Part shown: positions 1-64,000 of the stretch, in pieces
How the letters are laid out: each line of letters begins with the position of its first letter
How positions within the stretch are numbered: position 1 is the first letter of the stretch
From: Catenovulum maritimum
GTDB lineage: Bacteria > Pseudomonadota > Gammaproteobacteria > Enterobacterales > Alteromonadaceae
DNA: 64,000 nt
NCBI RefSeq assembly: GCF_001050375.1
Contig: NZ_KQ130482.1
Coordinates: 388,954 to 452,953, forward strand
Direction: 5' to 3'
Translations under genes and position numbers: made by a program
The notes under the pieces: generated by a model
What the model was told of the DNA's origin: nothing
Databases searched by the model: none
The model's input: the letters and a program-made list of their open reading frames with translations, nothing else

Positions 1-136
1 AGTAGATAAATTACTTGTTAGCTTAAAATCTAAAGCAATTTTTGACCATTTAGACTTTAAGTCGCTTTCAGCTGCTAAGCAAAAAAAATACAAGCAATAT
101 AATTTTTCAATTCAAGATTCATTGTTTTTAAAATGA
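1..136 (+). CDS. C-terminal tail of an unidentified protein (partial)
   Basis: An open frame enters the window from the left, starting with the codon at base 2, and ends at a TGA at 134-136. It gives 44 residues that are rich in Lys and Phe and end in SLFLK. The stretch is too short to assign a family. It is called coding because the frame is open to the edge and a stem-loop follows directly after the stop. The gene start and most of the protein lie outside the window. Confidence 0.45.
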   Translation, partial: VDKLLVSLKSKAIFDHLDFKSLSAAKQKKYKQYNFSIQDSLFLK

Positions 137-169
137 ATGTAAAACATTATTATTTAATTGTTTTACATT
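136..169 (+). terminator. AT-rich stem-loop after the partial gene
   Basis: An 11-bp perfect inverted repeat has arms at 136-146 and 159-169 (ATGTAAAACA / TGTTTTACAT) and a 12-nt loop. It begins at the last base of the upstream stop codon. There is no clean T-run, so it may be a weak terminator or an operator. The rest of 170-458 is AT-rich and shows no gene. Confidence 0.4.
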
Positions 170-458
170 GTGTATTACATTTTTCTTGCCTGATGTATTA
201 TTCTTTGCTATTTTGTGTATAAAGTTTTTTGGTTGTTAATAAATGGTTTTAATTTTTGTCATTAATTGGATTTGTTGACTAAAATGTCACGATCTAAAAT
301 TAATTTTGGCAAGGCACCGAGCAATGCCAGTGTGGTCGTTTGAAATGTATGCTCGATGAATTAATACTTTTTTTATATTTGATAAATTTACAATAAGTAA
401 GATTACATTCATTTGTATATTATTTTATGTAAAACAATATGTATGCTTGAGGTGTTTT

Positions 459-1331
459 ATGTCGGTTGGATTTAAGTCTTTATTCTTGCTTGTATGCTGT
501 CTAGTGCTAAATACAAGTTATGGTTATGAACAAATTAGACACAATAAAATTAGCTCTGCCAAAGAAGATTATCAATTTAAAATGCTCAAACTGGCACTTT
601 CCTATAGTGACAAGCAGTTTACTTTTCAAGAGCAAGCTCAATATCTCAATCAAACTAAATTATTAAAAGAGTTAGAATCCGGCAGAATTGATGTTGCTTG
701 GGTCGGTACTTCGGTTGATTATGAGGAATCTTGTTTACCTGTCCGCATTCCATTATTTAAAGGTTTACTTGGCCACAGAATATTCTTAATCAAAAAAGGT
801 AACCAAGCCAAATTTGACAACATAGATAACCTAGCTGCATTATCAAAGCTTAGAGCAGGGCAAGTAACTAGCTGGACTGATGCTAGAATACTGAAAAAAG
901 CAGGTCTCAACTTAGTCAGTACCAATAAATATAATAATTTGTTCCATATGTTGGATGGTGAAAGATTTGACTATTTCCCAAGAAGTCTATATTCGCCTTG
1001 GAGCGAGATGCTGAACTATCCAGAACTAGACTTAGAAGTAGAAAAGTCATTAATGATTGTTTATCCCTTACCCGCATATATTTTTGTTAATAAAGAAAAT
1101 AAAGCGCTCCATCAACTCATTTTATCTGGTTTTATGAAGGCGATAGAAGATGGACAGTTTGATAAGCAATTTTATAATCACCCGTTAATTAAAGAAGGTT
1201 TAGCTAAAAGCCAGATAGATAAACGGATTATTTTAAAAGTGTCAAATCAAGAAATTTCACCATTAACGCCATTAGACGATGATCGGCTTTGGTTTGATAT
1301 TGAAAAATTTAAACAACAAAACGCAATGTAA
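459..1331 (+). CDS. periplasmic solute-binding-like protein (paralogue 1)
   Basis: The protein has about 290 residues. An N-terminal signal peptide (FKSLFLLVCCLVLNTSYG) precedes a region resembling the bacterial extracellular solute-binding type 3 fold. No transporter permease or ATPase gene adjoins it, so it may be an orphan binding or sensory protein. The start is placed at ATG 459 because GAGG lies 6 nt upstream; a TTG at 447 in the same frame lacks a site. It is clearly related to the protein at 49993-50880. The shared features include a (I/V)RIP-x-x-KGLL segment, an RFDY-(F/I)-PR motif and a C-terminal NQ-x(5)-TP-x(3)-D-x-LW. The ligand is unknown. Confidence 0.7.
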   Translation: MSVGFKSLFLLVCCLVLNTSYGYEQIRHNKISSAKEDYQFKMLKLALSYSDKQFTFQEQAQYLNQTKLLKELESGRIDVAWVGTSVDYEESCLPVRIPLFKGLLGHRIFLIKKGNQAKFDNIDNLAALSKLRAGQVTSWTDARILKKAGLNLVSTNKYNNLFHMLDGERFDYFPRSLYSPWSEMLNYPELDLEVEKSLMIVYPLPAYIFVNKENKALHQLILSGFMKAIEDGQFDKQFYNHPLIKEGLAKSQIDKRIILKVSNQEISPLTPLDDDRLWFDIEKFKQQNAM

Positions 1332-1415
1332 TACTGACTTGAACGCATTAGATTCTATTCAGATTGATTAATGAATAAAATCGGCTATTTTTCAAAACAG
1401 AAAAAAGCTGAACAT

Positions 1416-1444
1416 AAGAACTAAGCATATTTTGCTTAGTTCTT
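1416..1444 (+). terminator. intrinsic terminator
   Basis: A perfect 12-bp stem has arms AAGAACTAAGCA (1416-1427) and TGCTTAGTTCTT (1433-1444) with a 5-nt loop. A-rich sequence precedes it and the 3' arm ends in T's. It lies 85 bp past the stop at 1331. Confidence 0.75.
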
Positions 1445-1947
1445 TATTCGTAGCTATAGGTGTAAAGATAAACGCTTTTAAACTGTTTCATATTCAACCC
1501 TGGTGTTATCGATAAGTTATTGTATTGTTAACGTTTATTTCTAATTTTATAAGGTGTAAATTTTTACTCTAACTATCTCTTAAAAGTGTAATTATTTACT
1601 TTCGTATCTTAGGGGGTGTTGACGTTTTCTGTACATATTTTGTTCTTATTAAACACTTTTTGATCGCGGCGCGAGATATACAGCATTATAGCTCATTCAG
1701 GTAGCTCACTACATTTCAATCGCTATGCTTTGTCTAAATCTCAAACAAACTGCTGCAAAATTGTACTCAAAAGATCAACACACCCTAGCTAGACGACTCG
1801 TAAAAACCATATTTAAAACGTTAATTTTCAAACTTATTGCTATTTTATGTCCTACTTCACCATATTCACAGCTGTGAGTTTTATTATCTCAGTTAAGTCA
1901 GAGCATGCTTTTGCTCCGAATAATTAACTTCAAAGCAAATAATTTTG
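1445..1947. other. non-coding stretch before the repeat array
   Basis: No open frame with gene-like composition is seen here. Two degenerate matches to the core of the downstream repeat occur at about 1551-1570 (AAGGTGTAAATTTTTACT) and 1582-1600 (AAAAGTGTAATTATTTACT). An ATTGTTAACGTT sequence lies at 1524-1535 and resembles the candidate operator described elsewhere. Confidence 0.5.
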
Positions 1948-3082
1948 AAAAGGTGTAGTGTTTTACTTGGCATCAACTCGTCTAACCATGCTGAATAGCA
2001 CAAAGGTGTAGTATTTTACTTGGCATCAAGTCGTCTAAACATGCTAAATAGTACAAAGGTGTAGTATTTTACTTGGCATCAACTCGTCTAACCATGCTGA
2101 ATAGCACAAAGGTGTAGTATTTTACTTGGCATCAACTCGTCTAAACATGCTAAATAGCACAAAGGTGTAGTATTTTACTTGGCATCAACTCGTCTAAACA
2201 TGCTAAATAGCACAAAGGTGTAGTATTTTACTTGGCATCAACTCGTCTAAACATGCTAAATAGCACAAAGGTGTAGTATTTTACTTGGCATCAACTCGTC
2301 TAAACATGCTAAATAGCACAAAGGTGTAGTATTTTACTTGGCATCAACTCGTCTAAACATGCTAAATAGCACAAAGGTGTAGTATTTTACTTGGCATCAA
2401 CTCGTCTAAACATGCTAAATAGCACAAAGGTGTAGTATTTTACTTGGCATCAACTCGTCTAAACATGCTAAATAGCACAAAGGTGTAGTATTTTACTTGG
2501 CATCAACTCGTCTAAACATGCTAAATAGCACAAAGGTGTAGTATTTTACTTGGCATCAACTCGTCTAAACATGCTAAATAGCACAAAGGTGTAGTATTTT
2601 ACTTGGCATCAACTTGTCTAAACATGCTAAATAGCACAAAGGTGTAGTATTTTACTTGCTGTTAGCTCAGTTTAATCTGCCAAGTAGCACAAAGGTGTAG
2701 TGTTTTACTTGGCATCAACTCGTCTAAACATACTAAATAGCACAAAGGTGTAGTATTTTACTTGCCGTTAGCCCAATTTAATCTGCCAACTAGCACAAAG
2801 GTGTAGTATTTTACTTGTTGTTAGCTCAGTTTAATCTGCCAAGTAGCACAAAGGTGTAGTGTTTTACTTGGCATCAACTCGTCTAAACATATTAAATAGC
2901 ACAAAAGTGTAGTGTTTTACTTGCCGTAAGCTCAGTTTAATCTGCCAAGTAGCACAAAGGTGTAGTGTTTTACTTGGCATCAACTCGTCTAAACATACTA
3001 AATAGCACAAAGGTGTATTGTTTTACTTGCCGTTAGCTCAGTTTAATCTGCCAGTTAGCACAAAGGTGTAGTGTTTTACGTG
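1948..3082 (+). repeat. 53-bp tandem repeat array, 22 copies
   Basis: A strict 53-bp period runs through the region. The core GGTGTAG(T/A)(G/A)TTTTACTTG begins at 1952 and recurs every 53 bp up to 3065, with a point change at 2906. Each roughly 25-bp core is followed by about 28 bp of one of two sequence types. Type A contains GCATCAACTCGTCTAAACAT and type B contains GTTAGCTCAGTTTAATCTGC. The first 13 units are type A and nearly identical. The following units run B-A-B-B-A-B-A-B, and the last copy is degenerate. Stops occur in all frames and 53 is not a multiple of 3, so the array is non-coding. Confidence 0.97.
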
Positions 3083-3471
3083 TCGTTAGTTACACTGTGA
3101 AAATTTAATAATTCAATAGCTTCATGGGGTTAGCTAATTCTTATCCTGAGTTAAGGTTAGGTAAAAAGTGCCACTAGTAATACAACTAAACACGAATAGT
3201 GTTCTAAGTAACAGCAATCCAATCATGAACATTTTCATCTATCGAATCTTTTATTACACACTGACGCAGTATCTTCTCGGTAAGTCGATGTGTGTATTTA
3301 TCTACTTTTAAGCTAGTTAACATAAAAAATGACACTATTAGTTATGCCTAATAAAAAGGTTAATTGTTAACAATATATTGTATTTTGGTTGTTCTTGTGT
3401 ATTATTGTGCTGCACTAACTTAACAAAATATAAGTTTTTTATTACAGCTTGATTTGAGGTATTAGATTTAA
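3083..3471. other. non-coding leader between repeat array and beta-helix gene
   Basis: There is no gene in this stretch. It is AT-rich and holds a GTTAAC-centred palindrome at 3363-3374. It also has a GAGTTAAGGTTA at 3148-3159 that matches part of a 17-mer found at 21959 and 45413. It is presumably the promoter region of the gene at 3472. Confidence 0.5.
3363..3374. promoter_or_regulatory. candidate operator ATTGTTAACAAT
   Basis: This is a perfect 12-bp palindrome about 98 bp upstream of the start at 3472. Closely similar GTTAACAAT sequences lie upstream of the genes at 25817, 34674 and 38924. The T-x-GT...AC-x-A symmetry fits what is known for FCD-type GntR regulators, one of which is encoded at 24726-25388. 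The assignment is an inference. Confidence 0.35.
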
Positions 3472-5058
3472 ATGAATGTATTTAATTTAGATAAATGTAA
3501 AAAAATTGGCTTAGTCGCAGCATTGGGTTTAACGAGTTTTTTTACACAAGCGTCTACCTACAATGTTTATACTGAAGCACAATTAAACACAGCTTTAGAG
3601 TCAGCTAAAAATAATGGTTTAGACACAGTAGATACCATTAGAGTGAATGGTACGATTAACATTTACGGCCAAATCGATGTTAAATCTTCAGTTATCATTA
3701 CGGGCGCAGAGTCGAATAGAGGTTCTAAATTAGTTAGACGTAATACCGTTTTTTATAATCCGCTTATAAATGTTCAATATAAAAATGTGACAGTTCAAAA
3801 TATTACACTCGAGGGTATAGGCGCAAATACGAATCAACAGTTACTTTCTTTAGCGGGTGACGACACAAGTAATAGCGCTTTAATTAACCTGCCTGCAACG
3901 AGTTATGCGGCTAATCCCAAAGCTTTTTCTGCTGTCAATGTTAACTTTTTTGATAGTGCAATTGGGGTCGCATCTGTCGGCATTTTACCGCAAGATTTAA
4001 ATATTTCTTATAATACGTTTCAAAACATTAACCGAGCAGTGGAATTACTTAGAGATGTAGATAGAGTCGATGATGCATTACTTGCTAATGTAAGTATTCA
4101 GATGAATGGCGAAGTTATTGGTATGTACGGTGGTAAATTAAATATTTCCAATAACCTAATTAATGCAGAAAATATGCGTTTAGCCATTTCTCTTGATGGC
4201 GGTAATGATGGTGCTGGATTTGTTGGGACTGGCTTTCAAAATCCATGGTCTGAAAAACGTCAAAGATTTACAGATAAACCCGTTTATTATTCTAATACAA
4301 TCGGCGAAGCAGTAATCAACAATAATAAAATTGGCTACTATCAGCATTCTGATGGCAATGTTTGGACCATTGGTCAAACTCGCGAGTTTGGTATTGCATT
4401 GGCAACAGTCGCAAATATTTATGTTGTGGGGAATCATTTACGCACTGGATTAAATTATATTACTCAAGCTGATGGTGTAACGCCTGTGGCGAATGCAAGT
4501 TATGGTTTTGGCTCTGCAATTAATGTTGAACACAATGGAGAAAATATTGTTGTGCAAGCTAATCATATCGTTGTCGGGGCTAAAGGGTCAGGCGCAAATG
4601 CATTTACTGTGCTTGCATTTAATGATCATGGTGCGTTTTGGAATATTGCACAAGCCTCTAAAAATTTAACTTACGCTGATAATGTCATTTCAGGCACGGG
4701 TCAAAACGTGTTTTATGCTATTGGCTATCGAAATCTTAATATGATTAATAATGATGTTCGTAATTTCAACTCAACAGGCCCTGTGTTTGGTTGCGCAGGC
4801 GTTGTTTCACCCATCAACAACTTTCTCGCGAATGTTCCTGGCGGTTACAGTAATAGTTACATGCAGCAAAATGTATCTACTAAGGGGCGTTTATGGTTTG
4901 ATGCTGTCCGAGATAATGGCCAATTAGTTGGTGCTTTCAAAGGTCAAGGCCCTAGAGCTCCAAGATCTTTCTACTATCTTGCTGGAGATGACCCAAAAAA
5001 TCCAAGATTTGGAGATGCTCAAATTGTCGATTCGAGCAGTGTTCTAAGTTGTAATTAG
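3472..5058 (+). CDS. secreted right-handed beta-helix protein (pectate-lyase-like fold)
   Basis: The protein has 528 residues with a Sec signal peptide ending near FFTQAS. The mature part carries the repeated short hydrophobic/Asn-rich strands of a parallel beta-helix, for example VQNITLEGIG, LNISYNTFQNIN, LNISNNLINAEN and LTYADNVISGTGQ. This pattern occurs in polysaccharide lyases and some glycoside hydrolases. I could not place it in a specific PL or GH family, and no catalytic triad is assigned. It probably acts outside the cell on a polyanionic polysaccharide, given the carbohydrate-degrading setting. It stands alone between the repeat array and a strong terminator at 5069, and has a candidate GTTAAC operator upstream. 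Confidence 0.65.
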   Translation: MNVFNLDKCKKIGLVAALGLTSFFTQASTYNVYTEAQLNTALESAKNNGLDTVDTIRVNGTINIYGQIDVKSSVIITGAESNRGSKLVRRNTVFYNPLINVQYKNVTVQNITLEGIGANTNQQLLSLAGDDTSNSALINLPATSYAANPKAFSAVNVNFFDSAIGVASVGILPQDLNISYNTFQNINRAVELLRDVDRVDDALLANVSIQMNGEVIGMYGGKLNISNNLINAENMRLAISLDGGNDGAGFVGTGFQNPWSEKRQRFTDKPVYYSNTIGEAVINNNKIGYYQHSDGNVWTIGQTREFGIALATVANIYVVGNHLRTGLNYITQADGVTPVANASYGFGSAINVEHNGENIVVQANHIVVGAKGSGANAFTVLAFNDHGAFWNIAQASKNLTYADNVISGTGQNVFYAIGYRNLNMINNDVRNFNSTGPVFGCAGVVSPINNFLANVPGGYSNSYMQQNVSTKGRLWFDAVRDNGQLVGAFKGQGPRAPRSFYYLAGDDPKNPRFGDAQIVDSSSVLSCN

Positions 5059-5068
5059 TTTAAGAAAC

Positions 5069-5110
5069 ATGGCCTAAGATTTTTTCAAAAGTTCTAGGCC
5101 ATTTTTGTTT
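5069..5110 (+). terminator. intrinsic terminator of the beta-helix gene
   Basis: The arms ATGGCCTA (5069-5076) and TAGGCCAT (5095-5102) are followed directly by TTTTTG and further T-rich sequence. The structure is 11 bp past the stop codon. Confidence 0.75.
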
Positions 5111-5174
5111 ATTTTTAAATTTGTGCTAGTTTAATTTTATCGAGGAAATGTAATCATTAACCGTAGGTCAAGGA

Positions 5175-5489
5175 ATGAATCGACTCATCACGAATGGACT
5201 ATTAGGCTTAATTGCTGCTAGCTTGCCTTTATTTGCTCAACTTTTAAGTACCAGTTATGGTACAAAATCTACACTTGGTTTTGATATCCTGCTGTATCAA
5301 CCTTTTTCTTTTGCTTATATTTTATTGATCTTTGTTGTGTTTAATTTATCCAATCTTTATTTACCTTGGGCAATAAAAAAAGAATCTAAGGTACGTTCTA
5401 TGTCTGAAGCTTTACTTTGGACTTGCGGCTGGTTTATTAGTACATTTTTACTATTGTCGCAGCTGCATTTTATATTAAGTGGTCAATGA
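5175..5489 (+). CDS. small membrane protein of unknown function
   Basis: The protein has 104 residues with three or four hydrophobic segments: LLGLIAASLPLFAQLL, PFSFAYILLIFVVFNLSNLYL, and LLWTCGWFISTFLLLSQLHFI. No family was recognised. The start at ATG 5175 has TAGG about 6 nt upstream. The gene lies between two terminators and is probably transcribed alone. It looks real because of its consistent transmembrane composition and its position directly before the convergent terminator at 5512. Confidence 0.55.
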   Translation: MNRLITNGLLGLIAASLPLFAQLLSTSYGTKSTLGFDILLYQPFSFAYILLIFVVFNLSNLYLPWAIKKESKVRSMSEALLWTCGWFISTFLLLSQLHFILSGQ

Positions 5490-5511
5490 TAAATTCATGT
5501 GAATTATGAGC

Positions 5512-5542
5512 AAAGCGCACATAACAGCGATATGTGCGCTTT
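5512..5542. terminator. bidirectional terminator between convergent genes
   Basis: A perfect 12-bp stem has arms AAAGCGCACATA (5512-5523) and TATGTGCGCTTT (5531-5542) with a 7-nt loop. It lies between the stop at 5489 (+) and the stop at 5551 (-). Confidence 0.85.
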
Positions 5543-5550
5543 ATGATTAG

Positions 5551-7767
5551 CTAATCACAAGTTTGAAGCGTGTTTATCCACTCTGATATTAATTGAGTCG
5601 CTGCTGTATCTTCTTTTAACCTTGCGATAGGTGGCATAGTTAGGTTTTGATCATTTGATTTCATTCGCATTAATAAAACGGAACTATCTGCGTCCCCTAG
5701 CTTAATTAACTTAGCGCTATCATCTCCTAGATTCGTTAAAATAGGATCGGACTCACAAACATTCATGTTATTTAATGGAGTTGACATTCTTAAGTCCATA
5801 GTGGAACGATTGGTTGTGCCTGGTCGATGACAACCTGAGCAGTTTGAATGTAAATAACTTTTGGCTCTGTCTTCTAAGCTAACGGATGAATCATCTAAAG
5901 CAAACAATTTATCGGACTCGCTACTCCAAATTGGCTGGGAAAAATAACCAGCACTAGTTAAGTAATCAACTTGGTTCGCATTGATGTTTGGATCTTGTTT
6001 ATTTAACTGGCTTACTTCTACACCTAAACTAAAGTTTGCTGCATTAGTATGGCAACTCCCGCACTGGTTTTGACTTGGAAAAGTATGTGTAAAACCATCT
6101 CTTTTTGTCGTTTTTCCACTTGATAATAAATTTGCTTCAGTTTGCTCTGAATTCCATTCGTAACTATAGCCTTGCCAACCCGTAGAATGATTCACTAATA
6201 GCCGAGTTTCTAAAAATGTATCACCATCGAGAAAATGTTTAATGAGGATACTATTTTCTGGGAATAAGAAGTCTCCATCTAACTGAACATCTATTTTTGT
6301 GTTGTTTGGAATCGCAAATGCTCTCTGCTTTAAAGCACCATCAGACCACAATGAATTGTTTATTGAGTATTCAAATACACCTTGAGCAGAGCTTTTATTG
6401 ATAGGATCAAAACATCCGGTATCACTTAATTTATCTGGCATAGTGGCATTTACACCACCGCCTCCAGAAATTTTATACACATTGATACCTGTTTCTGTTT
6501 CATCGTCACTAAAAAATTGTAGTTGGTAAACTTCGCCATTGTTACCTTGTGCCATAGCCGCTATACCGTGGCTTGAGATTAAACTTGATTCATCAGTTCC
6601 GACTAACGCATCTGCAGCCACTTGCCAGAAATTGCCGCTATATATATCACCAAATATATATTGGCCGAATAAACTCGGTGATTCGGTACCGCGATAAACA
6701 TAGCCGCCTACGACAGACACGCCTGAATCTCGCCCGTAATCTGAAATGGGCAGTTGGTAAGCCGATTGGTCACAATTCGCTTGGATACAATGGGCTCCTT
6801 CCATGATAGGCCAGCCGTAATTACCACCAGATATAATTCTATCTATTTCTTCGTAACGGCTATCGCCTACGTCACCAACCCAAGGTATACCTGTCTGGCT
6901 ATCGATGCTAAATCGCCAAGGGTTACGGAAGCCATAAGCAAATACTTCTGGACAATCACTCGTGCGAGTATCTTCAAAGTGCTGGCAAATCGCTTGCCCT
7001 GTATTGAACGGGTTATCGTTTGGAATGGTATAAGGGTATGTGTCCACATCGATCCTGATTAAACTTCCATAGAGGTTATGTAAGTTCTGCGAATGAAAAT
7101 CCATTTCACTATCGCCAAACGAGGCGTATAACATTCCATCATTACCAAAAGCGATATCGCCACCATTATGGAAGGGGATTGGTTGATCAAGCGTGAGTAT
7201 GACTTTTTCGCTATTGGCATTTATTTGCCAATTAGTTGTGTCGAAATTAAAAGAAGAGAGTGTCGAACGTCCTTGATTGTTAATATCATTATATAAAATA
7301 AAAACTCGATTCTCGGCTTGGCCAAAATTAGGATGAAAGGCAATGCCTGTCATGCCCATTTCGCCATTGGTTGATACTTTACTGCCGATATCTAGTACTT
7401 GATTAAACTGAGTCACATTATAATTATTCTCTATGTGGAAGACTTTTCCTGAGCGGTTTAGTAACAGCCAATAACTATTATCGTTTTGAGGTTGAACCAT
7501 CGCCAGCACATTCGGTATAGCAGGTAGATTAGGGAATGCTTTGGTTTTTGTTGGAGAGCCTGTTGTCACTACGGCAGCTGGTGGGACACAAGAATCATTA
7601 TTTAGTCTTACTGCATGTTCAATCGCGGGGTTTTGTGGTGGAACCTCCACTGGCGGGTCTGGTTGTTCTGAATCATGATTAGATATCTCTATTTTGGTAT
7701 CATTACAAGCTATTAGAGTTAACGATCCTATTAGCAGTAGACTAGAATATGTTTGTTTTATATTCAC
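5551..7767 (-). CDS. PQQ-dependent sugar dehydrogenase lipoprotein with C-terminal cytochrome c
   Basis: The protein has 738 residues. An N-terminal lipobox (LTLIAC) and a Pro-rich linker lead into a six-bladed glucose/sorbosone dehydrogenase propeller at about residues 75-430. Typical motifs are HNGGDIAFG, YASFGDSE, YGFRNPWRFS and GGNYGWP. The C-terminal part carries two CxxCH haem sites, C569-H573 and C643-H647. Known members oxidise aldoses or sorbosone with PQQ and pass electrons to cytochrome c, so the fusion would couple oxidation directly to haem. It probably acts in the periplasm or at the outer membrane. AGGAGA lies about 9 nt before the ATG. The substrate is not known; galactose or an agar sugar would fit the downstream lactonase and galactonate genes, but that is inference. 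Confidence 0.8.
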   Translation of the reverse strand: MNIKQTYSSLLLIGSLTLIACNDTKIEISNHDSEQPDPPVEVPPQNPAIEHAVRLNNDSCVPPAAVVTTGSPTKTKAFPNLPAIPNVLAMVQPQNDNSYWLLLNRSGKVFHIENNYNVTQFNQVLDIGSKVSTNGEMGMTGIAFHPNFGQAENRVFILYNDINNQGRSTLSSFNFDTTNWQINANSEKVILTLDQPIPFHNGGDIAFGNDGMLYASFGDSEMDFHSQNLHNLYGSLIRIDVDTYPYTIPNDNPFNTGQAICQHFEDTRTSDCPEVFAYGFRNPWRFSIDSQTGIPWVGDVGDSRYEEIDRIISGGNYGWPIMEGAHCIQANCDQSAYQLPISDYGRDSGVSVVGGYVYRGTESPSLFGQYIFGDIYSGNFWQVAADALVGTDESSLISSHGIAAMAQGNNGEVYQLQFFSDDETETGINVYKISGGGGVNATMPDKLSDTGCFDPINKSSAQGVFEYSINNSLWSDGALKQRAFAIPNNTKIDVQLDGDFLFPENSILIKHFLDGDTFLETRLLVNHSTGWQGYSYEWNSEQTEANLLSSGKTTKRDGFTHTFPSQNQCGSCHTNAANFSLGVEVSQLNKQDPNINANQVDYLTSAGYFSQPIWSSESDKLFALDDSSVSLEDRAKSYLHSNCSGCHRPGTTNRSTMDLRMSTPLNNMNVCESDPILTNLGDDSAKLIKLGDADSSVLLMRMKSNDQNLTMPPIARLKEDTAATQLISEWINTLQTCD

Positions 7768-8186
7768 AGCAATCTCCTGTTTCTGTGTCCTTGTTTTAGG
7801 CTAGAAATTATTTTATTTATCTTAATTATTGAACCGAGCTCATTTTATATTTCCATTAGTCACTAAATCTCGACTGGAACAAATCAAGTTTGTTCTTGGC
7901 TTTAACAATAAGATCAAATCCTTATGCTTTAAAGATGAAATCTGTGAACGCTATAACAAAAGGAACTAATTACGCTTTGCTTTTGGTCACGAAAATACAA
8001 ATGTGTGAACCTAGTATCAAATTATTTCACGCTAATTTTTGCTGTAGTTAGGGTTGCTAATACTTATTCGGTTGTTTAAACATATACTTGATTTTCTTTC
8101 TCTCTATGTGGGAAGGTATGTCCAACAATCGAGCTAATCTATATTACTTAGCATTTACATCCAAGGGTAAAATGAAAGGATAAAGT
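7768..8186. other. divergent intergenic region
   Basis: The 419 bp between the divergent genes at 7767 (-) and 8187 (+) contain no gene-like frame. Promoters for both genes must lie here, but I see no convincing operator or hairpin. Confidence 0.4.
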
Positions 8187-8468
8187 TTGGCAAAAATTAT
8201 TTTACAAGGGCATATCTTAGTTCCTGAAAATGAGTTATTAGAAATAAAATCTGCGTTGCTGATTCATAGCGCTTTAACCCAAGCTGAAGCGGGTTGTATT
8301 ATTTTTGAAGTTAATCAAGATGCAGAACAAGCTTGCAAATTTTATGTCTATGAAGAATTTATCAACAAGGCAGCATTTGATTTTCACCAAGCTCGAGTAA
8401 AGCAATCTGATTGGGGAAAACAAACTCAGAATGTTTCAAGACATTATCAAGTTAAAAAAGTTGATTAA
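8187..8468 (+). CDS. antibiotic biosynthesis monooxygenase (ABM) domain protein
   Basis: The 93-residue protein matches the small dimeric ferredoxin-like ABM/quinol monooxygenase (YgiN-like) pattern. The diagnostic segment is CKFYVYEEFINKAAFDFHQ, corresponding to the family's F-x-x-YE-x-(Y/F)...A-x-x-x-H. The start is TTG at 8187 with AAAGGA 6 nt upstream; the nearby ATG at 8172 runs into a stop after three codons. The gene is 40 bp upstream of the peptidase gene on the same strand and could be co-transcribed with it. The exact substrate is unknown. Confidence 0.75.
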   Translation: MAKIILQGHILVPENELLEIKSALLIHSALTQAEAGCIIFEVNQDAEQACKFYVYEEFINKAAFDFHQARVKQSDWGKQTQNVSRHYQVKKVD

Positions 8469-8508
8469 TTGCGCTATTGGTAATTAACATTAAATACAAG
8501 GACGTATT

Positions 8509-9735
8509 ATGCGACAAATTAAACTCGTACTCGCATTTTTGGTTACATTAGGATTCAGCTTGGTGTGGATTGATTATTTAACCCATAACCAACTTCTGTA
8601 TGCCACTAAAGACTATTTCTTGCTAGAGAGTCAAGTGGATAATAAGCGTGTTGAAATCCCTCAAAGAGTCGTTAAACCAAAACCTGAATTTTCCAGCTTA
8701 GCGCTAAACAAAACGCCACCAGATAAACTTTCTTCGCACCAACAAAAATCACTCAAAGAATTGAATGAAGCTGAAATTTTAGTCCCACCAAGGGATAACC
8801 AGACAACAAAAACACATAAATTAAATCATGCGGATAATCCATATCTAGTTTGTACAAGATCAGGCAAAGAAGAAATTAAGGTTAAAAAGCATGGAGGTTT
8901 ATATGTGTGGGTAGACGACAGTGGCGTTAGACATATTAGCAGCCAACAACCGGATTTAGATTTGCAAAAAGTTGAGTATGTCGGGGGAGAATCATCACTG
9001 GATTATTTTGATCTTAAATTAGATGTTACAGGCTTATCCGCACAGTTTAAACCGGAGTTAAGTGCTAAAATTACCCAGATATTTAAATACTACCACGCCC
9101 TTGTGGGTTTCGGTTTATTACAAAAAGTGTATATAGATCAACACATGTTTGCAGATAGAGTCGATTATTTAAATTTTGCTGAAGAAAATAGCTACGCTGA
9201 TGCTGATAATGCTTCAGGTTTTTATTTACACAAAAGTAAAAAAGCGGCGATTTTGATGCAACACAGTGAAGCTAAAACATTAAGCGTCAGCTTACATGAG
9301 GCAAGTCACGCGATTCATCACGGTATATTCGGCCAACTTCCGAGATGGTTGAATGAAGGTCTATCTGAGTATAATGAAAACCTGTCTATTAGATACCAAA
9401 CTAAGCATTTTTTACCGAATCCAAGTTGGTCAAACAATAATTACATTAGCGCTAAGCTATTACCCTTAAAACAGTTATTGAATGCCACTAAAACTGATTG
9501 GGATGGAGAGTTGAGACAATCTCTGTATGCAACGAGCTGGTCATTTATCTATTATCTAATGGATAGCCCAGAACGTAAATCTGCGTTAGCTCAGTTATTA
9601 ATATACGAACAACAGCAAGCTTGTAGCCAAGTAGTTGCATCGGACCTAGAAAGATATTTAGCGAGATCACTCGACTTAATCCAGAGTGATTTTTCTACAT
9701 GGCAAAGGCGTGCATTAAGGCAGCATCAGTTTTAA
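8509..9735 (+). CDS. membrane-anchored gluzincin-type metallopeptidase, DUF1570-like
   Basis: The protein has 408 residues. An N-terminal signal anchor (LVLAFLVTLGFSLVWIDYL) is followed by a charged linker. A DUF4124-like segment (YVWVDDSGVRHISSQQP) comes next, at about residues 133-149. The peptidase core carries HEASH (H263, E264, H267) with the downstream glutamate in NEGLSEY (E283), which together make the HExxH...E zinc site of gluzincins. The active site should face the periplasm. The natural substrate is unknown. The gene follows the ABM gene by 40 bp and has no clear terminator behind it. Confidence 0.75.
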   Translation: MRQIKLVLAFLVTLGFSLVWIDYLTHNQLLYATKDYFLLESQVDNKRVEIPQRVVKPKPEFSSLALNKTPPDKLSSHQQKSLKELNEAEILVPPRDNQTTKTHKLNHADNPYLVCTRSGKEEIKVKKHGGLYVWVDDSGVRHISSQQPDLDLQKVEYVGGESSLDYFDLKLDVTGLSAQFKPELSAKITQIFKYYHALVGFGLLQKVYIDQHMFADRVDYLNFAEENSYADADNASGFYLHKSKKAAILMQHSEAKTLSVSLHEASHAIHHGIFGQLPRWLNEGLSEYNENLSIRYQTKHFLPNPSWSNNNYISAKLLPLKQLLNATKTDWDGELRQSLYATSWSFIYYLMDSPERKSALAQLLIYEQQQACSQVVASDLERYLARSLDLIQSDFSTWQRRALRQHQF

Positions 9736-9902
9736 TTTGGTGTGTTTTAAAATAGCCACAGAGTGTAAATAAAGTGTATTTTACTTGATTCATAAAACAT
9801 ATGATGTTTATATAGATTGTAATTGTTGTGTTTTCTGATTTGTTATTGGTTAGTTAAAACTGGCGGTAGCAACTAAATTGAAATTATAAAAAGTTAAATG
9901 TT
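9736..9902. repeat. intergenic region with a solitary repeat-core-like sequence
   Basis: At about 9771-9787 the sequence AAAGTGTATTTTACTTG closely resembles the core of the 53-bp array at 1948-3082 (AAGGTGTAGTATTTTACTTG, with a short gap). No second copy adjoins it. Otherwise nothing is recognised before the gene at 9903. Confidence 0.4.
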
Positions 9903-11789
9903 ATGAAAAATAATCAATTAAAATTATCAGCTGCTGCATTAATTTGCTCTAGTTTACTTACAGGATGTCAATCTACTCAAGTTGCCGATGAAGCTAACGA
10001 AGTAAAAGCTAATCAGCTTTTTGCTGAAGCGACTAAAAATTTTCCACGTGAAGAAAAGAATTTAAGACAGTGGGATGCACCCGTTGTTGCTGATTTAGAT
10101 CAGGATGGATATCCAGATTTATTGCTAAATGATCATGGTTTTGCCATTAGAGTGCTTTGGAATAATAAGGGCACTTATACTAAGCCATATGATTTAATTA
10201 TGGGTGACATGCATGGCATTTCAGCCGGTGATTTTGATTTTGATGGAAAAATTGAAGTTATTATTTCACGTGGTGGCGGCTCAGGTAGCAATGCTCGTAA
10301 TTCTATTATCTACAGAGTAGACACTAACCGCCAGTTCTCAGTAGTTGAAGATTTTACGCCGCCATTGGCTTTTATGCGCGGGCGAACCGTCAAGTTTTTT
10401 GATGGTGATAGCGATGGTGATTTGGATTTAATTAATTTTGCTTTCCCTTCAAAAGAGATGAAAGGGCAAAGTGAAAATTATGTTTATGAAAACAAAGGCA
10501 ATCGCGAGCTTGTCATAGATAATACATTACCGCCAGTTAAAGGCGATGGTCAAAAAACACTGCTAACAGACTTTAATAACGATGGCGTTGAAGACATGCT
10601 CATTTATGGGAATGGTCCGGTTAAAGCCTATCAAGGCAAAGGTGATTTAACTTTTGTTGATGTAACATCAGACATTTTCACAACTAAATTAACTCATGTT
10701 ACGGCTATAGCTGAAGTCGATTATGACAATGACGGTGATTTTGATTTGTTCTTCACTAGAGGAAAAGAATTCACCGCAGGACAGAGTTTCTATAATGCCG
10801 ATACCAAAATATGGGGTTATTACACTAAGCGTGGCGCGTTTAATTTTGAAGGCATAGAGGCTGGAGATATATTAAACATAGAAAATTTACAGTCACAATG
10901 GCCGAATAAAGACCTTTATCTGGGAGAGTCAGCATACAGTTATGAATTTCCTGGTGAAACACACTCTGGTCGAGATGTTAGATTAGTGAATAGCGATACA
11001 TTAGGCTTTCCAGATAAATTAGATAAAAAAGGCACTTACATTGGCTATGTCGGAAATCGACAATGGCGTATTGCAGGCAATATTTGGTCGCCCTCTACAG
11101 GAGTAATACATAATGTAGATGCAGGTCCTGTGAGTGAATCTGATCCAGGCTTAACGGACTTATTATTACGAAATAACCAAGGTAAATTCACAGATGTAAG
11201 TCAGCAATTGAACTTAACTTTAGCAGAGCACTCGACAGGTTTGGCTATAGCCGATGTCGATAACAATGGCTATCAAGATTTAATCATTACTAAGCGTGGC
11301 AACTTAGTTGATCAAAATGAGCCGATTGTTTACTTAAATCAACAAGCTAAAGGTTTCACTCAAATCAAGCAACACGGCATATTGTCTACTGAATTAGGTG
11401 TTATTGGCATGGGCATTGAGCCATTGGATTATAACTTGGATGGTAAAGTAGACTTTGTGCTGGGTAATGAAAGGGGTAAGTGGCATTTGTTTGAAAATAC
11501 AAACCAAGCAGCTGAAGCCAATCATTTTATTACAGTACAGCTAGGCAGTGGCTTAACGACTCAAGTGACAGCTTTAGGTGCTTTAGTTAAAGTGACGGCA
11601 TGCGGTAATACTCAAACTAAACGACTAGGTTCAACAGGTGCTAATTACTCATTAAGTTTTGATCCAAACCTTCACTTTGGTTTAGGTCAATGTACTGAGC
11701 CAGCGAGTATTAATGTGACATGGACGAATAACGAAACTTACCAAACTCAGATCACAGAGTTTAATAAAGTGATTAAAATTGGAAAATAG
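9903..11789 (+). CDS. CRTAC1-like lipoprotein with FG-GAP/VCBS repeats and ASPIC/UnbV domain
   Basis: The protein has 628 residues with a lipobox (SSLLTGC). Repeated calcium-loop motifs of the FG-GAP/VCBS type occur throughout: DLDQDGYPDLLL, DFDFDGKIEVII, DGDSDGDLDLI, DFNNDGVEDML, DYDNDGDFDLFF, DVDNNGYQDLII and YNLDGKVDFVL. These predict an integrin-alpha-like beta-propeller. The C-terminal ~80 residues (VKVTACGNTQTKRLG ... HFGLGQC) match the ASPIC/UnbV domain. Such proteins are exported, and their roles are poorly defined; a surface carbohydrate-linked role is an inference from context. A strong terminator follows at 11835. Confidence 0.75.
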   Translation: MKNNQLKLSAAALICSSLLTGCQSTQVADEANEVKANQLFAEATKNFPREEKNLRQWDAPVVADLDQDGYPDLLLNDHGFAIRVLWNNKGTYTKPYDLIMGDMHGISAGDFDFDGKIEVIISRGGGSGSNARNSIIYRVDTNRQFSVVEDFTPPLAFMRGRTVKFFDGDSDGDLDLINFAFPSKEMKGQSENYVYENKGNRELVIDNTLPPVKGDGQKTLLTDFNNDGVEDMLIYGNGPVKAYQGKGDLTFVDVTSDIFTTKLTHVTAIAEVDYDNDGDFDLFFTRGKEFTAGQSFYNADTKIWGYYTKRGAFNFEGIEAGDILNIENLQSQWPNKDLYLGESAYSYEFPGETHSGRDVRLVNSDTLGFPDKLDKKGTYIGYVGNRQWRIAGNIWSPSTGVIHNVDAGPVSESDPGLTDLLLRNNQGKFTDVSQQLNLTLAEHSTGLAIADVDNNGYQDLIITKRGNLVDQNEPIVYLNQQAKGFTQIKQHGILSTELGVIGMGIEPLDYNLDGKVDFVLGNERGKWHLFENTNQAAEANHFITVQLGSGLTTQVTALGALVKVTACGNTQTKRLGSTGANYSLSFDPNLHFGLGQCTEPASINVTWTNNETYQTQITEFNKVIKIGK

Positions 11790-11834
11790 TGAGTAGCGGG
11801 CGTTTAACCTAAGCTAAATTCGTTATCTATCTAC

Positions 11835-11875
11835 AAGCCTCTAGCCTCAATTGCTAGGGGCTTTTTTATTTTTCC
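11835..11875 (+). terminator. intrinsic terminator
   Basis: The arms AAGCCTCTAGC (11835-11845) and GCTAGGGGCTT (11853-11863) form 11 bp with one G-T pair and a 7-nt loop. They are followed by TTTTATTTTT. Confidence 0.85.
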
Positions 11876-11976
11876 TATTAATACGTGTATTTTAGTTCTA
11901 AGCCGAAGTTTTCACAAAAAATTACAAACTTAATACTATACTGACCAGTAATGGAAAATTTTAATAGCTTATATCT

Positions 11977-14394
11977 ATGGCAGAGTTGACTCGCTCACTG
12001 GAAGAAAAAATTTCGGATCTAGAATCACAGCTAAAAATAGCTAATGCAGAACGTATTAAATATAAACAATTGTTTGAAGCATCGGGTGATGCGCTCTCTA
12101 TTATCGACTTAAGTACGGGAAAGTTTACCGAGTGTAACCAAGCTGCTGTTGATATGCACGGGGTAAAAACCAAAGATAATTTTTTAAACCTTACGCCTGC
12201 TGATATATCTCCCGAATTTCAGCCATGCGGTCATTCTTCACAAGAGCTAGCCGAAAAGCACATACAAAATTCTTTTACTGAGGGACCACAACTTTTTCAA
12301 TGGCAGCATTGTAGGTTAGATGGTTCTAGTTTTCCCTGCCTAGTATCACTCACAGCACTACCATTAGAAGATCAAAATTTAATTCTAGCTATTGGCAGAG
12401 ATATTAGTGAACTGGTGGAAACTCAAGATCGTTTAGAGCGAGTTATTTCAGAGAAAATGCACTTTGAAACTGCGTATTTAGAAGAAAAAGAGAAGTTTGA
12501 GAAATTTGTCAATCTAGCGCCAATAGGAATCGCAATAAATAGACTTGAAGATGGCGCATTTGAGTATGTTAATAACGAATTTAGCCGCTTTACGGGTTAT
12601 GAGGTTGATGAATTAAATACATTGGATTATTGGCAGCTCACACCTAAAAAGTATGAAGCGCAAGAATTTGAACAGTTACAATCGCTTGCTGAGTATGGTC
12701 GCTATGGACCTTATCAAAAAGAGTATATTCATAAACAAGGACACACTTATCCAGTCCTATTATCTGGGATTAAAATAGCCAAAAACGATGGACAGGAATA
12801 TATATGGTCAGTTGTCCAAGATATTTCTCAGCAAAAACAGATAGAGCAACAAATCCAAGTCGCTTGGGAAAAAGCTGAATCTATGGCTTTTAGAATGAAA
12901 CTCGCTAATGATTCTGCTGGAATTGGTGTTTGGGAGTGGGATGTACTGAGTAACGAATTGATCTGGGATGATTGGATGTATACGCTTTATGGCGTATCAA
13001 AAGCTGAATTTTCGGGCGCTTATGAAGCCTGGGAAAACAGTGTTCATCCTGATGATATAGAAGATGCGAAAACTAAATTGTTTGAAGCTGTCCAAGGTTG
13101 TGGAATCTATAATCCAGAATTTAGAGTTATACATCCCAATGGTCAAGTGAGAACATTAAAGGCGAGTGCTGAAGTCATTAAAGATGATAAAGGTAATACC
13201 TTAAAAGTCATAGGTGTAAATTATGACATTACAGATAAGGTTGAGGCAATAAAGGCGCTTAGTTTGGCCAAACAAGAAGCAGAAAGAGCAAGTCAAACCA
13301 AGAGTAAATTTTTAGCCAATATGAGCCATGAAATCCGCACACCAATGAATGCGGTTTTAGGTGGCTTGCAGTTGTTGAATAATCAACAATTAACTCAAGA
13401 AAACCAAACTATCTTAGATAATGCATCATGGTCTGCTAAGTCTTTGTTAACTATAATTAATGACATACTTGACTACTCTAAAATTGAAGACAATAAATTA
13501 AAATTAGAGCAAAAACCTTTGTCTTTAATAAAGGTGTTAGATTCTGTTAAGTTCGATATGGCAATACCAGTAAACAATAAAGGCATTGAGTTTGTTAGTA
13601 TTATTGATAACAATTTTATCGATGGTTGGGTTGGTGATATTGTTCGAATAAAACAAATTTTACTTAATTTAGTTTCAAACGCGGTCAAGTTTACTGAGCG
13701 AGGCAATGTCAAAGTAGTATTAAGTTGTATCCAGTATCAAGAGCAACAGGCAGTTTGCTTTAAAGTGATAGATACCGGCATTGGTATGAGTAAAGAAGTC
13801 CAAAATTTGATTTTTGAGCGTTTTTCTCAAGCTGATACTTCAACAACTAGGAAATTTGGTGGTACTGGGCTTGGAATGTCGATCACCGATAACCTTATAA
13901 AAATAATGGGTGGGACGATAGAGATAGAAAGTGAACCAGGAAAAGGAACCCAAGTACAAGTTATATTGCCCCTAGAGAAAGCCGAGCAAGCTAGTATTAA
14001 AGAAAAGCACACCTCAGCGGATATACCAAATTTAGCAGGAAAGAAAATATTGATAGCTGAAGACAATGAAATCAATCAAATGATTTTGGAGTCTATGTTA
14101 AAAGTTACTAAGGCTGAAATTACAATCGTAAACAATGGTCAATTAGCTGTTGATGTAGCTAAAAAACAAGACTTTAATATTGTTTTGATGGATATTCAAA
14201 TGCCGCAAATGGACGGTTTAGAAGCCCAGCAAAAAATCAGACAAATCAAAAAAGATTTGCCTATAGTTGCCTTGACGGCAAATGCTATGTTGGAGGATGT
14301 AAAGCTTTACCTTTCGCAAGGCTTTGTTGAGCACGTTAGCAAGCCTATTGATATCCAACTCTTATATGGCGTTTTAGAACACTATTTAAACTAA
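11977..14394 (+). CDS. cytoplasmic hybrid sensor histidine kinase, three PAS domains
   Basis: The protein has 805 residues. After a coiled-coil start come three PAS/PAC units at roughly 25-145, 170-290 and 305-430. The second and third end in QDISQQ and YDITDK. Next is HisKA with the phosphorylatable His in MSHEIRTPMN (H451), then HATPase_c (NLVSNAVKF, DTGIGM, GTGLGMSI). A C-terminal receiver domain has its acceptor Asp in VLMDIQMPQMDG (D739). No transmembrane segment is present, so the signal is intracellular. There is no separate output domain, so a phosphorelay partner is expected elsewhere. The diguanylate cyclase gene begins about 130 bp downstream on the same strand, and the two may form a signalling unit. 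Confidence 0.9.
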   Translation: MAELTRSLEEKISDLESQLKIANAERIKYKQLFEASGDALSIIDLSTGKFTECNQAAVDMHGVKTKDNFLNLTPADISPEFQPCGHSSQELAEKHIQNSFTEGPQLFQWQHCRLDGSSFPCLVSLTALPLEDQNLILAIGRDISELVETQDRLERVISEKMHFETAYLEEKEKFEKFVNLAPIGIAINRLEDGAFEYVNNEFSRFTGYEVDELNTLDYWQLTPKKYEAQEFEQLQSLAEYGRYGPYQKEYIHKQGHTYPVLLSGIKIAKNDGQEYIWSVVQDISQQKQIEQQIQVAWEKAESMAFRMKLANDSAGIGVWEWDVLSNELIWDDWMYTLYGVSKAEFSGAYEAWENSVHPDDIEDAKTKLFEAVQGCGIYNPEFRVIHPNGQVRTLKASAEVIKDDKGNTLKVIGVNYDITDKVEAIKALSLAKQEAERASQTKSKFLANMSHEIRTPMNAVLGGLQLLNNQQLTQENQTILDNASWSAKSLLTIINDILDYSKIEDNKLKLEQKPLSLIKVLDSVKFDMAIPVNNKGIEFVSIIDNNFIDGWVGDIVRIKQILLNLVSNAVKFTERGNVKVVLSCIQYQEQQAVCFKVIDTGIGMSKEVQNLIFERFSQADTSTTRKFGGTGLGMSITDNLIKIMGGTIEIESEPGKGTQVQVILPLEKAEQASIKEKHTSADIPNLAGKKILIAEDNEINQMILESMLKVTKAEITIVNNGQLAVDVAKKQDFNIVLMDIQMPQMDGLEAQQKIRQIKKDLPIVALTANAMLEDVKLYLSQGFVEHVSKPIDIQLLYGVLEHYLN

Positions 14395-14521
14395 AGATTT
14401 ACAGCTGGGCTTGTAAAGAGCGGAAGTATTCGAGAGGTCATTGGTAAAAATCACCGCAAACGAGCAACTAAGCTCTAATTGTTATCTATACTTATAAGAG
14501 TTTTCGTGTATCGGATTGCTC

Positions 14522-16252
14522 ATGATTTTTCGTCGATTTTTTTCTGGTTTTTTGTGTAGTCTCTTGTTCGGTTTAGCTGTATTTCAGCTAGAGTGTTATG
14601 CTGCCGAAAATAATTTTCGAATACTTTTACTTAATTCATACCACCCTCAATACCAATGGACAGCCGATTTATCTGATGGAGTTAAATCTGAACTGTTAGG
14701 GTTTATTCCGCCAGAAAATTTACATATAGAATATATGGATGAAAGACGCTTTGTCTCTGATCCCGATTACCATCAAAAAATATCTCAATTATTGGAATAT
14801 AAATATAGAAATTTTCCAATCGACTTAATTATTTCTAGCGATGATGCTGCCTTCTACTTTTTAATTAAAAACGAATTTAATTTTGCGCAAGATAAGCCCG
14901 TCGTCTTTGGTGGGGTTAATGTACTTGATGTCAATGTATTACAAGGGAAAACTAACTTCACGGGTGTGTTAGAAGGGATGGAGATTAAAGACAATATTAA
15001 CTTAATTCAAAGCCTGCAACCTGAAGTTAGCCGCGTGATATTACTTGCAGATAAGAGTGAATTAGGCGTTAGGATGCGACAACAAGCTATCCAAGATATA
15101 AAACTAGTTAATAATTTACTTCAAATAGAAATTTGGGACGATTTCAGTTTTGACTATTTATTGAAGATGGCAGCACAAATGCCGCAAGATACCGTTTTTT
15201 TATTACTTGCTATACATAAAGATAATCAGGGTAGATACTTCTCGTTTGAACATGAACTCAAAAAATTGACAGAAATTAGCCGTGTGCCTGTTTATGGTAT
15301 GTGGGGTAGCGTCATGATAAATCAGGGCGTGATAGGCGGAATGATGAATAACCCTTACCAGCATGGCAGTGAGTTGGCCAAAATAGCTAAAGAAATTCTA
15401 AATGGTCAGGCAGTTTCTAGTATACCCATAAAACAAAAATCCGAATTCGTGCCTACGTTTAATTATATGGTGCTTGAAAAGTTTAATATCAATAAAGATT
15501 ATTTACCTGCTGGCAGCTTAATTCATAACCAACCAGATGGATTTTATCGTAAATATTCTGTCTTAATTAACCTGACGCTTTTCATTGTTGCGCTCTTGTC
15601 AGCAGTTGTTGTGATCTTATCTTTTAACATTAACCGCAGAAAAAAAGTTGAAGCTTTACTAAGTGACCTAAACCGAGATTTAGAACAAAGAGTTAAAGCC
15701 CGAACTAAAGAGCTTGCGAGCAAAAATGTAGAGCTCGAAAGTATGATGCAAAATATGAAGTACTTGGCAAATACTGATGTGTTAACTGAGCTACCAAATA
15801 GAAGAGCGGGGATGAAACGATTACAAAAATTACAACAAAGGTATTCGCACTCTCGATTTAACCTATCCGTCGCTATGATAGACATAGATTATTTTAAAAA
15901 TATTAATGATTGTTTTGGCCATGACATTGGTGATCAAGTACTCAAGCAAACAGCGGATGTCCTACAAGACCTGATTCGTCCCTCTGACTTTGCTATTCGA
16001 TGGGGCGGTGAAGAGTTTTTACTGCTTTTACCCAATGCAAATACCCAAGAAGCCTATTTGATATGCACCCGAATCCAAGCTGGGGTTAAGAAAATTGTAA
16101 TGGCAGATAATTCCTATATTACATTAAGCATAGGCCTTGCTGAACATTTAGCTTCTGACAATACAGAATCCTTACTAAAAAGAGCCGACGAAAATCTTTA
16201 TTATGCTAAAGGTAATGGCCGCAATAGAATTGAAGCTGAAACAAGGAGCTAG
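14522..16252 (+). CDS. diguanylate cyclase with periplasmic ABC substrate-binding-like sensor
   Basis: The protein has about 576 residues. It has a signal sequence, then a periplasmic domain of the 'ABC transporter substrate binding' type at about 30-320 (ILLLNSYHPQYQWT, VVFGGVNVLD). A transmembrane helix follows (INLTLFIVALLSAVVVILSF), then a coiled coil and a GGDEF domain. The active-site signature is GGEEF (from G495), so c-di-GMP synthesis is likely. No RxxD inhibitory site is obvious upstream of it. The start is placed at ATG 14522, with CGGA about 6 nt upstream; the TTG at 14516 is less likely. The gene follows the histidine kinase gene. Confidence 0.85.
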   Translation: MIFRRFFSGFLCSLLFGLAVFQLECYAAENNFRILLLNSYHPQYQWTADLSDGVKSELLGFIPPENLHIEYMDERRFVSDPDYHQKISQLLEYKYRNFPIDLIISSDDAAFYFLIKNEFNFAQDKPVVFGGVNVLDVNVLQGKTNFTGVLEGMEIKDNINLIQSLQPEVSRVILLADKSELGVRMRQQAIQDIKLVNNLLQIEIWDDFSFDYLLKMAAQMPQDTVFLLLAIHKDNQGRYFSFEHELKKLTEISRVPVYGMWGSVMINQGVIGGMMNNPYQHGSELAKIAKEILNGQAVSSIPIKQKSEFVPTFNYMVLEKFNINKDYLPAGSLIHNQPDGFYRKYSVLINLTLFIVALLSAVVVILSFNINRRKKVEALLSDLNRDLEQRVKARTKELASKNVELESMMQNMKYLANTDVLTELPNRRAGMKRLQKLQQRYSHSRFNLSVAMIDIDYFKNINDCFGHDIGDQVLKQTADVLQDLIRPSDFAIRWGGEEFLLLLPNANTQEAYLICTRIQAGVKKIVMADNSYITLSIGLAEHLASDNTESLLKRADENLYYAKGNGRNRIEAETRS

Positions 16253-16463
16253 TTTGATTTAGCTCTAAATGCTTCTAAGCTCTGATTTTCTGACTACGAA
16301 CTAGTTAATGTCATTGACAGTGATTAGCTTCAATTTAAAACATTATATTTACAATTATTTATCAAACAGGATTGCTAACATGAATAGATTCGGTTAATTT
16401 AATCAAAAAACAGCTTAATGTCATTTGGACTTAATCTGAATAATAAATATGTTAGGACAATAT

Positions 16464-19400
16464 ATGCATAAAAAGTATTTAATCGGCAGGGCTGTCAGTG
16501 TAATTATCATCACACTTTTATTTGTATCTGGATGTAAGCAAGAAAGTAATAGCCAAGTCTCGAACCAGACTGAAACGATTAATCAGCCTAATAAACTATT
16601 GGCGTTTTCTAAAACAACAGGTTGGCGGCATGACTCTATTGCAGCAGGCATAAAAGCAATCCATCAAATTGGGGAGGCGCAAAACTACCAAGTTTTAGCA
16701 ACTGAAGATGCGGCCATTTTTAATGATCGAGATCTTTCCAAGTTTAGCGCTTTAATATTTTTAAATACCACAGGTGATGTCCTAAATGATGAGCAACAAG
16801 TTGCGATGGAAAGATATATCCAAGCAGGAGGTGGTTTTGTTGGTATCCATTCCGCAGCAGACACAGAGCACGCGGGTGATTGGTATTGGTATAGAAAACT
16901 AGTCGGTGGTGTATTTAAAAGCCATCCTAATATTCCATCGAATGTTCAATTAGCAGAGCTAACCGTGGTTGATGACAAGCACCAAGCTACTCACTTTATG
17001 CCAAGTCAATTTCAATATGCTGATGAATGGTATGACTATAAGGATTTATCAAAATTTAGAAATGATTTACTTAGCCTAGATGAAGATAGTTACCAAGGTG
17101 GTTTATCAGGCCATTATCATCCAATTGCTTGGTATCAAGAATTTGATGGTGGTCGGTCCTTTTATACTGGGATAGGGCATACGGCAGATAATTTTACCAA
17201 TCCATTTTATCTAGAGCATTTATTAGGCGGGATAAAATATGCGATTGGTGACAATGTTCAGTTAGATTATTCAAAGTCAAAACCTGAGCATAATCGATTT
17301 GTTAAAGAGGTTCATCTTGAAGGATTAAATGAGCCAGTCAGCTTTAGTATGACAAATGATGCTAAAACTATTTTGTATATAGAGCGAAAGGGCGGCATTT
17401 TTCAATATAACCTACAAGACAAGTCAGTTATTAACTTAGGTTCAGTACCGGTTTACTCAGGTAAGAAAAATAGTGAATTTGGTTTAATAGCGATTGCGCT
17501 AGATCCTAACTTTGATCAAAATCAGCAAGTTTATTTAATGTATAACAAAGTGTTAGAACAGGATAAATTAGTACAAAGCATTTCTCGTTTTAAGCTTTCA
17601 AATCAAAAAATAGATTTATCGAGCGAACAGGTGCTACTTACAATACCTTCGGATAATACTTGTTGCCATACAGGTGGCAATATGGAGTTTAACCAAGCTG
17701 GGGAGTTATTTATTGCGGTCGGTGACAACACAAACCCGTTTAACTCTGATGGCTTAGGGCCAACCAATAATAAAGCCGAAGAAGCCGTTAACGACGCTTT
17801 ACGTACGTCAGCAAATACCATGGATTTACGTGGTAAAATTTTAAGAATTGTGCCAAATAGCGATACAGGCTACTCAATTCCAAAAGGAAACTTATTTACC
17901 GACGCTGAGCAAGGCAGAGCCGAAATTTATGTGATGGGAACGAGAAACCCGTACACAATTAGTTATGACGAAGCGAGCAAAGCACTCTATTTTGGCGATG
18001 TCGGTCCAGATGCCAAAGCCGATGATCCAAAAAAAGGCCCTATGGGTTACGATGAAATTAATAAAGTGACGCAGGCGGGTAACTTTGGTTGGCCTATGTT
18101 TATTGCAAACAACCAAGCCTATCGTGATTATGATGAAACAAACGACAAGCTAAAGGCTTGGTATAATCCATTAGATCCAATTAATAACTCACCTCGAAAT
18201 ACTGGATCTCATAAACTACCTCCAGCGCAGCCAGCTTTAATTTATTATCCCTATGGTAATAGTGAAAAATTTAAAGCCTTAGGTGCGGGTTCTAGAAATG
18301 CCTTAGTTGCAGGTGTGTACAGGCAACCAACAAGCACAGAAGCTGGCATAAAAAGTTATCCCAAATACTATGACGGTAAATTATTTATATCAGACTTTAT
18401 GCGGCGTTGGCTGAAAGTTGTCACGACTAACTCTGCCGGAAAAGTGATTAAAATTGATAACTTTGCACCGCAATTAGAACTCGCCGCGCCAATTGATCTT
18501 AGCTTTAGTGCAAACGGTGAGTTATGGGTACTTGAATATGGCTCTAAATGGTTTAAAGGTAATGACGATGCTAAGTTGAGCCGAATCGTTTATACCGGAG
18601 ATGGTAATCGAGAGCCAATTGCTAATATTCAACTAAAACACAGCCAAGGTGCTGCGCCTCTGTTGATTAGTGCCGATGCTAGTTTATCAAAAGATTTAGA
18701 TGGTGATGCTCTTACATATGGCTGGAGCCTGCAAGCACTTAGCGCTGAGCAAGTTAAACTGGGTCAAATCTTAGATTCAGTTGCATTCAACCCAGAAAAA
18801 GTCATTTCAAATCAAGCAGTTTTATCCACTCAAATTCATCAGCCAGGTCAATATGCACTTATTTTAAAAGTAACAGACTCGCAAGGTGCTGATGCATACA
18901 GCAAAAAATTAATAGAAGTTGGCAATGATGTACCGGATATCTCAATTAGTATTTCGGGCAATCAAAGTTTTGTTTGGCCTAATGAGGCTAAAGCATATCA
19001 AGTGGTTGTAACGGATAAAGAAGATGGGTCTACCGAGAATGCCTCTATTACTGCTGATGCTGTCAATGTATTAGTTCGAAAACAACAATTAAACAAAGTT
19101 AAATTAGGTCATCAAATCCCTAGTGATAATCAAATGGGGAAAGATGCGGTTAAACAATACAATTGCCTTGGCTGTCACCAACTCAAATCAGCATCAATCG
19201 GCCCTTCTTTTAACCAAATTGCGGATAAGTATACTCAGCAAGCTCAAGCAAACACTATTATTAGCCAGAGCATTGCGCAGGGCAGTCGTGGTAAATGGGG
19301 GGACCATCAAATGCCCGCACATAATTTTTTAAACTCAGAAACTAGGCAAGCGATCGCACAGTATATTTTATCTTTCACATCGCCTGATCCTAGCTTACCG

Positions 19401-19919
19401 CTGACCGGCCAATTTAAAGTAACACAGCCAGCCGACTATAAATTAATGGTGGAATACACAGACAAAGGGGCAAATAATTTAGCGGGTATTACTGCTAAAG
19501 CAGAATATCTTTTGAGGTCACCGATATTAAGATTATCGGACTTAGTCAATCGTCAGCATCCAGCAAAATCAGTTCGAGTAAATGATGATGCGAGTGTTAA
19601 GTTCATAGGGGAAGCTAGCTATTTATATCTAGGTAAATACGATTTAACCCAGATCAACTCGATTAAGCTAACGCATAAAATCAATCAATCCTATCAGCAA
19701 AAATCAAAGTTTGAAATTAGAGTTGATAGCATAAATGGCGATTTGATTGGTCAAGGTCAATTTAACTTATCGGCTGCTGACTCTAGTAAACAATCTATTC
19801 ATACCAGCAAAATAACGCCCTTAAATCAGACAAGAGAGCTTTATTTGTTAGTAAACAGTAAGGCGGACGATAACTTGGTCAAGCCAATTCAAATAATTTA
19901 TATGGAGTTTAGCCAGTAA
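16464..19919 (+). CDS. multidomain lipoprotein: ThuA, PQQ sugar dehydrogenase, PKD, cytochrome c, CBM-like
   Basis: The protein has about 1,151 residues and a lipobox (LLFVSGC). Domain order is as follows. ThuA-like (Class I glutamine-amidotransferase-like fold) lies at about 40-260, with GGGFVGIHSAADTEH. The glucose/sorbosone dehydrogenase propeller is at about 275-710, with CCHTGGNMEF, GTRNPYTISYD and GNFGWPMF. A PKD-like domain follows at about 725-820. Cytochrome c is at about 890-985 with CLGCH (C901) and a MPAH segment. The C-terminal ~150-residue beta region resembles CBM6. ATG 16464 is chosen because AGGA lies 6 nt upstream; ATG 16449 would place that site inside the gene. It probably oxidises a sugar outside the cytoplasm. 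Confidence 0.8.
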   Translation: MHKKYLIGRAVSVIIITLLFVSGCKQESNSQVSNQTETINQPNKLLAFSKTTGWRHDSIAAGIKAIHQIGEAQNYQVLATEDAAIFNDRDLSKFSALIFLNTTGDVLNDEQQVAMERYIQAGGGFVGIHSAADTEHAGDWYWYRKLVGGVFKSHPNIPSNVQLAELTVVDDKHQATHFMPSQFQYADEWYDYKDLSKFRNDLLSLDEDSYQGGLSGHYHPIAWYQEFDGGRSFYTGIGHTADNFTNPFYLEHLLGGIKYAIGDNVQLDYSKSKPEHNRFVKEVHLEGLNEPVSFSMTNDAKTILYIERKGGIFQYNLQDKSVINLGSVPVYSGKKNSEFGLIAIALDPNFDQNQQVYLMYNKVLEQDKLVQSISRFKLSNQKIDLSSEQVLLTIPSDNTCCHTGGNMEFNQAGELFIAVGDNTNPFNSDGLGPTNNKAEEAVNDALRTSANTMDLRGKILRIVPNSDTGYSIPKGNLFTDAEQGRAEIYVMGTRNPYTISYDEASKALYFGDVGPDAKADDPKKGPMGYDEINKVTQAGNFGWPMFIANNQAYRDYDETNDKLKAWYNPLDPINNSPRNTGSHKLPPAQPALIYYPYGNSEKFKALGAGSRNALVAGVYRQPTSTEAGIKSYPKYYDGKLFISDFMRRWLKVVTTNSAGKVIKIDNFAPQLELAAPIDLSFSANGELWVLEYGSKWFKGNDDAKLSRIVYTGDGNREPIANIQLKHSQGAAPLLISADASLSKDLDGDALTYGWSLQALSAEQVKLGQILDSVAFNPEKVISNQAVLSTQIHQPGQYALILKVTDSQGADAYSKKLIEVGNDVPDISISISGNQSFVWPNEAKAYQVVVTDKEDGSTENASITADAVNVLVRKQQLNKVKLGHQIPSDNQMGKDAVKQYNCLGCHQLKSASIGPSFNQIADKYTQQAQANTIISQSIAQGSRGKWGDHQMPAHNFLNSETRQAIAQYILSFTSPDPSLPLTGQFKVTQPADYKLMVEYTDKGANNLAGITAKAEYLLRSPILRLSDLVNRQHPAKSVRVNDDASVKFIGEASYLYLGKYDLTQINSIKLTHKINQSYQQKSKFEIRVDSINGDLIGQGQFNLSAADSSKQSIHTSKITPLNQTRELYLLVNSKADDNLVKPIQIIYMEFSQ

Positions 19920-19935
19920 TAAGAGATTACTTAGT

Positions 19936-19975
19936 CCGGTTAGCAGCGTTGATACCCTAGCCGGGCCTTATTTTA
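19936..19975 (+). terminator. intrinsic terminator
   Basis: The arms CCGGTTAG (19936-19943) and CTAGCCGG (19957-19964) form 8 bp with one G-T pair. They are followed by GCCTTATTTTACTTT. The rest of 19976-20218 is AT-rich and shows no gene. A TATTAACAAT lies at 20161-20170, similar to the candidate operator. Confidence 0.6.
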
Positions 19976-20218
19976 CTTTACCTTTAATCTGTTTTATATG
20001 ATTTTTTATATAAGATTTGTTTTTGACAATTCGAGCAAGATCCCTTAAATTTGGAAAGGTCATCTTACCAATTTTTAGTGATGGACTATTTTTTAGTTAA
20101 TACCTGCTCGGAGCTAGAGATGAATACTATATTAAATTTGAGATAAAAAAATTGTGCTAGTATTAACAATCAAAACAACTCATTTTCATTCATATAATAT
20201 AAAAGAAGAGGAAAGTCG

Positions 20219-21886
20219 ATGAAACGTATTCTCACGCTGTCTGTCATTTCGGGTTGCCTGTTAACCAGCTTGGGTTGCAGCCAGCAGTCTGAACCTGTGG
20301 TAGCTAAGCCAGAACAAGGGAAAGTGTTTTCGGTTGAAGCGGCAAAAGACAATTTAACTTTTGCTAAAAACCAATATTTAAAAATGATAGATCATGTTAA
20401 ACATGAAAGGCATCTTGACGAAAAAGAAGGCTGTGAGGTTTCTCCTGATATTATTTGTGTCCCTCGCTCTCAAGAGCGTGATGAGATTCATCTAGAGTTA
20501 CCTGAAAAATGGACTAATGGTTTTTATCCAGGGGTTTTATGGAAACTTTTATCGTCAAAGCAACATATTAGCGATTGGCAACAAACAGATGAGAATACCT
20601 TATATAGTCAGGCAACTTACTATCAAGATACACTTTTTTCTGAAGCAAAACGCGATTCAACCCACGACTTAGGCTTCATATTATATGACTCATTTGGCGA
20701 GGCTTTAAATTATGACGGTTTAGATGCAGAAACTCGCGAACAATACGCGAAAGCCTTAGAGCTCGGTAGAGCAACGTTAGCAACTCGATATAAAGATGAT
20801 GTTGGTTTAATTCGTTCATGGGATTGGATCCCAAGAATGCGGATTTTAACTTTAGAGAACGGTGAGAGACAATCTGATAGATATACCTTGTCTAATCCTT
20901 GGACGTATCCGGTAATCGTCGACAATATGATGAATTTAGAGTATTTATTCTCTAGCGACGTACCTAGATATCATGAAATAGCGTTTAATCATGCTAAACA
21001 CACCAGTATCAATCATTACTTTTACGATACATCAGACACTGAAAAGCAATACCCATTAGCCTATCATGTTTACGATTATGGCGCTGGCAAACCAGGTAAC
21101 TGGCAAGGCGTTGGTAATGTATCAGCATGGGCGCGAGGCCAAGGTTGGTCATTATATGGTTATGTGACTGTGGTAGAAGCAATGGAAAAGGCGAAAATAG
21201 ACCTATCAACTTACCCAGATTTTAAAGCGCATTTAAGTCGTTTATTCACAAGCGTTGAGCACTTATTACAGGATGGTGAAGTGCCTTACTGGGATTTCTT
21301 TGCCGCGCGCGATAACGCTTATGAGTATGCCGAAAACATTTCATCGGACACGGCTGTTTTTCACGGTGTTTTAGGTTTATGTGATAAACAAATCGAAGAA
21401 AATATTAAGCCATATATGGGCTACCGTCCAATGACGCTTAAGGCATCTATGCTATCTGAGGAATCTCTTCAGCGTTTAGAGGGTAAAGTTAACTGGCATG
21501 GTGAAAAAATTATTCAAGGTGATAAATTATTACCATGTGGTACCAAAGCTTATCCTGATACACATGTAAAAGTACCGAGAGATACCTCTGCTGCTGCTAT
21601 TTATGCTGCTGCTTTATATCGCTATGCGACATTCACTAAAGACATAAATGAAAAAGCTAAATTTGCTGCATTAGCGGATAAAATTATGGCTAAGCTAACC
21701 AATGAATATCGAACTGATCGCAAAGGTAAAGGACGAGATTCTAGCTTTGATTTAGGTTTTGTATTATCAGAAGCAACGGGTGATATGGGCAATGGTGGTG
21801 AAATTGATACACCAATAATATATGGTGATTTTTACTTTATCGAAGCAAATATACGTAAAATAGAGTTTGAGAAAAGTAAAAGTTAA
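20219..21886 (+). CDS. GH88 family unsaturated glucuronyl hydrolase, lipoprotein
   Basis: The protein has 555 residues with a lipobox (LLTSLGC). The (alpha/alpha)6 barrel of GH88 is indicated by WTNGFYPGVLWKLL, STHDLGFILYDSFG (first catalytic-type Asp), GNVSAWARGQGWSLYG and ISSDTAVFHGV. These enzymes hydrolyse the delta-4,5-unsaturated uronic acid left at the non-reducing end by polysaccharide lyases. A lipoprotein form suggests periplasmic action on imported oligosaccharides. It converges with a sulfatase gene across a strong terminator, and a PL7-like lyase is encoded at 30485-32083. That fits a sulfated, uronate-containing substrate, which remains an inference. GH105 is less likely. Confidence 0.8.
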   Translation: MKRILTLSVISGCLLTSLGCSQQSEPVVAKPEQGKVFSVEAAKDNLTFAKNQYLKMIDHVKHERHLDEKEGCEVSPDIICVPRSQERDEIHLELPEKWTNGFYPGVLWKLLSSKQHISDWQQTDENTLYSQATYYQDTLFSEAKRDSTHDLGFILYDSFGEALNYDGLDAETREQYAKALELGRATLATRYKDDVGLIRSWDWIPRMRILTLENGERQSDRYTLSNPWTYPVIVDNMMNLEYLFSSDVPRYHEIAFNHAKHTSINHYFYDTSDTEKQYPLAYHVYDYGAGKPGNWQGVGNVSAWARGQGWSLYGYVTVVEAMEKAKIDLSTYPDFKAHLSRLFTSVEHLLQDGEVPYWDFFAARDNAYEYAENISSDTAVFHGVLGLCDKQIEENIKPYMGYRPMTLKASMLSEESLQRLEGKVNWHGEKIIQGDKLLPCGTKAYPDTHVKVPRDTSAAAIYAAALYRYATFTKDINEKAKFAALADKIMAKLTNEYRTDRKGKGRDSSFDLGFVLSEATGDMGNGGEIDTPIIYGDFYFIEANIRKIEFEKSKS

Positions 21887-21905
21887 TACTGCTCAATATT
21901 AAACA

Positions 21906-21940
21906 AAACCCCAAATCGGATCATTCTTGATTTGGGGTTT
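21906..21940. terminator. bidirectional terminator
   Basis: A perfect 12-bp stem has arms AAACCCCAAATC (21906-21917) and GATTTGGGGTTT (21929-21940) with an 11-nt loop. It separates the convergent GH88 and sulfatase genes. Confidence 0.9.
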
Positions 21941-21968
21941 ATTAACATCAGTAGAGCTCGAGTTAAGG

Positions 21969-23441
21969 TTATTTAGCCAAATAACTTTCGCTTTGCTTGA
22001 TGACTTGTCCTAGATAAGCAGATAAACGCTTAACCTCTTTTTGATATTTAGGCTCTGAAACCACATTAGTTGTTTCTTCAGGATCAGCTGCTAAGTCAAA
22101 CAACATATACTCTTTTTTACCTTCAGCAGTTAAATATTCAGTATAAATTAACTGACCGCTTACGACAGTATCACCTTCTTTAAATCGAGAATAAATAAAC
22201 GGCTTGTGGCTTGCCTCTGGATTGGTTAGCAAAGAAGCCATGCTACGGCCAACCATTTGCTGTTTTAATTTTTCATCCGCAGGTATGCCGGATAAATCAA
22301 CTAGAGTTGGGAATATGTCGACTAAGCTGACTAATGCATCTGACTTAAGAGCGGCTTGTGCTTTAGGTGAATCAATAATTAACGGCACATGCAAAGCCTT
22401 ATTCAGCATATTATGCTTACCCCAAAAATTATGCTCGCCTAAGTTGAAACCATGATCACTGGTTAATACCACTATGGTGTTGTCTCTTAAACCAAGTTCG
22501 TCTAACTCAGCTAAAATATCACCCACTTGTTGATCAATAAAGCTGACAGCAGCGTAATAGCCTAACAAAGAGAAACGATGAAATTCATCAGAGTTGTACT
22601 CATGATTTTTGAAGTGGTAGGTGTGTATTTCACCAGAGCCTTTTAGGGATGCGGGTGCATTAATTGGTTTATCTCGTAATGCAGAAGGTTGAAAATTAGT
22701 ATTTTTATACAGATCAAAATATTTTTGAGGTGCATTAAAAGGCAAATGTGGTCGACGGAAACCAGTGGCTAAGAAAAATGGTTTATCAAGTTTAGCTAAT
22801 CGTTTTAAATCACTAATTGTTTTTTCCTTTACTTGGCCATCGTAATAAGCTTCGTCAGGCTCAGAAGCACTTTCATACCATGGTCCTCTATTACCCATAT
22901 TTTGGGTAGACTTAACATATTTTTTGGAATCTTCACTATAGTATGCCAGCCCTTCCACCTTAGGTTCCCAAGCTAATTCAGTCCAGCTTTTTTGATTTGA
23001 ATCTTTTCTACTATGGAAAACTTTACCATTTGAAATGGTATGGTAGCCGGCATTTTTAAAAAATTCGCCCATGGTTGTGGCTTCTGGTACTTCTCGCTCA
23101 GCATTGGCTAAATAATTAACAAACCTTGTTTTATGTGGGTATACACTGGTCATCATGCTTGCTCTTGATGCACCGCAAACAGGGACATTGGCATAAGCAC
23201 GATTAAATAAAACGCCTTCAGATGCAAGTTTGTCTAAGTTCGGCGTAACAGCTCGTTTATCTCCCATCGCACCCATAGCAACACGGTAATCATCTATCAT
23301 GATGAGTAAAACGTTTGGTTGTTTTTCTACGACCGAGCTTACCTCAGATTTTTGTTCGGAAGACGTTTGTTGGCAACCTAAAGCCAGCAAAGCGCAGGTG
23401 ATAGCTGGCAATATTGGTTTTGTGAAAAAGTAATTCTTCAT
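21969..23441 (-). CDS. formylglycine-dependent S1 sulfatase, iduronate-2-sulfatase-like
   Basis: The protein has 490 residues with a lipobox (CALLALGC). It begins with the sulfatase N-motif NVLLIMIDDYR. Next comes the modification motif VCGASRASMMTS, a C-x-A-x-R form in which C89 would be converted to formylglycine by an FGE enzyme. Later motifs are LTSDHGFNLGEHNFWGKHNM and PLIIDSP. The sequence resembles the iduronate-2-sulfatase branch (S1_7-like). It would remove sulfate esters from algal glycan fragments in the periplasm. Its partner for maturation, the formylglycine-generating enzyme, is not in the window. It is convergent with GH88. Confidence 0.85.
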   Translation of the reverse strand: MKNYFFTKPILPAITCALLALGCQQTSSEQKSEVSSVVEKQPNVLLIMIDDYRVAMGAMGDKRAVTPNLDKLASEGVLFNRAYANVPVCGASRASMMTSVYPHKTRFVNYLANAEREVPEATTMGEFFKNAGYHTISNGKVFHSRKDSNQKSWTELAWEPKVEGLAYYSEDSKKYVKSTQNMGNRGPWYESASEPDEAYYDGQVKEKTISDLKRLAKLDKPFFLATGFRRPHLPFNAPQKYFDLYKNTNFQPSALRDKPINAPASLKGSGEIHTYHFKNHEYNSDEFHRFSLLGYYAAVSFIDQQVGDILAELDELGLRDNTIVVLTSDHGFNLGEHNFWGKHNMLNKALHVPLIIDSPKAQAALKSDALVSLVDIFPTLVDLSGIPADEKLKQQMVGRSMASLLTNPEASHKPFIYSRFKEGDTVVSGQLIYTEYLTAEGKKEYMLFDLAADPEETTNVVSEPKYQKEVKRLSAYLGQVIKQSESYLAK

Positions 23442-23602
23442 ATCTTACATTTACTCTAAATGATTTAATTTGATTGAATTTTATCAATAATGAAAAGTTA
23501 AGTAAACGTTAATGAAAAATAGCGATTAGATTTTAATTGCTCAGATCAAACAAGCTAAACTCGGGTAACATCTTACTTCCTTGAGAGCTTTTGTACGGAT
23601 AA

Positions 23603-23700
23603 TTGAGTTGAATTAGCGTACGTAATAACCAGTTACTACAAACGCTAATTCGGTTTGTTTTTAAAAGATACTTCTCAAGAAATAGAAAATAAAAAAATTA
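23603..23700. repeat. dispersed palindromic element, copy A
   Basis: The inverted repeat GAATTAGCGT / ACGCTAATTC (23610-23619 and 23642-23651) encloses an inner GTAAT...GTTAC pair. The same arrangement and much of the sequence recur at 45283-45380. The shared pieces are TTGAATT(A/T)GCGTAC, TAATA(A/G)CCAG and, further on, CTC(A/G)AGAAATA. The element lies between the sulfatase start and the dgoK stop. Nothing else is recognised in 23442-23723. Confidence 0.6.
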
Positions 23701-23723
23701 ATAATTTCATTGTGTTAGATTGT

Positions 23724-24623
23724 TTACTGCCCAGATTTTAGGTTAATAAGTTGAACCATTCCAGCCATGAAACAGTCATCGCCATTAGCGTAATCAGCTG
23801 CAATACCAAGTAAATTACAGGCGAGTAAATAGCGCTGACATAAGCCTTTTCCACCAACTATAGTGATCTGTGATTGAGTTAAACCCTTTAATTCGTAGCC
23901 GATTAACAACCCCGAAATAAACTCTTCGATATGCATGTCCGCAATATTGTCGAAGAGAAGGTGGGTTCGGGCTAAAAAAAGTAAATTGGTCAATTGTCCT
24001 GACTGGCTTTGTTCAACACCTTGGCGAAATACAGCATCGGATGCTTTTTGCTTTGGTAAATTTTTACCCAAAAGTGAATGTTGAGTGATAATTGAAAATA
24101 ATTCACCCGTCATGAAAGTTTTGACCGATTTTATTTTGTCTTGCTCAAACGAGATGTGTTTACTATGAGTACCGGGTAAAATCGCGATGAAATTTGATGC
24201 TAGTTTTAGTTTAGCTAGGCCAAACACTTGAAGTTCTTCGCCGCGCATTACGTCTGCTTGTGTTCTATCTTTCACATGCTTCACACCCGGAAAAATACAA
24301 GCTGCCGCGCCCCAATCGGTGATAAATTGATAACTTAGCTGCTGAATTAATGCTGGCGCAGCTGGTGTTTCGACATAATCTAGGCTAACCCAACCATTGA
24401 GTGAGCCTACCATACCTGCCATATATATAGGTAAATGCTCAAATTCGTTCAACCAATCACTCAAAATGCTGTGTAGAGTCTCAGCAAATTGATTATCTTG
24501 AACGCTTAGCAGGCCTTTGTTTTGCTGGGTCGAGTCAATGAGCGAGTCTTTGTCGTTCATCAAAAAAGCTCTAAAATTGGTCGTGCCCCAATCAATAATT
24601 AAGTAGTTGTTAGTTTTGGTCAT
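23724..24623 (-). CDS. dgoK: 2-dehydro-3-deoxygalactonokinase
   Basis: The protein has 299 residues, the usual DgoK length. Family motifs are DWGTTNFRAFLM (N-terminal phosphate loop), AGMVGS-x(2)-GW, ILPGTHSKH and FMTGELF-x(5)-HSLLG. It phosphorylates 2-keto-3-deoxygalactonate with ATP in the De Ley-Doudoroff galactose route, giving the substrate of KDPGal aldolase. That aldolase is encoded 28 kb away at 52058-52708, together with galactonate dehydratase. The kinase instead sits 102 bp downstream of a GntR regulator gene and may be co-transcribed with it. It could also serve the KDG-type acid released from uronates, which is inference. Confidence 0.85.
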   Translation of the reverse strand: MTKTNNYLIIDWGTTNFRAFLMNDKDSLIDSTQQNKGLLSVQDNQFAETLHSILSDWLNEFEHLPIYMAGMVGSLNGWVSLDYVETPAAPALIQQLSYQFITDWGAAACIFPGVKHVKDRTQADVMRGEELQVFGLAKLKLASNFIAILPGTHSKHISFEQDKIKSVKTFMTGELFSIITQHSLLGKNLPKQKASDAVFRQGVEQSQSGQLTNLLFLARTHLLFDNIADMHIEEFISGLLIGYELKGLTQSQITIVGGKGLCQRYLLACNLLGIAADYANGDDCFMAGMVQLINLKSGQ

Positions 24624-24725
24624 TTTAAACTTGTAGACTCGTTATTAAGGTATATCTGAAACAATGCACACAAGGGTTTAAAATGGAACAAACTAACTGA
24701 CTAACGCATCAGCTAGTCTTCGAAA

Positions 24726-25388
24726 TTAAAAATATCTAGACCAGTAGGTACCACTATTCGAGATATGTTTTCTGAGTATTTCAAGGGAAGCGTCCAAATC
24801 TCTGGCTTGGATAGCGACCATCATTTCTCTATGTTCTTTTAAACTTTTGTCTACACGCGAAGCTTTTATTGGTAAGTTTGCATGCATGATTTGCAATACT
24901 AAACGTTTTTGACACCACAGCTCGATTGCACTTTTATTGTAGTGCTGGCTATACATATGCCAATGAAATTGAGTGTCGAGATTACGGAAAGAGACCTGAT
25001 CATCTTCAGCTACATTTTCCATTTTCTTTAAAATGTCATTTAGTATTTTTATGTCTTCTTTATCGTGCTCCAATACAAACCACTCCATTAAATAGGGATC
25101 AAGTAGTTGTAAAATTTCGAAGACATCACGCATGGTTTTATTTTCAAATTGAGTAACCCGAGCACCACTATTTGGACTAACAGTTACAAAGCCTTCGCCT
25201 TGCAATTGCTTCAAGGCTTCACGTATCGGATTGACACTCACCTCATATCGAGTAGCTAATTTAGTGGTCACTAAACGATCACCCGCTTTAAATACACCAT
25301 TTGAAATGTCGCGAATCACCCGTGCATATAAGGATGTATCGTCTGAAAATAATGGTGACTGTAACTCTTGAGTATGCTCTTTACTCAT
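24726..25388 (-). CDS. GntR-family transcriptional regulator, FCD subfamily
   Basis: The protein has 220 residues. The N-terminal winged helix (LYARVIRDISNGVFKAGDRLV, VSVNPIREALKQLQGEGFV) is typical of GntR. The C-terminal FCD effector domain is all-helical and carries the metal/acid-binding pattern Asp/His (LDTQFHWHMYSQHYN) and a late His (LKEHREMM). FCD regulators commonly sense sugar acids such as gluconate, galactonate or uronates. It lies directly before dgoK on the same strand and diverges from the TonB receptor gene. It is a good candidate regulator for this locus and for the GTTAACAAT sites. Confidence 0.85.
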   Translation of the reverse strand: MSKEHTQELQSPLFSDDTSLYARVIRDISNGVFKAGDRLVTTKLATRYEVSVNPIREALKQLQGEGFVTVSPNSGARVTQFENKTMRDVFEILQLLDPYLMEWFVLEHDKEDIKILNDILKKMENVAEDDQVSFRNLDTQFHWHMYSQHYNKSAIELWCQKRLVLQIMHANLPIKASRVDKSLKEHREMMVAIQARDLDASLEILRKHISNSGTYWSRYF

Positions 25389-25816
25389 AAAACGAACTCT
25401 AAATTTTAGTAATAAGACGAAATGATAGCATATTTAATGAATAAGCTTAACCAGGCTCAAAATTAACTGATTAGACTAAATTCAGGCGTCATACCCTATT
25501 CAATTTAGATAACAAAAATCCTTTAAAATTATTTAGTTGAGATGATTTTGTTGCATTGTCACAATCCCACTAATGACAATATTGAATATGATTATGGGCT
25601 TGATCATCTGTCAAAACTTCAATAAAAGCCGGTAAACTTTAAATTAATTAGAGTGTGAATACAAACTAAAAATGTTGTCATTTGGTTAAAATTGAGTGTT
25701 GATCTAATTTAAATTGTGTGCAATATTTATTTTGGTGAAATATTGTTCATTGTATTTGGTTAACAATATTTCGATTAAAGTAATTAATAACAACAAATTG
25801 CTATCAAGGGATTCAA
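25389..25816. promoter_or_regulatory. divergent regulatory region, gntR / TonB receptor
   Basis: The 428 bp hold no gene. The inverted repeat CAATATTT / AAATATTG lies at 25721-25728 and 25738-25745. A GGTTAACAAT sequence lies at 25758-25767, about 50 bp before the receptor start. The GTTAACAAT word is shared with the upstream regions of the genes at 3472, 34674 and 38924. The region is a likely operator for autoregulation and receptor control. Confidence 0.45.
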
Positions 25817-28672
25817 ATGAAAAAAATAGATCAAGCTTTCAAACCTAGCAAAGTGGCTATGGCGATTGCGTTAGTGACACTCAATTCAGTATCAATTAGT
25901 GCTCAGGCACAAGAAACAGCAGAAGAGACCGAAGTTATTAATGTGGTTGGTATTAGAGGCTCATTGATTAGTTCTTCAAATATTAAAAGAGAATCTAGCG
26001 GTGTGGTCGATGCAATTACTGCAGAGGACATAGGTAAATTTCCGGATACTAACTTAGCAGAATCATTGCAACGCATTACAGGCGTTTCTATTGATCGCTC
26101 TAATAACGAGGGTAATAAAGTTTCTGTACGTGGCTTCGGGCCAACATTTAATATGGTTACGTTAAATGGTCGAGCTATGCCAACTTCATCAACTCTATCA
26201 ACGGATGTCGGGATTAACCGAGCATTTAATTTTCAGCATATTGCCGCTGAAGTTGTATCAGGTGTCGATGTTTATAAAACAGGTAAAGCAAATATAACCA
26301 GTGGTGGAATCGGTGCAACCATCAACTTGAATACAGCTAAGCCTTTAAGTATTGGCGAGCGCAAGTTAACGGCTGGTGCTAAAGCTATTATGGATACGAG
26401 TAATGTGAAAGGTCGAGATATTACGCCTGAATTTTCTGCGTTATACAGTGATGTTTTTTTAGATGGTAAGTTAGGCTTACTTGCAACTTATGCTCACTCG
26501 GAACGAGACAGTCGAAAAGAAGCTGTGGTTAACGATGGTTGGTTATCTGATGATGGTTCTGATTACACTAATATAGATACAAGTGGTATTACAAATCCAA
26601 ATAACCCTAATAAGAATTTTTGGGTGCCACGTAACTTTGCTGTTGAATATGGCGATCACAAGCGAGAGCGTGATAACGCTCAGTTTGTTGCAGAGTTAGC
26701 CCCAACAGAAGGGTTAAAAATTGGTTTAGATTATACTATGTCGCGCTTTGACGAATCGATTAATCGGGTATTAACTGGTTTTTGGTTTGATTCAGATGCG
26801 AACACCACAGGTAAAGCTGATGAAAACGGCACTGTTATTAACCCTAGGCATAATAATCATAGATTAAATTTTACCGCGACGCATCAAGTGGTTGAAACAG
26901 AGAACGATTCACTTGGTTTAAATATTGAGTGGCAGGCGACTGAAAATTTGAAGCTTGAGTTCGATGCGCACGAGTCCACTTCGGAAACCCAACCGGGTGG
27001 TGAGATCAGTGAGTTTACTTCAGTAATTAGTACACCGCCAGATGCTAGATATGTTGATATAGGGCTAGACTTTGGTAATGCAGATGTACCAAGGGTAACA
27101 GCTGTAACAACCAGCACATTTGAAGCGGACAATGCACCTAGTCCTTTACCAGCTAACTATGATCCATTCTCTACTGCACATATTGATGGCGACGTTGTCG
27201 TATTGCGAGGTCATGCGATAAAAAATACCATTAAACAGTGGGAGTTTAGTGGTACTTGGACCAATCCAGGTTATGGTTTGTTGAGTAAAATTAACTTTGG
27301 GATTGGCAATACAGATTACCAGTTTGACACAGCTAAACGGTTCGGTTTTGACTTTTTATACGACGATTTAGATATGGATGCGTTAGGCATTTCTTTTAGT
27401 CCATCAAAAATTGGCAGTAACTTTAGTGGTGGAGACCAATTATTTGCGATGCAATTTAATGTCGATCCTAAAAGAGTAAATGCTGCGGTTACGGCTGGTA
27501 ATTTTGTCACTGAAAATCCGATCACTCAAGATAATATTAATGAAGATACTTTATCAGCCTATATTTCAGCGGATTTAGAAACTGAGATTGGTAAAATGCC
27601 AGTCAGTATTAACCTAGGTGTAAGGTATGAAGATACGGATGTAACTGCATCATCAACTGCAACCTTACCGACTAATTTAGCTTATTTATCCGTCGAAGAA
27701 ATTAGAGAAGTGTTCCCTGAAGGCTCGGGTGCGACCATAGATACCTTAACGGGTGGCTATAAAGAATTTTTGCCTAATTTAGATATCAATCTTGAGTTGG
27801 CCGACGATATTTTTGCCCGCTTTGCTTATAGCAAAACTTTAACCCGAAGTGATGTGACCTCGATAGCACCAGCGACAAATATAACTAACACTAGACCGGG
27901 CGGGCCATTTAACGCAACGCAAGGCGATCCAAATTTGCAGCCTTATAGCTCAACAAACTTAGACTTGTCGTTTGAATGGTATTACGACGAAGGTAGTTAT
28001 GTTTCTATTGGTTATTTTAATAAAGATGTAAAAAACTTTATTGGCACAACCACAGAATTAAGAACAATTAATGATGCCAGTGGTAATCCATTAAGAGATC
28101 CATCAGCTAACCCTAGACCAGGTTGTCCGGATGCTAATGATAACCCTGATTGTTTAGCAAATAGTTCAGATCCTATTATTGATTTTGAAGTAACTATTCC
28201 AAAAAATTTAGAGGATGCCAAAATTGATGGCTTTGAGCTCGCTGCGCAGCACTTATTTGGCGATAGTGGCTTTGGTGGTCAAATTAATTACACTATGGTA
28301 GATGGCAGCGTTGAATATGATATCTACTCATTTGAGCAAACCGTTGCACTAACAGGATTAAGTGACTCGGCTAACTTGGTTGGCTTTTATGACAAAGATG
28401 GATTTCAAGCTCGTATCGCTTACAACTGGAGAGATGATTTCTTACTTAATACGGATCAGTTCCATAGTGCAAATGAACCTCAGTTTACTGAAGCTTATGG
28501 CCAAGTCGATTTTAGTATCAGTTATGAAATTAACGATAATATCTCTTTGACCTTAGATGGCTTAAACATTACTGAAGAAACCACTCGTCGTCATGGACGA
28601 TTTGAAAATCAGTTCTTAGCTGCAGAAAACTTTGGTAGCCGTTATTCATTAGGGGTACGTGCTAAATTTTAA
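25817..28672 (+). CDS. TonB-dependent outer-membrane receptor
   Basis: The protein has 951 residues with a signal peptide ending near ISAQAQE. A plug domain follows (VVDAITAEDIGKFPDTNLAESLQRITGVSIDRS, with RGFGPTFNMVTLNGR). The remainder is a 22-strand-type barrel ending in an aromatic residue (YSLGVRAKF). This is the oligosaccharide-uptake type common in marine and Xanthomonas-like bacteria. It would import a glycan fragment with TonB-ExbBD energy. It is divergent from the GntR gene, and a strong terminator separates it from the halogenase-like gene. The setting suggests a uronate-containing or sulfated oligosaccharide. Confidence 0.9.
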   Translation: MKKIDQAFKPSKVAMAIALVTLNSVSISAQAQETAEETEVINVVGIRGSLISSSNIKRESSGVVDAITAEDIGKFPDTNLAESLQRITGVSIDRSNNEGNKVSVRGFGPTFNMVTLNGRAMPTSSTLSTDVGINRAFNFQHIAAEVVSGVDVYKTGKANITSGGIGATINLNTAKPLSIGERKLTAGAKAIMDTSNVKGRDITPEFSALYSDVFLDGKLGLLATYAHSERDSRKEAVVNDGWLSDDGSDYTNIDTSGITNPNNPNKNFWVPRNFAVEYGDHKRERDNAQFVAELAPTEGLKIGLDYTMSRFDESINRVLTGFWFDSDANTTGKADENGTVINPRHNNHRLNFTATHQVVETENDSLGLNIEWQATENLKLEFDAHESTSETQPGGEISEFTSVISTPPDARYVDIGLDFGNADVPRVTAVTTSTFEADNAPSPLPANYDPFSTAHIDGDVVVLRGHAIKNTIKQWEFSGTWTNPGYGLLSKINFGIGNTDYQFDTAKRFGFDFLYDDLDMDALGISFSPSKIGSNFSGGDQLFAMQFNVDPKRVNAAVTAGNFVTENPITQDNINEDTLSAYISADLETEIGKMPVSINLGVRYEDTDVTASSTATLPTNLAYLSVEEIREVFPEGSGATIDTLTGGYKEFLPNLDINLELADDIFARFAYSKTLTRSDVTSIAPATNITNTRPGGPFNATQGDPNLQPYSSTNLDLSFEWYYDEGSYVSIGYFNKDVKNFIGTTTELRTINDASGNPLRDPSANPRPGCPDANDNPDCLANSSDPIIDFEVTIPKNLEDAKIDGFELAAQHLFGDSGFGGQINYTMVDGSVEYDIYSFEQTVALTGLSDSANLVGFYDKDGFQARIAYNWRDDFLLNTDQFHSANEPQFTEAYGQVDFSISYEINDNISLTLDGLNITEETTRRHGRFENQFLAAENFGSRYSLGVRAKF

Positions 28673-28755
28673 CGGAAAACCAATGTGCATTTCAGCTTTT
28701 AGGATCTGCATATTATGAAGCATCTTGATTTGTTACAACTCACATATCAAGGATT

Positions 28756-28795
28756 AATAGGCTGCTATGTTAAATAGCGGCCTATTATGTTTTTG
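28756..28795 (+). terminator. terminator between TonB receptor and halogenase-like gene
   Basis: The 13-bp stem pairs 28756-28768 with 28774-28786 (one G-T pair, loop GTTAA) and is followed by ATGTTTTT. The next gene starts 20 bp further on and shows no obvious promoter of its own. Partial read-through could set the ratio of the two proteins. Confidence 0.75.
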
Positions 28796-28814
28796 CCATT
28801 TTTAAAGGTGTTAT

Positions 28815-30401
28815 ATGAATACAGGCGTAACAAATATAGTGGTTGTTGGTGGTGGCACTGCAGGGTGGATTACAGCGGGGACAATAGCAGCGGAGAGCAT
28901 AAAGAAGTATGGCCTTGGTGTAATTAACGTCACTTTGGTTGAATCTGCCAATATAGCACCAATTGGAGTCGGAGAGGGCACTTGGCCGACTATGCGGCAA
29001 ACACTTGCGAATATGGGTATTTCTGAATACGACTTTATTAAAAAGTGTAATGCCACTTTTAAGCAAGGCTCACAATTTAATGCCTGGTGTAGCGGACAAA
29101 TTGAAGATAGTTATTACCATCCATTTTCGTTACCTGCTGATTTTGTAAATACCAATTTAGCTTGGCATTGGATGTCTAATAGCCATCAAATGCCATTTGC
29201 TGAACTTGTGTCACCACAGCAAGTTGTTTGTCAGTATCAGCTTGCTCCAAAACCTTTTCCTTATGATGAATATTCAGCGGTTTGCAACTATGGCTATCAC
29301 TTAGATGCAGCTGCTTTTGCCGAATTTTTAAAAAATCACTGCATGACTAAGCTTGGCGTTACTCATATTATTGATGATCTTGTGGCAGTAAATGCGGCAG
29401 ATAAACTTAATACTAAAGATAAATGCAATTCGCAAAACCCAATTGATCTTGACATAGAATCAATCACGACTCGCAAGCATGGTAATATTGAAGGTGATTT
29501 TTTTATTGATTGTACAGGACAAAAAGCTTTACTCATTGGTGAGCATTACCAAGTGCCTTTCATCTGTAAAAAAGATGTACTCTTTATAGATTCTGCAATA
29601 GCAGTGCAGCTACCAACCGAGATTGAAGATGAAATCGCATCAGTGACTTTATCAACAGCCCAGCCTGCGGGTTGGATTTGGGATATAGGTTTACATAATC
29701 GTCGAGGGATTGGCCATGTTTATGCCAGTGACTATATCAACGATGAAAGGGCTCAACAGCAGCTTATTTCATATCTTAACAAACAAGCTAATCGAACCGT
29801 GAAGCAAGATGATTTAAGTTTTAGGCAGATAAAATTTAAACCGGGACATAGGGCTAAATTTTGGCATAGAAACTGTGTTGCGGTTGGGTTATCTGCCGGA
29901 TTTGTCGAGCCATTAGAAGCTTCTTCACTCGCTTTAGTTGAATTGTCTGCGCAAATGATTGCTCAGCAACTTCCGAGTAATCGAGCTGCTATGTCTAGGT
30001 TAGCTGAGCAATTTAATCAACGGTTTTTATATCGTTGGCAGCGCGTTATTGATTTTTTAAAATTGCACTATGTCCTGAGCCAGCGTCAGGATAGCCAGTT
30101 TTGGCTCGATAATCGCAAGCCAGATAGCATCCCAGAAAGTCTTAAACATCAACTCGCTATATGGCAAGATCAAACGCCATGGCATTACGATTTTGATCGA
30201 ATTGAGGTATTTCCATCCGCGAGTTACCAATATGTTTTGTGCGGCATGGGGTTTAAAACTAATCTAAATGGTCTCAAGCCTTCGTTGCAGCAAGAAACAA
30301 TCGCGGTTGAAAATTATAATCGAGTCCAAGCTAGTACAGGGCAGTTTTTAGCTAAACTAGCAAGTCATAGAAAGGTGATACAACAGATTAGAGCGGCTTA
30401 A
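28815..30401 (+). CDS. tryptophan-halogenase-like FAD-dependent protein
   Basis: The protein has 528 residues. The N-terminal FAD-binding GGGTAGW, a GVGEGTWPT motif and an F-K-Q-G segment (with the Lys that corresponds to the catalytic Lys of flavin-dependent halogenases) place it in the tryptophan halogenase family. The usual W-x-W-x-IP motif reads WIWDIGL here, with Gly-Leu in place of Ile-Pro. Real halogenation is therefore doubtful. Genes of this type often adjoin TonB receptors in carbohydrate loci of marine bacteria; their role is unproven. It follows the receptor gene on the same strand. Confidence 0.8.
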   Translation: MNTGVTNIVVVGGGTAGWITAGTIAAESIKKYGLGVINVTLVESANIAPIGVGEGTWPTMRQTLANMGISEYDFIKKCNATFKQGSQFNAWCSGQIEDSYYHPFSLPADFVNTNLAWHWMSNSHQMPFAELVSPQQVVCQYQLAPKPFPYDEYSAVCNYGYHLDAAAFAEFLKNHCMTKLGVTHIIDDLVAVNAADKLNTKDKCNSQNPIDLDIESITTRKHGNIEGDFFIDCTGQKALLIGEHYQVPFICKKDVLFIDSAIAVQLPTEIEDEIASVTLSTAQPAGWIWDIGLHNRRGIGHVYASDYINDERAQQQLISYLNKQANRTVKQDDLSFRQIKFKPGHRAKFWHRNCVAVGLSAGFVEPLEASSLALVELSAQMIAQQLPSNRAAMSRLAEQFNQRFLYRWQRVIDFLKLHYVLSQRQDSQFWLDNRKPDSIPESLKHQLAIWQDQTPWHYDFDRIEVFPSASYQYVLCGMGFKTNLNGLKPSLQQETIAVENYNRVQASTGQFLAKLASHRKVIQQIRAA

Positions 30402-30418
30402 TGATGAGTTTTTGTTGA

Positions 30419-30448
30419 AAATACCAGCCAATAAATTAGCTGGTATTT
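30419..30448. terminator. bidirectional terminator
   Basis: The perfect 10-bp arms AAATACCAGC (30419-30428) and GCTGGTATTT (30439-30448) have a 10-nt loop. They lie between the convergent genes ending at 30401 and 30485. Confidence 0.8.
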
Positions 30449-30484
30449 AAATTAATCGATATATCAATAAAACAAGCGGGCGCT

Positions 30485-32083
30485 TTAATGATTACTGCTG
30501 TAACTTACATTTGTTAGAGTTGCTTTAGAGGTTGTAATACCAAACTCTTCAAAACATTCAGCCCATGAGTCAGAATCACCTCGTGTACCACATTCTTCAC
30601 GGGTATACGGGTCTTGAGACTGCATATAGTTACCAAATTTAAAGTAAGTAGCAGCGTCATCTTGTACTTTTAGCATTGCGGTTTGACCAAAAGCGCTAAT
30701 TGTTACAGTACCATAGTTGTTCACCATGCTTAGATCAAAAGAACCTCCGCTGGTAATAGTGCCAAGCGCCCATTTTTGCTCAGTGCCATTAGTGCCACGT
30801 AAACGTACATAAACGTCAAATATGCCATTATTAGCAACGCTGTCGATGAAACCTGATTCACTTGAATCAGCAACAAATACTTTCATTAAAGTAGATACTG
30901 TTGAACCGTGAGTTTGCGCCACAATTGTTTTAGCACCATTTGACAGATCCATTTTGTACGTTGCAGAAAAAGTTTCGTAAGTATCGTACATGTCTTTACG
31001 TTTACTGGTTTTGATTTTGTATTCATGACGCCAGCCGCCACCACCAGAAGTGGTATATTTTGTTGTTAATGGAACAAACTCAAGCGTTTTACTATTTACT
31101 AATGGATGCGGGTTATCACCTTCTAAATCAAATAAAGATCCATCTGTAATTATGCTAGGAATATCAGAATTGTTACCACCTGAAGATTCAGCACCATAAA
31201 GCTTCACTTCTGTGACATTCATCCAGTTACTACCAGCACTGTTTGATTGCGCTTTAACTCTTACTTGGCGTGCATTAATGTCTGTCACATCGTATTTTTC
31301 AATTGCCGTAGTGTTACCTGTGCTGACTGCATCATGAATTTTTGTCCAAGTGCCACTGGTACCTGGTCGAGCATATATTTCGAAGGTATGAGTGCGAGAA
31401 TCGCCTTGTCCCCAAGCAATCCCAACTTCTTTAACCTCTTTTGCTTCGTCTAATTGAAGGGTTAAATTAACAGCATCTCCGCCGGCTTCTGCAGCCCAGC
31501 GAGAAGTCCAATCTGTATTGTTATCTATTGCTTTAGATGCAGGGTAGCTAGAGTGGCTAGTACCGTCATCAAAGGCGGTATCTACTGCTAGTTCACCATC
31601 TGCTGAGTTACCACCAGTGCCATATAATTCTACTTCTTTAATGTTAGTCCAAGTTGAACCTGAGCTGTTTTCGAATGTTTTAATTCTTACTTGCTGAGCA
31701 TCAATATCATCAATGTCGTAAACTTCAATACTTGCACTTGAGCCAGTGCTGACACTGTCGTAAACCTTGGTCCAAGCGCCACTCGTTGCAGCTCGTGCCC
31801 AAATCTCAAAAGTGTGAGTTTGATCGCCGCCGTTCCCCCACGAAACGCCAACCTCAGTTACAGTTTGAACTGAATCTAGGTTAAGTTGTAAATTAACTGG
31901 AGAGCCAGAAGCTGCCCAACGAGATGCCCAAGCTAAACTACCGTCTATTGCGTTTGATGCAGGGTAACTGGCATGTCCGTTGCCCCAGTCTTCTGCGCTA
32001 TCAATTTGTAAAGTATTTGCATGCGAAACGTTTGTTACTGCTAGCGCAAGAAGTGCCAAGCTTAGAGTTTTCGTTACTTTCAT
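30485..32083 (-). CDS. secreted PL7-like polysaccharide lyase with two F5/8-type (CBM32) domains
   Basis: The protein has 532 residues with a signal peptide ending VSHA-N. Two tandem discoidin domains occupy about 24-150 and 165-300. Each has SYPAS(N/K)AID...W(A/T)SRWAA near the start and a final VELYG/VKLYG. The C-terminal ~220 residues look like an alginate-lyase-2 jelly roll. The WRHEYKIK segment stands where PL7 has R-(T/S)-E-L-R, IVAQTHG where PL7 has Q-I-H/Q-V-H, and YFKFGNYMQ where PL7 has YFKAG-x-Y-x-Q. The modified motifs suggest a distant PL7-clan family, possibly acting on a non-alginate polyuronate. It would work outside the cell and feed GH88. Confidence 0.7.
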   Translation of the reverse strand: MKVTKTLSLALLALAVTNVSHANTLQIDSAEDWGNGHASYPASNAIDGSLAWASRWAASGSPVNLQLNLDSVQTVTEVGVSWGNGGDQTHTFEIWARAATSGAWTKVYDSVSTGSSASIEVYDIDDIDAQQVRIKTFENSSGSTWTNIKEVELYGTGGNSADGELAVDTAFDDGTSHSSYPASKAIDNNTDWTSRWAAEAGGDAVNLTLQLDEAKEVKEVGIAWGQGDSRTHTFEIYARPGTSGTWTKIHDAVSTGNTTAIEKYDVTDINARQVRVKAQSNSAGSNWMNVTEVKLYGAESSGGNNSDIPSIITDGSLFDLEGDNPHPLVNSKTLEFVPLTTKYTTSGGGGWRHEYKIKTSKRKDMYDTYETFSATYKMDLSNGAKTIVAQTHGSTVSTLMKVFVADSSESGFIDSVANNGIFDVYVRLRGTNGTEQKWALGTITSGGSFDLSMVNNYGTVTISAFGQTAMLKVQDDAATYFKFGNYMQSQDPYTREECGTRGDSDSWAECFEEFGITTSKATLTNVSYSSNH

Positions 32084-32670
32084 TAATTACTCCGATAATT
32101 TTGGTTATTAAGACCAAGGTTCTGTTAGTAAATATTGAGTTTAAAAAAGTTGTTATACCAAAATTAAGGATTTGTTTATTTTGTATTACAATTATGCCTG
32201 TCACTTTGGTTTGCGTAAATTAACACTTGATTATCATTGTTGCAACTTTTGTTTTTTAATTGTTTTTATTAATCTGGTTTTTTGTGATTAACCAGTTGTT
32301 TTATATTTATTTTATTTCTATTTTGTTGTTTGACATTTTTGTCTTTTAAGACTTCTGTTTTTAGCTTGTGTGAGCATAATCCAAGCAATAAAGTCGAAAA
32401 AACAACAGAAGAATAAGGAGCAAAAAGAAGAGGCAAGGGAGAAGATACAAGAAAAGAACTGTCACAAAATGGAGATTAGACGGGAAATAATGGAAAGAAT
32501 TAAGAGTATTAGATAAGGGAAAAACAAGGAAATAAAAGCGAGTGGAAGGTGAGCGAAAGCTGAATTTTACAATTTCAGTCGTACCTGAGGTGGCAATATC
32601 GAGTAATCAGTATTTGTGTGATCTTCATGCTTAGAGCTTATCAATTATAATTTTTTATCGTCTGTTTTCA
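32084..32670. other. non-coding stretch with purine-rich strand
   Basis: No convincing gene is present. From about 32371 to 32560 the + strand is almost entirely A and G, with few pyrimidines. A 51-codon frame runs through it (GTG at 32370 to TAA), giving a Lys/Glu-rich product that looks like a by-product of composition. The first ~250 bp are T-rich and probably contain the promoter of the lyase gene. Confidence 0.4.
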
Positions 32671-32756
32671 GCTTTGTAAGCGAGAAGCATGCTCGCGCCT
32701 GCTACAAAGCTTTAGAGTAGAGCTGGTTATCCATTATTTTAAAATAACCAGCTCTA
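32671..32756. terminator. two consecutive stem-loops at the end of the sigma factor gene
   Basis: The outer hairpin is GCTTTGTA (32671-32678) with TACAAAGC (32703-32710), enclosing CGAG/CTCG. The second is a perfect 13-bp stem, 32718-32730 with 32744-32756, containing AGAGCTGGTTAT. The second lies 20 bp from the stop of the minus-strand gene at 32776 and is the likely terminator. Confidence 0.7.
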
Positions 32757-32775
32757 ATTTAACATCGCTAGCCAC

Positions 32776-34407
32776 TTATAGTTCATCTGATGCCGAGGAC
32801 ATTCTTTGTCGCACTTGGTGTGAGTGCAAAATAGCCGGTATGATGACGAGCGCAGAGATAAAGGCTAATACCCAAAGGTAACTTTGTTCTAATAAAGCTA
32901 GATGGGATAATTTAGTTGCCGCTTCCGTATTCACTTGAGCTGCAAACGCAATCGGTGCTATGGCTGCATCTTTTGCAATTGAAAAACCCCCACTGACGGC
33001 ACTTTCCCATCCTAAAGCAGAAAAAGCAGCGTAAGCCTTATATCCAATAGCTGCAGAGCCAAATCCAATGATACCAATGCCAACAGTGCCTAAACCAATT
33101 AAGCCAAAACCGACAGCACCAATACTTACAATACCAACGGATACTATACCGACACTAATGGGTGCAATTGCAATCGCTCCCCAAGCAAATAGCAAACCGT
33201 AGGCTGTGGTACCGCCTGCTACCCAAGCTACGGCAGGCGTATCGCCATATTCAGGTGAACTAAACTGAAAATGAAATAATGGAATACCTAATAACTTTAA
33301 TCGGCTTTTGTATTCTCGTTTTTTATCTGTTTTTTGATCAATAGGGCGTTGGAATGCTTCTGCATTCAATATTCTTTCTTGTGCGCGTAATGCTTTGGCT
33401 TTATCAATCATTTTATACACTAAAAATAGATAACTTAGGGTAAAACCAAAAACTAGAATTTGGGCGCTAGTTGCATAAAATATTAGGTTTTCAGATGTGG
33501 TGATGGCTAGGTGTTTTAATAAAAACATACCTAAAATATACACAATGACAATGGAAAAGAAAATGGCGACTACTTTAAACACCTGCATGCGCTCGTTTTG
33601 CGTACGAGATTGTGCTAAAGCTGCTTTTACCCCAAAGAATGAGCTTATCACACCGGAAAATGCGGCTAGAAAAATAATAAAACTGGATATTTTAAACAAA
33701 GCACCTGCTTTAGCGCTGCCAACCCCGACACCCGCAATTTGAGCTGGTGGAGCCACGCCTTCTATTGCAGCAAGTACACCTGTGGTAAAACTAATGCTAG
33801 GTTTGCTTTTCGCTAATCCTTCCTCAACAAACGTGGTCATAGCTTGCTTTAATAAACTTCGCCCTCTAGATAAACGTTTTTTAGCGGCATCGATTGATAA
33901 ATCTAATTCGCTAGCGACACGTTCTATGGATTGATGTTCTCGATAAAATAAGACTAATGGCTCACGGTAATTGCTTTCCATTTTGTTTATGGCTTGCCAC
34001 AACAAATTTTGTTCTTGTTCTGATATGGCTGCTTCATCCATTGGCAAAGATTCGGGCGCTTGATCTACTTTTATATCTATATCACTCGCCTGTTTTAATG
34101 TTTGATTGTCTGTGACGCGGCGATAACGGCTTACTTTGAATTTGAGGATGCCACACAACCATGCTTTTAGTTTTTCAGGATCCTTGAGTGTGTTTAGTTT
34201 TTTCCACGCTTCTACAAAAGTTTCTTGGGCAATATCTTCACTATGCTTAATATCACCAACGGATGAATAAGCTAGAGAGCATAATAAATTTTGATATTTA
34301 GCAACAATTTCGCCAAACGCAGTGCGATCTCCACCTAAAGAGGCTAAAACTAAGTTGGCGTCACTTGTATTTGTTGTGGTTGAATTTAGCTTGTTTAACA
34401 TACTCAT
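32776..34407 (-). CDS. ECF-type sigma factor fused to a C-terminal membrane domain
   Basis: The protein has 543 residues. The N-terminal ~190 residues form a sigma-70 region 2 (FGEIVAKYQNLLCSLAYS, DIAQETFVEAWKKL) and region 4 (REHQSIERVASELDLSIDAAKKRLSRGRSLL). The remainder is a membrane domain with transmembrane segments at about 235-255, 275-300 and 305-330. A long Gly/Ile-rich hydrophobic stretch follows (GIVSVGIVSIGAVGFGLIGLG) and a final helix. AAGGA precedes the ATG. The fusion could tether the sigma factor and link its release to a membrane signal, replacing a separate anti-sigma factor. That is inference. It diverges from a CadC-like regulator. Confidence 0.8.
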   Translation of the reverse strand: MSMLNKLNSTTTNTSDANLVLASLGGDRTAFGEIVAKYQNLLCSLAYSSVGDIKHSEDIAQETFVEAWKKLNTLKDPEKLKAWLCGILKFKVSRYRRVTDNQTLKQASDIDIKVDQAPESLPMDEAAISEQEQNLLWQAINKMESNYREPLVLFYREHQSIERVASELDLSIDAAKKRLSRGRSLLKQAMTTFVEEGLAKSKPSISFTTGVLAAIEGVAPPAQIAGVGVGSAKAGALFKISSFIIFLAAFSGVISSFFGVKAALAQSRTQNERMQVFKVVAIFFSIVIVYILGMFLLKHLAITTSENLIFYATSAQILVFGFTLSYLFLVYKMIDKAKALRAQERILNAEAFQRPIDQKTDKKREYKSRLKLLGIPLFHFQFSSPEYGDTPAVAWVAGGTTAYGLLFAWGAIAIAPISVGIVSVGIVSIGAVGFGLIGLGTVGIGIIGFGSAAIGYKAYAAFSALGWESAVSGGFSIAKDAAIAPIAFAAQVNTEAATKLSHLALLEQSYLWVLAFISALVIIPAILHSHQVRQRMSSASDEL

Positions 34408-34673
34408 AAAAATTTTCCTTTGGTTTATAAAGTATGTGCCGTTTTTTCGCTAAAAGGTGACAAAATTTATTATTTATTTTGTATTTAACATGGATGGAGC
34501 GCGGAAAATAAAAAATTTCTTTGAGCAGACCAAGATCGAACTTTTCAAATATGAATAGGATATGGTTTTAGTATTTGTCATTTCAGTACTTAACTATATC
34601 TAAGCTGTAAATAGGCTATTTTATTTTTGGTTAACAATAAATTGTTTGTTAACTGTTTTTTTACCAAGTTATA
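34408..34673. promoter_or_regulatory. divergent regulatory region with paired GTTAAC sites
   Basis: Between the divergent sigma and CadC-like genes lie GGTTAACAATAAATTG (34629-34644) and TTTGTTAACTG (34645-34655), two GTTAAC words 17 bp apart. They sit 20-45 bp before the CadC-like gene and resemble the sites at 3363, 25758 and 38821. Confidence 0.4.
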
Positions 34674-36200
34674 ATGCATGCTTGTTTAGACTGGGTGGTA
34701 TGTATTTTGACAGTTAAGTATATTGGAGATAATTTCGTAATAGATGAATTAGCGCATTGCATCTATATAGCTGAGCATAAGCATACTGTCAGGCCTAAAA
34801 CGTTCGATTTGCTTGTGTATTTATTGTCCAAACCGAATCAAATTGTTGATAAAGCACAATTGCTCGCTCAAGTCTGGGACGATGTAACGGTTGAAGAACA
34901 AGTTATTTTTCAATCGATTACAGAATTGCGTAAAATTTTTGCTGGGCAAACCGTTATTCAAACACACCCTCGTAAAGGCTATGCTTGGGTCGCACCTTTT
35001 GTGCTTGAAAAAATTCAAGTTGAAAAACCATCACCACAGTTTAAGGCATCTAAATATTTGGGTAAAAAATGGTTGATGGCGAGCGCAGTTTTAGTGTTTA
35101 TCAGTATTTTGATGATTTTTAGCTATTTCCATCGTGATGACAATATATCCAAGTCTAACGTAAAGCAGCCAACACAAACCATATTTATCTTACCGACAAA
35201 AAACAAATTGATGGATGCTAATTTTGGTTGGGTTAGTATGGGGATCATGGATTCCCTCATTACTCAGGCGGGCGATCATAGTAATATTATGCCGCTTGAT
35301 TACGTATTATTGTCTATGCGTAATGCTCAAATGACACGTGATTATGATGCGGGCCAAATTCAACGCTTATTTAAAATTACAAATGCGAGTGTCGTGGTTG
35401 AATCTGAGATATCGCGTATTTTGGGTGAATATCAGCTGCTGTACCAAATTCATTTTTTAACCCATCAGCAGCGCGGCGTTATCCAACATACTTCTATTGA
35501 AGGTTTAATTAGTCGGTTAGCCGATATTTTGGCGAACTCAACCAATGTGCAATTGGCTGGGCAATCTACTCAATCAAAAACGATTTATAGTGAGATGTTT
35601 GTTGAGGCGGTTTTATTGTCGCAACAAGGCAAGTTGGCTGATGCGATTCAGTTGATGCAAACTCTAATTAAACTAGAGCCGACTAATATAGCGGCATATA
35701 AGATGTTGATTGATTGGCTGCAATACCTTGGTAAATATGCGCAAGCTTTAGTATTCAGCCAACAAGTTATAGAGGTATTAGAGCAATCGAATTTACCTAA
35801 ATCAGAGTTGTATTATCGCCACGCTTATAATTTATTTAAATTAGGTGATATTGCCGCCGCTACTGAGTATTCCAAGCAGCTCAACCAATTGTTAGCAGTT
35901 GAAAATAACCCATATTATTTGGGATTTGCTAAACAATTAGAAGGTGAACTTTTGCTTGAACAAGAGCAGCCTAATGCAGCACTTCAAGCATTCAAATTAT
36001 CCTTGCAGCAGTTTGAGCGAGTTTCTTTTTCTATAGGCATGACAAGTATTCATTGTTTAATGGCTAAAGCCTATCAACAACTTAATCAGGCTGAGCAGCA
36101 AGATAAACACTTGCAAGCAGCGCGTAAAGTCGTGCGAGAATATGAAATTCACAATTTACTTGGCTTGTTTAGAATAGAATTAGATATGTTAGAGAATTAA
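34674..36200 (+). CDS. CadC/ToxR-like transmembrane transcriptional regulator with TPR-like C-terminus
   Basis: The protein has about 508 residues. The N-terminal OmpR/PhoB-type winged helix (VRPKTFDLLVYLLSKPNQIVDK, VEEQVIFQSITELRKIF, THPRKGYAWVAPF) precedes one transmembrane helix (WLMASAVLVFISILMIFSYF). The C-terminal periplasmic half shows TPR-like helical pairs (KLADAIQLMQTLIKLEPTNIAAYKML). ATG 34674 has no ribosome site; a TTG at 34707 preceded by GGGTGG would give a more typical N-terminus (MTVKYIGDNFVIDE). It should bind DNA while sensing a periplasmic signal. Neighbours are the membrane-fused sigma factor (divergent) and the GH50 agarase gene 116 bp downstream. Confidence 0.8.
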   Translation: MHACLDWVVCILTVKYIGDNFVIDELAHCIYIAEHKHTVRPKTFDLLVYLLSKPNQIVDKAQLLAQVWDDVTVEEQVIFQSITELRKIFAGQTVIQTHPRKGYAWVAPFVLEKIQVEKPSPQFKASKYLGKKWLMASAVLVFISILMIFSYFHRDDNISKSNVKQPTQTIFILPTKNKLMDANFGWVSMGIMDSLITQAGDHSNIMPLDYVLLSMRNAQMTRDYDAGQIQRLFKITNASVVVESEISRILGEYQLLYQIHFLTHQQRGVIQHTSIEGLISRLADILANSTNVQLAGQSTQSKTIYSEMFVEAVLLSQQGKLADAIQLMQTLIKLEPTNIAAYKMLIDWLQYLGKYAQALVFSQQVIEVLEQSNLPKSELYYRHAYNLFKLGDIAAATEYSKQLNQLLAVENNPYYLGFAKQLEGELLLEQEQPNAALQAFKLSLQQFERVSFSIGMTSIHCLMAKAYQQLNQAEQQDKHLQAARKVVREYEIHNLLGLFRIELDMLEN

Positions 36201-36316
36201 TCTAACTAACTGTATTTAAAGGTTTATAGTTTTTTATAGAAAGTTTTAGAACCTTTATAAGTAAAAGTTCATTAGTCTGTTTTCGTCATCTTGGACACTA
36301 ACGATGGGAAAACAAT

Positions 36317-38686
36317 ATGAAACTAAAAAAACGATATTTAGCCAGTTTAGTTGCTGTGCTCACTAGCCAACTTAGTGGTTGTAACAATTTAAATAATCAA
36401 GAAAAAGAAAGCCAATCAAGCCAAGTAAAGATGGCTGAAGTGGTATTGTTTGATTTTGAAAAGGGTCAGGTGCCCGACGGCTTTGAATTTTGGAATGCCG
36501 CGAGTTCAGTAACGGATAAAACCAGTGCAATTGACGGTAACCACTCTTTATTAGTTAAAGTTAATACACTAGATAACAACAGCGCTGGTATGCGTATTAA
36601 GCCTGAAAAGGCATTCGATTGGAGTGAGTATCAAGACTTTAACCTAGCGTTTGATTTAACCAATGCAGGTACTGAGTCGTTACAAATTGATTTAACTATT
36701 TCGGATGAGAATGGCGGTTTTTATACGCGAGGTTTAGTTGTTCCTGTGGGGAAAACACAAACTTTTTACGCCAAAATGGATGGTCACGATCAACAAGATC
36801 CCCCTTGGGCAACGCAAACTGAGTTTAATTTTGCTTCAGGTTTACGCTCAAACCCAGTCACTTGGCAGTCAGATGATAAACAAGTGTATTCGTTTTGGGG
36901 CAAAAAACGTTTAGACATATCAGCTATAACCGCCATTAATTTTTCAGCCAATGGATTATTGTCTGATAGGCAGTTTACCGTCGATAATATTCGTTTACGC
37001 GCAAACCCTAAAATGGATGAAAACTTTTTAGTTGGTTTAATTGATGAGTTTGGTCAAAACGCTAAAGTTGATTATCCAAACAAAGTTAAGTCGGATGCGC
37101 ACTTAAAACAAATGGCAGCAGAAGAACTGGCTAGTCTGAATGCTGAGTTGATGGACGATCGCACTAAGTTCCATGGTTGGAAATCAGGTCCAAGGTTTGC
37201 AGCGACAGGGTATTTCCGCACCGAAAAAATTGAAGGCAAGTGGGCACTTATTGATCCTGAAGGTTACCTATATTTTTCTTCGGGTATAGATATTATTCGC
37301 CTGTCTAACTCATCTACTTTAACAGGGTATGATTTTGATCAGAATTTAGTTGAAAAACGCACTGCAGATATGACAGTGGCGGAAGATGATCAGCCGTTAA
37401 ATCCTGTTAGTAAACAAGCTCAAGCGACTCGTTATGTCGCTAATCAGACACGGAAAGATCTATTTAACTGGTTGCCAGATTATAATGACTCCTTGGGTAA
37501 TCACTATGGCTATCGCCGCGAAACCCAAAGTGGTCCACTTAAACATGGCGAAACCTTTAGTTTTTATAGTGCCAATTTAGAACGTCGATATGGCGAAACG
37601 TATCCTGAATCGTATTTAGACACTTGGCGTCAAGTGACGCTACGCCGTATGCTAGATTGGGGTTATACCTCTTTGGGTAACTGGTCAGAAAGCAGTTACT
37701 ATGGTAACAACCAAATTCCATTTGTCGCCTTTGCCGATATTATTGGCGATTTTGGCACCTTATCAAGCGGGTTTGATTTTTGGCATGGTGTGCCTGATGC
37801 GTATGACCCTAAGTTTAAACAAAGAGCGGTTGCCGCAGCAAAACATGTTGCTGCGCAAATAAACGCAACGCCTTGGTGTATGGGCGTGTTTTTAGATAAT
37901 GAACAAAGCTTTGGTCGTGGCGGCTCTGATGAGTCTCGTTATGGCATAGTGCTTAATACACTCACGCGAGATGCCAAGGAAGTGCATGCTAAAGCGGCAT
38001 TTACACAGTCACTTAAAAACAAGTACAAAACTATATCTGCACTGAATAAAGCTTGGCAAAAAGATATAGCTTCGTGGCAAGCATTTGCTGCCGGTATTGA
38101 TGCTAGCTTTAACACAGAGCAACAAAAGCAAGATTATTCAGAGTTACTTTATCAATATGGTGTGCAGTATTTTGGCACTGTTAACGCTGCGCTTAAATCT
38201 GTGTTGCCAAATCATTTGTATTTAGGATCGCGTTTACCTGTTTGGGGTATGCCGTTAGAAATTGTTAAAGCGGCTGCTGAAAACAGCGATGTCATTACTT
38301 ACAATCTGTACGAAGAAGGTTTGGTTAAAGGTCAATGGGACTTTTTAGCCGAAGTCGATGCGCCTAGCTTAATTGGCGAATTTAGTTTTGGTGCGGATGA
38401 TGCTGGGCATGTTCACCCTGGAATTGTGATTTCTGCCGACCAAAAAGACCGCGCAGAGCAAATGAAGAAATATATGCATTCAATTATCGACAATCCATAT
38501 TTTGTCGGCGTTCATATGTTTCAATATGCAGACGGACCGATAACGGGTCGTGCCTATGATGGTGAAAACTACAACACAGGTATTGTGCGAGTTACGGATG
38601 TGCCATACGAACATATGGTTGAAGCCGCGAAAGATGTGCATCAAAACCTATATCAAAGACGTTATGGGTATCTGTTGAAGGATTAA
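36317..38686 (+). CDS. GH50 beta-agarase, lipoprotein (paralogue 1)
   Basis: The protein has 789 residues with a lipobox (SQLSGC). An N-terminal CBM-like beta-sandwich (about 45-230) precedes the GH50 TIM barrel. Family signatures are ALIDPEGYLYFSSGID, the acid/base Glu in FLDNEQSFG (E529) and the nucleophile Glu in LIGEFSFGADD (E688). The 159-residue spacing matches the 161 known for GH50 exo-agarases. These enzymes release neoagarobiose from agar ends, probably at the cell surface here. A paralogue lies at 55409-57730. A terminator follows at 38699, and the CadC-like regulator gene lies directly upstream. Confidence 0.9.
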   Translation: MKLKKRYLASLVAVLTSQLSGCNNLNNQEKESQSSQVKMAEVVLFDFEKGQVPDGFEFWNAASSVTDKTSAIDGNHSLLVKVNTLDNNSAGMRIKPEKAFDWSEYQDFNLAFDLTNAGTESLQIDLTISDENGGFYTRGLVVPVGKTQTFYAKMDGHDQQDPPWATQTEFNFASGLRSNPVTWQSDDKQVYSFWGKKRLDISAITAINFSANGLLSDRQFTVDNIRLRANPKMDENFLVGLIDEFGQNAKVDYPNKVKSDAHLKQMAAEELASLNAELMDDRTKFHGWKSGPRFAATGYFRTEKIEGKWALIDPEGYLYFSSGIDIIRLSNSSTLTGYDFDQNLVEKRTADMTVAEDDQPLNPVSKQAQATRYVANQTRKDLFNWLPDYNDSLGNHYGYRRETQSGPLKHGETFSFYSANLERRYGETYPESYLDTWRQVTLRRMLDWGYTSLGNWSESSYYGNNQIPFVAFADIIGDFGTLSSGFDFWHGVPDAYDPKFKQRAVAAAKHVAAQINATPWCMGVFLDNEQSFGRGGSDESRYGIVLNTLTRDAKEVHAKAAFTQSLKNKYKTISALNKAWQKDIASWQAFAAGIDASFNTEQQKQDYSELLYQYGVQYFGTVNAALKSVLPNHLYLGSRLPVWGMPLEIVKAAAENSDVITYNLYEEGLVKGQWDFLAEVDAPSLIGEFSFGADDAGHVHPGIVISADQKDRAEQMKKYMHSIIDNPYFVGVHMFQYADGPITGRAYDGENYNTGIVRVTDVPYEHMVEAAKDVHQNLYQRRYGYLLKD

Positions 38687-38698
38687 ATTTGTAGACCC

Positions 38699-38726
38699 TA
38701 GGGAGCGTTAATGCTCCCTATCTTTT
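38699..38726 (+). terminator. intrinsic terminator
   Basis: The perfect arms TAGGGAGC (38699-38706) and GCTCCCTA (38713-38720) have a 6-nt loop and are followed by TCTTTT. Confidence 0.85.
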
Positions 38727-38820
38727 GCAGAGATTCAGCTAAGCCGCTATTTTCTCTCTCTGTAGAGTTAAGTGTTTATCTACTGCCACTGCTCAGCAGC
38801 AAAATCTTTGATTTTATTTT

Positions 38821-38894
38821 AGTTAACAATAAACAATTCTTGATCTTAAAATATCTATCTATTAGATTAGTTCATCTATTAAATTGTTAACGAT
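38821..38894. promoter_or_regulatory. two candidate GTTAAC operator sites
   Basis: AGTTAACAATAAACAATT (38821-38838) and ATTGTTAACGAT (38883-38894) lie 30-100 bp before the lipoprotein gene at 38924. Both match the GTTAACAAT word seen upstream of other glycan-related genes in this window. Confidence 0.4.
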
Positions 38895-38923
38895 TTTTTC
38901 CAATTAAAGGACAATACATTATT

Positions 38924-39799
38924 ATGTTTAAGATAAGCTCAATTATTTTAACATGTTTCTTAGTAACGGCCTGCAGTCTTGAAATTGATTCTGGTGATGA
39001 AGATATCTCACATTATGGTCTCTATAACAGTATAGAAAGTCAGACTACGACGGATCAAACGAGCCAAAATAGAATCTCAGTCGGTCAATTTGGTTATGCC
39101 ATCATTGACAGCCAACACCATTTATATCAGGTGTCTATGCCAACGGTTGGCACTGCTTCTGATATATTAATTGAGCCAGTTGGCTACGACTGTAGTAGTG
39201 GAACATGTGTGCTAGTGACTGTACAAGACTTAGATTCGAATGGCTCCATGGATTCACTTGGCTACGACTGTGACACGCTAGATTGTGAGCTAGATGTCGC
39301 AACTAGTAAAATTATCACAGCTAAGCTGCAATTTACCGAACAAAAAATCAGTGGTTCTGCTTTACGTTATACTCCAGCCCCTGAAAATTATTCAGCTACT
39401 GGTGAATTTAAGCAAACAGATTTTGTTTTAAACTTAACCAATGATTCCACTAATCAGCCAACTCTTTTTTTACAAAAATCGTCTCAATTAGTCGCTTCCA
39501 ACTTAGACCAAATTTCAGGGAACTGGACAAATACTAATGCGACTAGCAGTTATAGTATTGATAGTGTCGGTAACATCAGTGGTAGCAATCAAGCCGGTTG
39601 CATTGTTTCGGGTAAGTTGACTGGTGAACAAGATCAACTGCTAGAGAAAATCTCATTAGTTATCTCAGGTTGCACTGCAAATAATCAAACAGTGCAAGGC
39701 TACATTGCTCGCATCGCCTCTGAAAACAATGCGAACTTCACATTACTACTCGTTGCGAATAATGACAACTTCGCATTTGGTGAAATATTAATAAGATAA
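38924..39799 (+). CDS. lipoprotein of unknown function
   Basis: The protein has 291 residues with a lipobox (FLVTAC). Two GYDC motifs about 37 residues apart (VGYDCSSGTCVLVTVQD and LGYDCDTLDCELDVA) suggest an internal duplication with paired cysteines. The rest is rich in Ser, Thr and Asn and looks like an extracellular beta-rich domain. No family was recognised. It stands alone between two candidate operator sites and a strong terminator. It may be a surface protein under the same control as the agar genes, which is inference. Confidence 0.6.
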   Translation: MFKISSIILTCFLVTACSLEIDSGDEDISHYGLYNSIESQTTTDQTSQNRISVGQFGYAIIDSQHHLYQVSMPTVGTASDILIEPVGYDCSSGTCVLVTVQDLDSNGSMDSLGYDCDTLDCELDVATSKIITAKLQFTEQKISGSALRYTPAPENYSATGEFKQTDFVLNLTNDSTNQPTLFLQKSSQLVASNLDQISGNWTNTNATSSYSIDSVGNISGSNQAGCIVSGKLTGEQDQLLEKISLVISGCTANNQTVQGYIARIASENNANFTLLLVANNDNFAFGEILIR

Positions 39800-39872
39800 T
39801 CCGAGCGGTATAGCGCTAAATTTTTAAAATTATTGATCGGAGTCATCTAACTAAACAGAAGTTACGTAGATT

Positions 39873-39919
39873 AGCTATTGCCGTTTTAGGATTGATAAAA
39901 CAGCAATAGCTCATTTTTT
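39873..39919 (+). terminator. strong intrinsic terminator at the left edge of the retron island
   Basis: The arms AGCTATTGC (39873-39881) and GCAATAGCT (39903-39911) are extended inward by GTTTTA / TAAAAC. They are followed by CATTTTTTAATT. Confidence 0.85.
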
Positions 39920-39931
39920 AATTAGTGGCTT

Positions 39932-40210
39932 TTAACTGGACAATTTCGATATCAGCAGCCGTAATCGCGCTTTATTACGATACGCGGGTGGAAAATAACT
40001 TGTATCTATGCCACCCAATTGCATCAACCATGGCCATTTAATTACATACAGCGTTGCCACCGCTTAGATGTGATAGTATCAAAGGACTGCTCCGTGCCAT
40101 AAGCAGACATTGAGGCTAACTCATAATTGCCCCATTACGAGTTTAGTCGAGCGTCGCAAATGAGCGAATTGCGGACGGTCGAAATTTTAAACATTACCGC
40201 ATTTTATTTT
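39932..40210 (-). other. decayed sequence / dispersed-repeat remnant
   Basis: No intact gene is present. On the minus strand a 43-codon frame (40063 to 39932) ends in a protein-like stretch (GIDTSYFPPAYRNKARLRLL). A second frame just upstream (40134 to about 40045) reads WGNYELASMSAYGTEQSFD, as if one product had been broken by a frameshift. Within it, the minus-strand sequence at 40107-40080 matches 23 of 28 bases of the plus-strand sequence at 43133-43160. It could be a pseudogene or a non-coding dispersed repeat. Confidence 0.35.
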
Positions 40211-40299
40211 ATATAAGCAGACGCTTAGCCAACATCGTTGATGTGCAAGTTATGTTGGAATATATTGCAGCTTGATTTTTTGACTAAAAATCTATATAT

Positions 40300-40500
40300 T
40301 TAGTGGCATACCTAGCGACTAGGAGCATCTCCAGTCAGTATGCAAGGTCACTACAGGCTATGAGTCATGTTACCCTTACGCCAATTCGCCTATCTGTGTA
40401 TTGGCGTAAGAATGTAACCTACCCCTTCCTTTTCCTTTCAGAAATCCCTATTCACTCATTCCTGTTACAATTATCAAATTTTTTGCTGGCGTACAGATAA
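40300..40500 (+). ncRNA. putative retron msr/msd RNA
   Basis: This structured region lies 95-295 bp before the reverse transcriptase gene. Hairpin 1 (40306-40343) has GCATAC pairing with GTATGC, then GACT-(A)-GGAG pairing with CTCCAGTC around a CAT loop. The internal loop holds TAGCG, comparable to the TTAGCG at the branch point of known retrons. Hairpin 2 has CTTACGCCAAT (40375-40385) pairing perfectly with ATTGGCGTAAG (40400-40410), extended by GTTAC/GTAAC. A pyrimidine-rich tract follows. A weak a1/a2 candidate is TACCTAGC (40309-40316) with GCTGGCGTA (40485-40493). The structure is visible in the sequence; the msr/msd role is inferred. Confidence 0.5.
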
Positions 40501-40594
40501 GAAACATCCACACCATATACATTAATCTTTTAGCCAGTATACTGATAACATAACGTATTAATAAGTATAGGTTTATAGGCGGAGCATTATACAC

Positions 40595-41596
40595 GTGAAC
40601 GGTGAGAACAATAGACGATGTCTACAAGAAATATTTGTCTCGACATTCCATGACAAAATAATGTTTAAAGACTTCATGCAAATTGATGTGAATGGTGAAT
40701 TTCAGAAGATTAATCTGAAAAAACGTACAGTGTACGCTCCTACACCTAAACTAAAATTGCTCCACCGTTTTATAAATAACACTGTATTAGAGTTCGCAGA
40801 CTACAACGCTGATGTAGTTTTTTCTTACAGAAAAGGTGTAAGTATTCGTAATGCTGTTGAAAAGCATTCACATAATAATTTTTTCTTTCAAACAGACCTA
40901 TCGAACTTCTATGGCAATATTCACCAAAGTGAAGTTCAAACGGCATTAATGAATCAGCTTAAAAATACACCTGTGTTAGACGTGGAAAAATATATCCAAA
41001 GAATAGTAGAACTAGTTATTGTTGATGACCATATTCCTGCCGGATTCTCGACGTCGCCTCTATTAAGCAATATTTGCCTATTTAGCTTCGATAATGAGCT
41101 TTTAAAATATTGCCAGGCACATGACCTTACTTATACTAGATATTCAGACGATTTAATTATATCCGGTCAGACTAATGAGTTCGCTGGAGATATTGAACCA
41201 GTAATTAATAATTTACTGGCCGAGTATGTAAATACCGGAATTAGTATCAATAAATCTAAGACTAAACTTCACAAAAAAGGGCACAAATTCAAGTTACTTG
41301 GCTTTAGTATTCTACCAAATGGGGTTGTTACAATACCTAGTGCAGATAAAAAAGAAATCGAGTCTCTGCTTTATTTTTATTTAACGGATAACAATAAATT
41401 TGAAAACCATTTTAAGAATACTCAGAATCCTAAGGATATAGAGTCCTATGATAAATCATTAAGAGAGCACGCTTTAGGTACACTATCGGGAAAATTGATA
41501 GCTTTTAACTCAATGGACAAGCAGTACGTTTCTAAATTACGTCGAAAATATGGCAATACAGTGATTGATATGTTCATCAGAAAGTCGGTGAAGTAA
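40595..41596 (+). CDS. retron-like reverse transcriptase
   Basis: The protein has 333 residues, the single-domain size of retron reverse transcriptases. In order: KKRTVYAPTPKLKLLHRFI (RT1), GVSIRNAVEKH (the NA-x-H-like element), FFFQTDLSNFYGNI (first catalytic Asp), IPAGFSTSPLLSNI (RT4) and the active site YTRYSDDLIIS (Y183, D185, D186). Then come INKSKTKLHKKGHKFKLLGF and a C-terminal SKLRRKYGN. YSDD replaces the common YADD, and LLGF replaces the VTGL often seen in retrons. The start is GTG 40595 with GGAG 10 nt upstream. The next gene begins 1 bp after its stop, so the two are co-translated. It would make an RNA-linked DNA used in anti-phage sensing. Confidence 0.85.
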   Translation: MNGENNRRCLQEIFVSTFHDKIMFKDFMQIDVNGEFQKINLKKRTVYAPTPKLKLLHRFINNTVLEFADYNADVVFSYRKGVSIRNAVEKHSHNNFFFQTDLSNFYGNIHQSEVQTALMNQLKNTPVLDVEKYIQRIVELVIVDDHIPAGFSTSPLLSNICLFSFDNELLKYCQAHDLTYTRYSDDLIISGQTNEFAGDIEPVINNLLAEYVNTGISINKSKTKLHKKGHKFKLLGFSILPNGVVTIPSADKKEIESLLYFYLTDNNKFENHFKNTQNPKDIESYDKSLREHALGTLSGKLIAFNSMDKQYVSKLRRKYGNTVIDMFIRKSVK

Positions 41597-41597
41597 A

Positions 41598-42992
41598 TTG
41601 AATATTACAATTACAGTTAGTAATGTTCAACATATACACAAGCAAGAAGTCTCCTTCGATTTGTCTAAAAATCATCTTATGTGTATTGCAGGTAAGAACG
41701 GAGTGGGAAAGACTACTTTGATACGTGCTATACGTAATTTAGCCATAAATAATACATTTCAAGAAACCGCCGCCCCATATATATTTAATAAAGACAGTAA
41801 AATCAAATATTCAATTGATAAATTAGCTGAGCCAATTGAATTTACGTTCAACAAATTTTTAAAAGGTATAGACAGTCGGCAAGATATACCAGAAGAGCTT
41901 AAGTCTATTATTAATGTCGAGCTACCAATACCCCATGGAGAGCGTTTTAACCACTTCAGGCGCTTATCTGACATTGACGAATTATTGCGAGCTAAAATAG
42001 CTATAGGTGAATTCACAGCACCAGCAGAGTTAATTACATTCTTGGAAAGGATCTATGGCGAGAATAGATTCGAGTTGTTAAAACAAGTTGAAATCAGTAA
42101 AACCACTTACTATTTTATTCTCAAAGATGAAGAGGAAAGGTATTACATTAGGGAAGATTACTTTAGCTCTGGTGAGTATTTTGTTGTTAATTTGTTTAAG
42201 CAAATTCAGCAAGGCAAAAAATTGATTGTAATTGATGAAATAGATATTTCGTTAGATGCTAGTGCTCAAGTTAATCTAGTTAAAGTGCTTCGAGAGTATT
42301 GTATTCAATATCAAACAAATATTGTGTTTACCACTCATTCACTTGCGTTGATGAAAACACTAGAGGACGACGAATTATACTATATGGAGCCAGTTCAAGG
42401 ACCTGATGGTGCTCGCATTTCAGTCACGCATCGTTCGTATAACTTCATTAAGAGTGTAATGTATGGCTTCACAGGATTTGACAAGTATATACTGACTGAA
42501 GATGAGTGTTTAGCTAACTATATCAATTATTTAATCAGCACTTTTGATAATGGGGTATTTTTTAAATACCAAATTATCTACATTGGTGGTGCGACTCAAG
42601 TAATTGATCTTAAGAGGCGAAATGATAATGCTAATTTTCTTTCTGAACCAAAAAATATAATGGAAGTATTAGATGGTGACCAAAGAGGAAAAGCTTATAC
42701 ACATGATGTTGAAAATTTGATTTTTCTGCCATTTTTGAACATAGAACTTGAGTTATATAGAAGGTTTGAAGCGGGAGAACTTCCGATTTCTGGTTTAAGT
42801 GAAATAACTAATAAAAAAGAAACTGACAAAGCGAAAAATTTATACAAACAATTGACTAAAATAGATTACGTACGTGGAGCGTTGATGTCAAAGGAAGATA
42901 TTTACGCTTATTTGGAAACATTGAACCCAGATGGAGTACAGGAATTCAAAGAGCATCTTCGTGAATTTTTAACCATCGAGTTTGATAAATAA
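41598..42992 (+). CDS. ATPase-TOPRIM (OLD-like) retron effector
   Basis: The protein has 464 residues. An ABC/SMC-type ATPase domain shows Walker A GKNGVGKTT (from G32), an ABC-like signature SSGEYF, Walker B KLIVIDEID (D213, E214) and an H-loop IVFTTHS. The C-terminal ~170 residues fit a TOPRIM nuclease: ILTEDECLANYI (E301/E303) and VLDGDQRG (D359, D361). This is the layout of OLD-family nucleases that serve as effectors in some retron defence systems. The start is TTG 41598 with GGTGAAG upstream, 1 bp after the reverse transcriptase stop. It is likely a toxic nuclease held in check by the RT-msDNA complex and released on phage attack; this follows from known systems and was not shown here. 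Confidence 0.8.
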   Translation: MNITITVSNVQHIHKQEVSFDLSKNHLMCIAGKNGVGKTTLIRAIRNLAINNTFQETAAPYIFNKDSKIKYSIDKLAEPIEFTFNKFLKGIDSRQDIPEELKSIINVELPIPHGERFNHFRRLSDIDELLRAKIAIGEFTAPAELITFLERIYGENRFELLKQVEISKTTYYFILKDEEERYYIREDYFSSGEYFVVNLFKQIQQGKKLIVIDEIDISLDASAQVNLVKVLREYCIQYQTNIVFTTHSLALMKTLEDDELYYMEPVQGPDGARISVTHRSYNFIKSVMYGFTGFDKYILTEDECLANYINYLISTFDNGVFFKYQIIYIGGATQVIDLKRRNDNANFLSEPKNIMEVLDGDQRGKAYTHDVENLIFLPFLNIELELYRRFEAGELPISGLSEITNKKETDKAKNLYKQLTKIDYVRGALMSKEDIYAYLETLNPDGVQEFKEHLREFLTIEFDK

Positions 42993-43074
42993 GATCCTAA
43001 CTAAATCATTTTCGTTTTATATCAGTGGTTATATATTGTCTTGAATTGAGTAATTAAGCAATTTATATCCAAAA

Positions 43075-43410
43075 ATATCATATGTGGACGGCTGCTTTGA
43101 AATTTTTAATAAACTAAGCAAGAATGTTCTGAACGTCCGCTTCTGGCACAGAGCCGTCCTTCGGCTCTAAATTGTTTCTGTCCAAAAACGTGCTAGAGTG
43201 GCCGTCCGCTTTTCGCGCAAAGCAGAAATATAGGCTTTGTGCCACAGTGAACTTAATTTGTCAGCGGCAAACTTAATGCAATTCAGTGGTGACCGTAAAT
43301 GTCATTTGGTGGCTGTGTTGAATGATAATGACTGGCATTTTTGATGTAATAGGCTGGCAAATTTAATGTGATTTTCCACGTGGGGGCGGGGGCAAACTTA
43401 TTGATTCCAA
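43075..43410. mobile_element. remnant repeat region right of the retron, resembling an IS end
   Basis: No gene is present. GGCAAACTTAATG-like words recur at 43248-43259, 43266-43283, 43334-43350, 43356-43373 and 43391-43408. Repeats of this type are typical of transposase binding sites at the ends of IS21-like elements, but no transposase is present. A GC-rich hairpin AGAGCCG/CGGCTCT lies at 43150-43168. The 28-bp sequence at 43133-43160 is related in inverted orientation to 40107-40080 on the other side of the retron. The IS assignment is an inference. Confidence 0.4.
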
Positions 43411-43531
43411 TTCGGTAAATCATGTAACACTGATGCAGTTTTCGACTGATATTAACTTTATCACTTGATTACCTGAAAGTTGTTTCTTAAAGGTCAGGTC
43501 TCATTAAGACTGGTTAATAATGGGACTTATT

Positions 43532-45139
43532 ATGAGAGCTTTTTTTCAATCTATTAGTGGCAAGGTGCTGCTTGGTTATTTATCTGTTTTTATCATTACT
43601 TTATGCGCCGCTAATATTTTAATTAGTGCGAATCATAAAGTTAATTTAAAAACGAGCGCTTTTATTGAGCAAACGCTGCCGCAAATTGATTTAATCAATC
43701 AGTTAGATTCAAATTATATGCAAGCCTTACTGTTTGCATATTCTTATTATGGAACAACCATAAATCCAGCTGAATATTTAAAAGTCGTTAAACCATTGGA
43801 CGAAAAGATTAATCAGCAAGTCAAGAAGTTACAAGTAATGGAATTAGCGAACTCGGATTTAACTGCAAAAAATAACCGTTTAATTCGATATCTATATGAC
43901 CTCAATAAAATTATGCGAGAATCATCCGTAGACTGGGATGCGGCGAGGGATTTACTCGTTCAACTAGATAAACAAGCTATTCTAATCACAGAATCTCTGG
44001 ATCAAGTTAAAATCAAAGTATCGAATCACGCTAAATATGAAAGCCAAGTTATTCTGGATGATCTTGATTTTAGTTATTATGTGTTACTCAGTTTAGTAGC
44101 GGGTATCTGCCTCGTATCTGTAATTGCTTACTTAATATCTCAACAAAAAATAACTGCGCCGATTAAACACTTAACCAGTAATTTGAGCATAATATCAGAC
44201 CAACACGATTTAAGCCGTGCGATAAGCTTAAACTCTAAAGGTGAAGTTAAGACTATGACGGATAGTTTAAACTCATTATTTGATAACTTTAGAGGTAGTA
44301 TTACTAAGGTTTCTTTAGCGACTAGCCAAATATTTGAATCAAGCCGACACTTTACCGCTAATAGCCAAAGCTCAAACCAATCAATAACAGATCTCAGTAG
44401 TAAGGTTGAACAAGTTACTGAGCAAATGCAAAATCTAGAGCATCAGATGATAGAAAGTTTTGAATGCTCCCAGCTAACAGCGGCGCAAGCCCAGCAAAGT
44501 GCTGACTTGGTCGCAGCTGGGCAAGACAAGGTAGTTGAAAGCGCCAAAAGTATTAATGAGTTAGCGGTTGATATTAGTAAAACAGCCGAAATTTTAAATA
44601 GTTTGCATCAATCTGGAGAGCAAGTTTCTGGGGTCGTCGATACGATTGCTGATATCGCTGCTCAAACTAATTTACTGGCATTAAATGCGGCTATCGAAGC
44701 AGCTAGGGCAGGAGAATCTGGACGCGGATTTGCTGTTGTTGCCGATGAAGTACGAACATTAGCAACTCGAACGCATCAGTCGACAGTAGAAATAAATAGC
44801 ATGCTGGTGAAAATAGTTGAGGCGATTGGCTCGGCACTCGCCACTATGGACTCTAATCAAGCAAAGGTAAGAAAATCTGAAGCGCAAGCTGAGTTATTAG
44901 TAGAGTCATTAGAGTTAACTCGAGGTCATATTTTACAACTAGCTGATACCAGTATTAAAAATCAAGCTTTGGCGGCTAGCTCAGAGCAAAGTGCTAAGAA
45001 TATGGAGCAAGATATTATTCAATTTAAGCAGGTCGCAAACAGTATATCTGATGGTAATTTAAGAACGATAACCAGTGCCGAAGATCTAACTGAGCTGGCA
45101 TCTCAATTAAATGATTTAGTCAAAGTTTTTAAAACATAA
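43532..45139 (+). CDS. methyl-accepting chemotaxis protein
   Basis: The protein has about 535 residues. Transmembrane helix 1 is at about 7-29 ([20 protein letters not shown]), followed by a periplasmic four-helix-bundle sensor of about 150 residues. Helix 2 ([21 protein letters not shown]) leads to a HAMP domain and the signalling domain. Its hairpin tip reads [21 protein letters not shown] and continues with [15 protein letters not shown]. No pentapeptide methyltransferase tether is seen at the C-terminus. ATG 43532 is preferred because GGGA lies 6 nt upstream; ATG 43520 overlaps that site. The ligand is unknown. It is a single gene next to the retron island. Confidence 0.85.
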
Positions 45140-45282
45140 TAGTTTAAAAGTAACGGAAATTTTGAGCAAATACAGCTAATGCATGTGAAATATTATCACT
45201 TTTGATTCTATGCTCTGAGGCAAGATTTAGTTATAGCTCACAGATATTTTGGGCTATTTTTCCTTGCTAATAAGGTATTAGG

Positions 45283-45380
45283 TGCGTTGAATTTGCGTAC
45301 ATAATAGCCAGCTATGACGTACGCAAATTGTCCTTATGCAAAGAAAAAGCACATCTCGAGAAATAAAAACCAATAATATC
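45283..45380. repeat. dispersed palindromic element, copy B
   Basis: The perfect arms AATTTGCGTAC (45290-45300) and GTACGCAAATT (45319-45329) enclose a second perfect hairpin, ATAGC-CA-GCTAT (45304-45315). Sequence and geometry match copy A at 23603-23700. It lies between the convergent genes ending at 45139 and 45440 and may also serve as a terminator. Confidence 0.6.
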
Positions 45381-45439
45381 AATGATTGGATTGGTTAACT
45401 CACCTCTAGTCCCGAGTTAAGGTTATTTACAGCTTATTT

Positions 45440-48400
45440 TTATAATTCTATATCATCAACATATAGCTTTCTGTCAATTGAAAGTAGATATTGAATCAAG
45501 TCAGCTTTCTCCTGCTCTGTAAGTTCAACTTTATGATCAGCGGTATTTAATACTTGATCGATAGAATTTGCCTGACCGTTATGGAAATAGGGGGCGCTGT
45601 CCCATAACTCGATTAATGTCGGGGTTCGTATGGCCGTCAATGCTGCCCCGAGTCTATTACCAGAAGCGGCAGTTATTGTTCCAACGTCGTGCATATTGCC
45701 ATCTCTAAAAGCATCTGATTGGTGGCAGCTATTACAATTTTTATCAGTAAAAACTTGTTGCCCACGACTAGCCGAGTCTGTTAAATCGCCATTGTATGTT
45801 CGATATGGTGAATGTTTGACTCTTTGCTTGCCAAGTCCATTTATATAAGCGGCTAATGCATCTAGATCATTCGATAGATTAGCGCTGACGTGGCTGATAG
45901 GATCGTCGTTAGCGCCAAAAGTTTGTCCTTGAACTAATCCGTCCCCTCCATTCAGTCTTTCAATTTGTAATTCAAAATCTTGTACTTCATCAAAATTACC
46001 AGACCAGTGTAAGTTGCCAAAACGTGTGCCATTTGAGCCATTTAGCGAAATAGTATTGCGAAGCCCTTCACCGAGTGAAGTGATATCCCAAGTTCTCCCA
46101 TCGTGACCAGCACCATCATGGCAGCTCGCACAACTCATGTATCCTTCGTTGCCCATTTGCGGAATTGAAGAGTGATAGAAAACTTGCAAACCCTTAAGTT
46201 CTTCAGCAGAAAGTGTTTCTGTGGCAACTGTCGAAATAGTTTCAACGTTAGGGTTGATATCGCCCTGATTTAAATAAGACGAAATATCAATTGCAGAAAT
46301 ACTACGATCAGTGAAGTTTTTAACATATAGAGTACGCAAATTACTGCACATTTCTTGAGGTGCTCCACCGACTCTAAATCTTGCTGTAGTGTTGTTTTCA
46401 GCATTTGTTACTAAAACCACATTGTTACCTTGAAGCGATATCGCGTTGATTTGTTCATTGACTAGATAAGTTATGCCCGCTGGATCTGAAACGTTATCTA
46501 AATCTATCGCGTTATCACGGCTGGTCGCGTCGATATTTGAATCGATATTATTGGTTAAATCTAGGGTAACTATGATGGACCTGACGGTATTATCATCGTC
46601 TAGCGCTTCTGAGTTTGTACTCCCTGCACGTGAACCACGGTCGGTATTCGCTTTATTGGCTGTGATATAGGCAAATTCGCCGGCCGAATCAATCACGATA
46701 CTGCGCAAATAATTAGGTACCCCAGAGCCATGATCTATGTCATCTGGCACTAAAATTTTATTCACTGTTATGGTTCGAGTTAAGCTCATATTTTGGCTGA
46801 TATCGACATCGTAGACACTGCCATGGTCTAACGCTGAGATGAATCGAGTTACTAGCAGCCTATCACCATTTAAAGCCATTGCTTTTGGGGTAGAGCCTAA
46901 ATATAAACGTTGGACAATTTGTTTTGTGGATACGTTAATTTTAATAACTTCGCCACTGGCATACAAAGCGACATAAACGAAACCATCTTGCGAAACAAGA
47001 TTAATTGGTTGAGTACCATGACCAGTATCAATTGAGAATTGAGGCTGTCCATCGGTATTAAAAAACACCACTTTATCGTCATTTTGATAAGTTACTGCTT
47101 TCAGCTCACCTGTTTGTGTGATTGAAGTAGGTGTTTCGTAACCTAGGTTAATTTCCATTTTATAGCTATGTGTCTTTTCTAAAGTATCCGAATGAAAAGA
47201 TGATGTGATGATCGCGATAGTATCGTTGTCTGGGTTAACAACCCAAACATCTTGGTTTTGCTCTGTTTGTGCGCAAGATATTTGAGACGACTTTGTCGGA
47301 AAATAACTTACTCCACTATAACTGGGTTCAGCGTCTGGTTCTGGTGGGGTTACTGGTATTCCAGGTGTTGCACCATTCAGTAAATCGCCATCATTAGTGG
47401 TGAAACTAAATTGGTAATCTTGCATCGTATTACCCATGAAATCTTGAATACCAGAAACACTAACTTGATATTGGGTGTTTGCTGCCAAATTTTCATTAGG
47501 CCAAATCGATATCATCCCAGTATGTGCAAGCTGATAACGAAAATCTATACTTTCGTTTGTTGTTAGATTTGTCACTGAGACTGCATTTTCAACTGTTTCT
47601 GTTCTAAGCGTCTCAGGTATATGGACATGAATAAAAGTGTCAATCGGCACACCAACTTGTTCTGCTAGTGGTCTATGCCCTGCTACATATGGAGCACGAG
47701 TATCAGGCTCATCACTTGTTACAAAAAAGCACATGCCTTGTTCATTTACATCATCAGTCACCCACCAGTCGTAGCCACCAAAGATACCAACTTGACCAAT
47801 TGGCCTGAAATACTGGCTGCCGTCACACTGGTTTGCAATATCGTCAAATTTATACACGATTTGGTCAAACTCTTGTGCATCTATTTGACCATCTTCAAAT
47901 AAGGTTTCGCAAAGCGCCATATTTACTTGGAAGTGGTCGACATAGGCATATTCATCTTGAAAATTAACATACATAGGATCACTAGAGCCGTCTCCATCTG
48001 AATCATTATTTTCATCTTGATCAAAAAATATTTCGCAGGTTACTTTAGGGTTTTCTGGATCTAAAAAGTCGACAATGAATAAGCTAGGGTAGTCTCGTTT
48101 CGGTACATCTATGCCATCTAAAGCCCTAGCAGAGTAAACCATTTTACTTGCACCATATGCCTCTACCCAATAACCGCCGACGCCGACTGTATTGCCACTA
48201 GGTTCGGTTCTTTGCTCGTTATAGACACTCAGTAAACGCGGTAACCTACCTTGTTTAAAACCAGATACATCATAAACAGCTAAGCCTGTTGATTGTTGAT
48301 CGGATGCTACAACCAATAAATTCCCTAACCATGTTGGAAATCCTGTTACACCTGTCGCGGCTAAATGATCCCAATGAACGATAGGCTCACCTAACCAAAC

Positions 48401-49108
48401 CCCTAGGTTAGTTGGGCCAAAAAGGGCTTCTAATTCTGGATTTCCTTCAACAGACCAAGGATTAATTGGGCCACCTTCTATATGTTTTGAGCTATCTCGG
48501 ATGATATATTGACCTTGATTGTCAAAGCCATAATTCCAATAACTACGAATATAATAGGGCGCTGTCATATGGACATATGCAATTGGGTCATATCCCCAAT
48601 CCCAGTAATTTTCATTGGTGTTAAGTTCACCATCTGTGCCTGCTAGTTCAGGGTGATGGCTCAAATCACCTGAGTTTCTACCGTATAAAAGTGGGCCTTT
48701 ATTCGGATCAAATCTGACTACCGTCGCATGAGCAGCAATTGGCATACCCGGATGGCAATCATCAGTATCACAAGTTAATTGTCGATATAAGCTGGGATTG
48801 GTTAAATCCGATAAATCCCAAGCAGAATCTCGGGTGCGGTTATTTAAGGTAATACCATCTAATGGCTCTCCCGTAATGGGATCGATAAAAGTTGTTGAAG
48901 TGGTTCCTGGTGCTTCAGGTAGGTTAATTAATATAGGACCTACCGGCATTAAGATAGCCGTTCTGCCGTATTCAGTTCCGCGTTTTGCTAAAAATTCACC
49001 TTTTGTACCGTAATCTTGGTTGCTAGGATATTCGACGGCTAGAGTTTGAAAGCTTGTAACAATGCCAACGGCGGCGCAAGCATGGACTAAATAATTGAAT
49101 AATTTCAT
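45440..49108 (-). CDS. very large secreted protein: Ig-like domain, beta-propeller and dihaem cytochrome c module
   Basis: The protein has 1,222 residues with a signal peptide ending near FQTLAVE. The first ~480 residues have no clear family. An SbsA/Big_5-type Ig-like domain follows (about 490-590; ENLAANTQYQVSVSGIQDFMGN). A YVTN-like beta-propeller spans about 600-950 (VYVALYASGEVIKINVSTKQIV). The C-terminal ~240 residues form a cytochrome c peroxidase/MauG-like region with CASCH (C993) and CNSCH (C1125), plus GAALTAIRTPTLIELWDSAPYFHNG. That last motif is typical of dihaem peroxidase relatives. It overlaps the upstream lipoprotein gene by 4 bp (ATGA), so the two are translationally coupled. 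A redox role outside the cytoplasm is likely; the substrate is unknown. Confidence 0.75.
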   Translation of the reverse strand: MKLFNYLVHACAAVGIVTSFQTLAVEYPSNQDYGTKGEFLAKRGTEYGRTAILMPVGPILINLPEAPGTTSTTFIDPITGEPLDGITLNNRTRDSAWDLSDLTNPSLYRQLTCDTDDCHPGMPIAAHATVVRFDPNKGPLLYGRNSGDLSHHPELAGTDGELNTNENYWDWGYDPIAYVHMTAPYYIRSYWNYGFDNQGQYIIRDSSKHIEGGPINPWSVEGNPELEALFGPTNLGVWLGEPIVHWDHLAATGVTGFPTWLGNLLVVASDQQSTGLAVYDVSGFKQGRLPRLLSVYNEQRTEPSGNTVGVGGYWVEAYGASKMVYSARALDGIDVPKRDYPSLFIVDFLDPENPKVTCEIFFDQDENNDSDGDGSSDPMYVNFQDEYAYVDHFQVNMALCETLFEDGQIDAQEFDQIVYKFDDIANQCDGSQYFRPIGQVGIFGGYDWWVTDDVNEQGMCFFVTSDEPDTRAPYVAGHRPLAEQVGVPIDTFIHVHIPETLRTETVENAVSVTNLTTNESIDFRYQLAHTGMISIWPNENLAANTQYQVSVSGIQDFMGNTMQDYQFSFTTNDGDLLNGATPGIPVTPPEPDAEPSYSGVSYFPTKSSQISCAQTEQNQDVWVVNPDNDTIAIITSSFHSDTLEKTHSYKMEINLGYETPTSITQTGELKAVTYQNDDKVVFFNTDGQPQFSIDTGHGTQPINLVSQDGFVYVALYASGEVIKINVSTKQIVQRLYLGSTPKAMALNGDRLLVTRFISALDHGSVYDVDISQNMSLTRTITVNKILVPDDIDHGSGVPNYLRSIVIDSAGEFAYITANKANTDRGSRAGSTNSEALDDDNTVRSIIVTLDLTNNIDSNIDATSRDNAIDLDNVSDPAGITYLVNEQINAISLQGNNVVLVTNAENNTTARFRVGGAPQEMCSNLRTLYVKNFTDRSISAIDISSYLNQGDINPNVETISTVATETLSAEELKGLQVFYHSSIPQMGNEGYMSCASCHDGAGHDGRTWDITSLGEGLRNTISLNGSNGTRFGNLHWSGNFDEVQDFELQIERLNGGDGLVQGQTFGANDDPISHVSANLSNDLDALAAYINGLGKQRVKHSPYRTYNGDLTDSASRGQQVFTDKNCNSCHQSDAFRDGNMHDVGTITAASGNRLGAALTAIRTPTLIELWDSAPYFHNGQANSIDQVLNTADHKVELTEQEKADLIQYLLSIDRKLYVDDIEL

Positions 49109-49569
49109 TGTATCGCTCCTACTTGAATTGGAGCGCTAAAAACACTGTTGCCAAACTCATCAAAAGACTCAATGAATAATTGACCACCACTTAACCTAGA
49201 TGCAGCTGTTAAACTCGCCTGATTATTACTGGTAACAAGTGTGTTGAATTCACCTGTATTTGCGGTAAATAAAATTCGATAACTGTGGGCATTACTTTCA
49301 TCCCAGCTTAACAATAAATTCCCTGAGCTGTCGTCCTGCAATTGCAAGTTTGTAATGGTTAAACTTGCTAAATCAGTTGTGTTCAAAGATTTAGCGGGTG
49401 GCTTTGGATTGTAATTAACAACCACAGGTTCTGGCGTAGGGGGAGAAATAATGGGAGGTTCTGGGTTATCCGTTTCATCTTCAATTGAAATTGAAGCGTT
49501 ACAGCCGCTTAGTAATAAAATTGTCATCACACTAAGTCCACTTTTCGTTAATTCATTTACTAATTTCAT
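49105..49569 (-). CDS. small lipoprotein with FN3-like domain
   Basis: The protein has 154 residues with a lipobox (ILLLSGC) and a Pro/Glu-rich linker (NPEPPIISPPTPEP). A ~90-residue beta domain follows (LLLSWDESNAHSYRILFTANTG, LFIESFDEFGNSVFSAPIQV) that looks like fibronectin type III. Its stop overlaps the start of the 1,222-residue cytochrome protein gene by 4 bp, which indicates a coupled operon. It probably anchors or accompanies that protein at the membrane. GTGTTAACAAAA at 49677-49688, upstream of the start, resembles the candidate operator word. Confidence 0.7.
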   Translation of the reverse strand: MKLVNELTKSGLSVMTILLLSGCNASISIEDETDNPEPPIISPPTPEPVVVNYNPKPPAKSLNTTDLASLTITNLQLQDDSSGNLLLSWDESNAHSYRILFTANTGEFNTLVTSNNQASLTAASRLSGGQLFIESFDEFGNSVFSAPIQVGAIQ

Positions 49570-49992
49570 ATTGCCTCTTGCATTAGACCGCTAAATAAAT
49601 ATTTCCTTTCAAAGATAGAACTTGAATATAAGACAAATATTTCAGTTTTATTCTAGCGATTATGAAAAATTAGACAGTGTTAACAAAAAAATGTGGAGAG
49701 GTGGTAGTTAATTTAAATAATGATATTGGAGAGGCAAGGGACGCAGCGCGTTGAAAAATTAACTTAATCATCAAGTAATTCATTTGTGTTTTTATAATTG
49801 AGTGTATTTTCAGGCACTAGGTATAAGTAGCTGAAAAAACGTAACTAAAATTCATTTTTATTTTTTGTTATTAATCTTTAGCTGCAAATATTGATACTGC
49901 ATTTTAGCTAAGAGAGTCTATAAAACTAATCAATTATGAAAGATAGGCTAGAATAATAGAATGTTTAGACGTACACGGCTTTTCGTATCTTA
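49570..49992. other. divergent intergenic region
   Basis: The 423 bp between divergent genes show no gene-like frame. A GTTAAC word lies at 49679-49684, and AT-rich sequence surrounds both starts. Nothing else was recognised. Confidence 0.4.
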
Positions 49993-50880
49993 ATGCTCCC
50001 ATATCAGTTGTTTATAAAATTTTTATATTTGACCTGTTTTTGGCTTGGTGCTTTTTCAGCCGGTGCTGCAGATATCGTTAATATTGTCAAAGGTCAATCT
50101 GCATTTGACACTCGTAATAAATATACAGATGCAGTACTTAGATCGACTCTAGAGCAAAGCACAGATAAGTATGGTCCTTATGTCTTAAATTACGTTAAAG
50201 AAGTTATACCTACCCCCAGAATTAGCCAGTTTCTTGCGGATGACCATTTATTAAACGTAGCAATCGCACTGACTAACAAAGAATGGGAGCGGGATTTAAT
50301 TACTATACGTATTCCTATTCGCAAAGGCCTACTAAATTATCGACTCCTATTGATAAATAGAAAAAATTCAGACAAATTTAAAAATATTAAAACGGTCGAA
50401 GACCTAAAAAAACTCTCTGTTGGCCTTCGAAAAACTTGGGTGACACATGGGGTAATGTCTGATTTAGGTTTTAGTATTGTTGATGCATTTGCCTACGATG
50501 CTATTTTTTCTATGTTACAAAAACAAAGGTTTGATTATATCCCGCGCGGAATCTACGAAATTTATGATGAATTAGAGGCGCGTAAAGAATTAACTGACTT
50601 GATGATAGAGCCTAATTTAGCCCTTCATATACCCGCACCAATTTATATGTTTGTGTCGCCTGCACATCCCAGAATTGCCAAGCGACTTGAATATGGACTT
50701 AACAAAATGGTCGTCACTGGTAGGTTAAATCAAATTTTTGACGATTTTTATGGCGATTTAATTAAAAGAGCGCAGTTACATAAAAGATTAATACTAGAGG
50801 TTGGTAACCAACAATTGCCAGAGAAGACACCAATACATGATAAATCGTTATGGATAGATATATTGAACCAACAAAAGTAA
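49993..50880 (+). CDS. periplasmic solute-binding-like protein (paralogue 2)
   Basis: The protein has 295 residues with a signal peptide ending in FSAGA-AD. It is related along its length to the protein at 459-1331. Shared features are IRIPIRKGLLNYRLLLI, QRFDYIPRG, PAPIYMFV and the C-terminal NQQLPEKTPIHDKSLW. The family resembles amino-acid-type periplasmic binding proteins, but no transporter genes adjoin either copy. The ligand and partner are unknown. A strong terminator follows at 50977. The ribosome site before ATG 49993 is weak. Confidence 0.7.
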   Translation: MLPYQLFIKFLYLTCFWLGAFSAGAADIVNIVKGQSAFDTRNKYTDAVLRSTLEQSTDKYGPYVLNYVKEVIPTPRISQFLADDHLLNVAIALTNKEWERDLITIRIPIRKGLLNYRLLLINRKNSDKFKNIKTVEDLKKLSVGLRKTWVTHGVMSDLGFSIVDAFAYDAIFSMLQKQRFDYIPRGIYEIYDELEARKELTDLMIEPNLALHIPAPIYMFVSPAHPRIAKRLEYGLNKMVVTGRLNQIFDDFYGDLIKRAQLHKRLILEVGNQQLPEKTPIHDKSLWIDILNQQK

Positions 50881-50976
50881 AGTTCAGATATACCTCAATA
50901 GTAAAATTATCACGGTAATTTAATCGATAATATGTTCAGAGGTTACGTCTTTTAGGGGTCATGAGAATGAGTTCGC

Positions 50977-51005
50977 TAGGCTAGAAGCTAACCGCTTCTA
51001 GCCTA
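50977..51005. terminator. bidirectional terminator
   Basis: A perfect 12-bp stem has arms TAGGCTAGAAGC (50977-50988) and GCTTCTAGCCTA (50994-51005) with a 5-nt loop. It lies between the genes ending at 50880 (+) and 51015 (-). Confidence 0.85.
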
Positions 51006-51014
51006 TTTCGAGTT

Positions 51015-52052
51015 TTATTTTAGCGCGACACTCATTAACGTATCGTGAGCTGTTAAATATAAAGTTTTTTCATCTGCTGATAAGGTGCAGTTTGCAGTTA
51101 ATTTACCTGTGTAGATTTTCGCTAATACTTTTCCTTCTGGCGTGATAAGCCAAACACCGCCTGGCCCAGTTGCAAATAAATTACCGCTTGAATGCAAAGC
51201 CATTCCGTCCGGCATACCTATTTCGCCTTTTACCTTAACATCGTCAGTGGCGTCGATTAATAATCGCTTGTTGCTGATGCTGCCATCAGATTCAACTTGA
51301 TAAGCTAACCAACGAGGAAATTCTTCATCAGACACAGCAACATATAAGGTTTTTTCATCTTTTGATAAGGCGATACCATTTGGAAAATTGATACTATCAT
51401 CGAGTAGTTCTAGTTTACCTGCTGGGTTAATACGAAAAAGCCCCTGAAATGCCAATTCTTTACGTGGATCATTTAACCTTTCTTTTAAACCGTAAGCTGG
51501 ATCTGTGAAGTATAAGCTGCCGTCAGAATGATAGACTGCGTCGTTTGGACTGTTTAAACGCTTGCCGTTTAAGTTGCCAGCTAAAGTGATAAATTTAGAT
51601 TTAGGCTTGTCTAAATCTGAGTCCATAATGGCAACACGTCTGTCCCCTTGCTGCAATAATACAAGTTGACCTTTAGAGTTTATCAATAGGGCGTTTGAGC
51701 CTTGGTCATGGTCTCCTTCAAATAATCCAGTTGCCCCGGATTTATTTAAATAAAGCTCTGCGCCTTTTCCTGGCTGAAACTTCATAATTTTATTATTCGG
51801 AATGTCTGAATATAATAGATAGCCAGCGTCTGGTACCCAAACAGGCCCTTCAGTCCAAATATGGCCTGAAGCTAGAGTTTCAATTTTTGCATTTGGACTA
51901 AGGTATTTTTCGGCCTCTGCTTCAAAAATTGTCACTGAGGGTTTAAACGCTTCTTGTGCGGTGCTTATTTGATGAGATTCATCTTTAACTGATGCGCAGG
52001 AAGCTAGCAATAAGCTGCTCGACAATAGGGTTAATATTTTTATTTTTTTCAT
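51015..52052 (-). CDS. SMP-30/gluconolactonase-family lactonase, lipoprotein (probable galactonolactonase)
   Basis: The protein has 345 residues with a lipobox (SLLLASC). The SMP-30 propeller motifs are HIWTEGPVWVPDAGYLLYSDIP, LNSPNDAVYHSDGSLYFTDPAYG, NFPNGIALS, GMPDGMALH and LFATGPGGVWLITPEGKVL. These contain the metal-binding Glu, Asn and Asp of the family. It would hydrolyse an aldonolactone, here most likely galactono-lactone, to the free acid. It is the last gene of the dgo operon, 5 bp after the aldolase gene. The lipoprotein signal places the reaction outside the cytoplasm, before uptake by the adjacent MFS transporter. Confidence 0.8.
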   Translation of the reverse strand: MKKIKILTLLSSSLLLASCASVKDESHQISTAQEAFKPSVTIFEAEAEKYLSPNAKIETLASGHIWTEGPVWVPDAGYLLYSDIPNNKIMKFQPGKGAELYLNKSGATGLFEGDHDQGSNALLINSKGQLVLLQQGDRRVAIMDSDLDKPKSKFITLAGNLNGKRLNSPNDAVYHSDGSLYFTDPAYGLKERLNDPRKELAFQGLFRINPAGKLELLDDSINFPNGIALSKDEKTLYVAVSDEEFPRWLAYQVESDGSISNKRLLIDATDDVKVKGEIGMPDGMALHSSGNLFATGPGGVWLITPEGKVLAKIYTGKLTANCTLSADEKTLYLTAHDTLMSVALK

Positions 52053-52057
52053 CTTTA

Positions 52058-52708
52058 TTATTCCATTGGTAATTTAGATAGATATGATTTGATATGCTTG
52101 ATTAATTCTAATTTTTCGTTTTCTGTTGTAACTGCTCGGGTCAGATCATTGCCGACGCCAACACCGACGGCTCCAGCATTGAACCAATCTGTGATATTGT
52201 CTAAATTTACGCCACCTACAGGCATAAATGGCACGCCTGAAAAAGGACCTTGTAAATCTTTAAAATACTTCACACCTAGTGAGCCAGCAGGAAAAATCTT
52301 GATAAAATCTGCCTTAAACTCTATGGCTTCTGCAACTTCTGTTGGGGTTAACGCGCCCATTAGCACAGGTAAACCATGGGCGTGAGCTAGCTCAACAACA
52401 TCTTTGTTGGTATTGGGTGTAACAATAAATTGAGCACCAGCTTCAATTGCACTTTCTGCTCTTTGTATATTAGTGATTGTCCCTGCACCAACTAATGCAT
52501 TTGGATAAGTGGCTCTTGCTTCACGGATAGCTTGACAGTATCCGGGGGTATTGGCTGTGACTTCTAGTGTAGATACCCCTGCCGTAACTAAACACTCAAC
52601 AACCTTAGCCACTTGATATTCGTTTTTTAGCCGAATAATGGCGACTAGCTTGCTTGCTTTAATTTTTTCAGAAACGGCTAAGCGTTTTTCTAAGATAGAT
52701 ATATTCAT
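52058..52708 (-). CDS. dgoA: 2-dehydro-3-deoxy-6-phosphogalactonate (KDPG/KDPGal) aldolase
   Basis: The protein has 216 residues, a class I Eda/DgoA-type TIM barrel. Motifs are LVAIIRL, TLEVTANTP with the catalytic Glu, GAGTI, FIVTPNTN and DFIKIFPAGSLG with the Schiff-base Lys (K137), and PFMPVGGV. It splits KDPGal into pyruvate and glyceraldehyde-3-phosphate. Its gene starts directly after the dgoT stop and is 5 bp before the lactonase gene. Sequence alone does not distinguish the KDPG and KDPGal preferences; the operon with galactonate dehydratase favours KDPGal. Confidence 0.85.
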   Translation of the reverse strand: MNISILEKRLAVSEKIKASKLVAIIRLKNEYQVAKVVECLVTAGVSTLEVTANTPGYCQAIREARATYPNALVGAGTITNIQRAESAIEAGAQFIVTPNTNKDVVELAHAHGLPVLMGALTPTEVAEAIEFKADFIKIFPAGSLGVKYFKDLQGPFSGVPFMPVGGVNLDNITDWFNAGAVGVGVGNDLTRAVTTENEKLELIKHIKSYLSKLPME

Positions 52709-54043
52709 TTATATTGCCTTTGCTTCTACTGATGGTGATTCTGTTGAAATTCGTTCAATTTTTCCAACTAAGAATAAATAAGCGCATGATCCAATTGCAG
52801 CTAGCGAGGCAATAAAAATGAGGGCTGGCTTAAAATCACCTCCCTGTACTAAAAAACCAATAATGATGGGGACTGTTACCGCGGATAAGCCACCAATTGA
52901 GTTAAAGCAACCGCCAACCAGACCAACTAGATGTTTAGGTGCCAGTAATGAGACAAATACCCATGCAATTGATGATAAGCCGTTGCCAAAAAATGCGATC
53001 GATAAAAAGGTAATCACCCAAAAGGTATCGTCAGTGTAATTTGCGCCAAGAATAAAGATAGTTAGCAGCATGCCTACAATGATAGGGGCTTTGCGCGCGA
53101 CTTCTTTTGAAACGCCTTTTTTAACTAAAAAATCAGAGCTAAAACCCGAGACTAAAACACCACAAAAGGCCGCTAAAAATGGCACAGAAGCGAGAAATCC
53201 GGATTGAATAAAATCTAGTCCACGGTACTCAACTAAATAGGTTGGGAACCAAGTTAAAAAGAACATTAAAGTACCGCCTAAACAATATTGCCCTATGTAT
53301 ATTCCCCATAATTTTTTGTTAGAGAAGACCGCAATAAAGTCTTGTTTGCTGATCTTAGTCTCTTTCTTTGGTTCTTTGCTGTTAGTTGAAGTTGTTTTGA
53401 CTTCATCAGCTTCGATGAGTTTCAATTCTGACTGGTTTATACTGGGATGATCTTTAGGATCTCGGTAAAAAATATACCAAACGACTGCCCAAACAATACC
53501 GATAATTCCCGAAATTATAAATAGCCCACGCCAACCAAATTGACTTTGAATTAGTGCCAGTACAGGCATTAAAAATGCCAAGCCAATGAATTGCCCTGAA
53601 GTATAGACGGCAATGGCCGAAGCTCGCTCGTTTTCCGGAAACCAAGTTGTCACTATTTTATTGTTACAAGGGTAAGAGGGCGCTTCAAATACGCCTATTA
53701 TCATACGGCAGCCAATTAAAGCGGCAAAAGAGCTAACTAAACCTTGGACTAAAGTGGCAATTGACCAAGCAGTCAAAATGAAAGGATATAAAATTCTAAT
53801 TTTAACTAAATCCACGGTTAAACCGCCTGGAATTTGCAATAGTGAGTAAGTCCAGCCAAAAGCTGAAAATATCAATCCCATTTGGACTGAGCTTAAAGAC
53901 AGCTCTTCCGTGAGTGCAGAAGCTGCGACTGATATATTTGTTCTGTCCATATAATTAATCACGACACTGATAAAAATGAGCGTGAGTATTTGAAACCGCT
54001 TTTTGGTTGGCTTATCACCAATCTTTGTTGTTTGTTGTAACAT
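52709..54043 (-). CDS. dgoT: MFS transporter of the anion:cation symporter family (probable galactonate importer)
   Basis: The protein has 444 residues with twelve predicted helices. ACS-family signatures are NYMDRTNISVAA in helix 1, FSAFGWTYSLLQIPGG and R-x(3)-G-x-x-EAP-x-(Y/F)-P (RMIIGVFEAPSYPC). The loop PENERASAIA is also typical. Relatives carry galactonate, glucarate, hexuronates and tartrate with protons. Its position between galactonate dehydratase and KDPGal aldolase genes points to galactonate. The spacing is tight: 44 bp after dgoD and 0 bp before the aldolase gene. Confidence 0.85.
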   Translation of the reverse strand: MLQQTTKIGDKPTKKRFQILTLIFISVVINYMDRTNISVAASALTEELSLSSVQMGLIFSAFGWTYSLLQIPGGLTVDLVKIRILYPFILTAWSIATLVQGLVSSFAALIGCRMIIGVFEAPSYPCNNKIVTTWFPENERASAIAVYTSGQFIGLAFLMPVLALIQSQFGWRGLFIISGIIGIVWAVVWYIFYRDPKDHPSINQSELKLIEADEVKTTSTNSKEPKKETKISKQDFIAVFSNKKLWGIYIGQYCLGGTLMFFLTWFPTYLVEYRGLDFIQSGFLASVPFLAAFCGVLVSGFSSDFLVKKGVSKEVARKAPIIVGMLLTIFILGANYTDDTFWVITFLSIAFFGNGLSSIAWVFVSLLAPKHLVGLVGGCFNSIGGLSAVTVPIIIGFLVQGGDFKPALIFIASLAAIGSCAYLFLVGKIERISTESPSVEAKAI

Positions 54044-54087
54044 GACTGAGCCTTATTTTTTCTATAATTAATTTGTGCTTAAATCGA

Positions 54088-55242
54088 TTACCAGTTGTTA
54101 TAAGAACCATCTACTTTGTGCAATCTTGGGGGCTCCCAAAACTTAAATTCCAAGTTCTCAATGAGTGATTCGTTAACATCAATCCCCAAACCTATGGTTT
54201 CTGATACTTCAAACGCATTATTTTTAACTTCTGGGCGGTTTATAAAAAATTTGTCATAGTCAGACATATCACCGTCATATGGCGGTAGTTCTAGCCAAGC
54301 TAAATTACTAATAGCAGCGCAAAAGTGAATTGACGCAGCTGCACATATTGGACTGAGTGGGTTATGCGGCATCATATCTATGTAATGTAATTCACACATG
54401 GCGGCTATTTTCATTGCTTCTGTGAAACCGCCAGCATTACAAATATCGATACGACCGTAATCTGTGATACCTGTTTCAACAAAAGGCGCAAAGTCCCATT
54501 TACTGGTAAATTCTTCACCTATGGCTAAAGGCACTGGACATCTTTGTTTTAAAGACTGATAGGCTTCTGGGGACTCTGCTCGAATCGGTTCTTCTAGAAA
54601 ATCTATGGTGCCAACTGGCATGCGCTGGATGAATGAAATGGTTTCTGGAATGGTTAACCTATGGTGATAATCAATCCCTAAAGTGACTTCTGGGCCTAGC
54701 GCAGCTCTGGCTTCGGTCAGCCATTTGGCGGCTTGTGCAATTGATTTTCTACAATCGAAGAGCTCAGAATGGTTAGGGTTACCGTGTTGTCCGGTTGTAG
54801 CTCTGATAACTCGCCAGCCTTGTTGCTTTAGCTTAACAACATCTTCGACTAGTTCTGGCCCGAGCGGTACAACACTGGTTGAAAACAATGGAATGGTTTG
54901 GCGCTGTTTACCACCAAGCAGTTTATAGACTGGAATTTTTAAGCTTTTAGCGACTAAATCATGCAGTGCAATATCGATGGCTGAAATAGCGGCTGCTAGC
55001 ACACGGCCGCCTTCAAAATATTGGCTCCGATACATTTCTTGCCATATTGCTCCAATGTTAGAAGGATCTTGGCCAATTAAGAATTGCTTAAAATGCTCTA
55101 TTGCTCCAATGACAGCTTGTTCTCTGCCTGATAAGCCTGATTCACCCCAGCCGTATACACCCTTGTCTGTTTCAACTTTTACTAAGCAAACATTGCGAAA
55201 GCCTGCCCAAAATCCGTATGCTTTAATGTTTGTTATTTTCAT
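54088..55242 (-). CDS. dgoD: galactonate dehydratase (enolase superfamily)
   Basis: The protein has 384 residues. The enolase-superfamily N-domain (GVYGWGESGLSGREQAVIGA, YFEGGRVLAAAISAIDIALHDL) is followed by the barrel. Metal ligands are seen in GIDYHHRL, FLEEPI and IGEEF. A general-base His lies in MMPHNPLSPICAAAS. The pattern and the C-terminal VDGSYNNW end resemble DgoD, which converts D-galactonate to 2-keto-3-deoxygalactonate. The anhydro-galactonate cycloisomerase of agar degraders is also in this superfamily, but it matches less well. It is the first gene of the operon, divergent from GH50 agarase no. 2. Confidence 0.8.
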   Translation of the reverse strand: MKITNIKAYGFWAGFRNVCLVKVETDKGVYGWGESGLSGREQAVIGAIEHFKQFLIGQDPSNIGAIWQEMYRSQYFEGGRVLAAAISAIDIALHDLVAKSLKIPVYKLLGGKQRQTIPLFSTSVVPLGPELVEDVVKLKQQGWRVIRATTGQHGNPNHSELFDCRKSIAQAAKWLTEARAALGPEVTLGIDYHHRLTIPETISFIQRMPVGTIDFLEEPIRAESPEAYQSLKQRCPVPLAIGEEFTSKWDFAPFVETGITDYGRIDICNAGGFTEAMKIAAMCELHYIDMMPHNPLSPICAAASIHFCAAISNLAWLELPPYDGDMSDYDKFFINRPEVKNNAFEVSETIGLGIDVNESLIENLEFKFWEPPRLHKVDGSYNNW

Positions 55243-55408
55243 TCTAATGCCTATTTATTCATCACTAATTTTATATTACACTCAAAAATATAAAAATTGC
55301 ACATAATTTATTTTATTTTGTGTATTTATGTTTTAGGCCTTGTTAAAATATTGATTAAATGTTAATTGTTGACAAAGTTTAGGCGAAAAACGTTAATTGG
55401 TGAATAGA
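55243..55408. promoter_or_regulatory. divergent promoter region dgoD / GH50
   Basis: The 166 bp drive both the dgo operon (-) and an agarase gene (+). The sequence ATTGTTGACAAA at 55365-55376 is a one-base variant of the GTTAACAA word and also contains a TTGACA-like -35 element. Joint control of agar hydrolysis and galactonate catabolism is likely from this layout. Confidence 0.45.
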
Positions 55409-57730
55409 ATGATAAAAAATAAACTGAGAAAATCTCTGATTATCCTAGCTTCAAGTTATATGGCTTTGGGATGTTCGGAAAACTCGCAACAAAAAACTGA
55501 GTCGAGTCAAAGTCAGCTCAATCAAACTTATTTGTATCAATTTGATTTGGCGACAGAGCTAAATGATTTTCTTGAAGAAAATACTCAGCTTAGCTTAATT
55601 CCTGAGACTGCAGCGATAGAAAATGCGACTAGTAAAAGATTAAGTGTGACTTTTTTAGCCAAAGAGAATTATAAATCGTCTTTAACTATTCAGCCTAAAA
55701 AGCCATGGAATTGGCAGCAAGATAAGGCATTTTATCTTGCGCTTGATATTGAAAACCCAACGCAAGACTCTACTCATATATTCGGTCAAGTTATTGATAA
55801 CAAGAAACAAACGCATACTCGAAGCGTTGTGATCCCAAAACAAAGTAAGCACACCTTTTATATTGAATTGAAAGGTGAAGATCTGAATCAAGAGACAGGT
55901 ATTCGGTCAAACCCAGCTTCGTGGCAGTCTAAAGACAAACCTTTCATTTGGCGCTGGGGAGTTAAAAACTTAGATTTAACCCAGATCGTCAAAGTCAAAT
56001 TTAGCGTAACAAGCTTATTAAAAGATAAAACTATAATCCTAGATAATATTCGGTTAGTCGACAGCCCCGAGATGGACCCGAATTACCTGGCAGACCTAGT
56101 AGATAAATACGGCCAAAGCACCAGAGTTGATTATCCACAAAAGGTAGAGACTGATGATGTTTTACAAAAGGTGAGTCAAGCTGAACTTGAACAGCTCGAC
56201 GGTAAATTAATGCCAGACAGATCTAAATTTGGCGGGTGGAAGTTTGGTCCTAAATTAGAGGCAACAGGCTATTTTAGAGCGGAAAAACTAGGCAACACTT
56301 GGACTATGGTTGATCCAGAAGGTTACTTATTTTATTCGCACGGTATTGCTAATGTCAGAATGGCAAATACTACGACGATAACAGGACGAGATTATAAAAA
56401 GCCAATTCCTCAAACGGCGGCAAGCGACGTTACTCCGGAAGATTCGAAAGGGGTTATTCGTGCCAGTGATGATGTTTTGAAAACCGTATATGTTGCCTCT
56501 GAATTACGACACAAAATGTTTCAGTGGTTGCCTGAATATGATGATAGCTTAGCTAAGCACTTCGGCTATCGACGAAGCGTGCATACGGGGGCACTTGAAA
56601 AAGGTGAAACCTTTAGCTTTTATCAAGCTAATCTAGAACGAAAATATGGTGACGATTTTATTCCTAAATGGCGAGATGTCACAGTTGATAGGATGATTAA
56701 CTGGGGTTTTACCTCATTTGGTAACTGGATAGACCCTATGTTTTATCAGTTAGATCGTTTCCCTTACTTCGCAAATGGTTGGATAATTGGTGATTTTAAA
56801 AAGGTGAGTAGTGGCGCTGATTACTGGTCACCTTTACCCGATCCTTTCGATCCTGAATTTAGTAAGCGTGCAAAAGCGACTGTTGATGTGATTGCGAAAG
56901 AAGTACAACAAAACCCTTGGTGTGTCGGTATTTTTATTGATAACGAGAAAAGTTGGGGTAGCACATCAAGTTTACAAGCTCAATACGGCATTGTTATCCA
57001 TACCCTTAATCGCACAGCAACGGAAAGCCCAACAAAAGCTGAATTTGTAAAGTTGATGCAAACTAAATATCAAACCATTGAACAGCTCAACCAGAGTTGG
57101 AACACGAAAATTAGCAGCTGGAATAGTTTTGCCACTGGTTTTAAAACACAAGATTTAGAATCTTCAGCCAACATGATAGCGGATTACTCAGCTATGTTGA
57201 GTCATTATGCTCAAGCTTATTTTGACGTGGTGAATAAGGCCCTGAAACAACAACTGCCAAACCATATGTATATGGGTGCCCGTTTCGCAGATTGGGGCAT
57301 GACGGCGGAAGTTGTTGAAGCCGCGGCTAAATATGCAGACGTCGTGAGTTACAATTTTTATAAAGAAGGTTTGCAAGACAAGCACTGGGCTTTTCTGGAA
57401 CAAATTGATAAACCTAGCATTATTGGTGAGTTTCACATGGGCGCAACTGATACTGGGCTATTAAACCCTGGGCTAGTTCATGCACAATCTCAGCAAGATA
57501 GAGCTGATATGTACACAGAATATATGCAATCAGTACTTAAAAATAACTATTTTGTCGGAGCACATTGGTTCCAATATACAGATTCCCCTTTAACCGGACG
57601 TGCCTATGATGGTGAAAATTATAATGTTGGCTATGTCAGCGTGACAGACACGCCTTATAAGGAAATGGTTGAAGCAACTAAAAAAATTACACGTGATTTA
57701 TACTCAAATAAATATGGTCATTTAAAGTAA
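55409..57730 (+). CDS. GH50 beta-agarase, lipoprotein (paralogue 2)
   Basis: The protein has about 773 residues with a lipobox (YMALGC). Like the enzyme at 36317 it has an N-terminal CBM-like domain and the GH50 barrel, with MVDPEGYLFYSHGI. The acid/base Glu is in FIDNEKSWG (E513) and the nucleophile in IIGEFHMGATD (E674), 161 residues apart. ATG 55409 is chosen because GGTGA lies 5 nt upstream; the TTG at 55397 covers that site. It diverges from the dgo operon, so agar cleavage and galactose-acid breakdown are physically linked. It should release neoagarobiose. No GH117 enzyme for the next step is in the window. Confidence 0.9.
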   Translation: MIKNKLRKSLIILASSYMALGCSENSQQKTESSQSQLNQTYLYQFDLATELNDFLEENTQLSLIPETAAIENATSKRLSVTFLAKENYKSSLTIQPKKPWNWQQDKAFYLALDIENPTQDSTHIFGQVIDNKKQTHTRSVVIPKQSKHTFYIELKGEDLNQETGIRSNPASWQSKDKPFIWRWGVKNLDLTQIVKVKFSVTSLLKDKTIILDNIRLVDSPEMDPNYLADLVDKYGQSTRVDYPQKVETDDVLQKVSQAELEQLDGKLMPDRSKFGGWKFGPKLEATGYFRAEKLGNTWTMVDPEGYLFYSHGIANVRMANTTTITGRDYKKPIPQTAASDVTPEDSKGVIRASDDVLKTVYVASELRHKMFQWLPEYDDSLAKHFGYRRSVHTGALEKGETFSFYQANLERKYGDDFIPKWRDVTVDRMINWGFTSFGNWIDPMFYQLDRFPYFANGWIIGDFKKVSSGADYWSPLPDPFDPEFSKRAKATVDVIAKEVQQNPWCVGIFIDNEKSWGSTSSLQAQYGIVIHTLNRTATESPTKAEFVKLMQTKYQTIEQLNQSWNTKISSWNSFATGFKTQDLESSANMIADYSAMLSHYAQAYFDVVNKALKQQLPNHMYMGARFADWGMTAEVVEAAAKYADVVSYNFYKEGLQDKHWAFLEQIDKPSIIGEFHMGATDTGLLNPGLVHAQSQQDRADMYTEYMQSVLKNNYFVGAHWFQYTDSPLTGRAYDGENYNVGYVSVTDTPYKEMVEATKKITRDLYSNKYGHLK

Positions 57731-57922
57731 TTTGGCTGGTGCTCAACGTAACTAAATACTAAGGACTGGGTTTGTAAATTACTTTGGCGTTAGATCACTG
57801 CCTATATTTAGCTCAGCTGTGATCTTTGGTTCAAAATGAAGCAAAGAATAGGAGTAATAATATTTGAACCAGTATCAATAATTCTGTATTTTTAATGTAA
57901 ATTGTATTCTTAAATCTAAATC

Positions 57923-57948
57923 AGCCTCAATTAAGCTTAATTGAGGCT
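57923..57948. promoter_or_regulatory. 26-bp perfect palindrome before the NlpC/P60-like gene
   Basis: The bases from 57923 to 57948 are perfectly palindromic; the half-site is AGCCTCAATTAAG and the centre is AAGCTT. The palindrome ends 13 bp before ATG 57962 and just before the AGGA ribosome site. It has no T-run, so it may be an operator or a hairpin that affects translation, or a terminator of the agarase transcript. The rest of 57731-57922 shows nothing. Confidence 0.5.
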
Positions 57949-57961
57949 ATTAGGAAAAATT

Positions 57962-58519
57962 ATGCATTTAAGTCGGATTAACATTGTTAATACTCTCAAT
58001 AATGGTGATTTAGTCTTTTTTAGTGGGAAAGATTACATTTCACGTACGATTAAAGTTGTTCAATTTAGCCGCTGGTCTCATGTTGCTATGGTTATTCGAC
58101 CGCAGTGCTTCAATTATGAACCCATTATTTTGGAGTCTAGCGGTAAGATGGGGCAAGTTATTATGACACCACTATCTGATCGTATGATTAGCTATCGAGG
58201 TAAAATTGGAATTAGATATTTGTCTGGTGTCGAGTTTAGCGATGAAGAAATGTATCAACTGAAACTTGCTCAATTTGATTTTTATGGCAGGCCATTTGAG
58301 ACAAAAAAATTTGAAATGTTAAAAGCTTGTTTTCGACCTTTTTCGAATAAAGAAGAAGATCTAGAAACGGTATTTTGTAGCGAACTTGTGGCTGAGCTTT
58401 ATCAAGTAATGGGTTTGATTTCAGAAGATCATAATAGTAATAACTTTACACCAAGAAGCTTATCTAGGCAGGTACCCTTACTTCGAGGTGAATTATCTAA
58501 AATGCGGATATTTAAGTGA
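57962..58519 (+). CDS. permuted NlpC/P60 (YiiX-like) hydrolase family protein
   Basis: The protein has 185 residues with no signal peptide. Family features are NNGDLVFFSGKDYISRTIK, the His in SRWSHVAMVIR and the Cys in VFCSELVAELYQ. That order, His before Cys, marks the circularly permuted papain-like fold of the YiiX/YebB group. Members are thought to be amidases or lipid-linked hydrolases; the substrate is unknown. ATG 57962 is preferred with AGGA 8 nt upstream. The TTG at 57941 would fall within the palindrome. Confidence 0.7.
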   Translation: MHLSRINIVNTLNNGDLVFFSGKDYISRTIKVVQFSRWSHVAMVIRPQCFNYEPIILESSGKMGQVIMTPLSDRMISYRGKIGIRYLSGVEFSDEEMYQLKLAQFDFYGRPFETKKFEMLKACFRPFSNKEEDLETVFCSELVAELYQVMGLISEDHNSNNFTPRSLSRQVPLLRGELSKMRIFK

Positions 58520-58564
58520 TGTCAGATTTTTATGACCCAGTAACCTATTCTGTAACGGTCAGGT

Positions 58565-58721
58565 TTAAATAACATCTTTCAAACGGTCTTCGAATTCAAT
58601 CATAAATCGATTCAAGGCCTTTTTCCAATTTCTTATCGGCATCGTCCATTTTTCGTTTTCGGATGCCTGCTCAATCGCCAAATAGATTACTTTTTTCGCT
58701 CTACCTTCAGCTTCTTCTAAC
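58565..58721 (-). pseudogene. IS256/Mutator-type transposase, C-terminal remnant
   Basis: About 51 codons on the minus strand encode the C-terminus of an IS256-family transposase (KKVIYLAIEQAS, KWTMPIRNWKKALNRFMIEF, then stop). An in-frame stop lies just upstream, and no further transposase sequence is found to 58880. The catalytic DDE part is missing, so it is a dead fragment. It marks past mobile-element activity between the NlpC-like gene and the metal operon. Confidence 0.75.
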
Positions 58722-58880
58722 TAGGATAAGCTTTTGACTTTAAACCTGCATTCATAGCTAAGTCACAATTGACTGAGTCTCTTATTTGACTGAATGAGCT
58801 TTTTATCTTCATTGTTTTGCGTAATTTAAGTTTTCTTTCTCAGCTTAGTTATTTTTTATCCGGCAGAGGTGAGGGGGCTT

Positions 58881-59918
58881 TTAATCTGTTTCCATTAGAT
58901 TTAAGCAAGCTAGCAGTTTTGTTTCTAGCTTGTCATCTATGTCAGATGCAATTATTTCAATATAGCTTTCTTTGCTTTTGTCACCAGATGGTTTGAGTTT
59001 GATCTCGGTTAAGCCATCAGAGGTGATGTTATAGCCAAATCTCCCCTTATCTGTGATTAAACTGGCTTTAATACGTTCTGCATTGATCGTTAGTAACAGG
59101 GTTTGGAGTTTGGTGTGGTCAAATATTTTTTGATCAGAAAATCGCCAGCCGACACTCGTGAAACCTTCTCCGCTATTAACCGCTTTTATAAACCCTGATT
59201 CAGGTATAGGTATGTCTGAAACTAAGGTTTTTTTGGTTTGATTATGTTTATGATTGTCTTGATATTTGCTCGTTACTGATGAATTTAATGTATTTAAACC
59301 AGCTAGTTCTGCAAGTGTGATATTGCCTTGCTGTGCAAATATGACTTTGGCATTGGCTTGCCCTTTGACTTTTACATAATCAATTAATCTTGCTTTGTCT
59401 TCATCCTGATATAAGTCGACTTTGTTACCAACAATTGTGCCAGCAATCGCAATTTGCTGGTTAAAGGTTTCATGCTCGGTGTAACGAGGATCGGATAATT
59501 TTCGTGCGTCGACTAGTGTGATTGTTTTTTGTAATGCTAGGGTTTCTTGGTAGTACTGACTTGAAAGCACTTTTAGTACTTCTTTGGGGTGACCCAGCCC
59601 AGTAGGTTCTATAAATAGGCGATCTGGCTTCGCGGACACGAGCAGCTTATTTAATGCAATTTGCATCGGCACGCCTGCTGCGCAGCACATACAACCGCCG
59701 GGAACCTCTTTTATATAAACACCTTGTTGTTGCGAAAATTGTCCTTCAAGCAAAGCGCCATCAACCCCAATTTCGCCAAACTCATTGACTAATACTGCCC
59801 AGCGTTCATTGGCTGGCTTGTGTTTAAATAATTGTATTATGGTTGAGGTTTTACCTACGCCTAAAAAGCCCGTAATAATATTAGTAGGAACAGAGGTAAT
59901 TTTATCTGGCTTCATCAT
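58881..59918 (-). CDS. COG0523 (CobW/ZNG1-like) GTPase, probable metallochaperone
   Basis: The protein has 345 residues. The G1 loop GFLGVGKT is followed by VNEFGEIGVDGALL. The metal-binding CxCC lies in GGCMCCAA. Next come IEPTGLGHP and NKVD (G4). The C-terminal CobW_C-like part (SVGWRFSDQKIFD) completes the family layout. Such proteins deliver zinc or other metals using GTP. It is the last gene of a minus-strand set with a SEC-C protein and a MerC protein. A Zur-like palindrome upstream of merC suggests expression under zinc limitation. Confidence 0.85.
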   Translation of the reverse strand: MMKPDKITSVPTNIITGFLGVGKTSTIIQLFKHKPANERWAVLVNEFGEIGVDGALLEGQFSQQQGVYIKEVPGGCMCCAAGVPMQIALNKLLVSAKPDRLFIEPTGLGHPKEVLKVLSSQYYQETLALQKTITLVDARKLSDPRYTEHETFNQQIAIAGTIVGNKVDLYQDEDKARLIDYVKVKGQANAKVIFAQQGNITLAELAGLNTLNSSVTSKYQDNHKHNQTKKTLVSDIPIPESGFIKAVNSGEGFTSVGWRFSDQKIFDHTKLQTLLLTINAERIKASLITDKGRFGYNITSDGLTEIKLKPSGDKSKESYIEIIASDIDDKLETKLLACLNLMETD

Positions 59919-59938
59919 TTCTCTTTAGGTCTAGTACT

Positions 59939-60136
59939 TTACCCACAACATTTTTTAAACTTTAGGCCACTCTTACATGGGCAAGGTTGGTTGCGACCTA
60001 TTTTAGCTTGGTTATAAACTACAGGGCTTTGTGGAGCACAGCAACTTGATTTACTACAACAACTACTATCATTTACTTTAGTTTCATTTATGATTGCAGG
60101 CCGCTTGGTAACTTGATTATGGTTAATGCTAGTCAA
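59939..60136 (-). CDS. small SEC-C motif protein with extra Cys pairs
   Basis: The protein has 65 residues. The C-terminal SEC-C zinc motif is complete ([19 protein letters not shown]). The N-terminal half carries two Cys pairs ([11 protein letters not shown]). SEC-C binds one zinc ion, so the whole protein could be a small metal-binding carrier. Its gene is 20 bp before the COG0523 gene and follows merC, which fits a metal-handling operon. Confidence 0.7.
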
Positions 60137-60200
60137 TTATTAAACCTTTTTATAATTTATGTAGACAATGCTAATTTGTTTGAGATCTGGAACTTCATTT

Positions 60201-60596
60201 TTAGTGTGCGCAGTTTTTATTGTTTTGACAGCGTTTAAAGTTGCGTAAATGAGCACTGGCCACAAGAATAGCACCTAATAAGGTTAATATTTTTTCGCCT
60301 GTTTCGCCCAATATATCATGAGCGAAAAATACGGCTGTGACCATTAAACTAAGGCCTAGTAATCCCCAAGCAAATAAATTGTATCTTTGATGCTGTTTAC
60401 AGCCCATGTTTAATGCATAAATGCTAGTCGGAATAACGGCGAGTAGCATCCAAGTATGTAGTGCTTCATTTTGCAGCTGTAGTGTTACTAAACTTGGCAA
60501 CATGGTTAGTAAAACGGGTAACACTAAACAATGTGTTGCACATAACATAGATAGCCCAATTGCGAATTTGTCTGTTAATGCTTGTGTTGTTTTCAT
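60201..60596 (-). CDS. MerC-domain membrane protein
   Basis: The protein has 131 residues with four predicted helices. The first carries the Cys pair of MerC (SMLCATHCLVLPVLL), and a Cys/His-rich C-terminus follows (CQNNKNCAH). MerC proteins move mercury or, in other settings, related soft metals across the inner membrane. No merR or merA is near. Its place in a SEC-C and COG0523 operon suggests zinc or a similar metal. AGAGAG precedes ATG 60596. Confidence 0.75.
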   Translation of the reverse strand: MKTTQALTDKFAIGLSMLCATHCLVLPVLLTMLPSLVTLQLQNEALHTWMLLAVIPTSIYALNMGCKQHQRYNLFAWGLLGLSLMVTAVFFAHDILGETGEKILTLLGAILVASAHLRNFKRCQNNKNCAH

Positions 60597-60699
60597 GCTT
60601 CTCTCTATTTTTATTTTAAACTTGGAAAATTATTGAATTCATTCAAGAGTCAGTTTTTTAGACTTGGCTTAGGAATAATTTAGCGTCTCGACTTTTTGT

Positions 60700-60713
60700 T
60701 ATGTTATAACATA
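60700..60713. promoter_or_regulatory. Zur-like palindrome upstream of merC
   Basis: TATGTTATAACATA is a perfect 14-bp palindrome about 105 bp before merC. It resembles the TGTTATA...TATAACA form of gammaproteobacterial Zur boxes, with a shorter centre. The downstream metal genes make zinc control plausible. It is not verified. Confidence 0.45.
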
Positions 60714-60834
60714 TCTTGTAATTGCGCTAGTATATGTATTAGGATTATTTTATTAAATCTAAAGGGTTTTTACGATTAGGCTGCAGTGGTGGAATAATGT
60801 TAAACCTGAAAGAAGAAAGGCAGGCACCGCTTGT

Positions 60835-60868
60835 AAGTGACTAAATTAAGCGTTAAATTTAGTCACTT
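60835..60868. terminator. stem-loop in the merC upstream region
   Basis: A 13-bp perfect stem pairs AAGTGACTAAATT (60835-60847) with AATTTAGTCACTT (60856-60868). A second hairpin, AGGTGCCGAT / ATCG...GCACCT, lies at about 60980-61009 just past the stop of the DM13 gene (minus strand, 61030). One or both probably end that transcript. The rest of 60714-61029 has no gene. Confidence 0.55.
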
Positions 60869-61029
60869 TATTGATTGAAAGCGATCTTGAAAAGTCATTT
60901 TAACAGTCTGTAGCTTACAAGTGAGTATGAAGCCAAGTAAGCTGAAAACGGGTAAAACGATTAGATAAAAGTATTCATTTTAGGTGCCGATCTCATATCG
61001 GATAAGCACCTCTTCCTTGAGCTTGTTGG

Positions 61030-61533
61030 TTACATAAACAAGCCATCGCCAAAGCTAACATTAAAATCTGCACACCATACGCTCAACCCGTTTAGCTGAT
61101 CAAGTTGTGCAGCAGAAGTTAATGTGACATCTATCGTATCACCACTATAAACAGTTCCATTTAGCATATTCCCTAGTGCAAAACCGCCACTGTCGTCACT
61201 GTAGACACCGTCTATACCACCGTAAAAATAAACAGCAGGACCATCGCCGTCATAGTTAAATGCAGATACGCGTATAGTGCAGTTGTCGAGTATTTGAGCT
61301 GAGCCACTGACATCATGGGCTAATGTACTGAAAACCATAGTTTTACCTACGTTTGGATGATCGTTTTCATCACATTTATATTGTGTGTTCATATCCATAT
61401 TGTCGTCTGACATTTGCTCTGAGCCTTCATCACTGGCGGCTTTTTTTATATCAATAGTAGTGTCAGTGCCGCAGGCCGATATTGTTAAAGTGGCTGCCAG
61501 CATTAATCCAATTCGGGTAAGTTGCAATTTCAT
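61030..61533 (-). CDS. DM13-domain lipoprotein
   Basis: The protein has 167 residues with a lipobox (TLTISAC) and an acidic linker. The DM13 domain spans about 65-167. It has HDVSGSAQIL, FNYDGDGPAVYFYGG and the conserved Cys in LSVWCADFNVSFG. DM13 domains are linked to electron transfer through a conserved Cys and occur with cytochromes and DOMON domains. No redox partner is adjacent, though several extracytoplasmic cytochrome proteins occur in this window. Confidence 0.8.
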   Translation of the reverse strand: MKLQLTRIGLMLAATLTISACGTDTTIDIKKAASDEGSEQMSDDNMDMNTQYKCDENDHPNVGKTMVFSTLAHDVSGSAQILDNCTIRVSAFNYDGDGPAVYFYGGIDGVYSDDSGGFALGNMLNGTVYSGDTIDVTLTSAAQLDQLNGLSVWCADFNVSFGDGLFM

Positions 61534-61779
61534 TGATGAGTCCTCTAGCTTATTTAAATAACTTTTATCAAGACATTTAAACCAGACCGGGAGTTGTTAA
61601 AAAAAATTTCAAATTATAGTTTAGTCATAAAAATAAACCTGCTGGCGCAGGCTTCTGTGAATTGTTATGGAAAATTACAGAATTTAAAACTAACGACTAA
61701 ATTTGAATTTAATGATTTATTTTGATTTAATTTTGTTGTTATTGTAGTATTTTTGTTTTTTATTTTTTGGGAAATGGTT

Positions 61780-63009
61780 ATGGATATTTGGAAATCTGCA
61801 TTAAGCACATTATTCGCATGCTCTTTGGTGTCATGCGGTGGGTCAGGGAGCTCTAATGAAAGTAAATTGTCAAACTCGGATATTCAGCAGGTTAAGTCGG
61901 AACTGGCCAATTTGGGATATAGCGACTTTTCTAAGATGTCAGCTCAAGAGGTACAGCAGCTTCAAACTGCACTAAGACAACAAGGTTTCGGTACCTCAGA
62001 TATAGATAAACTGTTTGTTGCCTTGGGTGTTGGTGGGGATAGTCCTGAACAAGAATCCCAAAGTGGTGAAAGAGACAATGGTGAAGAAGATAATAATAGC
62101 GAGCTATCGACTAATGTCATAGACTCAAGTCTATTTGGTTATTGGAAAGCAGAGTCGCAAGACCACTATGTGGTGATTGGGAATGCGTCATTTGTGGAAT
62201 ATGTTGATAAAGGTGGGTGTTATGAGGCATTTCCTTACAATCTAGTATCCAACCAAAATAATAAAATATCTGTTTCATCTGTCGCTGATGGCTCTATATC
62301 AGCAGCCGCTCTTAGCCTTGAAGGTGGAAGTATATCAGCTGAATTGCCTATCGGGGGTATTCAAACCTATTCATCTGTTACTTTTATTCCGTTTGGTATG
62401 AAAGGGTGTGCTAGCAATAATCCAATCCGGATTGAAATTGATTTTCGTGCTTTACCACAAGCTATCCGACAACTTGACACAACTTATCGAGTAAATGTAT
62501 TTTTTGATGTGAATCGTAATGGTCAATTTGACGTTGGTGATCTAAATGTACTTCTAGTCAAAAGAGCTAATGTGAATACTGGCGGCACTTATGCAGAGGT
62601 CCCAACCGATTTGAGTGCCACAATAACTCTAGTTAACGAATTTTCAGACCGAATAGCAAGTCGTTCAAATGCCGACAATGCTATTTCTGCTTCTGTTTCT
62701 GGCAATACATTAACTTTTCAAGCAGATGCTAGCCAAGCTGCTTTATTAGCAAATTTATCATCGACAACTCCATTTTATGTACAGACTAATTTATCTTATT
62801 CATCACCAGATAGGACGCCTTATCCAGACATGACGATGCAAGATGAAGGGCCTTGGCTGTGGTCTGAATCAAGTGAATTGCATTTAGATAGATTCCCAGA
62901 TAACGGTTACGCAGATTTTAGTGCTGCAATTTACCATGATGCTCTAAATGATCAGACTGGTGAAGCTGGTTGGGTTGACATTGAATCAATAAAAATTTCG
63001 TTTAATTAA
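61780..63009 (+). CDS. lipoprotein of unknown function
   Basis: The protein has about 409 residues with a lipobox (FACSLVSC) and a GGSGSS linker. A helical segment at about 25-75 contains LANLGYSDFSKMSAQEVQQL. An acidic stretch and a beta-rich C-terminal domain follow, with one Asp-rich calcium-type loop (DVNRNGQFDVGD). No family was recognised. ATG 61780 is used because GGGA lies 7 nt upstream; a TTG at 61753 would put the site inside the gene. It is separated from the next gene by a terminator. Confidence 0.65.
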   Translation: MDIWKSALSTLFACSLVSCGGSGSSNESKLSNSDIQQVKSELANLGYSDFSKMSAQEVQQLQTALRQQGFGTSDIDKLFVALGVGGDSPEQESQSGERDNGEEDNNSELSTNVIDSSLFGYWKAESQDHYVVIGNASFVEYVDKGGCYEAFPYNLVSNQNNKISVSSVADGSISAAALSLEGGSISAELPIGGIQTYSSVTFIPFGMKGCASNNPIRIEIDFRALPQAIRQLDTTYRVNVFFDVNRNGQFDVGDLNVLLVKRANVNTGGTYAEVPTDLSATITLVNEFSDRIASRSNADNAISASVSGNTLTFQADASQAALLANLSSTTPFYVQTNLSYSSPDRTPYPDMTMQDEGPWLWSESSELHLDRFPDNGYADFSAAIYHDALNDQTGEAGWVDIESIKISFN

Positions 63010-63016
63010 TGTCATA

Positions 63017-63051
63017 GCCCGAGTAAATTGTATATAGCCAAGTACTCGGGC
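63017..63051. terminator. bidirectional terminator
   Basis: The perfect arms GCCCGAGTA (63017-63025) and TACTCGGGC (63043-63051) have a 17-nt loop. They lie between the convergent genes ending at 63009 and 63123. Confidence 0.75.
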
Positions 63052-63122
63052 AAATTTAGAGAGTAAATCGTGCGATTATCTATTTCATTTTATAGCACGA
63101 TATAAATCTTATTCATTCCAAT

Positions 63123-64000
63123 TTATTTAAACTGGCACACCTGTCCTAGTAAGCCACTAGCAATACCAGAAAGGGCAACACTCGCGCTAGATACATCTTT
63201 GGACGCAACAAATAACTCTGAAGCTGATTGTTCAACTTTTGTCATGTTTTTCATGATTTCATCGCAAGTATATTTTTGCTCTTCGTTAGCGGAAGCAACC
63301 GTTAAATTAATGTTATCTAAATCTTGAATGCCTAGTAGTAGTTCATTTAGTGATGTACTGAGTTCATCCACAAGATGGATACCTCCTTCTGCTGAAGCAG
63401 ATGCTCTTTGCATTGAATCTACTGCTGCACCTGCAACTATAGTAAGGGAATTAATATTTTCTTGAATTTCGACTGTGCTTTGTTGCGTTCGAGTCGCAAG
63501 TAACCTAACTTCATCTGCTACAACGGCAAACCCCCTTCCATGCTCACCGGCTCTGGCTGCTTCGATAGCTGCATTTAATGCTAAAAGGTTGGTTTGCTCT
63601 GCAATAGCAGTGATGACGTCTAAAACTTCATTTATGCTTTCTACCTGACCTTTTAATTGCCCAAGTGTATCGGCTGAATGCAATACTTCGTTAACGAGTT
63701 GGTTGATGTTACCTTTGGCTAAATGAGCACGTTGCGAGTTTTCTTCGGTAATATCTTTAGCTCTTGATGTTTCAGATGATGCTTGGTTAGAATTTTCTGC
63801 AACTTCCTTTATTGTTAAATAAAACTGCTTTAATGCTTCGTTGATTTCGTGTGATTGTTCTTGTTGTGTGTAAGCTGCATTATTTGTTAATTCAGTAGTC
63901 ACATTTAGTTGGGTACTTGATGATGCAACACTTTCTGAGTGTTCTTTAATTGAACCGATTATTTGTTTTAGGAGTGACAGAAAATTGTTAAACCCTAGTG
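63123..64000 (-). CDS. methyl-accepting chemotaxis protein (partial, N-terminus outside window)
   Basis: The frame is open from the right edge of the window (63999) to the stop at 63123, about 292 residues. The MCP signalling tip is complete: [21 protein letters not shown] followed by [22 protein letters not shown]. The visible part holds only the cytoplasmic coiled-coil signalling domain. Sensor, transmembrane and HAMP regions would lie beyond the window. It is the second chemoreceptor here, after the one at 43532. Confidence 0.85.

What the first reader, a model, noticed from the sequence alone, without database searches (positions are those of the whole stretch)
40300..40500. Structured RNA upstream of the reverse transcriptase that could be msr/msd
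Two stable stem-loops (40306-40343 and 40369-40418) and a TAGCG word in an unpaired position lie within 300 bp of the reverse transcriptase start, the expected place for a retron RNA. The terminal a1/a2 pairing is only weakly visible, so the ends are uncertain.
Basis: partly seen in the sequence, partly recalled or inferred. Interest (0 to 1): 0.75.

Follow-up and report, generated by a model that had tools for sequence, protein, structure and literature searches.

The report
Retron RNA lacking the usual clasp
This is the RNA part of a bacterial anti-phage defence element (a retron), and in this branch of retrons the two RNA ends that normally pair to start DNA copying appear not to pair, which raises a testable question about how copying begins.

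Summary
Window 40307-40420 encodes a structured RNA 5' of a type I-B retron reverse transcriptase (PADLOC RT_I-B, 421 bits) and its ATPase-Toprim (OLD-type) effector (593 bits). A covariance model from 32 relatives finds the RNA in 41 of 44 RT_I-B sources (8 non-copies outside the model) and in 0 of 100 other RT loci; among 394 genomes of the order, in 7, all carrying RT_I-B. Anatomy: promoter; 5'-terminal covarying helix P1; hairpin P2 (8 bp, 3-nt loop); a conserved CnCUA word; the long msd hairpin at 40369-40418. The canonical a1/a2 pairing is not kept in the clade: the 9-nt 5' strand pairs after the msd in 10 of 10 canonical controls but in 1 of 34 relatives here, and instead pairs inside the msr (joint z -10). 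The window itself has one chance-level a2 candidate (40485-40493), absent in its closest relatives. So: a type I-B retron RNA whose clade fails one textbook feature. msDNA, branch point and defence are untested. Mestre et al. 2020, which defined type I-B, could not be read, so priority is unknown.

The parts
40272..40300 (+). predicted sigma-70 promoter of the RNA: TTGATT - 17 nt - TATATT
   Evidence: 9 of 12 matches; in 29 of 34 relatives the best -10 hexamer ends 14 or 15 nt before the conserved GACU (16 in the window itself)
40307..40420 (+). msr-msd RNA; 5' end about 40307-40308 (inferred from the promoter), 3' end unknown
   Evidence: CM R1 match 40307-40389, 65.4 bits, E 1.2e-17 (the window is one of the 32 training rows); fold
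40310..40348 (+). helix P1 (40310-40313 with 40345-40348, 40315-40316 with 40342-40343); its 5' strand sits where a1 sits in canonical retrons and holds TAGC (40313-40316)
   Evidence: across 32 sequences 5 of 6 P1 pairs show changes on both sides, 80.6% of cells paired; 0 of 500 permutations as good; in the window alone 48 of 500 shuffled strands are as good
40317..40336 (+). hairpin P2, GACU-A-GGAG CAU CUCC AGUC: 8 bp, 3-nt loop, the most conserved element; G40317 is G in 32 of 32
40349..40353 (+). conserved segment after P1, C-n-C-U-A (CACUA here; CUCUA most often)
   Evidence: columns 45, 47 and 48 invariant in 32 of 32, column 49 A in 30 of 32
40369..40418 (+). msd hairpin, 19 bp; sequence variable, structure kept in relatives; basal helix GUUAC/GUAAC
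40419..40478 (+). C-rich, G-poor stretch after the msd (C 20, G 2, T 23, A 15); function unknown
   Evidence: C exceeds G in 30 of 34 here, against 10 of 34 in the upstream control stretch
40485..40493 (+). chance-level a2 candidate for the window only: 8 pairs with 40309-40316
   Evidence: -7.6 kcal/mol, 48 of 500 (189 nt) or 19 of 500 (104 nt) shuffles as good; not found in L010, L017 or L012
40595..41596 (+). type I-B retron reverse transcriptase (333 aa, GTG start, catalytic YSDD)
   Evidence: PDLC02937 RT_I-B 421 bits, E 7.2e-127; AlphaFold model pLDDT 89.8, best solved matches are retron RTs
41598..42992 (+). OLD-type effector, ABC ATPase + Toprim (464 aa, TTG start)
   Evidence: PDLC02914 ATPase-Toprim_I-B 593 bits; best Foldseek matches OLD 6p74 and GajA; E301, D302, D359 and D361 invariant in 22 of 22

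Best explanation
40307-40420 is the msr-msd RNA of a type I-B retron (RNA - RT - OLD effector). Shown by computation: it has its own predicted promoter, a 5'-terminal helix P1 that covaries in the clade, a strongly conserved hairpin P2 of the kind RTs bind, a conserved CnCUA word and a long msd hairpin; it goes with this RT clade and with no other RT tested; and in the clade its 5' strand pairs inside the msr instead of with an a2 after the msd. Inferred: the RT binds P2/P1 and copies the msd into a hairpin msDNA. It starts from a guanosine at the P1/P2 junction (G40315 in TAGC, or the invariant G40317), with the 3' end of the template held by the RT and the basal GUUAC/GUAAC helix of the msd rather than by an a1:a2 duplex. 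By analogy with Retron-Eco8, the RT-msDNA holds the OLD nuclease inactive until a phage protein (SSB for Eco8) disturbs the msDNA, and the released nuclease then aborts infection.
For: Proteins: RT_I-B 421 bits and ATPase-Toprim_I-B 593 bits; an OLD relative 3' of the RT in 42 of 43 loci, the other (L106) having no DNA there. RNA: 41 of 44 RT_I-B sources, 0 of 100 control RT loci; 7 of 394 genomes, all within the 8 with RT_I-B. Covariation: 8 of 14 pairs with changes on both sides, score 0.304 against 0.175 shuffled, 0 of 500. Promoter: mean score 9.05 against 4.6 +- 2.7 in shuffles. a1/a2 not kept: with 10 of 10 positive controls; in the closest relative L010 P1 is -11.7 kcal/mol with 0 of 500 shuffles as good, while its downstream match is at chance (383 of 500). 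Structure: RT closest to retron I-A, Eco7, Ec78, Ec86, Ec83 and Eco8 RTs.
Against: No RNA, msDNA or phage data. In the window itself P1 is weak (A-A mismatch, -5.7 kcal/mol, 48 of 500 shuffles as good) and an alternative partner at 40485-40493 is stronger (-7.6); if the RNA ended at 40500 that partner would be favoured for C40311 (0.51 against 0.19), while P1 is favoured if the RNA ends at 40425 or 40594 (0.67, 0.65). Only 14 of 34 relatives reach 5% individually for P1. The number of further pair types is not above shuffles (156 of 500). Of seven 5' segments tested against the whole downstream region, -30..-18 (the -10 element) gave Stouffer -3.31, -9..+4 gave -1.88 and -40..-28 gave -1.78. 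TAGC or CAGC occurs in only 13 of 32, so the branch point is not fixed. L016 has RT_I-B and an OLD gene but no R1 match; L034 matches only at E 0.34. No match in Rfam.
Confidence: 0.83

Rival explanations
1. A canonical retron RNA whose a1/a2 exists but was missed: short, imperfect, lineage-specific, or formed by a longer transcript that starts upstream.
For: In the window the 5' strand can form 8 pairs with 40485-40493 (-7.6 kcal/mol), with TAGC at the inner end as in known retrons. ACCUA can also pair with UAGGU (40568-40572) near the RT start, and L017 has AUAGGUUU in a like place (by eye). Segment -30..-18 gave Stouffer -3.31. A general inverted-repeat scan had no power even on canonical retrons.
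Against: The anchored test finds a2 in 10 of 10 canonical controls and in 1 of 34 here, about what chance gives. The window's candidate is equalled by 48 of 500 shuffles and is not found in L010, L017 or L012. The promoter position leaves no room for a separate a1. The same 5' strand is committed to P1 in the clade.
Confidence: 0.2
2. A cis-regulatory leader or attenuator of the RT-OLD mRNA, not a template.
For: It lies 5' of the operon, with a strong hairpin and a C-rich tract behind it.
Against: In L025, L029, L032 and L100 the RNA is on the opposite strand from the RT and reads away from it, so it cannot be its leader there. No terminator-like site was found in 40100-40700. The anatomy matches msr + msd.
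Confidence: 0.04
3. A DRT-like system: the RNA is a template or cofactor without 2'-5' branched priming.
For: In the clade, no a1/a2 and no universal TAGC-type guanosine, the features that place the priming G in known retrons.
Against: The RT is retron type I-B by profile and nearest to retron RTs by fold, and the effector is a retron effector.
Confidence: 0.1

Closest known systems
Retron-Eco8 (E. coli; RT + OLD nuclease; solved 4:4:4 complex)
   Same: RT with an OLD (ABC ATPase + Toprim) effector, the class 3 OLD retrons that PMC10568477 equates with types I-B1/I-B2 (passages); RT fold similar (9p4k_E, Foldseek E 6.5e-17)
   Different: Sequence-distant: RT phmmer E 7.1e-10, and no Eco8 OLD chain is listed at 1e-3. 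Eco8 RNA has IRa1/IRa2, branch G18 and two DNA stem-loops (PMC12887533, sections read); here a1/a2 is not kept in the clade and there is one msd hairpin
Canonical retrons with the Rfam RF00170 msr (ten loci here; the one typed, L049, is type I-A)
   Same: Promoter-like sites just before the 5' strand, an msr hairpin with CCAGaC on its 3' side, a CUCUA word after it, a long msd hairpin, GUAA after the msd (by eye); of solved RTs a type I-A one is nearest in fold (9n69_E, E 3.5e-20)
   Different: There the 5' strand (GCUCUUUA or ACUCUUUA) pairs with GUAAAGAGC-type arms after the msd, beyond chance in 10 of 10; here it pairs inside the msr. R1 does not match those loci, and RF00170 does not match the window. 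Type I-A effectors are PtuAB-like (titles), not OLD
PADLOC/Mestre type I-B (I-B1 layout: OLD 3' of the RT)
   Same: Best RT and effector profiles; OLD 3' of the RT, which PMC10568477 calls class 3B / type I-B1 (passages)
   Different: Its published RNA description (Mestre et al. 2020) is not held here, so RNA-level identity could not be compared

Membership tests
Retron, type I-B | RT of the type I-B retron family | tested here: met
   PDLC02937 421 bits, E 7.2e-127; next best family 166 bits
Retron, type I-B | adjacent ATPase-Toprim (OLD) effector | tested here: met
   593 bits; 3' of the RT in 42 of 43 relatives; acidic residues of Toprim type invariant in 22 of 22 (the motif reading is recalled)
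Retron RNA (as described in PMC6868368, section 6 read) | msr 5' of msd in one cassette, msr with 1-3 hairpins of about 7-10 bp | tested here: met
   P2 8 bp with a 3-nt loop inside P1
Retron RNA (as described in PMC6868368, section 6 read) | msd folds into one long hairpin, about 10-50 bp | tested here: met
   19 bp in the window; a helix of 13-33 pairs in each of the 36 of 38 relatives in which the site was located
Retron RNA (as described in PMC6868368, section 6 read) | 5' end of msr complementary to 3' end of msd (a1/a2) | tested here: not met
   in the clade 1 of 34 against 10 of 10 controls. The window alone has a candidate at 40485-40493 that 48 of 500 shuffles equal
Retron RNA (as described in PMC6868368, section 6 read) | priming guanosine in TAGC or a listed variant at the end of that stem | tested here: inconclusive
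   TAGC at 40313-40316 in the window; TAGC or CAGC in 13 of 32, G at that column in 21 of 32; G40317 invariant
Retron | makes branched msDNA | not testable with these tools
   needs experiment
Rfam RF00170 (msr) | match at the gathering score | tested here: not met
   no match in the window at gathering, none up to E 10 in 39800-40800
Retron-Eco8 | close RT/OLD homology and a two-stem msDNA | tested here: not met
   RT E 7.1e-10, no Eco8 OLD chain listed at 1e-3; one msd hairpin

The most novel reading that the evidence does not exclude
A whole clade of OLD-effector retrons begins reverse transcription without an a1:a2 duplex. The RNA 5' strand is locked into the msr helix P1, so the RT must bring the template's 3' end to the primer by another route (protein contacts plus the msd basal helix), or may not prime from a TAGC-type 2'-OH at all. 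One sub-clade even transcribes the RNA divergently, away from the RT.
Probability: 0.32. Interest if true: 0.75.

Novelty: new variant of a known kind. Interest (0 to 1): 0.5.

Why it matters
The paired 5' and 3' ends are described as what primes retron reverse transcription (PMC6868368), and lengthening a1/a2 raised retron DNA output or editing in several, though not all, retrons (PMC12262390, passages). A natural clade that appears to do without this duplex offers a direct test of what retron initiation really needs, and a possible source of editing templates with free RNA ends. The covariance model and window coordinates make the clade's RNAs findable.

Tried and rejected
Rfam: nothing at gathering in the window, and seven hits up to E 10 locally, six miRNA-type and one snoRNA, read as chance. 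A single-protein scan of genome contigs confirmed no relative; the alignment query worked. The first class-wide RT search found only the window's own genome, 1 of 369. RT_I-B model PDLC02938 rang in 0 of 394 genomes and in none of the 14 controls, so a second I-B branch could not be compared at RNA level. A generic inverted-repeat scan for a1/a2 has no power, since canonical retrons also fail it (mean z -0.18, 1 of 10 individually; family 0.35, 2 of 34); it was dropped in favour of the anchored test. A window pairing of the spacer with about 40451-40464, seen in the whole-region fold, is not a family trait (spacer against downstream, Stouffer +0.47). Reading P1 as a complete a1/a2 with P2 as the template was rejected: P2 is the best-conserved element and the variable long hairpin lies outside. 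Flanking genes were looked for in 20 relatives to find an empty site; neither is widely kept, so no conclusion. VIA-align covered mainly residues 1-292 of the effector, so the Toprim part rests on motif conservation, the PADLOC profile and the Foldseek match to OLD. Eco8 OLD was not among the 50 rows shown; that absence is not evidence.

Papers. PMC12887533: outline with abstract, introduction and msDNA section. PMC6868368: section 6. PMC13158370: the first of two parts of the text. PMC10568477, PMC9252829, PMC12262390, PMC12548924, PMC8867640: passages only. Others: search listings only. Mestre et al. 2020 and the retron census (DOI recalled) are not held. I make no claim that the variant is unpublished.

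Full report
What was claimed and what is there. The region 40290-40500 folds much better than its shuffles (z -3.98, 0 of 200). The second hairpin is exactly 40369-40418. The first resolves into a hairpin P2 (40317-40336) inside a helix P1 (40310-40316 with 40342-40348). TAGCG is mostly paired within P1 in that fold.

The operon. The gene at 40595-41596 is a type I-B retron RT (PADLOC RT_I-B, 421 bits; the next family scores 166). The next gene, 41598-42992, is the type I-B ATPase-Toprim effector (593 bits). AlphaFold models (pLDDT 89.8 and 87.2) match retron RTs (I-A, Eco7, Ec78, Ec86, Ec83, Eco8) and, for the effector, OLD 6p74 and GajA first. Acidic residues of Toprim type (E301, D302, D359, D361) are invariant in 22 of 22 relatives (the assignment of these motifs is recalled). 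With the effector 3' of the RT, the layout is what PMC10568477 calls type I-B1 (passages).

Conservation of the RNA. Relatives came from an order-wide profile search (8 of 394 genomes), plasmid records, species genomes and viral contigs. The region 5' of their RTs holds the same RNA. On 32 aligned sequences, 8 of 14 pairs of P1+P2 show changes on both sides, 91.7% of cells are paired, and the covariation score is 0.304 against 0.175 +- 0.012 in shuffles (0 of 500); sliding the partner strand destroys it, while the number of further pair types is not above shuffles (156 of 500). A covariance model (R1) matches 41 of 44 RT_I-B sources at E 1.7e-5 or better. Of these, 32 trained the model and one (L005) is a copy of another, so 8 are non-copies outside the model (L007, L008, L033, L098, L103, L104, L109, L111); six of the eight had not been found by the motif search (all but L033 and L109). 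The misses are L016, L034 (E 0.34) and L110 (no DNA 5' of the RT). R1 matches 0 of 100 loci around other RTs at E up to 1, one place in the window's own genome, and 7 of 394 genomes of the order, all among the 8 with RT_I-B. An OLD relative lies 3' of the RT in 42 of 43 loci, starting 0-41 bases after it in 41 and 301 bases on in the partial match of L016; L106 has no DNA there.

The 5' end. A sigma-70 promoter stands at a fixed distance from the RNA: in 29 of 34 relatives the best -10 hexamer ends 14 or 15 nt before GACU (16 in the window), and the mean promoter score is 9.05 against 4.6 +- 2.7 in shuffles. With the usual 7-nt step from -10 to +1 (recalled), the RNA begins with AU followed directly by P1. 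That leaves no room for a separate a1.

The a1/a2 question. [quoted passage not shown] I used ten loci with a canonical Rfam msr (10 of 20 loci searched; the one typed with PADLOC, L049, is RT type I-A) as positive controls. Their 9-nt 5' strand pairs beyond chance (5% level) with the 40 nt around the expected a2 in 10 of 10 (Stouffer z -8.43) and with their own msr in 0 of 10. In the family the same strand does so after the msd in 1 of 34 (z -0.01; shifted 4 nt, 3 of 34, z -1.13), which is about what chance gives, but pairs inside the msr jointly at z -10.0 (14 of 34 individually). Permutation gives the same picture: 0 of 500 for P1, 355 of 500 for the downstream region.

Results that lean the other way. 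In the window itself P1 is weak (-5.7 kcal/mol; 48 of 500 shuffled strands as good) and the same strand can form 8 pairs, one G-U and one bulge, with 40485-40493 (-7.6; 48 of 500 over 189 nt, 19 of 500 over 104 nt). That partner would win if the RNA ended at 40500 (0.51 against 0.19 for C40311) but not if it ends at 40425 or 40594 (P1 0.67, 0.65). It is not kept: L010, the closest relative, has a perfect P1 (-11.7, 0 of 500) and only a chance match downstream (383 of 500), and L017 and L012 likewise lack it; L004 has a 5-pair match (76 of 500). Among seven 5' segments tried against the whole downstream region, -30..-18 (the AT-rich -10 element) gave -3.31, -9..+4 gave -1.88 and -40..-28 gave -1.78 (controls -4.83 with a third as many loci). 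Permutation of the 25 nt 5' of the start gave 17 of 500, but shuffles that keep composition gave z -0.51.

Priming base. The window has TAGC at 40313-40316. Across 32 sequences TAGC or CAGC occurs in 13 and G at that column in 21; G40317, two bases on, is G in all 32. Either could be the branch base; no test here decides. P2 (8 bp, 3-nt loop) resembles the stem sizes that RT-Eco1 and RT-Eco3 recognise according to the review.

How it likely works. Shown: the anatomy and its association with the RT-OLD pair. Inferred: RT binding to P1/P2, copying of the msd hairpin, silencing of the OLD nuclease by RT-msDNA, and release on phage infection, by analogy with Eco8, where an RT-msDNA-OLD complex is triggered by phage SSB (PMC12887533 abstract and sections; PMC13158370, first part). 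Without a1/a2, the template's 3' end may be held by the RT and by the msd basal helix (UURC/GUAR-type ends scored in 25 of 38 loci, 36 of which could be located).

Divergent copies. In L025, L029, L032 and L100 the RNA is encoded on the strand opposite to the RT, starting near the RT and reading away. These four RTs group together on the tree (one change, support 89/78, below the starred level; 0 of 500 label shuffles as low). There the RNA cannot be an RT mRNA leader.

Membership and novelty. Proteins and most RNA features place it in type I-B retrons. The a1/a2 feature fails in the clade, so it is filed as a variant. It is not in Rfam. The paper that described type I-B (Mestre et al. 2020) is not in the held library, and PADLOC's own RNA models were not available, so this variant may already be drawn there.

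Noticed in passing
L025 2784-2866 (-), L029 2855-2936 (-), L032 2842-2925 (-), L100 1703-1779 (-): The retron RNA is encoded on the opposite strand to the RT and transcribed away from it; the four RTs group together (support 89/78), so probably one inversion.
   Followed up: yes
window 40419-40478 and the same place in relatives: C-rich, G-poor stretch after the msd (C above G in 30 of 34), built of short tandem repeats in L012, L021, L101 and L102 (by eye). Could be a Rho-loading site or a sign of replication slippage.
   Followed up: partly
L016 about 1200-1500: RT_I-B (317 bits) with an OLD gene but no R1 match; by eye it still has TTGACA-17-TAGAAT, a small hairpin, GCUCUAA and a long hairpin, so the architecture may outlast the sequence.
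   Followed up: partly
L005 (Alteromonas macleodii pAM1A3) 3833-4828: The RT is annotated as two reading frames while the related plasmid stretch L004 has one: probably a broken copy of the same retron.
   Followed up: no
L002 and L003 (own genome C8:1680 and C1:124196): Two other, distant RT relatives in the same genome; L002 lies beside a group II intron match (Rfam RF00029).
   Followed up: no
window 43134-43154 and 43203-43223: Two 21-nt direct repeats (81% alike) just 3' of the effector; possibly a remnant of a mobile or repeat element.
   Followed up: no
window 39870-39914: 19-nt inverted repeat, 7-nt loop, followed by T-rich sequence, between the gene at 38924-39799 and the retron promoter: possibly a terminator that isolates the retron.
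   Followed up: no
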